Source: Chromatiales bacterium (lineage in GTDB: Bacteria > Pseudomonadota > Gammaproteobacteria > SZUA-152). From it: a stretch of DNA of 37,377 bases. Both the position numbers and the translations under genes were made by a program. Location: positions 1-37,377 of the forward strand of contig JALSHB010000193.1 of the NCBI GenBank assembly GCA_026982475.1, given 5' to 3'. The first letter of the stretch is position 1; every line of letters starts with the position of its first letter. Shown here piece by piece: positions 1 through 37,377 of the stretch. Below the pieces are notes generated by a model that saw only the letters and a program-made list of their open reading frames with translations, searched no databases and was not told the origin of the DNA.

Positions 1-126
1 CGCAAAGGTTTTCTGAAAGGATTTCCTTTGCGCCCTCTGCGCCTTTGCGGCCTCTGCGTTTCATTCCATTCCCGGCATGAACCTGAAGAGCCTCTATCTG
101 TGCTTCCATGTCTCTGTGGTGAACTG
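1..126. repeat. Dispersed non-coding repeat, copy 1
   Basis: This non-coding stretch opens with CGCAAAGG (1-8) mirrored by CCTTTGCG (25-32). A 17-bp unit at 25-41 is repeated at 42-58 with one mismatch. It ends at 92-123 with a sequence close to CCGTGCCTCTGTGGTGAA, which recurs at 15085-15112 and, inverted, at 29751-29778. The same building blocks in three intergenic sites point to a dispersed repeat family. No open frame here resembles a protein, and no function can be assigned. Confidence 0.6.
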
Positions 127-187
127 AATAGTTACACGGCGGGAAGAAAAACAACCGGAAAAGAGGGAAAAGGCGTAACGGGGAACG

Positions 188-553
188 TCAGGCGCCGAGC
201 AATTGCTCCATCTTGCCCAGCAGACGCGGAAAGTCCACCGGCTTGGTGTCGTAGTCCTCACAGCCCGCCTCCAGGGCCTTTTCCAGGTCCCCGGCCATGG
301 CGTGGGCGGTGAGGGCGATCACCGGAATGGCCCGGGTATCGGGGTTGGACTTGATCCGCCGGGTGGCCTCCCAGCCATCCATCACCGGCAGGCTCATGTC
401 CATGAGGATCAGCGCCGGCTTTTCGCGGCTGGCCATGCTCACGGCCGCATCACCATCCATGGCGAAGACCACGTCATACCCCCTGCGCTGCAGACGCCGG
501 GAAAGCATGTCACGGTTCATTTCGTTGTCTTCCACCAGGAGTACCTTTGCCAT
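188..553 (-). CDS. Single-domain response regulator (CheY-like receiver)
   Basis: This 121-residue protein is a stand-alone receiver domain. VLLVEDNEMNRDM (residues 4-16) supplies the acidic pocket. The phospho-acceptor is Asp52 in LILMDMSLPVMDGWEA, and Thr82 and Lys104 (DTKPVD) are the other conserved switch residues. The length equals one receiver domain and no output domain follows, so it probably acts by protein contact, as a phosphorelay intermediate or adaptor. The ATG at 553 is chosen because AGGAAG lies just upstream; a GTG directly before it is possible. It lies 65 bp downstream of the HD-GYP response regulator gene and on the same strand, so the two may share a signalling pathway. 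The cognate kinase is not in the window. Confidence 0.9.
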   Translation of the reverse strand: MAKVLLVEDNEMNRDMLSRRLQRRGYDVVFAMDGDAAVSMASREKPALILMDMSLPVMDGWEATRRIKSNPDTRAIPVIALTAHAMAGDLEKALEAGCEDYDTKPVDFPRLLGKMEQLLGA

Positions 554-618
554 CACTGCTTCCTCTGTCTTGGGGCCGTTTTCGCCGCTGGCGCTGCGGC
601 CTGTCCATTTGCGGTTAC

Positions 619-1773
619 TCAGCCCTCCGCATCCTGAAAGGCCTGACGAACACGCAGAAACTCAGTTTCAACCTCGCGGAAGGCCTGCACCACGTCCGGA
701 TCAAAGTGCCGGCCCTCACCCTGTTCAATAATCGACCGACTCTTCTCATGACTGAAGGCCTTTTTGTAACAACGTTGCGAGGTCAGGGCGTCATAGACAT
801 CCCCCAGGGCCAGGATCCGCGCCACCAAGGGGATGTCCTTTTTCCGTTTGCCGTAAGGGTAGCCACTGCCGTCCCATTTTTCATGATGGCTCTCGGCGAT
901 GTCGATGCCGACGCGGATAAAGCTGTTGCCCGGGTGCTGGCGATCGACCTCACGCAGGGTGTCGGCGCCCAGCACGGGATGACGCCGCATCAGCACCCAC
1001 TCCTCTTCCGTGAGCCGCCCCGGCTTCAGCAACACGGCGTCGTCCACGCCCACCTTGCCGATATCGTGCAGGGGGCTGGCGGCATAGATATTCTCCACGA
1101 AGGTTTCGTCGATCTGCGCGCGATAGGCGGGCGTGCGCCCCAGCTGCCGGGACAGCAGCCGGCAATATTCGCGCATGCGTTCCAGGTGCTTGCCGGTCTC
1201 CGGATCGCGGGACTCCGCCAGCTTGGACATGGCGAAGATGGTCGCCAGCTGCGACTCGGAGATCTCCCGCACCTGGCGACGCACGCGCTCTTCCAGCTCG
1301 TCGTTCTGGCGCTTGATGCGGCCGCGATAGCGCACCTCCTGGTCCCGCAGGCGCTTGCGCTCCAGGCAGGCATTGACCCGGGCCCGCAACAGGGTGTGAT
1401 TGAAGGGTTTGACCAGATAGTCCACGGCGCCCATGTCGATGCAGCGAACGGCGTTCTCCACATCGTCATTGGCGGTAATCATGATGACCGGCGTATCGTG
1501 ATGGCGCGCATCCTGACGCATGCGCTGCAGCACTTCGATGCCGTCCATGACGGGCATCATCAGGTCCAGCAATACCAGGTCGACGGGCGCCTGGGCGAGC
1601 GACTCCAGCACATCGAGGCCATTGCTCGCCGTGAGCAGCCGAAAGCCCATCTTGCCAAGGCGCCGGCACAGCAGGTCACGATTGCTCTCGATATCGTCGG
1701 CAATCAGGACCGTAAAGTCACCCGCCTCCTCCGCCGCTGTCTTTGCGGTGGAGTCCTCTCTCACGTCAACCAC
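619..1773 (-). CDS. Response regulator with HD-GYP c-di-GMP phosphodiesterase domain
   Basis: This protein of about 384 residues has an N-terminal receiver domain, with phospho-acceptor Asp about 70 in LVLLDLMMPVMDG and a KPF switch lysine. A charged helical linker follows (about residues 130-175), then a C-terminal HD-GYP domain. The metal-binding motif SPLHDIGK and the signature HHEKWDGSGYP (about 296-306) are intact, so it should hydrolyse cyclic di-GMP when its receiver domain is phosphorylated. That would lower c-di-GMP and favour motility or dispersal. The GTG at 1773 is preferred because AGGGGG precedes it by about five bases. A GTG at 1806 would add 11 residues but has a poor ribosome site. 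The lone receiver gene lies downstream on the same strand. Confidence 0.93.
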   Translation of the reverse strand: MVDVREDSTAKTAAEEAGDFTVLIADDIESNRDLLCRRLGKMGFRLLTASNGLDVLESLAQAPVDLVLLDLMMPVMDGIEVLQRMRQDARHHDTPVIMITANDDVENAVRCIDMGAVDYLVKPFNHTLLRARVNACLERKRLRDQEVRYRGRIKRQNDELEERVRRQVREISESQLATIFAMSKLAESRDPETGKHLERMREYCRLLSRQLGRTPAYRAQIDETFVENIYAASPLHDIGKVGVDDAVLLKPGRLTEEEWVLMRRHPVLGADTLREVDRQHPGNSFIRVGIDIAESHHEKWDGSGYPYGKRKKDIPLVARILALGDVYDALTSQRCYKKAFSHEKSRSIIEQGEGRHFDPDVVQAFREVETEFLRVRQAFQDAEG

Positions 1774-1847
1774 GAATCCCCCTGACCTCCGGCGCAAGCC
1801 GTCCACATATCCGGAAGTTTACCCAAACCACAACAGGCGCGACAGCC

Positions 1848-2315
1848 TCACGCATCGCCCTCAAGGCGGGCCTGAACGCGCAGCTTGGTGGCAATGAACT
1901 GGCTGTGCGGCACATACAGCAGATCGGCCAGCTTGCGCACCAGATACTCCTCGTACTTTTCCATTTCCGCATCGGCAAAGACCACTTCCCAGAGCCGTTC
2001 CAGCAACTGGATCTTCTGTGCCTTGCTGTAATTGTCATTGATCAGCGAGGTGAATTCGTGATAGCTGCTGGCGCCCTCGGCCTCCTCCTCGGCCAGCTGG
2101 ATCAGCTCCACGGTCTCCGCCGCCGAAAGGCCGAAGGTCTTGCGCACGGCACGGGAAATCACCGCCATCTCCTCCGCGGTGACCTCATAGTCGGCACGCG
2201 CCACCTCGATCAGCAAGGCCGCGCAGGCCAGCCGCAGGCGATGCTCCTGGCTGCCTCCGCCTTGCGAGTCTGGTGTGAGATGTGTTTCAAAGAACTGGCG
2301 AATACGGTCTATCAT
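1848..2315 (-). CDS. TerB-like (tellurite resistance) family protein
   Basis: This cytoplasmic protein of about 155 residues is all-helical and shows the two acidic repeats typical of TerB folds: EVARADYEVTAEEMAVI near residue 40 and VVFADAEMEKYEEYLV near residue 115. In the family these acidic clusters bind metal ions. The biological role of stand-alone TerB proteins is unsettled, and tellurite resistance should not be assumed without other ter genes, of which none are here. The ATG at 2315 (MIDRIRQFFETHL) matches the usual start of such proteins. A TTG at 2384 would add a non-typical extension. It is divergent from the DsrE-like gene. Confidence 0.8.
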   Translation of the reverse strand: MIDRIRQFFETHLTPDSQGGGSQEHRLRLACAALLIEVARADYEVTAEEMAVISRAVRKTFGLSAAETVELIQLAEEEAEGASSYHEFTSLINDNYSKAQKIQLLERLWEVVFADAEMEKYEEYLVRKLADLLYVPHSQFIATKLRVQARLEGDA

Positions 2316-2440
2316 GAATTCAGCAATACTGTTAACCCGGCGATCGACGATGTCGTGTTCAGCCGGCAATGTCGATGCAACCAATCAGCGGCCGCGCACT
2401 CAATCTACCTTAAGCCCGCACCGAAAACAAAGAGACCGCC

Positions 2441-2938
2441 ATGCACCCGCAGCGCCGAAAACATCGCCTGATCCATCTGTTTCTCGCCGGACTGTTGCTG
2501 ATCGGCCCGGCCGCGCAGGCCGGCAATCAGGACGCCATTGAACGATTACTGGCGCAGGACCAGCCCCCCTTCGGCGTGGTATTCGAGATCGTCGAGCGCA
2601 ACGAAGATGCCCTGCAATGGGCCATCCCCGCCATCAACCGCTATGCGCGGCAGCTGCGCGAACGCTTCCCGGACATCGGCCTGGCGGTGGTCTCCCACGG
2701 CCGGGAGGAATTCGCCCTGATGAAAAGCCGCGAGGCGGACAATGCCGACGTGCACCGCCTGGTGCGGTCACTGGTGGCCGACGATGTCCCCGTGCACGTA
2801 TGCGGCACCCTCGCCTCCTGGCACGGCAAGGACGCCGGCGACTTCCCGGACTATGTCGACGTGACCCCCGCCGGGCCGACGGCGATCCGCAATTACGAGG
2901 CCATGGGTTACCTTCTCATCGAACTGAAAAGGGAGTAA
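2441..2938 (+). CDS. Secreted DsrE-like sulfur-relay family protein
   Basis: This 165-residue protein has an N-terminal export signal (basic start, hydrophobic core about residues 11-22, AQA cleavage site near 27). The mature domain resembles the DsrE/DsrF fold: FGVVFEIVERNEDALQWAI, then LAVVSHGREEFALM, then VPVHVCGTLAS with a single cysteine at residue 121, where sulfur-carrying members hold the active thiol. A conserved-looking DYVDVTPAGPTAI tail follows. DsrE-type proteins take part in sulfur trafficking; periplasmic variants are known, but their partners are unclear. The DUF2892 gene converges on it 160 bp away. The family call is by pattern and the exact role is unknown. Confidence 0.75.
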   Translation: MHPQRRKHRLIHLFLAGLLLIGPAAQAGNQDAIERLLAQDQPPFGVVFEIVERNEDALQWAIPAINRYARQLRERFPDIGLAVVSHGREEFALMKSREADNADVHRLVRSLVADDVPVHVCGTLASWHGKDAGDFPDYVDVTPAGPTAIRNYEAMGYLLIELKRE

Positions 2939-3061
2939 GGGTTTCCCGTACTCTGCACCGCTGGGTTTCAGGCGTTCGATCCCACGCCCCGAGTCACCCG
3001 CTGCGTGCGCAGAGCCAATGCAGCGACCGGGTCAAGCCTCCGTTGCAGAGACAACCGGCCC

Positions 3062-3087
3062 GGGCGGCCATGGCATTCCGGCCGCCC
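3062..3087. terminator. Possible hairpin between convergent genes
   Basis: GGGCGGCC (3062-3069) pairs with GGCCGCCC (3080-3087) around a 10-nt loop, between the ends of the convergent DsrE-like and DUF2892 genes. It has no T-run on either side, so it is at best a weak terminator or an mRNA 3'-end stabiliser. Confidence 0.3.
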
Positions 3088-3099
3088 CATGACAGCACC

Positions 3100-3318
3100 C
3101 TAGCCGGCGTGGCTGTCTCCGTGCTTCTTTTTTGTCGTGCTCACGCCAATCAAGGAATACCCTGGGCAAACACCGAACAGCCCCGTCAGCAGCGGCACGA
3201 TGCCGATATAGCCCCAGGGCGAGAGAACACTGGACCAGGGGCCCACGGCCGTCGCGCCCACCAGCGCGGCCCCCACGATGATACGGATCGCCCGATCGGC
3301 TCCACCTACATTCGCCAT
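3100..3318 (-). CDS. DUF2892 (YgaP-like) inner-membrane protein
   Basis: This 72-residue membrane protein has two hydrophobic segments: about residues 11-30, and 37-58 containing LLTGLFGVCPGYSLIGVST. The CPxY motif with Cys51 is characteristic of the DUF2892 family, the membrane module also fused to rhodanese in YgaP. Family members often sit beside sulfur-transfer genes and Crp/Fnr regulators, as here. The ATG at 3318 follows two tandem AAAGGAGAG ribosome sites in a duplicated leader. The tail is basic (TTKKKHGDSH). It is transcribed in the same direction as the Crp/Fnr gene after a 208-bp gap that holds a palindromic candidate operator, so it probably has its own regulated promoter. Confidence 0.85.
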   Translation of the reverse strand: MANVGGADRAIRIIVGAALVGATAVGPWSSVLSPWGYIGIVPLLTGLFGVCPGYSLIGVSTTKKKHGDSHAG

Positions 3319-3339
3319 GACATCTCTCCTTTGCTCTCC

Positions 3340-3390
3340 TTTGCATTCGATCTTTGCATTCGATCTTTGCATTCGATCTTTGCATTCGAT
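3340..3390. repeat. Four-copy 13-bp tandem repeat in the DUF2892 leader
   Basis: The unit TTTGCATTCGATC occurs at 3340, 3353, 3366 and 3379 (the last copy lacks the final C). Immediately beside it CTCTCCTTTG is repeated at 3324-3333 and 3334-3343, which duplicates the Shine-Dalgarno sequence of the DUF2892 gene read on the minus strand. Copies are identical, so the array is either recent or prone to slippage. Confidence 0.95.
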
Positions 3391-3432
3391 TCAAGTCGGC
3401 TACATCCTGCGCCCCTTGTCCGGCAAGGCACA

Positions 3433-3445
3433 GTGACAATGTCAC
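3433..3445. promoter_or_regulatory. Candidate Crp/Fnr-family operator (palindrome)
   Basis: GTGACAATGTCAC is a perfect 6-1-6 inverted repeat. In context it reads TGTGTGACATTGTCACTGTG on the minus strand. The half-site GTGA/TCAC is of the kind bound by Crp/Fnr proteins. It lies 115 bp upstream of the DUF2892 start and just downstream of a Crp/Fnr gene, so control of DUF2892 by that regulator is a reasonable inference. Confidence 0.5.
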
Positions 3446-3526
3446 ACAGGCAGCCGGTTTCAGGAAATCCCCGCCCGATACTTTCCCGGTGTCGCCCCGT
3501 CTAACGAAAAATCGGCGGACGCCGGC

Positions 3527-4186
3527 TCAGTCACGCCGCTGGGCAAGCTCGTCCAGCGCCGCCGGCGCCTTTACCTCGACCGCACCACGGCCAAGGCCGA
3601 CCCACTCCCGCCGGGCAAACTGCTTCAACTGGCGGCTGATCACTTCCCGCGCCGAGCCCAGCTCGCTGGCCAGCTGCTGGTGGGTGGCGGCGATGGGCCT
3701 TGCACCCTGCTCGCTCAGGGTCATCAGCAGGCGCGCCAGACGCACGTCGATACGGCCGAAGACCACGTCCTCGACACGCTGGATCAGGTCGCCCAGCCGC
3801 TGGCCCTGGCTGGCAAAGACGAAACGGCGAAACTCGGCGGAGCTGCCCAGGGCCTGGTCGAACACGGCGTGCGGCACCACCAGCGCGGTGGTTTCCACCT
3901 CGGTCACGCCTTCGGCGGGATAGGCCTCGACACTGATCAGGCAGGAGGTGGTGATCACGCAGGACTGCCCGTCGCGTACCCGGTACAGGGTGATCTCGCG
4001 GCCGTTGGTGGCCAGCATCTGCACCCGCACCGAGCCCTCCACCACCAGCAGGTAATTGCGGCAGGGATCGCCACGGCGGAAGACCTTTTTTCTCGCTGGC
4101 AGACGCACCTCCTCGACGCGTCGGCGCAGGTCCTCCAGCCCGGCGGGAAACAGGCGTTCGAGAATGGCCCGCGCCGCGGCGTTCAC
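3527..4186 (-). CDS. Crp/Fnr-family transcriptional regulator
   Basis: This 219-residue DNA-binding regulator has a cyclic-nucleotide-binding-type beta-roll (about residues 10-125), a dimerisation helix, and a C-terminal winged helix. The recognition helix lies in GSAREVISRQLKQF (about 176-189). The Fnr iron-sulfur cysteine cluster at the N-terminus is absent. Instead there are Cys42 and a pair Cys76/Cys82 in SCVITTSCLI, placed where a cyclic-nucleotide pocket would be, so thiol or sulfur sensing is possible. The start is GTG at 4186, overlapping the stop of the upstream small membrane protein (GTGA). Translation is therefore probably coupled to the RND efflux genes. It may regulate this operon, the downstream DUF2892 gene, or both. 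Confidence 0.9.
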   Translation of the reverse strand: MNAAARAILERLFPAGLEDLRRRVEEVRLPARKKVFRRGDPCRNYLLVVEGSVRVQMLATNGREITLYRVRDGQSCVITTSCLISVEAYPAEGVTEVETTALVVPHAVFDQALGSSAEFRRFVFASQGQRLGDLIQRVEDVVFGRIDVRLARLLMTLSEQGARPIAATHQQLASELGSAREVISRQLKQFARREWVGLGRGAVEVKAPAALDELAQRRD

Positions 4187-4548
4187 CGGCCGCCCTCCAC
4201 CTGCCAGCGCTGGCGGTCGAAGGCAAAGTATTCGCTGCCGTCGGCATAGCGCTCATGGATCAGGGGCACCTGCGAGCCCGGCGCCGGGCGGACATTGTCG
4301 CCCACCAGCAGGCGCAGCCGGCGGCCATCGGCCAGGCGCACGACCAGTACCGGCAGGGTCTTGTCCTGCGCGCTCATCGGCGCCGACAGCGACACCACCT
4401 CGGCACTGACCGCCGCCTGCGAGACCCGCTCCGCCGGCCACTGCCACCAGCTCCACAGCAGCAGGCCGACCAGGCCGATGGCCACGCCCCAGGCACGCAC
4501 GTTGCGGCGCACGATATAGACATGCGCCAGCCAGCGCCCCCAGCTCAT
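4183..4548 (-). CDS. Small single-pass membrane protein of unknown function
   Basis: This 121-residue protein is not recognised. A basic N-terminus (about residues 1-18) is followed by one membrane helix, VAIGLVGLLLWSWWQWP (about 22-38), with a positive-inside pattern that puts the N-terminus in the cytoplasm. The remaining 80 residues should be periplasmic, with two short beta-rich stretches, LPVLVVRLADGRRLRLLVG and VPLIHERYADGSEYFAFDRQ. Its ATG overlaps the stop of the RND permease (ATGA), and its stop overlaps the start of the Crp/Fnr gene. Such tight coupling suggests a role as an accessory or sensing partner of the pump, but nothing in the sequence proves it. Confidence 0.8.
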   Translation of the reverse strand: MSWGRWLAHVYIVRRNVRAWGVAIGLVGLLLWSWWQWPAERVSQAAVSAEVVSLSAPMSAQDKTLPVLVVRLADGRRLRLLVGDNVRPAPGSQVPLIHERYADGSEYFAFDRQRWQVEGGR

Positions 4549-7500
4549 GTCGTCACCGCCTTGCCCTCGCCCAGGCGCAGCAGGCTGGGCAGCAGGATCA
4601 GGGTGAACACGGTACTGACGCTCATGCCGCCGACGATCACCGCCGCCAGGCCCCGGTACAGCTCGCTGCCGGCGCCCGGCATCAGCAGCAGCGGCAGCAT
4701 GCCGAAGATGCTGGTGAGGGTGCTCATGAGGATCGGCCGCAGGCGCAGTTGCACCGCCTCGGCCACCGCCTCGCGGCGCGCCAGGCCGCGGCGCTCGGCC
4801 TGGCGGGTCTGGTGCACCAGCAGGATGGCGTTGTTGACCACCAGGCCGAGCAGGATGATGAAGCCGATCATGGTCAGCAGGTCCATGGACTGGAAGGTCA
4901 CTAGGTTGGTCAGGCGCAGGGCGACCACCCCGCCCACGGTGGCCAGGGGGATGGCGAGGATCACCAGCAGGCTGTCGCGGAAGGAGCGGAACAGCGCGCT
5001 CATCAGCAGGTACAGCAGGGCGATGGCCAGCCAGAAGCTGCTGCCCATGCTCTTCAGCGCCTGCTGCAGCTTGTCGGCGGTGCCGCCAAAGTGGATCTCG
5101 CCATCGGCGGGCAGCAGTGCCTCGACCCGCGGGCTCACCTTCTCCTTCAACAAGGCCATGGTGCCCTCCAGGGACATGCCGTCGGGCGCCTTCACCTCCA
5201 GGGTGATGGTGCGGCGGCGGTCGATGCGGCGGATCTCGTCCGGGCCGGCGGTGCGCACCAGGCGGGTCAGCTCGCCCAGCGGCTGGACGCCGGCATCGGG
5301 GGTCGCCAGGGGGGTGTCGGCCAGGGCCTCGGGGCTGTGCCAGTCCGGGCCGCGCAGGATCACGTCGAGGCGCTGCCGGCCATCGAAGTAGTCGCCCACC
5401 AGCAGGCCGCTGCCCAGGGCGCGAATGATCTGCGCCACCTCGGCGCGGCTCCAGCCCGCCTCGCTGAGGCGCCGCTCGTCCGGCACCAGGCGCAGCTCCG
5501 GCTCCGCCAGGTCCAGCCCCGGTCGCGGACGCGGCCGCTGCCCGGGCATGACCTCCCGCAGGGCGACATAGCCGGCCTGCGCCGCCACCAGCAGCGACGT
5601 GATGTCGCCACCCTGGATATCCATGTCGACGGTGCGCCCGCCGCCGAAGCCGCCGAACAGGGAGGAACGCCGGGCGAAGGCGATGGTGTCGGGGAAACCA
5701 CCGACGATGCGGTTGATGAGCGGCACCAGTTCGTCGGTCCTGTCCGGATCGACGGTGCGCGCGCCCATGAACATGCCGCGCGCGAAGGCGACGAAGAAGT
5801 AGTTGTTCACCGCCGGTTCGGCGTCGCCGTCGATGTATGGCTGCATGCGCTCGGCGACCACCCGGCCCAGTTCCTCTTCCAGGGTGTCGATGTTCGCCCC
5901 GGGGGGCGGCAGGATGAAGGCGAACACCAGATTGCGGTTGCCCTCCGGCAGGTAGTCCGCCTCCGGCTTCAGCTGCCAGGCCAGGGCCAGCGGCAGGGTG
6001 ATGAGGCCGATGATCCACAGGTTGCGGCGCAGCGGCGTGTCCGTGAGACGCATGATGAAACGGCTGCCGGCCGCCCACCAGCGGGCGTGGGGGTCGCGCA
6101 TCTGCGTGCGGCCGAGCCAGCCGGCGGCCGCCGTGGGCAGCACCACCACCGCCACCAGCAGCGACACGCTCACCGCCACGGCGATGGTCAGCGCCAGGTC
6201 GGCGAACAGCTGCCCGGCCTCGTCCTGGAGAAACACCACCGGCAGGAAGATGGCCACGGTGGTGGCGGTGGAGGCCAGCAGCGCCCCCCACACCCGCCGG
6301 GTGCCCTCTTCTGCGGCCTCCACTGCCCCCATGCCACGCTCGCGCAGGCGCACCACGCTCTCCAGCACCACGATGGCGGCATCCAGCACCATGCCCACGG
6401 CGAAGGCCAGGCCGGCCAGGGAGATGACGTTGAGGGTGCGCCCGGCGGCGTCCAGCACAATGAAGGACGTCACCACGCAGACGGGGATCGCCACCGCCAC
6501 CATGAGGGTGGCGCGCAGGCGGCGGAAGAACCACCACAGCACGCCCACCGCCAGCAGCATGCCGAGGCCCAGGTTGGTCTGCACCATGTCGATGGAGCGG
6601 TCGATGTACAGGGTCTCGTCGTAGACCTGCTCGAGGCTCAGGCCGGCGCGCTTGAGCGGACCCTCGCGCAGCTCGGCCGCCGCCTGCTTGAGCCCCGCCA
6701 TTACCTGCAGCACGTTGACGCCGGTCTCGCGGTGGGCATTGACCGCCATCGCCGGGCCGCCGTTCTGGATCACGAAGCCGGTGCGATCCACCAGCCGCAC
6801 CTCCACCTCGGCCACGTCGCGCAGGTAGACGGGATTGCCGTCGCGCCAATCCAGCACCATCTCGCCGAGGTCACCGAGGGCGTACTGGCCGGCGAAGCGC
6901 AGGGTGTAGCGGCGCTTGCCGACGTGGCCGTAGCCGCCGCTGATGTCCTTGGCGCCGCCCGCCAGGCGTGCCACCTCGGGCAGCTGGATGCCCAGGCTGG
7001 CGGCCTTGTAGGGGTCGAAGGTGATGCGAAGCTCGCGCTCGCGGCCGCCGCGCACCTCGGACAAGGCCACCCCGGGCACCCGCTCGAAGCGGGTCTGCAC
7101 CACCTCCTCCACGTAGTCCTGGTAGCTGGCGATGTCGCGCTCGTTGCCCTCCACGGGCTTGAGGATGAACCAGGCAATAGGACGCGAGTCGCCGCCGATG
7201 GCGCTGAGGGTGGGCTCCTGGGCGTCCTCGGGATAGCGCGGCACACGGTTGAGGCGCGAGAGGATCTCCAGCAGGGCGCGGCGCAGATCAGTGCCCACCT
7301 GGAAGGTGATGACGATCTGCGCGCGGCCACGCTGGGCGCGGGCGAGCATCTCGGTCATCCCCGGCAAGCCGCGCAGCACGTCCTCCTGGGGCTCGATGAT
7401 CTCCGACTCCACCTCCTGCGGCGCGGCGGCGCGCCACAGGGTGCTGATGGTGATCTGCGGCCGCTCCACCTCCGGGGTGAGCTGCACCGGCAGGCGTTCG

Positions 7501-7586
7501 AGGCTGATGAGGCCGAAGAGGATGGCCAGCAGCACGCCCACCACCACCGCCACCGGGTTGCCGAGGCCGAGCCGGGTGAGGGTCAC
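4545..7586 (-). CDS. RND-family efflux permease (HAE-type inner-membrane pump)
   Basis: This 1013-residue protein has the standard RND layout: TM1 at about residues 12-30, a first large periplasmic domain, a TM block from about 340, a second periplasmic domain, and a final TM block ending near 1010. It should exchange protons for exported substrate with the adaptor encoded just upstream. The proton-relay helix reads GMVLDAAIVVLES (398-410), so AcrB Asp407 is kept (Asp402) while AcrB Asp408 corresponds to Ala. The AcrB Lys940 position is Asn in GLVVNNAILLVHQ. The pump is full length and looks functional, but it is not AcrB-like in its relay. No outer-membrane TolC-type gene is nearby. The substrate cannot be predicted. 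Confidence 0.95.
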   Translation of the reverse strand: MTLTRLGLGNPVAVVVGVLLAILFGLISLERLPVQLTPEVERPQITISTLWRAAAPQEVESEIIEPQEDVLRGLPGMTEMLARAQRGRAQIVITFQVGTDLRRALLEILSRLNRVPRYPEDAQEPTLSAIGGDSRPIAWFILKPVEGNERDIASYQDYVEEVVQTRFERVPGVALSEVRGGRERELRITFDPYKAASLGIQLPEVARLAGGAKDISGGYGHVGKRRYTLRFAGQYALGDLGEMVLDWRDGNPVYLRDVAEVEVRLVDRTGFVIQNGGPAMAVNAHRETGVNVLQVMAGLKQAAAELREGPLKRAGLSLEQVYDETLYIDRSIDMVQTNLGLGMLLAVGVLWWFFRRLRATLMVAVAIPVCVVTSFIVLDAAGRTLNVISLAGLAFAVGMVLDAAIVVLESVVRLRERGMGAVEAAEEGTRRVWGALLASTATTVAIFLPVVFLQDEAGQLFADLALTIAVAVSVSLLVAVVVLPTAAAGWLGRTQMRDPHARWWAAGSRFIMRLTDTPLRRNLWIIGLITLPLALAWQLKPEADYLPEGNRNLVFAFILPPPGANIDTLEEELGRVVAERMQPYIDGDAEPAVNNYFFVAFARGMFMGARTVDPDRTDELVPLINRIVGGFPDTIAFARRSSLFGGFGGGRTVDMDIQGGDITSLLVAAQAGYVALREVMPGQRPRPRPGLDLAEPELRLVPDERRLSEAGWSRAEVAQIIRALGSGLLVGDYFDGRQRLDVILRGPDWHSPEALADTPLATPDAGVQPLGELTRLVRTAGPDEIRRIDRRRTITLEVKAPDGMSLEGTMALLKEKVSPRVEALLPADGEIHFGGTADKLQQALKSMGSSFWLAIALLYLLMSALFRSFRDSLLVILAIPLATVGGVVALRLTNLVTFQSMDLLTMIGFIILLGLVVNNAILLVHQTRQAERRGLARREAVAEAVQLRLRPILMSTLTSIFGMLPLLLMPGAGSELYRGLAAVIVGGMSVSTVFTLILLPSLLRLGEGKAVTT

Positions 7587-7589
7587 GGA

Positions 7590-8657
7590 TTACCCCCCGT
7601 CGCGGGCATCGAGGATCTGTACCGTCATCCCCGCCCGCAGACGCTCGCCGCCGCGAACCACCACCCGGTCGCCGGCGTGGAGGTCGCCGCTGACCGCGAT
7701 CAGCTCGCCGCTGGCCACGCCCGGGATCACCGTCACGCGCTCGGCGCGGTTGTCGCCGTCGATGCGGAACACCGCCGCGCCCTGACTCCGCAGTACCAGG
7801 GCATCGCGCGGCACCGCCAGCACCTCGCGCGCCGGCGCGCGCGGGATCGCCACGCGCAGGGGCTGGCCCACGCTCCAGGCGTCGCCCGTCAGGCTCACGC
7901 GCAGGTCGAGCTGGTGGGAGCGGGCATCCGCCACCGGCACCAGGGTACGCACCCGGCCGCTGGCGCTGTTGTCGCCCGCGGCCACGCTAACGCGATCCCC
8001 GGGATGCAGCAGATGCCGCGCCGAGAGGGGCGCCGCGGCCCGCGCCTCCAGCGTCGAGGTATCGATCAGCCGCAGCAGCGTATCGCCGATGCCGGCCCAC
8101 TCGCCGTTGCGCCGGGCGCGCTCCACCACCACCCCGGCGAAGGGCGCGCGCAACTGATGACGGCGCAGCTGCTCGCGCGCCTCCGTCAGGCGGGTGCGGG
8201 CGATGTTCAGCTCATTGGCCGCCACCTGTTGCCGCGAGGCCACTTCATCGAGTTGGGTCTGCGCCGTGTTGTTGCGCTTCGCCAGGCGGGTCAGGCGGCG
8301 CATCTCGCCGTGCAGGAATTGCAGCGAGGCCTCCTCGCGCGCCACGGCGGCAGTGAACTCGTCCACTTTCAGCTTGGCGAAGGTGTCGTCGATGCGCGCC
8401 AGCACCTGTCCCGCCTTCACCCGCGTGCCGGCCTCGGCCACCGACAGCAGGCGGCCGCTGGCCTCGGCGGCGAGGGCGGCCTGGTGGCGGCTGACCACGG
8501 TGGCCGCCAGCCATTGCTGCGGCGCCAGCGTCACCCGCGCCGCCTCGGCCACGCGCACCGGCAGCGCATAGCCTTTGGCCACCGACGCCGACGCCGGGAT
8601 CAGGGCAGTCAGCAACAGGATCAGGGCACCAAGGTGGATGACGGGCAGCCCAGGCAT
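7590..8657 (-). CDS. RND efflux periplasmic adaptor (membrane fusion protein)
   Basis: This 355-residue protein has an N-terminal hydrophobic export segment (about residues 8-26) and the adaptor layout. A lipoyl half-motif lies around AALAAEASGRLLSV with GQVLARIDD. A coiled-coil hairpin follows (about 95-165, rich in Glu, Arg and Gln), then the returning lipoyl half RAPFAGVVVERARRNGEW, a beta-barrel domain, and a C-terminal membrane-proximal domain ending GERLRAGMTVQILD. It should link the permease to an outer-membrane channel. It ends 3 nt before the permease start and begins 2 nt after the lipoprotein stop, which indicates one operon. There is no lipobox, so it is probably held by an uncleaved anchor or is soluble in the periplasm. 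Confidence 0.95.
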   Translation of the reverse strand: MPGLPVIHLGALILLLTALIPASASVAKGYALPVRVAEAARVTLAPQQWLAATVVSRHQAALAAEASGRLLSVAEAGTRVKAGQVLARIDDTFAKLKVDEFTAAVAREEASLQFLHGEMRRLTRLAKRNNTAQTQLDEVASRQQVAANELNIARTRLTEAREQLRRHQLRAPFAGVVVERARRNGEWAGIGDTLLRLIDTSTLEARAAAPLSARHLLHPGDRVSVAAGDNSASGRVRTLVPVADARSHQLDLRVSLTGDAWSVGQPLRVAIPRAPAREVLAVPRDALVLRSQGAAVFRIDGDNRAERVTVIPGVASGELIAVSGDLHAGDRVVVRGGERLRAGMTVQILDARDGG

Positions 8658-8659
8658 GC

Positions 8660-9109
8660 CTAGTCCTCCTCACCCAGCTGCCACGGTGTGATCTTGTGCC
8701 CCAGCAGGCGGATCTGGTCGTCGTTGACGGGCCAGACGAAGGTCATCAGGTGGTGCAGGCGCTTGTTGCCCGCATGCACGGTGGTGTATTCGTAGAGAAA
8801 GAACTTGCCGGAGAAGCGCGTGTCGGCCTGGCTGCGGCGCAGGTGCCATTCGCGCAACGGGCCGCGCTCGGCGATCAAGGCCTTCAGCTCGTCGCGCCAG
8901 GCCTGTGGCGACTGTGTCCTGAAAAAGCCCTCGTCGTACTGGGCCAGCGCGGCGTCGTAGTCCTCGGCCTGCAGGGCCTTGAAGACGGCGACGGCCTTTT
9001 CCGTCACATGCGGACTGTTATCGACGTTGGGATTGCCCTTTTCGCCACACGCGCCAAGCAGGAGCAACAGCAGGCTGGCGATGAGCAGGGCAGGGGCGGA
9101 ATGTTTCAT
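8660..9109 (-). CDS. Small lipoprotein of unknown function, first gene of the RND operon
   Basis: This 149-residue protein has a signal sequence ending in the lipobox LLGAC (Cys about 20), so it should be lipid-anchored in the envelope. The mature part contains KALQAEDYDAALAQYDEGFF, a helix pair typical of small NTF2-like or DUF4019-like domains. A beta-rich half follows (SGKFFLYEYTTVHAGNK, LMTFVWPVNDDQIRLLGHKI). No catalytic motif is visible. The ATG at 9109 is chosen because the signal peptide starts there; an upstream in-frame extension lacks plausible features. It is the promoter-proximal gene of the cluster and may assist the pump or sense envelope stress, but this is inference. Confidence 0.8.
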   Translation of the reverse strand: MKHSAPALLIASLLLLLLGACGEKGNPNVDNSPHVTEKAVAVFKALQAEDYDAALAQYDEGFFRTQSPQAWRDELKALIAERGPLREWHLRRSQADTRFSGKFFLYEYTTVHAGNKRLHHLMTFVWPVNDDQIRLLGHKITPWQLGEED

Positions 9110-9268
9110 GTCGGTGATGCCTGTGAAGAAGCGTCGGGAAATGGCGACGAATGTACCACATCCGATGGGACGGCTGTCACTCCTGACGAAGCAGCGGGCG
9201 CCAGCCGGGTCAGGTACGCCTACAAGGGTAAAACTACTCACCCATCAGACGGCGGAATAGTCGCCATA

Positions 9269-9347
9269 CGTCATTCCCGCATGTTTCAAGTGGGAATCCA
9301 GTGGTTTTAACGACATGGATTCCGGCTAAAAACGTGCCGGAATGACG
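9269..9347. repeat. 79-bp imperfect palindromic repeat element
   Basis: The ends CGTCATTCCCGC (9269-9280) and GCCGGAATGACG (9336-9347) are inverted copies with one mismatch. An inner pair, GGGAATCCA and TGGATTCCG, extends the hairpin. This sequence type, CGTCATTCC...GGAATCCA, is a common dispersed intergenic repeat in proteobacteria. The comM reading frame runs into it and stops at 9307-9309. Confidence 0.8.
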
Positions 9348-10872
9348 GATATCCAGGGGCGTGGGCAGGCTGCCGATCCAGGCGACGGTAAGAGATGGCC
9401 TCGCTGAGGTGGGCGCTGCCGATCTCCGCCGCGCCGGCCAGATCGGCGATGGTGCGCGCCACCTTGAGGATGCGGTGCCAGGCGCGGGCGGAGAGGCCGA
9501 GGCGCTCGATGGCCTGCTCCAGCAGCGCGGCATCGGCCGCCGTGAGGCGGCAGTGAGCGTCCACTTCGCGGTTGGGCAGGTTGGCATTGGGGACAGCGCT
9601 GCGCCGCAGCTGCCGCTCGCGGGCGGCCACCACGCGCCGGCGCACCGTGGCGGAGTCCTCCGCCGCCGGGTCGGCCTCGCCGCGCAACAGCTCGCGCGCC
9701 ACCGGCGGCACCTCGATGTGCATGTCGATGCGATCCAGCAGCGGCCCGGAGATGCGCGCGCGGTAGCGGCTGACCTGCTCGGCGGTGCAGTGACAGCGGC
9801 CGTTGGGGTGGCCGAAGTAGCCGCAGGGGCAGGGATTCATGGCCGCCACCAGCTGGAAGCGGGCGGGGAATTCGGCCTGACGCGCGGCGCGGGAGATGTG
9901 GATGCGGCCCGATTCCAGCGGCTCGCGCAGCACCTCCAGCACGTGGCGGTCGAACTCCGGCAGCTCGTCGAGGAACAGCACGCCGTGGTGGGCGAGGGAG
10001 ATCTCCCCCGGCCGCGGCGTGCCGCCGCCGCCCACCAGCGCCACGCCCGACGAGGTATGGTGCGGATGCCGGAAGGCCCGCTGGCGCCAGCGGGCGGCGT
10101 CGAAGGGCTGGTTGCTGATGGAGGCGACGGCGGCGGCCTCCAGCGCCTCGGCCTCGCTCATCAGGGGCAGGATGCCCGGCAGGCGGCTGGCGAGCAGGGT
10201 CTTGCCGGTGCCCGGCGGGCCGCACATGAGCAGGCTGTGACCGCCGGCGGCGGCCACCTCCAGGGCGCGCTTGGCGTGCGGCTGGCCGCGCACGTCGGCG
10301 AGGTCGTCCTGCACGGCGGGCATTTCGCCACCATCGTCGTGCACGGCGGCCGCCAGCGGGCGACTGCCGTTGAAGTGCGCGCACACGTCCAGCAGATGGT
10401 CCGCCACCAACACCTCGACGCCCTCCACCAGCCCGGCCTCGGCGCTGTTGGCCATCGGCACCAGCAGGGTGCGACCGGCCTCGCGGGCCTGGATCGCCAC
10501 CGGCAACACGCCGCGCACCGGGCGCAACTCGCCGCTCAGGGCCAGTTCGCCGAGGAACTCGAAGCGCGCGAGGTCGCTGCTGGCGATCTGTCCGGAGGCG
10601 GCGAGGATGCCGAGGGCGATGGGCAGGTCGAAGCGGCCGCCCTCCTTGGGCAGGTCGGCGGGGGCGAGATTGATGGTGATGCGGCGGGCGGGAAACTCGA
10701 AGCCGGCGGTAAGCAGGGCGCCGCGCACGCGGTCCTTGCTCTCCTTCACCGCCGCCTCGGGCAGGCCGACGATGGAGAGACTGGGCAGGCCGTTGGAGAG
10801 GTGCACCTCCACGGTCACCAGGGGGGCGTCGATGCCCACCAGGGCACGGCTGTAGATGATGGCGAGCGACAT
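9307..10872 (-). CDS. comM: ComM/YifB family AAA+ ATPase (Mg-chelatase-like)
   Basis: This 521-residue protein has an N-terminal Lon-protease-like domain (about residues 20-170), then an AAA+ ATPase of the magnesium-chelatase ChlI type. Walker A is GPPGTGKT (218-225) and Walker B is VLFLDE (298-303). A cysteine-rich insert with NPCPCGYFGHPNGRCHC follows, and then the C-terminal lid. In Vibrio cholerae, ComM is a hexameric helicase that promotes branch migration during natural transformation; the broad distribution of the family suggests a general recombination role. The start MSLAIIYSRA is typical. The last dozen residues (SFRHVFSRNPCR) are encoded by the repeat element at 9269-9347 and do not belong to the family. 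Confidence 0.95.
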   Translation of the reverse strand: MSLAIIYSRALVGIDAPLVTVEVHLSNGLPSLSIVGLPEAAVKESKDRVRGALLTAGFEFPARRITINLAPADLPKEGGRFDLPIALGILAASGQIASSDLARFEFLGELALSGELRPVRGVLPVAIQAREAGRTLLVPMANSAEAGLVEGVEVLVADHLLDVCAHFNGSRPLAAAVHDDGGEMPAVQDDLADVRGQPHAKRALEVAAAGGHSLLMCGPPGTGKTLLASRLPGILPLMSEAEALEAAAVASISNQPFDAARWRQRAFRHPHHTSSGVALVGGGGTPRPGEISLAHHGVLFLDELPEFDRHVLEVLREPLESGRIHISRAARQAEFPARFQLVAAMNPCPCGYFGHPNGRCHCTAEQVSRYRARISGPLLDRIDMHIEVPPVARELLRGEADPAAEDSATVRRRVVAARERQLRRSAVPNANLPNREVDAHCRLTAADAALLEQAIERLGLSARAWHRILKVARTIADLAGAAEIGSAHLSEAISYRRLDRQPAHAPGYPSFRHVFSRNPCR

Positions 10873-10929
10873 GGCGTTCCTTGCCGGTGGTTCGTTAACG
10901 AGGATTTGTCGGCATCCAACTGTTCCGGG

Positions 10930-11101
10930 AGCGGGCCATGCCCGCGATGACCGAAGGCACAGGGAAAGAAATATCCAACACTTGTAGGAGCGCCTTCAGG
11001 CGCGAAGATTTTTTCGCATCCGGCTCTTCGCGCCTGAAGGCGCTCCTACAGACGCACAGACCGGGCCTGGCGAGAAAACCATCGCGGGCATGGCCCGCCC
11101 C
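10930..11101. repeat. Nested inverted repeats, REP/REPIN-like
   Basis: An inner perfect 26-bp inverted repeat has arms at 10983-11008 and 11025-11050, starting TGTAGGAGCGCC, with a 16-nt spacer. It is framed by an outer pair: GGGCCATGCCCGCGATG near 10934-10950 and its reverse complement near 11082-11100. The GTAGGAGCG start and CTTCGCG body closely match REP elements described in pseudomonads, and two REPs in inverted orientation form a REPIN-like unit. It fills the gap between comM and ubiK. Short open frames inside are repeat artefacts. Confidence 0.85.
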
Positions 11102-11120
11102 TGCCAATGCGCTCAACGGA

Positions 11121-11360
11121 TTACTCCGCCTCCAGCACGGCGACACGTTTTTCCAAGTCTTCCAGCTTCTGCCGGGTGCGCGCCAGCACCGCGGACTGCA
11201 CCTCGAACTCTTCGCGCGTGACCAGGTCCAGCCTGGCCAGCGCGCTCTGCAGCACCGAGTGCAGGTTTTTCTCTATGTCGCGCTGCACCTCCCCCACCCC
11301 GGCGGGCAGGACCTTGAGCACGTTGCGAGTCAGTTCATCGAGTTGTTTGGCGTCAAACAT
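11121..11360 (-). CDS. ubiK: Ubiquinone biosynthesis accessory factor UbiK (BMFP family)
   Basis: This 79-residue protein matches the BMFP/YqiC family in length and layout. An amphipathic N-terminal helix (MFDAKQLDELTRNVLKVLP) precedes a C-terminal coiled coil (EEFEVQSAVLARTRQKLEDLEKRVAVLEAE) that drives trimer formation. UbiK binds UbiJ and membrane lipids and helps the aerobic coenzyme Q biosynthesis complex. GAGGATTGCC precedes the ATG. It is divergent from glnK, a frequent arrangement of yqiC-like genes, and followed by comM after the repeat cluster. Confidence 0.92.
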   Translation of the reverse strand: MFDAKQLDELTRNVLKVLPAGVGEVQRDIEKNLHSVLQSALARLDLVTREEFEVQSAVLARTRQKLEDLEKRVAVLEAE

Positions 11361-11454
11361 GGCAATCCTCCAGTGGCGTGCAGTCTAACCACAAGCAACG
11401 AGGCTTGGCCAGCACTGGCCCGGCCCTGGCCGCCCTCCCCCGCCACAACGCAGG

Positions 11455-11469
11455 GCACCAACTTGGTGC
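11455..11469. promoter_or_regulatory. NtrC binding site (enhancer) upstream of glnK
   Basis: GCACCAACTTGGTGC is a perfect dyad (GCACC-N5-GGTGC) that matches the NtrC consensus. It is centred about 100 bp upstream of the -24 element, the usual enhancer distance. A second, poorer dyad (CCCACCAGGGTGGGG, about 11473-11487) lies just downstream and may be a weaker site. Confidence 0.88.
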
Positions 11470-11542
11470 AGGCCCACCAGGGTGGGGCCATTATTGTGCG
11501 TTTTTGCCTTATCACCCCTCAAAGCTATTCATAAATTGTTGA

Positions 11543-12007
<465 letters not shown>

Positions 12008-12028
12008 TCACTCCAGGGGATAGTCACA

Positions 12029-13297
12029 ATGGAAAATCAGATTTTTCAGTTGCAGTACGCCATGGACACCTTTTACTTCCTGGTAATGGGTGCCCTGGTG
12101 ATGTGGATGGCGGCGGGTTTCGCCATGCTGGAAGCGGGCCTGGTGCGCGCCAAGAACACCACCGAGATTCTCACCAAGAACGTGGCCCTGTTCGCCATCG
12201 CCTGCACCATGTACATGATCGTCGGCTATAACATCATGTACGACGGCGGTTTCTTCCTTGCCGGTATCGCGGGTGGCGAAACCCTGGTCAAGGACGCCCT
12301 CGCGGCCTCCGCCGAGAACGGCTTCGAAGGCAGCTCGGTCTATTCCAGCGCCTCCGACTTCTTCTTCCAGGTGGTATTCGTGGCCACTGCCATGTCCATC
12401 GTCTCCGGCGCCGTGGCGGAGCGCATGAAGCTGTGGTCCTTCATGCTGTTCGCGGTGGTCATGACCGGCTTCATCTATCCGCTGGAAGGCTACTGGACCT
12501 GGGGCGGCGGCTCCGTGTTCGGCCTGTTCAGCCTCGGCGACGACTTCGGCTTCCTCGACTTTGCCGGCTCCGGCATCGTGCACATGGCCGGCGCAGCCGC
12601 GGCCCTGGCCGGCGTGCTGGTGCTTGGCGCGCGCAAGGGCAAGTACGGCGCCGACGGCTCCGTGCACCCCATCCCCGGCGCCAACCTGCCGCTGGCCACC
12701 CTCGGCACCTTCATCCTGTGGATGGGCTGGTTCGGCTTCAACGGCGGCTCGGTGCTCAAGCTGGGTGACATGGCCAGCGCCAACGCCGTGGCGATGGTGT
12801 TCGTCAACACCAACGCCGCCGCCGCCGGTGGCGTCATCGCCGCCCTCATCGTCGCCCGCGTGATGTTCGGCAAGGCCGACCTGACCATGGCACTGAACGG
12901 CGCCCTGGCCGGTCTGGTGGCCATCACCGCCGGTCCCGACACCCCCACCCCACTGATGGCCACCGTCATCGGCGCCGTCGGCGGCACCCTGGTGGTGTTC
13001 TCCATCGTCGGCATGGACAAGCTGAAGATCGACGATCCGGTCGGCGCCATCTCGGTGCACGGCGTGGTCGGCCTGTGGGGCCTGCTGGCGGTGCCGCTGA
13101 CCAATGGCGACGCCACCTTCCTCGGTCAGATCGTCGGCGCAGTCACCATCTTCGTCTGGGTGTTCGGCGCCAGCCTCGTCACCTGGCTCGCCATCAAGGC
13201 CATCATGGGCGTGCGCGTCAGCGAGGAAGAGGAGTACGAAGGCGTCGACCTCTCCGAGTGCGGCATGGAGGCCTATCCGGAGTTCACCAACAAGTAA
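12029..13297 (+). CDS. amtB: Ammonium transporter AmtB
   Basis: This 422-residue membrane protein has the eleven-helix Amt fold. The ammonium path residues are present: the structural Asp and first pore His in LDFAGSGIVHMAGA, the second pore His in ISVHGVVGLWG, and GWFGFNGGSVL and SIVSGAVAERM around the recruitment site and Phe gate. The C-terminal cytoplasmic tail (GVRVSEEEEYEGVDLSECG) is the segment that contacts GlnK. It imports ammonium under nitrogen limitation and is probably made from the glnK transcript. AGGGGAT precedes the ATG. Unlike E. coli AmtB, no separate cleavable signal peptide is obvious. Confidence 0.97.
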   Translation: MENQIFQLQYAMDTFYFLVMGALVMWMAAGFAMLEAGLVRAKNTTEILTKNVALFAIACTMYMIVGYNIMYDGGFFLAGIAGGETLVKDALAASAENGFEGSSVYSSASDFFFQVVFVATAMSIVSGAVAERMKLWSFMLFAVVMTGFIYPLEGYWTWGGGSVFGLFSLGDDFGFLDFAGSGIVHMAGAAAALAGVLVLGARKGKYGADGSVHPIPGANLPLATLGTFILWMGWFGFNGGSVLKLGDMASANAVAMVFVNTNAAAAGGVIAALIVARVMFGKADLTMALNGALAGLVAITAGPDTPTPLMATVIGAVGGTLVVFSIVGMDKLKIDDPVGAISVHGVVGLWGLLAVPLTNGDATFLGQIVGAVTIFVWVFGASLVTWLAIKAIMGVRVSEEEEYEGVDLSECGMEAYPEFTNK

Positions 13298-13360
13298 GCG
13301 CCACGACGCAGGATTCACCGCGAAGAACGGTTGAAACTGCACGCAGCGCGACACACCTCC

Positions 13361-13389
13361 GCGGGCGCCCCAGGCGCCCGCTTTTTTTT
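13361..13389 (+). terminator. Rho-independent terminator after amtB
   Basis: GCGGGCGCC (13361-13369) pairs with GGCGCCCGC (13373-13381) around a 3-nt loop and is followed by eight T residues. It ends the glnK-amtB operon. Confidence 0.95.
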
Positions 13390-13436
13390 GCCCGGCCGGC
13401 AGGCTATGCTTTTTCCTCTCGATGCCGATACAGATC

Positions 13437-13460
13437 ATCCTGAACCTACGGATTCAGGAT
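13437..13460. promoter_or_regulatory. Imperfect palindrome, copy 1 of a recurring intergenic motif
   Basis: ATCCTGAA and TTCAGGAT flank a short core. The central 20 bp, read on the minus strand, is CCTGAATCCGTAGGTTCAGG. This is 18/20 identical to the motif at 17729-17748. It lies about 50 bp upstream of the DUF4124 gene and could be a repressor or activator site. Confidence 0.4.
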
Positions 13461-13506
13461 CATGTTCAGCCGGGTTCACACACCTCACCCCACCACCGAG
13501 GCCTGT

Positions 13507-13959
13507 ATGAAAAAGCTCATCGCCATCCTCACCCTCAGTCTGCTCTGCGCCAGCGGTGGCGCCCTCGCCGGCAAGATCTACAAGTGGACCGACAGCGAAG
13601 GCAACGTCCACTACGGTGAAAGACCGCCCACCACCCAGGCCCGCGAGATCGACCTCCCCAAGACCCCGCCATCGAGCCGGGGCCCGGCACAGGGAAATTC
13701 CCTGCAGGAGACCAACAAACTCCTTGAGACCATGCGCAAGGAGCGCGAGGACAAGGCGGCGAAGAAGGCCGCCGCCGAAAAGGAGCGCAAGGCCCGCGAA
13801 GCCAACTGCTCAGGCGCCAAGCGCCGACTGGCCGCCTACACCATCGGTGGTCGCATCTACGAAATCGATGACCAGGGCGAGCGCAGCTATCTCAGCGACG
13901 CCGAGATCGACAAGCGCAAGCAGGCGGCGCAGAAGGAAGTGGATCAGTGGTGTAACTGA
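13507..13959 (+). CDS. Secreted DUF4124-domain protein
   Basis: This 150-residue protein starts with a signal peptide (KKLIAILTLSLLCASGGALA, cleavage near residue 21). A DUF4124 domain opens the mature part: KIYKWTDSEGNVHYGERPP, the usual signature. A highly charged helical segment follows (about residues 75-98, MRKEREDKAAKKAAAEKERK). The C-terminal part has two cysteines that could pair (NCSGAKRR and QWCN). The family is common in gammaproteobacterial periplasms, but its function is unknown. The ATG at 13507 is used because the signal peptide begins there. It stands alone after the amtB terminator. Confidence 0.88.
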   Translation: MKKLIAILTLSLLCASGGALAGKIYKWTDSEGNVHYGERPPTTQAREIDLPKTPPSSRGPAQGNSLQETNKLLETMRKEREDKAAKKAAAEKERKAREANCSGAKRRLAAYTIGGRIYEIDDQGERSYLSDAEIDKRKQAAQKEVDQWCN

Positions 13960-14022
13960 GCACTGCCTTGCGGATCGGTCTGGGCGTTGCACCTGCCGGC
14001 GACTGCCGCCGATGACCGGCAC

Positions 14023-14877
14023 TCAGGCCAGCGCCTCCCGCAGGAACGTCGGCAGCACGAACGCCGCGCGGTGGATGTCGGCGTTGTAGTACTTCGTCTC
14101 GAAGGGCCTTGCGGCCACGTCGACCTCGCGCAGGCCTTCGATCTTCTCGCCCTTGCGCGCCACTGTCGCCGACCACCAGCCGGAGGGGTAGATCATCTGC
14201 GGAAAGTGTAGCGTACGCACGTCGGCATAGCCGGCGTCGCGCATGGCGCTGTGCATGTCGCGCAGGATCTTCAGGTGCAGCAGTGGCGATTCGCTCTGCT
14301 GCACGATCATGCCGCCGGCGCGCAGGACGCGCAGGCAATCCGCGTAAAAGGGCCGTGAGAACAGGCCCTCGGCGGGGCCGACGGGGTCGGTGCTGTCGAT
14401 GATCACCACGTCCAGGCTCGAAGCCGGGGCGTCCTTCACCCACTGGATGCCGTCGCCGAAGATCAGCGTGGCCCGCGGGTCGTGGTTGAGTTCGCACAGC
14501 TCGGGGAAATACTGCTCGGCGAGGCGGGTGACGCGCTCGTCGATCTCCACCTGCACCGCGGACGCCACCTCGGGATGGCGCAGCACCTCGCGCAGGGTGC
14601 CGCAGTCGCCGCCGCCGATGATGAGCACGTCGCGCGGCGCGGCGTGGGTATAGAGCACCGGATGGGTCATCATCTCGTGATAGACGAAGTTCTCCCGCGC
14701 CGTCACCATGGTGCAGCCGTCGATGACCATGAAATTGCCGAAGTCGGTGGTCTCGAAGACCTCGATGTGCTGGTAGGGCGTCCGCTCGTCGGCCAGCTTG
14801 CGGCGGATTCGCAGGGAAAAGGCCGAGCCGGCATCCTGGTGGATTTCGGTGAACCAGTTGGCATCGAGTGTGCTCAC
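14023..14877 (-). CDS. speE: Spermidine synthase (polyamine aminopropyltransferase)
   Basis: This 284-residue enzyme transfers the aminopropyl group of decarboxylated S-adenosylmethionine to putrescine. It contains the nucleotide-binding loop IIGGGDCGTLREVLRH (most relatives have GGGDGGT; here a Cys), the acidic VEIDERV motif, and the catalytic segment VVIIDSTDPVGPAEGLF. PSGWWSATVARKG is the substrate-side loop. The GTG at 14877 (VSTLDANWFTE) is chosen because it follows GGATTCCCCC and matches the family start. Longer in-frame extension enters the intergenic region. It is divergent from speA across a 244-bp gap. speB and speD, needed to complete the pathway, are not in the window. Confidence 0.95.
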   Translation of the reverse strand: MSTLDANWFTEIHQDAGSAFSLRIRRKLADERTPYQHIEVFETTDFGNFMVIDGCTMVTARENFVYHEMMTHPVLYTHAAPRDVLIIGGGDCGTLREVLRHPEVASAVQVEIDERVTRLAEQYFPELCELNHDPRATLIFGDGIQWVKDAPASSLDVVIIDSTDPVGPAEGLFSRPFYADCLRVLRAGGMIVQQSESPLLHLKILRDMHSAMRDAGYADVRTLHFPQMIYPSGWWSATVARKGEKIEGLREVDVAARPFETKYYNADIHRAAFVLPTFLREALA

Positions 14878-14969
14878 GGGGGAATCCTCAGTGCGGTAAA
14901 AAGTGGCGGGAATTATCCGTGTTTCATACAAGCTTGCAAAGTTGTTTGATCTGCGGATTACCCTTTTGA

Positions 14970-15112
14970 TTCACCACAGGGACACGGAGGCACGGATTTT
15001 TTGTTGTGAAGAAATGGTCGAAGGCGGTATAAAGCCAGACTGGTTTCATACTGATCAAGCACGCCGTGATGCGTGATTTTTTTACTCTGTGCCTCCGTGC
15101 CTCTGTGGTGAA
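14970..15112. repeat. Inverted dispersed repeat between speE and speA (copy 2)
   Basis: The left arm starts TTCACCACAGGGACACGGAG (14970-14996) and the right arm ends CCGTGCCTCTGTGGTGAA (15085-15112), close reverse complements around an 88-nt centre. The same sequence appears near 92-123 and at 29751-29778. It occupies most of the gap between two divergent genes, so their promoters must lie inside or at its edges. Confidence 0.8.
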
Positions 15113-15121
15113 TAGCCCTTC

Positions 15122-17023
15122 ATGAACAGCATCCAGCAAGCCCGCGACATCTACAACCTCGCCCATTGGGGCGGCGGCTATTTCGACATTGGCGACGACG
15201 GCCACCTCCACGCCTTCCCGGCGCGTGACGGCCACGGCATCGACCTGCATGCCCTGACCCGCGAGATCCGCGACGCGGGCCTGGCGCTGCCGGTGCTGGT
15301 GCGCTTCAGCGGCATCCTGCGTGACCGCGTGGCGCGCCTGTGCGGGGCCTTCGCGGATGCCATGCGGACACACGACTACGGCGGCGGCTACACGGCGGTC
15401 TATCCCATCAAGGTGAACCAGCAGCAGAGCGTGGTACGTGAACTGTTGAACGCCGCCGACGGCGACCGGATCCGCGTCGGCCTCGAGGCCGGCAGCAAGC
15501 CGGAGCTGATGGCGGTGCTGGCGCTGTCCGATACCCATGGCGGGCGCATCGTCTGCAATGGCTACAAGGACCGCGAATACATCCGTCTGGCGCTGATCGG
15601 GCAGCGGCTCGGGCACCACGTCACCCTGGTGCTGGAGCAGTCCTCGGAGCTGGCGCTGATCCTCGATGAGGCACGCGCCCTGGGCGTGACGCCGCGGCTC
15701 GGCGTGCGCGTGCGGCTGGCCTCCATCGGCCGCGGCAACTGGCAGAACAGCGGCGGCGAAAAGGCCAAGTTCGGCCTCGCCGCACAGCAGGTGCTGGCCG
15801 CCATCGAGACCCTGCGCGAGGCCGGCATGCTCGATGCGCTGGAACTGCTGCACTGCCACATGGGGTCGCAGCTGGCCAACATCCGCGACATCCAGCAAGG
15901 CCTGCGCGAGTGCGCGCGCTATTACGCCGAGCTGCACCGCCTCGGCGTCAACATCCGCACCGTGGACGTCGGCGGCGGCCTCGGCGTCGACTACGAAGGC
16001 ACCCGCTCGCGCAGCTATTGCTCCATGAACTACAGCCTGCAGGAATACGCCAACAACGTGGTGCACACCCTGTGGGAGGTATGCCGCGCCGAGAGCCTGC
16101 CGCCGCCGCACATCATCACCGAATCCGGTCGCGCCCTCACCGCCCACCACGCCATGCTGATCACCGAGGTCACGGAGGTGGAGCAGGCCGTGGGCGACGC
16201 GCCCATCGCCCCGCCCACGGACGGCGAGGCGCAGATCCTGCACGACCTCTGGCAAGGCCTTCAGGCCCTCGACGGCCCCGGTGCCAGCCCGCGCGCGGTG
16301 GTGGAGATCTACCATGACGCCGTGCACTGGCTGGCCGAGGCGCAATCCATGTACGTGCACGGCGTGCTCGACATGGGCGCCAAGGCGCGCGCCGAGACCC
16401 TCTACTTCGCCACCTGCGCGCGCCTGCGCCAGCGCCTCAACCCCGGCGTGCGCGCCCAGCGCGAGATCCTCGACGAACTCAACGAAAAGCTCGCCGACAA
16501 GTACTTCTGCAACTTCTCCCTGTTCCAGTCCATGCCGGACGTGTGGGCCATCGAACAGGTATTCCCCATCATGCCCCTGCAGCGCCTCGACGAGACGCCG
16601 GATCGCCGCGGCACCCTGCAGGACATCACCTGCGACTCCGACGGCCGCATCGACCAGTACGTGGACGGCGAGGGCCTGGAGAGCAGCCTGCCCCTGCACC
16701 CCCTGCGCGCCGGCGAGCCCTACTGGCTGGGCATCTTCCTGCTCGGCGCCTACCAGGAAATCCTCGGCGACATGCACAACCTGTTCGGCGACACCAACGC
16801 CGTGGACGTACACCTCGACGCCGACGGCCGTCACCGCCTGGCCCACATCCAGCACGGCGACACGGTCGCGGCGGTGCTGCGCCACGTGCACTTCGAACCG
16901 GCCCGGCTGCTGGCCAGCTACCGCGCACAGCTGGCCGCCAGCGACCTGCCCGCCGAGACGCAGGCGGCCTGCCTGGCCGAACTGGAGGCGGGACTGGATG
17001 GCTACACCTATCTGGAGGATTGA
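15122..17023 (+). CDS. speA: Biosynthetic arginine decarboxylase
   Basis: This 633-residue PLP enzyme makes agmatine from arginine, the first step of the agmatine route to putrescine. The PLP-binding lysine is Lys97 in YPIKVNQQ. The alanine-racemase-like barrel carries HCHMGSQ and VDVGGGLGVDYEG, and the C-terminal half has the beta domain with LYFATCARLRQRL and FQSMPDVWAIEQVFPI. It is slightly shorter than the E. coli enzyme but complete. It needs Mg2+ and PLP by family precedent. No clear Shine-Dalgarno precedes the ATG, which sits only 9 nt beyond a dispersed repeat. The divergent speE supplies a later step of the polyamine pathway. Confidence 0.96.
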   Translation: MNSIQQARDIYNLAHWGGGYFDIGDDGHLHAFPARDGHGIDLHALTREIRDAGLALPVLVRFSGILRDRVARLCGAFADAMRTHDYGGGYTAVYPIKVNQQQSVVRELLNAADGDRIRVGLEAGSKPELMAVLALSDTHGGRIVCNGYKDREYIRLALIGQRLGHHVTLVLEQSSELALILDEARALGVTPRLGVRVRLASIGRGNWQNSGGEKAKFGLAAQQVLAAIETLREAGMLDALELLHCHMGSQLANIRDIQQGLRECARYYAELHRLGVNIRTVDVGGGLGVDYEGTRSRSYCSMNYSLQEYANNVVHTLWEVCRAESLPPPHIITESGRALTAHHAMLITEVTEVEQAVGDAPIAPPTDGEAQILHDLWQGLQALDGPGASPRAVVEIYHDAVHWLAEAQSMYVHGVLDMGAKARAETLYFATCARLRQRLNPGVRAQREILDELNEKLADKYFCNFSLFQSMPDVWAIEQVFPIMPLQRLDETPDRRGTLQDITCDSDGRIDQYVDGEGLESSLPLHPLRAGEPYWLGIFLLGAYQEILGDMHNLFGDTNAVDVHLDADGRHRLAHIQHGDTVAAVLRHVHFEPARLLASYRAQLAASDLPAETQAACLAELEAGLDGYTYLED

Positions 17024-17160
17024 CGCCGATGCCGTCAGCAATGACACTGCCGGGATGGCGACAAACGCGCTACCATAAAGCACCGCAAGATGTTGGCGGG
17101 GATGCCGACATACCCCGTACCCGGCACCATCCATTACCAACCCGAGAAGGAGCGAGCGTC

Positions 17161-17637
17161 ATGAAACGTCAACTGCAGCGAATCCACACATGGACACTGG
17201 CACTGCTGACGGCCCTGGCATTCGCCGCCCCGCTGACGGCAGCCGCCGAACCGGCCGCCACCGCCGGCGAGCCCTACACACCTCGCGGCAGCATCGCGCG
17301 CACCGCCTTCACCACCGCCATCGAGGACCGCGAGCCGGTCGACAACCTGGTGCGGGTGCCCAATACCATCGACCGCATCTATTTCTTCTCCGACCTGCGC
17401 GGCCTGGACGGCGAGATCGTCACCCACCGCTGGGAATACAACGGCCAGGTAATGGCCGAGGTGAAATTCCGTGTCGGCGGCGGCCCGCGCTGGCGCGTCT
17501 ACTCCAGCAAGAACCTGCTGCCCGAATGGACCGGCAAGTGGACGGTGGTGGTGCTGGACGAGGCCGGCTGGCCGCTGAAGGCCAGCATGTTCGAGTATTT
17601 CGATGCCGCGCAGACGGCGCCACCCACCACGCCGTAG
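17161..17637 (+). CDS. Secreted DUF2914-domain protein
   Basis: This 158-residue protein has a signal peptide (about residues 1-30, ending LTAAAEPA). A DUF2914 domain follows: RTAFTTAIEDREPVDNL, IYFFSDLRGLDGEIVTHRWE, then VYSSKNLLPEWTGKWTVVVLDE. The domain is a small beta-rich module that is often membrane-linked in proteobacteria, and its function is unknown. A strong ribosome site (GAGAAGGAGCG) precedes the ATG at 17161. It lies 137 bp after speA and may have its own promoter. Confidence 0.9.
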   Translation: MKRQLQRIHTWTLALLTALAFAAPLTAAAEPAATAGEPYTPRGSIARTAFTTAIEDREPVDNLVRVPNTIDRIYFFSDLRGLDGEIVTHRWEYNGQVMAEVKFRVGGGPRWRVYSSKNLLPEWTGKWTVVVLDEAGWPLKASMFEYFDAAQTAPPTTP

Positions 17638-17650
17638 CCCCACTCGACGC

Positions 17651-17677
17651 CGCCCCCCCCCGGGGCGCCCCTTTTTT
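17651..17677 (+). terminator. Possible terminator after the DUF2914 gene
   Basis: CGCCCC (17651-17656) can pair with GGGGCG (17662-17667), followed by CCCC and six T residues. The stem is short, so this is a weak call. Confidence 0.45.
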
Positions 17678-17728
17678 CACCCGCCAATTCAGCCCTCATT
17701 CACTTGACCATTCCCAGAATGTGGAATA

Positions 17729-17748
17729 CCTGAATCCGTAGACTCAGG
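17729..17748. promoter_or_regulatory. Near-palindromic motif, copy 2
   Basis: CCTGAATCCGTAGACTCAGG shares 18 of 20 bases with the minus strand of 13439-13458. A half copy, CCTGAATCCGT, lies on the minus strand at 35929-35939. It lies 156 bp upstream of the gene at 17904. A regulator site or small repeat are both possible. Confidence 0.4.
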
Positions 17749-17903
17749 GAATAGTCAGGCGCGTCGAAGCCTGCGCCCGATCAAACGCCCGAGGGCATGG
17801 CCAAGCATCTTCTATCGAATTCCTGGCCGCCGGACATGGACGATTGAAGAATTTTGGCATATTCTGATTTTCTGATAGACAGAACCCAAGCGGAGTCACC
17901 ACC

Positions 17904-18218
17904 ATGAAAGACCACATCTGTACCTACTGCGGCCACGTCGGCAAACCCGTCCCGCAAAGCCCCGAAAGTTTCTTCGTCGACGCCTTCATCTGGGGCGTGG
18001 TCGGCAGCTTCGTGCTGATGACCGGCATCATGCCGCTGCTCATCATCCCCGCTGGCTGGACGGTCTATCACATCCTCAAATTCAACACCACCAAGTGCCC
18101 CGAATGCCTGAGCCTGGACATGGTCCCCCTCAACAGCCGCAAGGGCCGCGAGGCACAGGAAAACAAAAAGAACCCCATCGAGGTGTGGCGCGCGGACGAG
18201 GCGCAGAGCGGCAAATAG
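17904..18218 (+). CDS. Small zinc-ribbon membrane protein, LITAF-like layout
   Basis: This 104-residue protein has CTYC (residues 6-9) near the N-terminus and CPEC (about 65-68) after a long hydrophobic stretch (about 27-56, FIWGVVGSFVLMTGIMPLLI). Two CxxC pairs flanking a membrane segment recall the LITAF fold, in which the four cysteines bind one zinc and the hydrophobic part inserts into a membrane. Similarity beyond this layout cannot be judged here. The tail is charged. GGAG precedes the ATG. It stands alone and a strong terminator follows. Confidence 0.8.
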   Translation: MKDHICTYCGHVGKPVPQSPESFFVDAFIWGVVGSFVLMTGIMPLLIIPAGWTVYHILKFNTTKCPECLSLDMVPLNSRKGREAQENKKNPIEVWRADEAQSGK

Positions 18219-18240
18219 CCCCAGCGTCGATTCGCCCATG

Positions 18241-18278
18241 AAAAAAGCCCCGGCCATCTGCCAATGGCCGGGGCTTTA
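18241..18278. terminator. Bidirectional rho-independent terminator
   Basis: GCCCCGGCCAT (18247-18257) pairs perfectly with ATGGCCGGGGC (18264-18274). An A-run on the left and TTTAT on the right let it serve both the 17904 gene (+) and the convergent 18291 gene (-). Confidence 0.93.
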
Positions 18279-18290
18279 TCTTGTCGTCTG

Positions 18291-18791
18291 TCAGGGCGTG
18301 TAAAAAACCTTGATCAGGGTCTTGGCGCCCGGCAGCACCCGCTGCAGCATTTCACGCTCCGCCTCACGGAAATAACTCGCCATGCGGTGCACGCCCACGT
18401 GCGGCTCCTGGGGGGTGAAGAAATTGATGTTGCCGTGCTCGGCAAAATAATACGCCGACATCAACTCCGCCTCGCCCCAGCCCGCCAGCCGGCCCTTGTA
18501 AAAGGCCACCACGTCGTCATAGTCACCGGTGCTGATCAGCTCCACGATGGGCAGGCCCGCGTAGCCCGCCGGCCGTTCCGCCACCGCATAACTGCGAATC
18601 ACCACCGAGCCGGGATAGGCCGGGATGCCCACCGCCGCGCCATCGGGAATCGCCGCCTGGCGTATACCCTCACCCAGATAGCTCTCCTCCATGCCGGCGG
18701 GAATCGCCGCCCGCGGCGCCAGGGGCTCGGCCGCCAGCAGCGTCGAGGTCAGGCCGGCCACCGCGATGGCCAGGGTCAAAATCAGTTTCAT
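18291..18791 (-). CDS. Secreted protein of unknown function
   Basis: This 166-residue protein has a signal peptide (KLILTLAIAVAGLTSTLLAA, cleavage after about residue 21). The mature part shows IPAYPGSVVIRSYAV, then VELISTGDYDDVVAFYKGRLAGWGEAE, then NINFFTPQEPHVGVHRM. The order YPGS...DDVVAFYKGRL..W resembles small periplasmic proteins that pair a short beta-sheet with one helix. No enzyme motif is visible. It is transcribed with the upstream 18833 gene (41 bp between them) and ends at a strong terminator, suggesting a two-gene unit. Not recognised. Confidence 0.75.
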   Translation of the reverse strand: MKLILTLAIAVAGLTSTLLAAEPLAPRAAIPAGMEESYLGEGIRQAAIPDGAAVGIPAYPGSVVIRSYAVAERPAGYAGLPIVELISTGDYDDVVAFYKGRLAGWGEAELMSAYYFAEHGNINFFTPQEPHVGVHRMASYFREAEREMLQRVLPGAKTLIKVFYTP

Positions 18792-18832
18792 TGCAAAGTC
18801 CTGTGAAAAAACGCGCAGTCGAGGGTGAGGGC

Positions 18833-19159
18833 CTATTTCAGCGGATACCAGGAGCCGGTGTAATCCGCCACGTCCTTCTCCGCCAGGCGGCCGCCGATGT
18901 AGAGGTTGTTCACCTCATCGCGGGTGATGGCACGGTCCCGGCCCTCGGCGTCCTGGTATTGCCATTCGCCCTGGATGCACAGCTCGAACACGGTCACCAT
19001 GATGTCGTCGAAGCGGATCGCGTGCTCCGAGGCCTGGCGCCGGAAATCCGCCAGGGTCAGGTTGCGGCCGCCTTTTTCAAAGTCTTCCCTCGCCAGGGCG
19101 GCCAGGGCGATGTCCCACTTGGGAATTTCCTCATCGAAATCTTTCAGGTTGTCAATCAC
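18833..19159 (-). CDS. Small cytoplasmic protein of unknown function
   Basis: This 108-residue acidic protein has no signal or membrane segment. It begins VIDNLKDFDEEIPKWDIAL from a GTG preceded by GAGGATATGAC. It continues with NLTLADFRRQASEHAIRFDDIMVTVFELCIQGEW and ends DYTGSWYPLK. The mixed helical pattern DFRRQASEHAIRFDDIMVTVFEL looks like a compact helical domain. No family is recognised. It precedes the secreted 18291 protein and probably shares its transcript. Confidence 0.7.
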   Translation of the reverse strand: MIDNLKDFDEEIPKWDIALAALAREDFEKGGRNLTLADFRRQASEHAIRFDDIMVTVFELCIQGEWQYQDAEGRDRAITRDEVNNLYIGGRLAEKDVADYTGSWYPLK

Positions 19160-19266
19160 GTCATATCCTCTGCTACCCGGCCGGAGCGTCCAGCCTACTC
19201 GCGCTGTCCCGCACATGCTATACACAAGCGGACTGCCGGATCAATTTTCAGTCCCCAGGCTTCAAC

Positions 19267-19310
19267 CGCGACAGGCCTCGCCGGTGGCGAGGCAGGCCCG
19301 CTCCTGCGCC
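19267..19310. repeat. REP-like hairpin
   Basis: GCCTCGCC (19275-19282) pairs with GGCGAGGC (19286-19293) and is followed by CCCGCTCCTGCG. On the minus strand this reads as GGAGCGGGC followed by a hairpin, the same design as the REP-like elements at 10930-11101, 21741-21795 and 22820-22880. Confidence 0.6.
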
Positions 19311-19410
19311 GCGCCCTCGCCTCCACGCGTGAATCCGGCGGCGTGAACCGGCACCCGCAGCGGCCGCACCCGCGCGGAAAACCAGAATTCCAGCCTCTCT
19401 TCAACACGCG

Positions 19411-19551
19411 TCATACCGTCTCCGGGCCCGGAAAGGGAACACCACAACCGGCCAGGGAACAATAGCCGCGCGGATTTTTGGCCAGATACCGCTGATGATA
19501 GTCTTCCGCGGGATGGAACACCGGGGCGGCGATGATTTCCGTGGTGATCAC
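19411..19551 (-). pseudogene. msrA C-terminal remnant
   Basis: The frame encodes [40 protein letters not shown] and PGPETV. This is the C-terminal end of peptide-methionine sulfoxide reductase A (compare the family pattern PAEDYHQ.YL.KNP.GYC). The preceding roughly 150 residues, including the catalytic GCFW motif, are absent: further upstream lies tmcA in another frame. A GTG overlaps the tmcA stop (GTGA), so the 46-residue fragment could still be translated by coupling, but it cannot reduce methionine sulfoxide. It most likely arose by a deletion joining tmcA to the 3' end of msrA. Confidence 0.85.
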
Positions 19552-21821
19552 TCCCCGCCTCGGTGAGCCGGCTTCGATGCCTGGCGGAGGCCGTCCGCCA
19601 CCCGCCGCAGGTGCTCCACCACCGCGGCGCGGCCCGCCACATTCAGCTGTGTGGCGACCTCGCCCCAGGGGCGCTTCTGCAACAGTCTGGCCACCAGCAG
19701 CCCCTGCCCGTCGGCATCCACGGCGCAGGCCGGATCGGCCAGCGCGCGCAGGGCCAGACGATACAGCGCCCCCAGACAGTCCTCGAAACCGCGCGCGCCG
19801 CTGGCGAAGTCGCTCACCGCCTGCTCGTCCACGGCCCGCCATGGCGGCTCCACCCCCGCCTCCACACCGCTGCGGCGCAGCAGGCGCGCCGCCAGCCGCG
19901 GTTCCAGGCCTCGCAGGGGATCGCTCAGTTGCAGGGCGAAGTCGGCCAGAAATCGCTCACGGGCGGCGCGGAAGATCGCCTCGCCCCTGGCGCTCAGGGG
20001 GCGCAGCAACATCACGGAATGGGCGCCACTGGCGTGGTCGCGGCTGAAGCCCAGCCGCACGGGAAGCAGCTGCTCGGGAGCCCAGAAGGCCAGCAGCTCC
20101 GCGCTGGCGCCGAAACTCGCGCCGAGCAGGTCGAAGCCATCGGCCTCGGCCTGCGCGCGGATCTGCCGCAGCAGCCGCCTGCCCAGCCCGCGGCGCTGGG
20201 CCGCCGGGTGCACGGCGATGCGCATCACGCGCGCGCAGCGCAGGCGTGCGCCCTCGCTCAGCCCCAGGTGCGCCGCCAGCGATTGCGGGATCAGGTGGCC
20301 GCGCGGGCGGCGCTCGCCGGCGGCGATGGCCTGCGCCATGCCGGCGTCGAAACCGCCCTCCGCCGCCACCAGCGCGGTGGCCACGATCTGCCCGCCATGG
20401 CGCAGCGCGTAGACGCGCAGGCCGGGACCGTCGAGCAGGTTGCGCAGGTCGTTGGGGCGGGTGCGGTAATGGGCCTGCACCAGCAGGCCGAAGAGTTGCG
20501 ACAGGCTCGGCTCGTCGTCGGCCAGGGCATCACGGTCGAGGCGGACGAATTCACAACCCTCGGCAACGGCATCGGCGACCCGCTCATCGGCCGCCGCCTC
20601 GGCATCCAGCAGCAGGGCGCGAAACACCAGGGCCTCGACGGGGTCGTCCACCGCCCAGCGGATCGGCGTCCGCAGGCGCACTTCGCGCCAGCCCGGCGTC
20701 AATGTGTCCAGGGTGCGCCGGAAGCGCACGGCGAAGCCGCGCCCGGTGCCCTCGTAGCCGTGCACGGTGGTGGCGAAGGCGATGCGCGAATGGCGTTCGA
20801 GCAGGCGGGTGAGGAGGGGCGCGGGGATGGCGGCGGCCTCGTCCACCAGCAGCAGGCCGGCGTCGATGGGCGAGGCCAGCAGTTCGTCGGGCGGGTGGAA
20901 TTCGATGCTGGCCTCCCGCCACTGCAGACGGCCGCGCCGCAGACGGGCCTGCGGCAGCCGCTGCGCGGCCTGCTCGAACAACGGCGCGACGGCGTCCAGG
21001 CGCGGCGCCGTGACCACGATGCGTTTCAATCCCTCGCCCAGCAGCCGGGCGGCGGCAATGCCCAGCGCGGCGCTCTTGCCGCGGCCGCGGTCGGCCACCA
21101 GCACCACCGGGCGGCGGCGGTGGCCGTGCACCACGTGTTCGATGGCCGCCACCGCCGCCCGCTGATCGGCGCTGCGGAAGCCGTCGCGGTCGAATGCCGG
21201 CATGGGCTCGCTCGTCACGGAATCCGACGCTAGCGTCGGCAGACTTTTGGCCTGCTGTTCCACCACGGTGACGCCCTCGGCCGCGCCCAGCACACGCGCC
21301 AGCCGTTGCAGAAACCGCCCCGACACATCGGCAAAGGTCAGCGGCGCGATGCTGATGCGCTCGGCCGCCGGGTCGGCGAAGTCGGGCCACTGCGCCAGCG
21401 ACGGCGTCAGCAGGATCAGCAGGCCGCCACCCACCACCGCGCCCGATACGGCGCCGAACACGTCCGGGTCGAAGCCGCTGTGGGCATCGAAGACCACCGC
21501 CTCGCGCTCCTGTCCCAGCAGGGCCAGCGCCTGGCGGCCGCGCAGGGATTCCACCGCCTGCGGTGAGTGAGCGCTTACCCAGGTCGTCGGCGCCAGCGAC
21601 AGGTGGCGGCACAGATCATCCGCCAGCGCCCGCCCCCAGTCGGCGTCACCCGCCAGCACCAGCGCGCGGCGCTGCCGCGTGGCCAGGGCCTGCGCGCGCA
21701 GACGACTCGCCAGTCGCCGGATTTCATCAAGACGCCCCCCCGGCGCACGCCCTGTGGGAGCGGCTCGGCGTGCCCTTTGGGTATCAGCCGCGAAAGACCC
21801 GCCAGCCCCATCGTCATTCAC
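19548..21821 (-). CDS. tmcA: tRNA(Met) cytidine acetyltransferase
   Basis: This 757-residue enzyme acetylates the wobble cytidine (position 34) of elongator tRNA-Met, using acetyl-CoA and ATP or GTP. Visible parts are an N-terminal domain, a helicase-like ATPase core with Walker A in [15 protein letters not shown] and Walker B in [11 protein letters not shown], and a GNAT acetyltransferase domain with [21 protein letters not shown]-terminal tRNA-binding region follows. The assigned start is GTG at 21821. Residues about 9-30 come from a REP-like repeat, so the native start may have been altered. It follows the mutarotase gene by 15 bp. A substrate tRNA-Met gene is present at 28430-28506. Confidence 0.94.
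21741..21795. repeat. REP-like element inside the tmcA 5' end
   Basis: GCACGCC (21745-21751) pairs with GGCGTGC (21767-21773), and GCGGCT (21760-21765) pairs with AGCCGC (21786-21791). GTGGGAGCGGC matches the REP-like core seen elsewhere in the window. It is read through in the tmcA frame. Confidence 0.7.
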
Positions 21822-21836
21822 GGAAAACCACCCCCC

Positions 21837-22748
21837 TCACCACGCCGCCAGCCGATAACTCACCTGCAGCCGGTGCTCCCCGCCCGGCGCGACGACAACC
21901 GCATCCTCCGCCGCATTGGCCGCCTCGACGCACAGCATGCCCCGATACACGCCCTCGCCCATATCGGCCATGGCCGCGGATTTTTCCGCCCATGGGTTCC
22001 ACACCACCGTCGAGCGGCTGCCCTGGCGCCGGATGACGATGCGTCGCCGCAGGCCGGGATCATCGATCACGCACTCGCCGCCGTGGTCGAGGTAGATGCG
22101 GTCGGTCTCGTCGGAAAGGGTCAGCGGCCCCGACTGCACGCGGCGCGCACCGCCCGCCACCTTGTCGATATAGGGCAGCCCCTCCAGCCCGCGCACCACG
22201 ACCTCGCGCACGTCGCTGACGGCAAAATAGCTGTGCAAGGCCTGCGTCAGCGTGAAGGCCTCATCCCCCGTGTTGCGCGTCAGCAGATCGATGCGCAAAT
22301 GCCGGCCGATGTTCGCCAGCAGCAGCAACTCGGTATCGTGCGGCCACAGCAGGCGGGTATTGGCGTCCTGCGACAGGCGCAGGCTCAGGGTGGTGCTGCC
22401 ATCGGACAGCTGTTGAACCTGCGCCATCTCCCAGCACTGGGTGCGGGCAAGGCCGTGGGCGGGAAAGCCCGCCTCCGTGGCATGCGGGCCGAACCACGGC
22501 CAGCACACCGGCACCCCGCCGCGCAGCGGCTTGCCCGGCGCTTGCATCGCCGCCGGCGACACCCAGATCACGGGACGCGCGCCCGCCGGCGTCCAGTCGA
22601 GAACCTGTGCCCCCTGCAACGCAATACGCGCCGTGGCCTGCGCATTGCGCACCGCGGCGACGATCAGGCCACCCGCCGCCTGGGTGAACGTCACCCGCCC
22701 GCGGATGCCGAATCGTGCGTTCAATTCGGCCAGTGCCTCAGTACTCAT
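21837..22748 (-). CDS. D-hexose-6-phosphate mutarotase (YeaD-like aldose-1-epimerase family)
   Basis: This 303-residue protein interconverts the anomers of glucose-6-phosphate and related sugars. Family marks are GGVPVCWPWFGPH, GFPAHGLART, the His of ALHSYFAVSDV, and the acidic residue in YRGMLCVEAANA near the C-terminus. It is a beta-sandwich cytoplasmic enzyme of usual length. AGGAGAAGAT precedes the ATG at 22748. Longer in-frame extension runs into a repeat. It is upstream of tmcA on the same strand and divergent from dbpA. Confidence 0.9.
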   Translation of the reverse strand: MSTEALAELNARFGIRGRVTFTQAAGGLIVAAVRNAQATARIALQGAQVLDWTPAGARPVIWVSPAAMQAPGKPLRGGVPVCWPWFGPHATEAGFPAHGLARTQCWEMAQVQQLSDGSTTLSLRLSQDANTRLLWPHDTELLLLANIGRHLRIDLLTRNTGDEAFTLTQALHSYFAVSDVREVVVRGLEGLPYIDKVAGGARRVQSGPLTLSDETDRIYLDHGGECVIDDPGLRRRIVIRRQGSRSTVVWNPWAEKSAAMADMGEGVYRGMLCVEAANAAEDAVVVAPGGEHRLQVSYRLAAW

Positions 22749-22819
22749 ATCTTCTCCTGTTCTACCCTCGCCCACGGCGGGGGGGAATGAACCATCCCGC
22801 CGTACCAACAGTCGGCGTG

Positions 22820-22880
22820 GCCCCTTGGGCCGCGATGCCAAGGGTGGAAAAACCATCGCGGCCCACGGGTCCGCTCCTAC
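22820..22880. repeat. REP-like hairpin between mutarotase and dbpA
   Basis: TGGGCCGCGATG (22826-22837) pairs with CATCGCGGCCCA (22854-22865) and is followed by GGTCCGCTCCTAC. This is the same GTAGGAGCGG-type end found in the 10930-11101 cluster. It lies in the divergent gap. Confidence 0.7.
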
Positions 22881-23009
22881 CGTTGTTCAGGGCAATAAAA
22901 CCATTAGAAAGATTCAAAGATCTGCGTCGATCATTTAGCGGCCGCACAACTGCTATCATGCCCGCAGCGCGGGACTTCCCCGGCCCACCTTACAGCAGAA
23001 GCACACCCC

Positions 23010-24392
23010 ATGAGCGGATTCAGCCAACTCCCCCTGCCAGCCGCCCTGCTGAGCAATCTCGACGGCCTCGGCTATCACCACATGACACCGATCCAGGCCC
23101 TCAGCCTGCCAGTAATTCTGGCCGGCCATGACCTCATCGCCGAGGCGGAGACCGGCAGCGGCAAGACCGCCGCCTTCGGCCTCGGCCTGCTCGAAGCGCT
23201 GGACAGCCGCAGCCGCCAGGTGCAGGCGCTGGTGCTCTGTCCCACGCGCGAACTGGCCGAGCAGGTGGGCAAGGAGATCCGCCGCCTGGCACGCGGGCTG
23301 CAAAACGTCAAGCTGGTCAGCCTGTGCGGCGGCAGCAGCCTCGGCCCGCAGACGGAAACCCTGCGACACGGCGCGCACATCGTCGTCGGCACCCCCGGGC
23401 GCATCCGCAAACACCTGCAAAAGGGATCGCTGGACCTGCGCGCGCTGCGTACCCTGGTGCTGGACGAGGCCGACCGCATGCTCGACATGGGCTTCATCGA
23501 CGACATGGCCGCCATTATCGAACACACACCGGACAGCCGCCAGACGCTGCTGTTTTCGGCCACCTGGCCCGGCGACATGGCGCCCATCAGCGAGCGCTTT
23601 CTGCGCCATCCGCAACGCCTCAGCGCCGAACCGCAAAACGGCGCGGCGCGCATCGAACAGCAGTTTTTCGAAACCCGTGAAGCGGCGCGAGGCGACGCCC
23701 TGCTGCGCCTGCTGGCCCACTACCGGCCCGAGGCCGCGCTGATATTCTGCAACACCAAACGGCAATGCGATGAGGTCGCCCGGCAGCTGCAACGGGAGGG
23801 CTATCACGCCCTGGCCCTGCACGGCGACCTGGAACAGCGACAGCGCAACGAGGTGCTGGTGCAGTTCGGCAACAAGAGCTGCAAGCTGCTGGTGGCCACC
23901 GACGTGGCCGCGCGCGGACTGGACATCAACGGACTTCCGCTGGTCATCAACTTCCAGTTAAGCCCCGATCCCCAGGTGCACACCCACCGCATCGGCCGCA
24001 CCGGGCGCGCCGGCCACAGCGGCCTCGCCCTCAGCCTGTTCACGCCAGAGGAGGCGCATCGCCTCGGCGCCATCGAGGCCGGACAGGACCAGGCCATCCG
24101 CCCGCTGGCGCTCGACAGCCTGCGTCCCCGACGGGCGATCGCCGACAGCGGCAACGCCCGCATGGTCACCCTGCAGATCGGCGGTGGCCGCAAGGACAAG
24201 CTGCGCCCCGGCGACATCCTCGGCGCCCTCACCCGCGACGGCGGCATCGCCGGCGAGCAGATCGGCAAGATCGACATCTTCGACCGGCACAGCTGCGTCG
24301 CCGTCGACAGCAATGCCATCCAGGCCGCGCTGCGCCACCTGGGCGAGGGAAAGATCAAGGGGCGCCGGTTCAAGGTTCAGCGCTTGCGTTGA
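23010..24392 (+). CDS. dbpA: ATP-dependent RNA helicase DbpA (DEAD-box)
   Basis: This 460-residue protein has the full DEAD-box core: Q-motif (MTPIQALSLPVIL), Walker A AETGSGKT, PTRELAEQ, TPGR, the VLDEADRMLDMGF box, LFSATWP, and HRIGRTGRAGH in the second RecA lobe. The C-terminal domain MVTLQIGGGRKDKLRPGDILGAL is the DbpA-specific RNA-binding fold, which recognises hairpin 92 of 23S rRNA. It therefore helps late assembly of the 50S subunit. It is divergent from the mutarotase gene and stands alone. Confidence 0.95.
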   Translation: MSGFSQLPLPAALLSNLDGLGYHHMTPIQALSLPVILAGHDLIAEAETGSGKTAAFGLGLLEALDSRSRQVQALVLCPTRELAEQVGKEIRRLARGLQNVKLVSLCGGSSLGPQTETLRHGAHIVVGTPGRIRKHLQKGSLDLRALRTLVLDEADRMLDMGFIDDMAAIIEHTPDSRQTLLFSATWPGDMAPISERFLRHPQRLSAEPQNGAARIEQQFFETREAARGDALLRLLAHYRPEAALIFCNTKRQCDEVARQLQREGYHALALHGDLEQRQRNEVLVQFGNKSCKLLVATDVAARGLDINGLPLVINFQLSPDPQVHTHRIGRTGRAGHSGLALSLFTPEEAHRLGAIEAGQDQAIRPLALDSLRPRRAIADSGNARMVTLQIGGGRKDKLRPGDILGALTRDGGIAGEQIGKIDIFDRHSCVAVDSNAIQAALRHLGEGKIKGRRFKVQRLR

Positions 24393-24542
24393 GACGCACC
24401 CTTCAGGGCCCTGCAATATTTCCGTATCCGCCCGTCACGGATTATCTATACTTACTTCATACCGCCGGCAAAAGATCCAGACTTGACTTCCTGTCTTGCG
24501 ACCCGGATTCATTGAGGCGACCTGCTACGTGAAGAATGCTCC

Positions 24543-25136
24543 GTGAAGAATGTTTGTCTGCTCGTCGTGATCCTGTGTATCAGCTTGCCGGCATTTGGCG
24601 CGGCACTGGGACAGCCGAAGAGAACATCGATGATCGGCTATGGCGTCGGCGCCGCGCATGTTTCCGTGGATGATCCCCAAGGCGACACGGACACCGCCTG
24701 GGCGTTGCAGCCGCTGACGCTGATCCATGCCGCACGGCTGAGGAGCGGGGTGCGCTACTGGTCCGAGCTGTACTACCAGGCGGCGGTTCTCGACGCCGCG
24801 ACCAATCGGATAGGACAGGACGTGGCGCAATTCGGGCTACAGGTTTCAATGCAGAAACACCTGCCGCTGATGCCCGGCTGGGTGGCCTGGTTTGGCGCCG
24901 GCCTCGGCGTTTCGCAGACCCGCTACACCACCCGCCACAGCATCGACAGCGACGGATACCTGCTTGCGCGTTACCCGGATCGCCGTGATACCGGCGCCGC
25001 ACTGTTGCTGAACGTGATCAGTGAGTGGGCGGTAAGCCGGCACTGGCATGTCGCTGTCAAGCTGGAACAGGCCGTGGCCATGGCCGGCGATGCCGGCGGC
25101 TCGCGGGGTTCGCTGGCGCTGCTCTACCGATACTGA
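24543..25136 (+). CDS. Predicted outer-membrane beta-barrel-like protein of unknown function
   Basis: This 197-residue protein starts with a signal peptide (KNVCLLVVILCISLPAFG, about residues 2-19). Alternating hydrophobic/polar strands and an aromatic end (LALLYRY) suggest a small outer-membrane barrel. MIGYGVGAAHVSVDD, SGVRYWSELYYQAAVLDA and WVAWFGAGLGVSQTRYTT look like strands with glycine-rich turns. The start is GTG at 24543, preceded by a duplicate of its first codons 14 nt upstream. It is followed 32 bp later by a large lipoprotein gene, so the two probably form an operon and may act together at the surface. No named family is recognised. Confidence 0.7.
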   Translation: MKNVCLLVVILCISLPAFGAALGQPKRTSMIGYGVGAAHVSVDDPQGDTDTAWALQPLTLIHAARLRSGVRYWSELYYQAAVLDAATNRIGQDVAQFGLQVSMQKHLPLMPGWVAWFGAGLGVSQTRYTTRHSIDSDGYLLARYPDRRDTGAALLLNVISEWAVSRHWHVAVKLEQAVAMAGDAGGSRGSLALLYRY

Positions 25137-25168
25137 GGGAAGGTTTTTCACTGAGAGGGACGAGCGTG

Positions 25169-28100
25169 ATGGCCAAGATCGCCTGTTTACTGCTGATGTC
25201 CTTGCTCCTGCTGGCGTGCAGCCCCGACGACGCCGGCAAGCTGCCCCCGGAGCGCCCCTTCGGCAGCATCAGCGGCCTGGCCGTCGCCGGGCCCATTGCC
25301 AACGCGCAGGTCACGGTCTATGGCTTCGGCAACGGCTCACCGGGTGCCCGGCTCGGTGGCACAACCACCGACGACAATGGCGCCTACGCCATCGACATCC
25401 AGGCCCCCAGCCAGATCGTCCTCATCGAAGTGCGCGGCGGCCGTTACATGGAAGAGGCCAACGGCAGTCCCGTTTCGCTGGCGGAGGGCCAGGTCTTGCG
25501 CGCCGTCGGCCGTTATCGCTCGGGGCAGCCCTTGACGCTGATGGTGACGCCGCTGACGCACATGGCCGTCGCCCTGGCGGAATACAAGATCGGCAACGGC
25601 ATCTCGGCGGGACAGGCCATCGACGAGGCCAGCGCCGCCATTGATCAGTTCTTCGCCCTGGATGTGCAGGCCACCCGCCCGGCGACGATCACGCCCCCCG
25701 ATGCCAGCGGCGCCGATCCCTCCGCCGGCCTGCCCGCAGACACCCTGTACGGCCTCTATCTCGCCGGTCTGTCGCACTGGGCCCTGTGGTTCAGCCAGGG
25801 GGATATCACGCAGTGGAATTCCCTCACCCTGAGCCAGGCGCTCTATCACGACCTGCGCTCCGACGGCCTGCTCGACGGCCGCGGCTTCAACTCTGACGCC
25901 ACGGCGCTGGTCCCTCTCGGCTTCGGCGCCGAAGCGCTGGACGCCGACGCCTACCGCCTCGCCTTCTCCCTGCACATGCTGGCCTTCAGCCAGAGCCCCC
26001 GAAACGGCTCCGGCTTCGCCGCGGAAGACCTGCTGGATACCGCCCACGCCATGGCCGCGCAAACGGCCCTGGTGCCAGAGGACGCCACAGCGGCGCCCCT
26101 CGACGGACAGGCGCCGATCCTGACCCTGCGACAACGCAAACGGGTTGGCGAGGAAGATGTCCTGCTGGATCTCGAGCAGTTAGCCGGCACGCCCCAGAAC
26201 GGCGCCTTTATCCTGCAGGTCGATATCGGCGGCCTGCTGGGGGCAAGGCAGCTGACCACCACCCTCTTCGACACCAGCGGCACCGCGATCGAAGAGCCCC
26301 GCAATAACGCCCTGCCCGGCAGCGGCGAGGTTCTCGTCATCATCGACACCAACGACTACACGGACGGGGAATACACCATCACACTGACCGCCGAGGACGT
26401 GCTGGGCAAGACAACCACGGAATCCTTCACGATAAAGTTCGACAACACCGGACCACTGGTCGCGGTCACCTCACCGCTGTCGACCAACCAGCCGACGATC
26501 ACCCTCAGCGGCACCTTCAGTGACAACATTTCCGGCGTTGCCGGCATCAGCGTTGCCGGGCAGGCGGCAACCCTGTTCACGGACGACACCTGGCGCGTCG
26601 AAGGCATCGCCATCGAACCGGGCGGCAATACCCTCCCCATCAGCATCGTCGACCGGCTGGGCAATCGCCGGGACGATTTCGAGGCCGTGGTCTATCGCGA
26701 CGAACTCGCCCCGATCATCGACAGCGCTGGCCAACACGGCCAGGCCCGCCTTTCCAACGGCGATGGCAGCTTCACCACCGCCCGTCTGCAGGACATCAAT
26801 GACACCACGCCCCTGTATTTCGAGACCGACCGCCTCGAACTCGGCACGACCCTGCTCAACCGTAACGCCCTGGACGCCGACGGCATCGCCTATTTCGCCT
26901 TCCGCGTGAGCGACCTCGCCGCCACCGACATGCCCACCGCCGCCGACGAGATCCAGGTGAGCATGCAATACCGGCGCAATGATCAAATCCTGAGCCCCTG
27001 GCATCCACTGATGCCGGTCGGCGGCGAATACCTGATCCCCCTGACCAGCGAGACCCTGGCCACCGACTGGCACCGCGCCAGCCCGCTGGACCGGCACGTC
27101 ATCGATATCGCGGTCACCGACCCCGCCGGCAACCAAAGCACCACCCGCTTCAGTTTCTTTGCGGACTTCTATGTACCGGGCTTCGACATCGGCAACGACA
27201 ACGGCGATCCCAGCAACTACATCGATGACCTGGGTGCGGACATCTTTGCCAACACCGCCTTCGCCGACCGCGCCAGCCTCAACGACCGCACCATCGCCAC
27301 CACCGGCTACACCTTCCGCAACACCACGGGCAAGGCCTTCTACCTTTCCCTCAACGACGACTCATTGCACACCACGACACAGACCGTGGACAAACTGGTG
27401 CGTGAAAACCGCGTGCGCCTCAAGACCACCACCGAGTGGCGCATCGGGCTGATGACGCCGACGGACAATTGTCCTGATTTCGATCCCAACAACGACTCTT
27501 GGGCGTATCCAACGAGTGTTTGGAACTGGAATGGAAGTGACTGGATCATGGAACAGGTGCCAGCATCAAGCGATGGCGCAGAAGAACAGATATTCGAAGA
27601 CGCCCTACCTTCCGACCCCGAACCATCTGCGTGGACGGATGTGCCAGATTTTGATCAAGCCTTCAAGGTCACCACCATTGATAATTCGCCGGTATCCATT
27701 CTGACCTACGGTTATGACTATATTCTTAGCAAATCCATCACACCACAAAGTGGATACCTCTATACATGGACCTATACGGACCTGGACGCCAATCAAGTTG
27801 CAACCTGTCCTGAAAAGCGCTATTTCCAGCAACGTGAAACCTACACCTATGAATTGGTACCCGGCTACCCCAAGGGCGTGCTGACGACGGAAACCATCAC
27901 CGACACCCCGACCTTCATCACCACCGCTTACACCCTCAGGGACCGCGACACCGGCGCGCTCATCACGCCAGTCAGCGGCTGGTACCTCATCCCCGCCGGC
28001 CATACCGTGACCATCGAGAAACAGGTCACCACCCCGGTGCTGGCCCTGCATGACGAGAACATCGACGACCCGGCCACCGCCACCTACACGCCACGGCGGA

Positions 28101-28246
28101 AAGACAAGACCCTCACCTGGTCCGTGGCCCGCCACCTCGGCATGACCCTGGTCCACGACGCCGGCGAGGCCAACATCGCCCTCATGCCCCGGCGCGACAT
28201 GGCCGTGGGCAGTGGCACCAGCACTTATCGGATAAGCCGCCCATAG
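25169..28246 (+). CDS. Large lipoprotein with Ig-like domains, surface protein candidate
   Basis: This 1025-residue protein has a lipobox LLAC (Cys17) with Ser at +2, which favours outer-membrane sorting. Residues about 31-105 form a carboxypeptidase-regulatory-like beta domain (GSISGLAVAGPIANAQVTVYGF). A helical region follows (about 110-310). Ig-like strands occur from about 320, including PTITLSGTFSDNISGVAGIS...GGNTLPISIVDRLGN (about 435-500), like glucodextranase-B modules. The remainder (about 520-1025) holds beta-rich segments without recognised motifs. The coding DNA at 27460-27860 is markedly poorer in GC than its surroundings. The ATG at 25169 follows GAGAGGGACGAG. It probably forms a unit with the preceding beta-barrel gene. 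Adhesin, binding or sensing roles are possible, but none is shown. Confidence 0.8.
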   Translation: MAKIACLLLMSLLLLACSPDDAGKLPPERPFGSISGLAVAGPIANAQVTVYGFGNGSPGARLGGTTTDDNGAYAIDIQAPSQIVLIEVRGGRYMEEANGSPVSLAEGQVLRAVGRYRSGQPLTLMVTPLTHMAVALAEYKIGNGISAGQAIDEASAAIDQFFALDVQATRPATITPPDASGADPSAGLPADTLYGLYLAGLSHWALWFSQGDITQWNSLTLSQALYHDLRSDGLLDGRGFNSDATALVPLGFGAEALDADAYRLAFSLHMLAFSQSPRNGSGFAAEDLLDTAHAMAAQTALVPEDATAAPLDGQAPILTLRQRKRVGEEDVLLDLEQLAGTPQNGAFILQVDIGGLLGARQLTTTLFDTSGTAIEEPRNNALPGSGEVLVIIDTNDYTDGEYTITLTAEDVLGKTTTESFTIKFDNTGPLVAVTSPLSTNQPTITLSGTFSDNISGVAGISVAGQAATLFTDDTWRVEGIAIEPGGNTLPISIVDRLGNRRDDFEAVVYRDELAPIIDSAGQHGQARLSNGDGSFTTARLQDINDTTPLYFETDRLELGTTLLNRNALDADGIAYFAFRVSDLAATDMPTAADEIQVSMQYRRNDQILSPWHPLMPVGGEYLIPLTSETLATDWHRASPLDRHVIDIAVTDPAGNQSTTRFSFFADFYVPGFDIGNDNGDPSNYIDDLGADIFANTAFADRASLNDRTIATTGYTFRNTTGKAFYLSLNDDSLHTTTQTVDKLVRENRVRLKTTTEWRIGLMTPTDNCPDFDPNNDSWAYPTSVWNWNGSDWIMEQVPASSDGAEEQIFEDALPSDPEPSAWTDVPDFDQAFKVTTIDNSPVSILTYGYDYILSKSITPQSGYLYTWTYTDLDANQVATCPEKRYFQQRETYTYELVPGYPKGVLTTETITDTPTFITTAYTLRDRDTGALITPVSGWYLIPAGHTVTIEKQVTTPVLALHDENIDDPATATYTPRRKDKTLTWSVARHLGMTLVHDAGEANIALMPRRDMAVGSGTSTYRISRP

Positions 28247-28429
28247 CGCACCGACCGAAAGCCAGGAAGGGTGGAACAACGCAAGGTGTCCGCTCACCGC
28301 CATAGAGGGGCCATCGAACACAGGAAAACACCACCCGATGGACCGCAAAAGGGCCTTCCGCGCAAGGCGGCGTTTAAAGAAGACCGAAAAGCCAAGAGAG
28401 CCGCCCACGGATGCGGGAGGCGGGGAAAA

Positions 28430-28506
28430 TGGTGGCTACGCCCTGATTCGAACAGGGGACCCCATCATTATGAGTGATGTGCTCTAACCAGCTGAGCTAC
28501 GTAGCC
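28430..28506 (-). tRNA. tRNA-Met (CAT), elongator type
   Basis: The minus strand reads GGCTACGTAGCTCAGCTGG and onward, with acceptor stem GGCTACG/CGTAGCC, the T-arm GTTCGAAT and an encoded CCA. The anticodon loop is CTCATAA, so the anticodon is CAT. The paired first acceptor base (G1-C72) argues for elongator rather than initiator tRNA-Met. Total 77 nt. It lies 73 bp after ychF in the same direction. Confidence 0.97.
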
Positions 28507-28579
28507 ATTTACTGCGCGATCCCTTGCGGGATCGAAAAGGAGGCGGAATTCTACGTTTTCCCACCCCCCTTGTCCAGCC

Positions 28580-29671
28580 TCAGACGTTGAAGCGGAAGTG
28601 CATCACGTCGCCGTCCTGTACTACGTAGTCCTTGCCTTCGAGGCGCCACTTGCCGGCCTCCTTGGCGCCCTGTTCGCCGCCGTACTGGATGAAGTCGTCA
28701 TAGGCGATGACCTCGGCGCGGATGAAGCCCTTTTCGAAGTCGGTGTGGATCACGCCAGCGGCCTGGGGCGCGGTGGCGCCGACGTGCACGGTCCAGGCGC
28801 GCACCTCTTTCTCGCCGGCGGTGAAGTAGGTGTGCAGGTGCAGCAGGCCGTAGCCGGCGCGGATGACGCGGTGGAGGCCCGGCTCGTCGATGCCCAGCTC
28901 CTGCAGGAATTCATCCCGCTCCTCGTCGTCCAGCTCGGCCAGCTCGGCCTCGATGGCGGCACACACGGGCACCACCTGCGCGCCTTCGCTGGCGGCCAGT
29001 TCGCGCAGCTGATCCAGCTGTGGGTTGTTGTCGAAGCCATCCTCGGCGACGTTGGCGATGTACAGGGTGGGCTTGATGGTGAGCAGGTGCAGATCGCGCA
29101 GCAGGGTGCGCTGGTCGTCGCCCAGCTCCAGGGTGCGCGCCGGCCGGCCGGCATCGAGGTGTTCGCGCAGGGGTTCCAGCACGGCCAGGCGCGCCTTTGC
29201 CTCCTTGTCGCCGGACTTGGCCACCTTGGCCTGACGGGCGATGGCCTTCTCCACCGATTCGAGGTCGGCCAGGCCCAGTTCGGTGTTGATCACCTCGACG
29301 TCGTCCAGCGGGCTGACTCGGCCTGCCACGTGCACCACGTCGTCATCCTCGAAGCAGCGCACCACGTGGGCGATGGCATCGGTCTCGCGGATATTGGCGA
29401 GGAACTGGTTGCCCAGGCCCTCGCCCTTCGAGGCGCCCGCCACCAGGCCGGCGATATCGACGAATTCGATGGTGGTGGGCAGCACCCGCTGGGGCTGGAC
29501 GATCTTCGCCAGGGCATCGAGGCGCGGGTCCGGCACCGGCACCACGCCGACGTTGGGCTCGATGGTGCAGAAGGGGTAGTTGGCGGCCTGGATGCCGGCC
29601 TTGGTGAGCGCATTGAAAAGTGTCGATTTGCCCACGTTGGGCAGGCCGACGATGCCGCATTTGAATCCCAT
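28580..29671 (-). CDS. ychF: Redox-regulated ATPase/GTPase YchF (Obg family)
   Basis: This 363-residue protein has the G1 loop GLPNVGKS (residues 9-16), [20 protein letters not shown] as G3 region, and NVAED in the G4 position. The last replaces the usual NKxD and favours ATP over GTP in this family. A coiled-coil insert and a C-terminal TGS domain complete the architecture. YchF associates with ribosomes and affects the response to oxidative stress. The ATG at 29671 begins the family start [16 protein letters not shown]. It is the distal protein gene of the block prs-rplY-pth-ychF, separated from pth by a 258-bp gap holding a dispersed repeat. Confidence 0.97.
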
Positions 29672-29750
29672 GTCTGTCTCTCTTTCTAGTGCCGCCCGGT
29701 CATCGAACCGGATGGCGGAAAATACGGGGTGTCCGCGAATGAAAAACAAT

Positions 29751-29900
29751 TTCACCACAGAGGCACGGAGGCACAGAGAAAAGCCCTGAAATCCTCTCAA
29801 GCCACAGGGACCACAAGGAAATGGTCTTGAGATATTTCCTGGCGAACTCCGCGCCTTTGCGAAGAAGGAATATTTTCCCAAATCCATTGGCGTTCATTCG
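29751..29900. repeat. Dispersed repeat, copy 3 (ychF-pth gap)
   Basis: TTCACCACAGAGGCACGGAG begins the block at 29751-29778 and is the same sequence as at 14970-14996. Farther on, GCGCCTTTGCG (about 29852-29862) echoes the CCTTTGCG units of copy 1. The gap contains no supported gene. Confidence 0.65.
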
Positions 29901-29929
29901 CGGACCATTCCCGCTAGGCCAGAAAACCT

Positions 29930-30511
29930 CTACTTCCTGCTATGCAGGCGATTCATGGCCGCCTGCAGGTCGCCTTCGAGAATCTGCGGCAGTGTTCGCA
30001 GGGCTTCGTCGATGGCCGCCTCGATGCAGATGCGGTCATCGGGACTGGCCTTGCTCAGCACATGGTTGCTGACCTCGCGGGCATGCCCCGGATGATCGAT
30101 ACCGATGCGCAGGCGCAGGAAGTCGCGGCTGCCCAGCTGACTGATAATGTCGCGCAGGCCATTGTGCCCGCCGTGCCCGCCGCCCTGCTTCAGGCGCAGC
30201 TGACCGGCCGGGATGTCCAGCTCGTCGTGCACCACCAGAATGGCCTCGGGCGGAATCTTGTAGAAACGCGCCAGCGCGGCCACCGCCTGTCCACTGCGGT
30301 TCATGAAGGTCATCGGCTTGAGCAGCCACAGCTCGTGACCGCCCAGGTGCAGCTTGCACACCTCGCCGTGAAACTTGGCCTCGGGACGGAACGTGGCGCC
30401 CTTGCTGCGCGCCAGCTCATCGACAAACAAAAAGCCGACGTTGTGCCGCGTCTGCGCATATTTCGGCCCGGGATTTCCCAGGCCGACGATGAGTTGCACA
30501 GAGTTGGACAA
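29930..30511 (-). CDS. pth: Peptidyl-tRNA hydrolase
   Basis: This 193-residue enzyme frees tRNA from stalled peptidyl-tRNA by cleaving the ester bond. The fold signature LIVGLGNPG is at residues 8-16, followed by the catalytic His23 in TRHNVGF, FMNRSG, the acidic HDELD segment and [12 protein letters not shown]. Length and motifs are typical. The start is TTG at 30511, with GGAAAG upstream. A GTG four codons later is possible but lacks a ribosome site. It lies 33 bp after rplY, the usual order in Gammaproteobacteria. Confidence 0.96.
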
Positions 30512-30544
30512 CGCCGGCTTTCCGCGAATCGAGAAAAGACGCCC

Positions 30545-31189
30545 TTACTCGGCGGTCGCTTCCTCGCCGCCCTCTTCGCCTCCCGCCGCCGCCTCATCAC
30601 TGCTGGCGCCGCGCGGCATGTGGATGCTGGCCACGGGCTGATCGTGGTCTTCGCCATGCTGAAGGGCGGCGACCACCGCGCCTTCGGGCAGCTTGATGTC
30701 GCTCAGGTGCAGGGAGTCTCCGGCTTCCAGCGCGGACAGGTCCACTTCGAGATACTCGGGCAGATCGCCGGCCTTGCAGATGATCTCCACCGAGGTCATC
30801 AGGTGCGAGACCAGGCCGCCGGTCTTGACGCCCGGGGCGACATCCTCGCCCACGAAGTGCAGTGGCACGGCCATGTGAATGACATCGTTTTCATTCACGC
30901 GCAGGAAGTCGGCATGCAGCATGCGATTCTTGGCGGGATGACGCTGCAGGTCCTTGAGCACTGCCTTGTAGGCCTTGTCGCCATCGACAGTGATGGTGAG
31001 GATGTGGGAATAGAAGGCCTCGTGCTCCAGACGGTGCATGAAGCTGTCGTGATCCAGGCTCAGGGACACCGGATCCTCGCCCGCGCCGTACATCACGGCC
31101 GGGATCTTGCCTTCACGACGCAGGCGGCGGCTCGCACCTTTCCCCACGTCCTTCCGGCTCTCTGCATTGAGGGTGAAATCGACTTTCAT
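30545..31189 (-). CDS. rplY: 50S ribosomal protein L25, long (CTC/TL5) form
   Basis: This 214-residue protein has the 5S rRNA-binding N-terminal half (residues about 1-95: FTLNAESRKDVGKGASRRLR, VPAVMYGAGEDP-like region, DLQRHPAKNRMLHADFLRV). A C-terminal TL5/CTC beta domain and an acidic tail (EEGGEEATAE) follow. E. coli has only the short form, but many gammaproteobacteria keep the long one. TTGGAG precedes the ATG. It is located between prs and pth and follows a terminator hairpin in the prs-rplY gap. Confidence 0.96.
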   Translation of the reverse strand: MKVDFTLNAESRKDVGKGASRRLRREGKIPAVMYGAGEDPVSLSLDHDSFMHRLEHEAFYSHILTITVDGDKAYKAVLKDLQRHPAKNRMLHADFLRVNENDVIHMAVPLHFVGEDVAPGVKTGGLVSHLMTSVEIICKAGDLPEYLEVDLSALEAGDSLHLSDIKLPEGAVVAALQHGEDHDQPVASIHMPRGASSDEAAAGGEEGGEEATAE

Positions 31190-31212
31190 TGTCTTGCTCC
31201 AATCGTAGTGAC

Positions 31213-31245
31213 AAAAAACCGCGCCCCTTGCGACCAAGGGCGCGG
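31213..31245 (-). terminator. Terminator or attenuator between prs and rplY
   Basis: On the minus strand CCGCGCCCTTG pairs with CAAGGGGCGCGG around GTCG (one bulge), followed by six T residues. It lies just after prs and 24 bp before rplY, so some transcripts should end before rplY-pth unless read-through or a promoter inside the gap is used. Confidence 0.85.
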
Positions 31246-31298
31246 ATTACCGCCGGACCACCCGGCCCGGCAAATAATTCGCTTGTTGAGCCGCTGGC

Positions 31299-32252
31299 TC
31301 AGTCCATGAACAGCGAGCTGACCGACTCCTCGTTGCTGATGCGGCGCATGGTCTCGGCCAGCAGCTCGGCGATGGACAGCTGGCGGATGCGCGTGCAGGC
31401 CGCGGCCGCGGCGTTCAGCGGGATGGTGTCGGTGACCACCAGCGCGTCGAGCACGGAATTCTCGATGTTCTCCACCGCCGGGCCGGACAGCACCGGGTGG
31501 GTGCAGTAGGCCATCACCCGTGCCGCGCCGTTGTCCTTGAGCGCCTGGGCGGCCTTGCAGAGGGTGCCGGCGGTGTCCACCAGGTCGTCCACCAGCACGC
31601 AGGAGCGACCCTCCACGTCACCGATGATGTTCATCACCTTGGAGACGTTGGCGCGCGGGCGGCGCTTGTCGATGATCGCCAGGTCGGCATCGTCGAGGCG
31701 CTTGGCCAGGGCGCGGGCGCGCACCACGCCGCCCACGTCCGGCGACACCACCATCAGCTCCGGGTACTCCTGGCGCCAGATGTCGCCGAGCAGGATCGGC
31801 GAGGCGTAGATGTTGTCCACCGGCTTGTCGAAGAAGCCCTGCACCTGGTCGGCGTGCAGATCCACGGTGAGCACGCGGTCGGCGCCGGCGGTGGTGATCA
31901 TGTCCGCCACCAGGCGCGCGGTGAGCGGCACGCGCGCCGAGCGCGGGCGGCGGTCCTGGCGCGAGTAGCCGAAGTAGGGGATCACCGCGGTGATGCGATA
32001 GGCCGAGGCGCGACGCAGGGCGTCGATCATCACCAGCAGCTCCATCAGGTTGTCATTGGTGGGCGTGCAGGTGGGCTGCACCACGAAGACGTCGCGGCCG
32101 CGCACGTTCTCCATGATCTCCACCGCGACCTCACCGTCGCTGAACTTGCCTACATTGGCCCGCCCCAGGGGCAGGCTGAGATAGTTCACCACCGAGCGCG
32201 CAAGCTGTGGATTGGCGTTACCGGTGAACACCATCATGCTGCCGTCAGACAC
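31299..32252 (-). CDS. prs: Ribose-phosphate pyrophosphokinase
   Basis: This 317-residue enzyme makes PRPP from ribose-5-phosphate and ATP for purine, pyrimidine, histidine, tryptophan and NAD synthesis. Motifs: [10 protein letters not shown] at the start, [22 protein letters not shown] (ATP flexible loop), [12 protein letters not shown], and the PRPP-binding loop [14 protein letters not shown]. The start is GTG at 32252 after GTAGGGG. An internal ATG at 32237 is possible but would lose the normal N-terminus. It is preceded by tRNA-Gln and ispE and followed by rplY, the standard gammaproteobacterial order. Confidence 0.97.
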
Positions 32253-32271
32253 GCGAAACCCCTACAGATCA

Positions 32272-32339
32272 AGTGTTGAGTTTTTAGTGTTGAGTGCTTA
32301 GTTGGTCGTGCGCCCACTCAACACTAAAAACTCAACACT
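32272..32339. repeat. Perfect 25-bp inverted repeat with internal direct repeat
   Basis: Arms at 32272-32296 and 32315-32339 are exact reverse complements around 18 nt. Each arm contains AGTGTTGAG twice, separated by TTTTT. It is AT-rich in a GC-rich region and sits between tRNA-Gln and prs on the same transcript path. No clear function; it could form a strong hairpin in the RNA. Confidence 0.95.
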
Positions 32340-32345
32340 GAATTA

Positions 32346-32420
32346 TGGCTGGGCCGGCAGGATTCGAACCTGCGAATGCTGGGATCAAAACCCAGTGCCT
32401 TACCGCTTGGCGACGGCCCA
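32346..32420 (-). tRNA. tRNA-Gln (TTG)
   Basis: The minus strand begins TGGGCCGTCGCCAAGCGG, with acceptor TGGGCCG/CGGCCCA, an encoded CCA end and a T-arm containing GTTCGAATC. The anticodon loop is TTTTGAT, so the anticodon is TTG. Total 75 nt. tRNA-Gln between ispE and prs is a conserved gammaproteobacterial arrangement. Confidence 0.97.
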
Positions 32421-32432
32421 TTAAACGTCTGT

Positions 32433-33284
32433 TCAACCCTCACAGGCCGCCAGTAACGGTGAGCGGTTGCAACCCCGCGCGACGATCGCGCGCCAGCGGC
32501 TGGCGGCCTGCGCGGCCACGTGCCGTGCCTGCGCCTCGCCCTCGAAGGCGGCGAACACACAGGCGCCGGTGCCGGTCAGACGCCCCGCCGCGTGCGCGTT
32601 CAACCACCTCAGCGCGGCGCCGACATCCGGGTAGGCGGCCCGAACCAGGGGTTCGAACACGTTCCGCCCAACCCCGGCGAGGTAATCACGCATTTTGATG
32701 GGTTGAAGATCGCGTGTCAATTGCGGGTCGGCGAACAAATCCGCCGTGGCGACATGGGCGTCGGGCTGCAGGATCACGAACCAGGGCTCCGGCAGGTCGA
32801 CGGGCTGCAACCGCTCCCCCACCCCCTCGGCCCACGCGGCGCGGCCGCGCACGAACACCGGCACGTCGGCCCCCAGGCGCAGACCCAGCGCGGCGAGGCG
32901 CGCCTCCGACAGTCCCAGCCGCCACAACCGGTTGAGGGCCACCAGGGTGGTGGCGGCATCGGAGCTGCCGCCGCCCAGACCGCCGCCCATGGGCAGGCGC
33001 TTGTCGATGTGGATTTCCACCCCCCGCCCGCAGCCGGTCTCCGCCTGCAGCAGGCGCGCCGCGCGCAGCGTCAGATCCGTCTCCTCCGCCACGCCGGCCA
33101 GCGCCTCGCGGCGCCGCACCACGCCGCTGTCATCGACACGGAAGTGCAGCTCGTCGCCAAAGTCGATGAACTGAAACAGGGTCTGCAACTCGTGATAGCC
33201 ATCGGCGCGGCGGCCGGTGATGTGCAGGAACAGGTTGAGCTTGGCCGGGGCCGGCCAGGACGGCGGGACGGTGGAATCGTTCAT
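32433..33284 (-). CDS. ispE: 4-diphosphocytidyl-2-C-methyl-D-erythritol kinase
   Basis: This 283-residue GHMP-family kinase phosphorylates CDP-methylerythritol in the non-mevalonate isoprenoid pathway. It shows the substrate-side start WPAPAKLNLFLHITGRRADG with the catalytic Lys, the ATP-binding glycine loop LPMGGGLGGGSSDAATTL, and LTGTGACVFAAF near the C-terminus. The ATG at 33284 (MNDSTVPPSWPAPAK) fits the family, though its ribosome site is weak. It starts 13 bp after lolB, so coupled translation is likely. Confidence 0.96.
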   Translation of the reverse strand: MNDSTVPPSWPAPAKLNLFLHITGRRADGYHELQTLFQFIDFGDELHFRVDDSGVVRRREALAGVAEETDLTLRAARLLQAETGCGRGVEIHIDKRLPMGGGLGGGSSDAATTLVALNRLWRLGLSEARLAALGLRLGADVPVFVRGRAAWAEGVGERLQPVDLPEPWFVILQPDAHVATADLFADPQLTRDLQPIKMRDYLAGVGRNVFEPLVRAAYPDVGAALRWLNAHAAGRLTGTGACVFAAFEGEAQARHVAAQAASRWRAIVARGCNRSPLLAACEG

Positions 33285-33297
33285 GGCGGGGAAGAGA

Positions 33298-33903
33298 TCA
33301 GGCCTGCACATCCCAGCGTTCGATCACCAGGCGCACGTTCAGGCGATCGTTTTCGAGGAAGACCTTCTTCGGCAGATCGACATTCTGCACATGCAGGTAG
33401 CCGCGGTAACGGATGTCCCAGCTGGCCTGCTGGAGGCGCGCCAGGCGGCCGGCGCCATCGTATTCGAGGCTCGACGGCAGATCCGGCTGCGGCAGGCCGG
33501 TGACCCAGTAGCGCAGGCCGGTCACCGGCAGGCGCATGCCGATGAACCGAAACAGCAGGCTTTCGGCGTCGGCGGCGGTGTATCGCTGGCCGTTGGCGAC
33601 CTCCATCAGCACCCCGGCATCCTCGCTGCGCAGACGCGCGCCCCCCATGCCCATGGGCGCATCGAAGGCGATCTGGAACTGTTCACCACCCTGCCGCCAG
33701 CGCAGCTTGCCGCTCCAGCTGTCGTCTTCCGTGTGTACCGATAGGCGCCCCGTCAGCGCCCAGCCATCCAGACCCGCCACCCGTGCCTGGTGCACCTGCC
33801 AGGCCTGGGCCTCCTGCTGCGCCGTCAGCAACGGCAGACCGGGCTGGCTGGCGCAACCTGCCAGCAGCAGAACGGCGGCGAGGACGGAGAGAACGCGCAA
33901 CAT
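33298..33903 (-). CDS. lolB: Outer-membrane lipoprotein insertion protein LolB
   Basis: This 201-residue protein receives lipoproteins from LolA and inserts them in the outer membrane. It has a signal peptide with lipobox LLAGC (Cys about 17) and a mature part with GLDGWALTGRLSVHTEDDSWSG, WRQGGEQFQIAFDAPMG and RLPVTGLRYWVTGLP, typical of LolB. Its ATG directly follows the stop of the TPR gene (TAGATG), which indicates translational coupling. TPR protein, LolB and IspE form one operon. Confidence 0.95.
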   Translation of the reverse strand: MLRVLSVLAAVLLLAGCASQPGLPLLTAQQEAQAWQVHQARVAGLDGWALTGRLSVHTEDDSWSGKLRWRQGGEQFQIAFDAPMGMGGARLRSEDAGVLMEVANGQRYTAADAESLLFRFIGMRLPVTGLRYWVTGLPQPDLPSSLEYDGAGRLARLQQASWDIRYRGYLHVQNVDLPKKVFLENDRLNVRLVIERWDVQA

Positions 33904-35640
33904 CTACAGGCCGAACCGCTTCACCACCTTGCGCAGCCCGTCATGCTCGGGAAACTGCTTCAGGTACGACTCCCAGACCTCGATGGCGGCCTGCTTGTCG
34001 TTCAGCTTCCACAGCACCTCGCCGAGATGGGCGGCGATCTCGGGATCCTTGCCCAGATCCAGCGCCTTGCGCAGGTAGTCACGGGCTTTTTCCAGATGAC
34101 CCAGCCGGTACTGCACCCAGCCCATGCTGTCGATGATCGCCGGGTCCTCGGGCGCCAAGGCAAGGGCGCGCTCGATGTAGCCTAGCGCCTCCTCATAGCG
34201 GTCGGTACGATCCGCCAGGGTATAACCCAGGGCATTCAAGGCCTGGGCATTGTTGGGCTCGCGCGCGATGATGGCGCGCAGGTCCTGCTCCGCCAGGTCC
34301 AACTTGTCCAGCCGCTCGGCGACCAGGGCGCGGGCGTAGAGCAGGGAGGTGTCGTCCGGCAGCTCTTTCAGTTTTTCCGTGAAAAGGTCGAAGGCGGCCT
34401 GATATTCGCCCGCCTGGCGCAACAGCTCGCCCTCCACCAGATACAGGCGCCGGCGGTCTTCGTCGCTGTAGACGCGCAAGGAATGCAACAGCTTGCGCGC
34501 GTCCTCCAGGCGCCCGGCATCGGCCATCAGACTGGCGGCGCGGGCATTGGCATTGACGTAATACTCGCCGTGGCGCACCGCCAGATAATGCCGCAGCGCC
34601 TGCTCCGAATCGCCCTGCAGTTCATAGACGCGGCCGAGGTAGAAGTTGGCCTCCAGCATGCGCCGCCCCAGGGCCAGCACGGCCTTGAGATGGGTCTTGG
34701 CGGCGTCCAGCTTGTCCATCTGCAAGGACAACACGCCGGCGGCATAGCGCACCTCGACGTTGTTTGGGTACTCCTCGGCCAGGGCATTGAACGCCTTCAG
34801 CGCCTCCTCCAATCGATCGACCTCGGTAAGCAGGCGCGCATAGGTGATGCGCACATCGGGGTCATCGGCCAGATCGCCCTTGAGCTGGCTGGCCAGATAG
34901 TCCACCGCCTCCTGCCTGTGCCCCTGCAAGGCCATCACCCGCGCGCGCAACACCACCACCTGCCGCCAGCCAGGTTTCAGCGCCTCGGCCTTGTCCACCG
35001 AACCCAGGGCCGCATCGAGCTTGCCCTGGCGCATGGCCAGCCAGGCATGGGCCAGCCAGGCATTGGGGTCATCCCTGTGCCTGGCAAGCAGGTTTTCCAT
35101 GATGCCCATGGCGGCATCACGGTCCTGCTCGCGGGCCAGCTGGCTGGCGACCTGCTGGAAACCATGGTTGGGCAGGTCCACCGACAAGTCGAGATAACGG
35201 GCAAACTGGGCCTCGGCCTCCGCCACTTGGCCCTGGCTCAGCAGCAGCGCCCCCAGCATGCGGTGCGCATCGGGGTTTTCCGGCGCCAGCTCGGCCCACA
35301 GACTCGCCGCCTCCAGCGCCGGCCTCAGCGCCCTGGCATACAGCGCCACGCGGGCCGCGCGCTCGGCAAGACGGGGGTCGCGGGTGGTCTTTGCCGCCGC
35401 CTGATAATTGGCCACGGCGACACCCAGCTGGCCGCGCTGCGAGGCGATGTCCGCCACCAGCAGCTGAAACATCACCTCCGGCGGGATCTCTGCCTGCTCC
35501 TCGGCGGCGTCTGGCGCGGTCGCGTCGGGGGTGGTCGGGGCGTCCGGAACCGGCGCCTTCGGCGTCGTGGTCTCCACCGGGCGGACGGCGCAACCCGTCA
35601 CGGCCGCGGCGGCCAGCAAGACGAAAATCAATTGCTTCAT
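33904..35640 (-). CDS. TPR-repeat lipoprotein
   Basis: This 578-residue protein has a signal peptide with lipobox VTGC (Cys17), a Pro/Thr-rich linker (about residues 19-50), and then tandem tetratricopeptide repeats to the C-terminus. Recognisable units include EDARKLLHSLRVYS, NAQALNALGYTLADRTDRYE and DSMGWVQYRLGHLEKARDYL. Such repeats mediate protein contacts. The gene upstream of lolB in many gammaproteobacteria is a TPR protein like this one, whose exact role is not settled. GGAG precedes the ATG at 35640. It probably carries the promoter for lolB and ispE. Confidence 0.92.
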   Translation of the reverse strand: MKQLIFVLLAAAAVTGCAVRPVETTTPKAPVPDAPTTPDATAPDAAEEQAEIPPEVMFQLLVADIASQRGQLGVAVANYQAAAKTTRDPRLAERAARVALYARALRPALEAASLWAELAPENPDAHRMLGALLLSQGQVAEAEAQFARYLDLSVDLPNHGFQQVASQLAREQDRDAAMGIMENLLARHRDDPNAWLAHAWLAMRQGKLDAALGSVDKAEALKPGWRQVVVLRARVMALQGHRQEAVDYLASQLKGDLADDPDVRITYARLLTEVDRLEEALKAFNALAEEYPNNVEVRYAAGVLSLQMDKLDAAKTHLKAVLALGRRMLEANFYLGRVYELQGDSEQALRHYLAVRHGEYYVNANARAASLMADAGRLEDARKLLHSLRVYSDEDRRRLYLVEGELLRQAGEYQAAFDLFTEKLKELPDDTSLLYARALVAERLDKLDLAEQDLRAIIAREPNNAQALNALGYTLADRTDRYEEALGYIERALALAPEDPAIIDSMGWVQYRLGHLEKARDYLRKALDLGKDPEIAAHLGEVLWKLNDKQAAIEVWESYLKQFPEHDGLRKVVKRFGL

Positions 35641-35841
35641 CGAGAACTCCATCAATGGCCCGGGAGGCGGGCCAGCACGTTTGTTCGACCACATCGGGCG
35701 CGATTTATTCGGCCTGTCCGGCGCCGCCCCGCAACCGGCCCGACGCCGAGCACTCACATTACCGCCGAAACCAAGAATCCTGGCCAAACCCGGCGCGCAA
35801 ACCATTGCCCCGGGTCCGTAGGTGCATGATCATCTGAAACC

Positions 35842-35874
35842 AAAAAACCCCGCCTCACCAGCGGGTGAACGGGG
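35842..35874 (-). terminator. Terminator-like hairpin in the hemA/TPR gap
   Basis: On the minus strand CCCCG and TCACC pair with GGTGA and CGGGG around CGCT (small interior loop), followed by six T residues. It lies 200 bp before the TPR gene, pointing toward it, so it would end a short transcript starting in the gap. No further signal was seen in 35641-35841. Confidence 0.7.
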
Positions 35875-35963
35875 CACGGCCCAAACCCGGCAAAAACGCG
35901 CGCTTGTCACATACACCGGCAGCAAGTCACGGATTCAGGTTGTATTAATCCCACTTATCACGC

Positions 35964-35992
35964 AGAATCTTGCGTTCATTTTTGGGTGTCAA
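35964..35992 (-). promoter_or_regulatory. Candidate sigma-70 promoter reading toward the TPR operon
   Basis: On the minus strand TTGACA (35987-35992) is a perfect -35 box, 17 nt before GATTCT (35964-35969), a poor -10. Transcription would start near 35957 and meet the hairpin at 35842-35874. Confidence 0.4.
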
Positions 35993-36005
35993 ACACGACT
36001 GCTGC

Positions 36006-37268
36006 ATGTCTCTCCTAGCCTTCGGCATCAACCACAAAACGGCTCCCGTGGATATCCGCGAGCGGGTGGCGTTTGCCCCCGGAGAACTGACCACGGCCCT
36101 GAAAAAACTGGTCTCTTGCCCGCACATCCAGGAAGCCGCCATCGTTTCCACCTGCAACCGCACCGAGCTGTACTGCGGCCTGGAATCCGATGACGTGCAC
36201 GCCATCGTCGACTGGTTTCGAGAATATCACAAGCTCGACAGGCGAGACATCGAACCCTACATCTACCTGCACCCCAACGACGAGGCCGTGCGCCACATGC
36301 TGCGCGTGGCCTCCGGACTGGACTCGCTGGTGCTCGGCGAGCCGCAGATCCTCGGCCAGATCAAGGACGCCTACGCCGCCGCCAGCAAGGCCGGCACCAT
36401 GGGCGGGCAGCTGGACCGCCTGTTCCAGCACACCTTCTCGGTGGCCAAACAGGTGCGCACCGACACCGCCATCGGTGCCAGCGCGGTGTCCGTGGCCTTC
36501 GCCGCGGTGAGCCTGTCGAAGCAGATCTTCAGCAATTTCGAGGACCACACGGCGCTGCTCATCGGCGCCGGCGAGACCATCGAGCTGGCCGCCCGCCACC
36601 TGCACCAGAGCGGCATCGGGCGCATGATCATCGCCAACCGCACGTTGGAAAACGCCCACGCCCTGGCCCAGGAATTCAGCGCCTACGCCATCGCCCTGCC
36701 GGAGATCAACGACCACCTGGCCGAAGCCGACATCGTCATCTCCTCCACTGCCGCGCCAGTAGCCATCCTCGGCAAGGGCAGCGTGGAGACGGCGCTGAAG
36801 GCGCGCAAACACAAGCCCATGCTGCTGGTGGACATCGCCGTTCCGCGCGACATCGAGCCCGAGGTCAGCGACCTCGACGACGTCTACCTGTACACCGTGG
36901 ACGACCTGCAGGACATCATCCAGGAGGGCCTGCGCTCGCGCCAGGAGGCCGCCCAGCAGGCCGAGGAGATCATCGAGGCCCAGGTCTCCCACTTCATGCA
37001 CTGGCTGCGCTCGCTGAACGCGGTGGACACCATCCGCGCCCTGCGCGACCAGGCCTGCGCGCAGAAGGACGTGGAGCTGGAACGCGCCCTGCGCCTGCTG
37101 CACGCCGGCAAGGCCCCCGAACAGGTGCTGCGCGAGATGGCCCTGCGCCTCACCAACAAGCTCATTCACACCCCCAGCGTGCAACTCAAGCGCGCCGGCT
37201 ACGACGACCGCCGCGAACTGTTCAGCGCCGCCCGCGAGCTGTTCGAACTGGACGACGACGGCCTCTAG
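36006..37268 (+). CDS. hemA: Glutamyl-tRNA reductase
   Basis: This 420-residue enzyme reduces glutamyl-tRNA with NADPH to glutamate-1-semialdehyde, the first committed step of tetrapyrrole synthesis by the C5 route. The N-terminus [19 protein letters not shown] is typical. The nucleophile is Cys50 in [26 protein letters not shown] follows, the NADPH domain contains [16 protein letters not shown], and a C-terminal dimerisation helix closes it. No good Shine-Dalgarno precedes the ATG at 36006. It is upstream of prfA, as in E. coli, and divergent from the TPR-lolB-ispE operon. Confidence 0.97.
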
Positions 37269-37342
37269 CGAGTCCGTCCCCTTCGGCCCGGCCCGGCCGC
37301 CCGGCAGATTCCATCGCGCAGTCCCCCACACAGAGCATCACC

Positions 37343-37377
37343 ATGAAACCCTCCATCCACCACAAGCTGGAAACCCT
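37343..37377 (+). CDS. prfA: Peptide chain release factor 1, 5' end only
   Basis: The window ends 35 nt into a frame that starts MKPSIHHKLETL, which resembles the N-terminus of RF1 (family start MKPSI..KLE.L). Its position directly after hemA, as in E. coli hemA-prfA, supports the call. RF1 ends translation at UAA and UAG. Only the first residues are visible, so completeness cannot be judged. Confidence 0.85.
   Translation, partial: MKPSIHHKLET

Follow-up and report, generated by a model that had tools for sequence, protein, structure and literature searches.

What does a gene for a Crp/Fnr-type regulator do at the end of an RND pump operon? In the window, the whole 37,377-nucleotide stretch of Chromatiales DNA that was analysed, the preliminary description placed genes for a lipoprotein, an adaptor, a permease, a small membrane protein and a Crp/Fnr regulator, separated by 2–3 nt or overlapping by 4 nt. 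The ORF coordinates bear this out: from 9109 to 3527 on the minus strand, the first two junctions are gaps of 2 and 3 nt and the last two are 4-nt overlaps. The next same-strand gene after crp, which encodes YgaP-like_TM, was absent from that description. The features are as follows.

9148..9183, minus strand: conserved block preceding the lipoprotein gene, with the pattern GTGACAG ... TACATT, seen by alignment; a possible pump promoter
8660..9109, minus strand: lipoprotein gene, first in the pump operon; ORF of 149 aa, with an LLGAC lipobox read from the sequence
7590..8657, minus strand: RND periplasmic adaptor gene; 355 aa, HlyD_3/RND_mfp domains
4545..7586, minus strand: RND permease gene, AcrB/MdtB type; 1013 aa, GTG start, ACR_tran E 2.1e-176
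4183..4548, minus strand: small protein gene; 121 aa, one predicted N-terminal helix plus strands
3527..4186, minus strand: Crp/Fnr-type regulator gene; 219 aa, GTG start, Cys42, Cys76 and Cys82
3433..3445, minus strand: predicted operator GTGAC-ATT-GTCAC; the sole exact match in the window, a perfect copy, conserved in relatives
3100..3318, minus strand: YgaP-like_TM gene, predicted target; 72 aa, PF11127 E 1.5e-19

The first three genes encode a recognizable pump. The full-length permease, whose nearest solved chain is MdtB, and the full-length adaptor (191.6 bits against TIGR01730 RND_mfp, cut-off 94.9; nearest solved chains 6vej and MexJ 20yy) identify an ACR_tran RND pump and resemble the AcrB/MdtB-type pumps with TriABC/MexJ-like adaptors. 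Unlike in those systems, a lipoprotein of no assigned family leads the locus, and there is no outer-membrane channel gene among the five genes, which thus fall short of a complete tripartite pump operon. The lipoprotein shows a weak, below cut-off similarity to DUF4019 in the Pfam search, a low-confidence structure model (mean pLDDT 63.8) and relatives in 21 of the 57 genomes searched. Searches of Pfam (at its cut-offs) and NCBIfam gave no family for the small protein; its structure model is likewise a low-confidence one (mean pLDDT 62.5), and relatives of it occur in 10 of 57 genomes. The pump unit, including crp, is presumably read as one transcript.

All five genes occur in order in 5/7 genomes of the genus and were not seen in that order outside it. 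Since both the gene set and its packing recur, the order is not peculiar to this window. In relatives, the lipoprotein–adaptor junction measures -1 to 2 nt in 4/5 loci (993 nt in L038), the adaptor–permease junction 3 nt in 5/5 and the permease–small protein junction -4 in 4/4. For the small protein–crp junction the values are -4 (L017) and 12 nt (both L018 and L038); L019 was left out because its crp frame has a stop near the start. The tight packing claimed for the set is therefore real within the genus, while the overlap between the small protein gene and crp varies. Among permease loci, crp was found in 6/50, although at least one of them, L022, stops so close behind the permease that the presence of crp cannot be judged there.

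The regulator keeps different company when the pump is missing. A YgaP-like gene lies just downstream of crp in 64/105 pump-free loci (43/76 in the class set and 21/29 in the phylum set); 25 of the 29 phylum loci, and so 25 of all 105, come from one family and are not independent. Each of 27 genomes has 1–6 such YgaP-like genes. Only one of the surveyed relatives, L120, had a recognisable RND gene beside it, but the survey has little power to detect distant pumps (tblastn gave 0/106, missing L120). When 67 ORFs from the surroundings of 37 pump-free loci were tallied by Pfam family, no family was present in more than 3 members; the YgaP-like genes are not among these ORFs, several of which are probably wrong frames in G+C-rich DNA. 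In the tree, the nearest relatives of the pump-linked Crps are L108 and L109, crp-ygaP pairs without a pump. Support is 100/100 for the joint set with these two and 65/98 for the pump clade itself. The ygaP label needs 14 changes on the tree, at least 8 of them forced, which indicates many gains or losses of the pairing.

The regulator belongs to the Crp/Fnr superfamily, with PF00027 cNMP_binding and PF13545 HTH_Crp_2 above their cut-offs, but scores 36.5 bits against the CRP equivalog model (cut-off 266) and does not qualify as a cAMP-dependent CRP. It shares the fold domains of E. coli CRP at 19% identity. In the alignment of the two proteins, the cAMP-contact positions are replaced, with SCxxTTSC in the pocket region. 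The recognition helix keeps Arg-Glu-x3-Arg, at the positions of Arg180, Glu181 and Arg185 of CRP, which fit a TGTGA-like half-site. The iron-sulfur ligands of FNR are an N-terminal cysteine cluster plus one internal cysteine; the window protein has no cysteine before residue 42 and is not of the FNR type. Cys42, Cys76 and Cys82 are kept in 54, 58 and 53 of 58 relatives and in 25, 27 and 21 of 27, and are equally well kept in loci without ygaP. These three residues may hold a different cofactor. No relatives of this Crp were found in viral contigs. No description of the regulator was found in the literature searched, most subscription papers lying outside that search; the available portions of PMC2643945, PMC3718787 and PMC10256816 are not relevant to it.

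The clearest regulatory signal lies in the crp-ygaP gap. A GTGAC-N3/4-GTCAC site matching 9 or 10 of 10 positions is present in 54/64 gaps with ygaP vs 8/41 stretches without it. The spacer is 3 in 50/64 and 4 in 5/64 ygaP gaps, with ~0.15 expected for each. A perfect copy occurs in 8/8 pump-linked loci, and the window, where the YgaP-like gene is directly downstream, has the complete crp-YgaP arrangement. The 16-base form TGTGACNNNGTCACTG occurs exactly once per genome in the seven genomes searched, always in the crp-ygaP gap and never outside it. Allowing up to one mismatch in the same genomes gave 35 places, 7 of them exact, against 28 for the reversed control, and a search of G000 with the 13-base form gave 93 places (6 exact) vs 73 for its control. 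A wider regulon in the genus was considered and rejected. Upstream of crp itself, sites of at least 9/10 were found in 4/76 regions vs ~1.45 expected, and general autoregulation was likewise rejected. Three of these four sites, those of L135, L155 and L180, are exact, against 0.05 expected, so the site also occurs away from the ygaP promoter and the regulator may control itself in these three loci.

The site also has a fixed position. A -10-like hexamer follows 22 nt after it in 21/37 deduplicated sites, with at most 3/37 at any other offset from 0 to 49, which places the site centre near -41. In gaps of ~330 or 690 nt it still lies a short way ahead of ygaP. The window's own ygaP -10 and -35 are weak; between 2900 and 9500 a consensus promoter scan found none over threshold, and terminator-like sites numbered 3 vs 2.5 expected. 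Class II promoters have their site centred near -41, a geometry that the predicted site shares. CRP and FNR sites have TGA-N6-TCA spacing, whereas here the spacing is N5 and the half-sites are one base closer in most sites, so that binding by this Crp is a prediction.

Based on these observations, we favour, with moderate confidence, the reading that two modules lie end to end, the crp of a YgaP module having ended up, in one lineage, as the final gene of a pump transcript, where it would regulate ygaP and not the pump. The first module would be an ordinary RND pump core of lipoprotein, adaptor and permease, and the second a widespread pair in which a Crp/Fnr-type regulator with three cysteines accompanies a YgaP-like membrane protein. 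Gene order and junctions show that crp joined the pump unit as its last gene in this genus, and that the small membrane-protein gene between them comes and goes. The regulator most likely controls ygaP, because this gene adjoins crp and its promoter carries the conserved palindrome, to which the protein would bind near -41. Activation, as by CRP and FNR from class II sites, is likely, though the protein could also act as a repressor that blocks the -35. On this reading, the amount of regulator would depend on transcription of the pump genes, and not the pump on the regulator.

The preliminary description read the regulator as the pump's own; that it binds the lipoprotein promoter in a feedback loop is something we now consider improbable. 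The packing of crp into the pump unit fits that reading, as does a window site at -71 from the lipoprotein gene that matches 9/10 with spacer 4 (shuffle P 0.02), and GTGACAG is kept before this gene in 4/6 genus loci. But the best upstream sites in the five genus relatives have shuffle P 0.24 to 1.00, the right half-site is lost, and GTGACAG may instead be the -35. No site conserved with the linkage exists at the pump promoter, the window alone reaching 9/10, and Crp was rejected as the pump's regulator on this ground. The conserved site precedes ygaP, most pump-free relatives keep the YgaP-like neighbour, and crp was found in few of the permease loci, so the claim of a dedicated regulator is not supported. 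A Crp relative in G239 directly before another RND pump speaks for it; that locus lacks the site. The same packing, sites and G239 locus would suit a regulator that controls ygaP from the strong site and the pump from a weak half-site, as one sulfur-stress regulon, and a D-cysteine-desulfhydrase-like gene, below cut-off, adjoins the G239 crp-RND locus. This joint control seems quite unlikely too: L016 and L038 either lack the half-site or have an altered one, and G239 is a single case whose Crp falls outside the pump-linked group in the tree. That the palindrome is an RNA hairpin or another regulator's site is very unlikely, as a 5-bp stem with a 3-base loop, the spacing unusual for Crp/Fnr sites and the copies in stretches without ygaP are outweighed by the constant distance to the hexamer, the closeness to ygaP in long gaps and the match of half-site to recognition helix.

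Returning to the favoured reading of a regulator of ygaP, the protein probably senses reactive sulfur by way of its cysteines, whose conservation would suit a thiol-based sensor. In 11 loci the genes that follow include sulfur types (TusA, DsrE2, rhodanese, sulfur transport, SoxYZ-like, SQR-like); the Pfam tally around the 37 loci shows no sulfur family among the 25 of its 58 families that were listed. As described in the available text of PMC9774250, E. coli ygaVP is repressed by the sulfide-responsive repressor YgaV. There, as here, the gene immediately upstream of the one encoding a YgaP-type membrane domain is a regulator gene, but YgaV is an SqrR/BigR homologue and not of the Crp/Fnr type, and E. 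coli YgaP is rhodanese-like whereas the 72-aa protein is the membrane domain only. In Bradyrhizobium diazoefficiens, a mutant of the CRP/FNR-type NnrR shows lower expression of bsr5776, a DUF2892 gene that shares an operon with trxC (PMC6710368, available text). This likeness is one of description, and the sites listed there are of the TTG-N8-CAA kind, unlike those here.

The occurrence of a Crp relative beside a different RND pump in another lineage makes a link between pumps and sulfur possible. A broader proposal, which we regard as doubtful, is that a new Crp/Fnr subfamily senses reactive sulfur by three cysteines, binds a palindrome with closer half-sites, has the YgaP-like protein as core target, with TusA, SQR-like or rhodanese genes as further targets in certain lineages, and was wired in two lineages to RND pumps exporting a sulfur compound. 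An odd pump operon thus leads to precise predictions for a common regulator: its binding site, promoter geometry, main target and likely signal. It also suggests that a regulator gene can occupy a pump operon without regulating the pump, which is a trap for neighbourhood-based annotation.

The five genes and tight spacing that the preliminary description had proposed for the RND unit are confirmed: the first two junctions leave 2 and 3 nt, and the last two are 4-nt overlaps. The gene families were tested against Pfam and NCBIfam. The same-strand gene that comes next after the Crp/Fnr-type regulator gene (crp), absent from that description, encodes a 72-aa YgaP-like_TM protein (ygaP), and GTGAC-N3-GTCAC, a predicted operator, is present in the crp-ygaP gap. 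The features of the region are as follows.

9109 to 3527, minus strand: lipoprotein, RND adaptor, RND permease, small membrane protein and Crp/Fnr-type regulator genes
9150-9165 (approximate), minus strand: imperfect inverted repeat ATGT-N3-ACAT at a possible -10 of the lipoprotein promoter
4183-4548, minus strand: small membrane-protein gene
3527-4186, minus strand: crp
3433-3445: predicted operator
3339-3390: 13-bp unit repeated four times without errors, between the predicted operator and ygaP
3318-3100, minus strand: ygaP
2441-2938, plus strand: gene for a 165-aa exported-looking protein, convergent to ygaP
619-1806, minus strand: response regulator with an HD domain

The best solved relative of the permease is MdtB, and those of the adaptor are entries 6vej and 20yy (MexJ). 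The small protein has no family above the cut-off in Pfam or NCBIfam; its low-confidence model is a single long N-terminal helix plus strands. The 165-aa protein, also found beyond ygaP in L096 and L097, shows weak, below-cut-off similarity to DUF4194 and DsrE in Pfam and none in NCBIfam. The 13-bp repeat is missing from the corresponding stretch of L092.

The gene order is not confined to the window. All five genes occur in order in five of the seven genus genomes, namely that of the window and G002, G003, G004 and G006 (loci L018, L017, L019 and L038, respectively). In G006, 993 nt separate the lipoprotein and adaptor genes; by eye, this insert (L038 4946-5938) appears to hold an acetyltransferase-like reading frame. 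G004 has a stop near the start of the crp frame. G001 has a 6.2-kb contig bearing a cut permease, the small gene and also crp; the lipoprotein has no match anywhere in that genome. In G005 (L016 8526-8630), the small gene is reduced to ~35 codons by an in-frame loss of its middle that removes the membrane helix, suggesting that the gene may be dispensable. In G009, from another genus of the family, crp follows the permease with no small gene between, and the small gene of that genome has one in-frame stop. The small gene also lies behind a permease remnant in G017, and without any recognised pump gene nearby in G007 and G014. Of 50 permease loci of other genomes searched with a limit of E 1e-3, 10 have the lipoprotein, 6 have crp and 4 have the small gene. 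Some of these contigs are short; L022 stops 119 bases past the permease. In L020, L021, L024 and L057 the set of lipoprotein, adaptor and permease is followed by other genes. The pump core can thus be found without crp, and the small gene is variable in its occurrence.

Away from the pump, crp often has a YgaP-like gene as its neighbour. With a limit of E 1e-20, 17 of 24 family genomes and 82 of 274 class genomes contain Crp relatives; with E 1e-25, 76 of 299 phylum genomes do, and these samples overlap. The loci examined were those returned by the family and class searches, 40 further, higher-scoring class places and 29 new phylum loci, 25 of which belong to one family. A YgaP-like gene lies within 1.2 kb after crp, in the same orientation, in all eight pump-linked loci and, leaving these and one repeat aside, in 43/76 class and 21/29 phylum pump-free loci. 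Since the 27 genomes tested hold 1 to 6 YgaP-like genes each, this adjacency is far beyond chance. On an 82-row Crp tree the pump-linked Crps amount to one change (support 65/98), joined with support 100/100 by L108 and L109, which are crp-ygaP pairs without the pump. The ygaP label requires 14 changes, of which at least 8 are forced; the bootstrap of this tree had not stabilised. In L223, L224, L225, L226, L238 and L243, crp-ygaP is followed by a gene for a similar membrane protein; that of L223 resembles a lipid hydroxylase, below the cut-off.

The predicted operator accompanies this pairing. With 9 or 10 of 10 positions matched and a spacer of 3 or 4, it is present in 54 of 64 gaps with ygaP (35/43 class, 19/21 phylum; 34/43 for the class from a shorter stretch) versus 8 of 41 stretches without. 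A spacer of 3 accounts for 50/64 and one of 4 for 5/64, other spacers from 0 to 10 giving at most 4; shuffled sequences give 0.05 to 0.25 for the site by spacer. A perfect copy is present in 8/8 pump-linked loci, and the one in the window is the only exact match in 37 kb. TGTGACNNNGTCACTG has exactly one copy, always in the crp-ygaP gap, in each of the seven genomes searched (G000-G004, G006 and G009; G005 was left out). A -10-like hexamer (4 of 6 matches or better) starts 22 nt after the site in 21 of 37 deduplicated sites (from 49), other offsets from 0 to 49 giving at most 3/37, and the last bases of the site are shared with a -35-like cTGAca. This distance puts the predicted site centre near -41, where class II promoters have their CRP or FNR site. 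The window's own -10 and -35 beside ygaP are weak. Against this tidy picture, exact GTGAC-N3/4-GTCAC also occurs upstream of crp in pump-free L135, L155 and L180 (0.05 expected in all). L135 carries a tandem pair of Crp-type genes; one exact site precedes the first gene and another lies between the two.

The regulator keeps the positions of Arg180, Glu181 and Arg185 of E. coli CRP in its recognition helix, in keeping with a half-site of the TGTGA type. The residues that contact cAMP in E. coli CRP are not kept, and the region contains SCxxTTSC. Among 58 sequences that have ygaP or the site, 54 retain Cys42, 58 Cys76 and 53 Cys82; among the 27 others the numbers are 25, 27 and 21. Sulfur-type genes, picked by eye among downstream reading frames and then tested, follow crp or its YgaP-like partner in 11 of 106 pump-free loci, several of which share a family: TusA with DsrE2-type genes (L173, L175), Sulf_transp (L228, L241), rhodanese (L234, L251), a SoxYZ-like carrier of the quinoprotein-dehydrogenase type (L174), and type III sulfide:quinone reductase-like genes below the model's cut-off (L231, L249, L250; Pyr_redox_2 in L247). 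Most other crp neighbours are not sulfur genes, and no sulfur family is among the 25 of 58 families shown in a Pfam tally around 37 pump-free loci. E. coli ygaVP is repressed by sulfide-responsive YgaV (PMC9774250), and a Bradyrhizobium mutant in the CRP/FNR-type NnrR has a DUF2892 gene among its genes of lowered expression (PMC6710368). Based on the cysteines, the sulfur-type neighbours and these precedents, reactive sulfur is a reasoned guess for the signal of Crp; nitric oxide or oxygen could also serve. Which protein binds the predicted site, whether it activates or represses and what it senses are inferences drawn from comparing sequences, mostly of assemblies in pieces.

A second Crp-pump pairing occurs in G239, where a Crp 50% identical to that of the window has a D-cysteine-desulfhydrase-like gene (112 bits; cut-off 289) on one side and RND adaptor and permease genes on the other. 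This permease has 22% identity to the window's, a search of the locus for GTGAC-N3/4-GTCAC found none, and the Crp does not group with the pump-linked Crps on the 82-row tree. It is the only RND-linked case recognised among the pump-free loci in a survey insensitive to distant pumps. The pairing may be chance, or the Crp family and RND pumps may have been joined twice.

The preliminary description had made crp the pump's own regulator, and this is not supported. At -71 of the lipoprotein gene, the window matches the site at 9/10 positions with spacer 4 (shuffle P 0.02), but the best sites upstream of that gene in five genus relatives have P 0.24 to 1.00. GTGACAG before the lipoprotein gene is kept in 4/6 loci, possibly as the -35 element of the pump promoter. 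The ATGT-N3-ACAT repeat reads perfect, with 6-bp arms, in the alignment of L038; it could be another regulator's operator, or chance. We judge direct control of the pump by Crp unlikely. It is more likely that crp rides on the pump message, in which case pump transcription would set the supply of the regulator.
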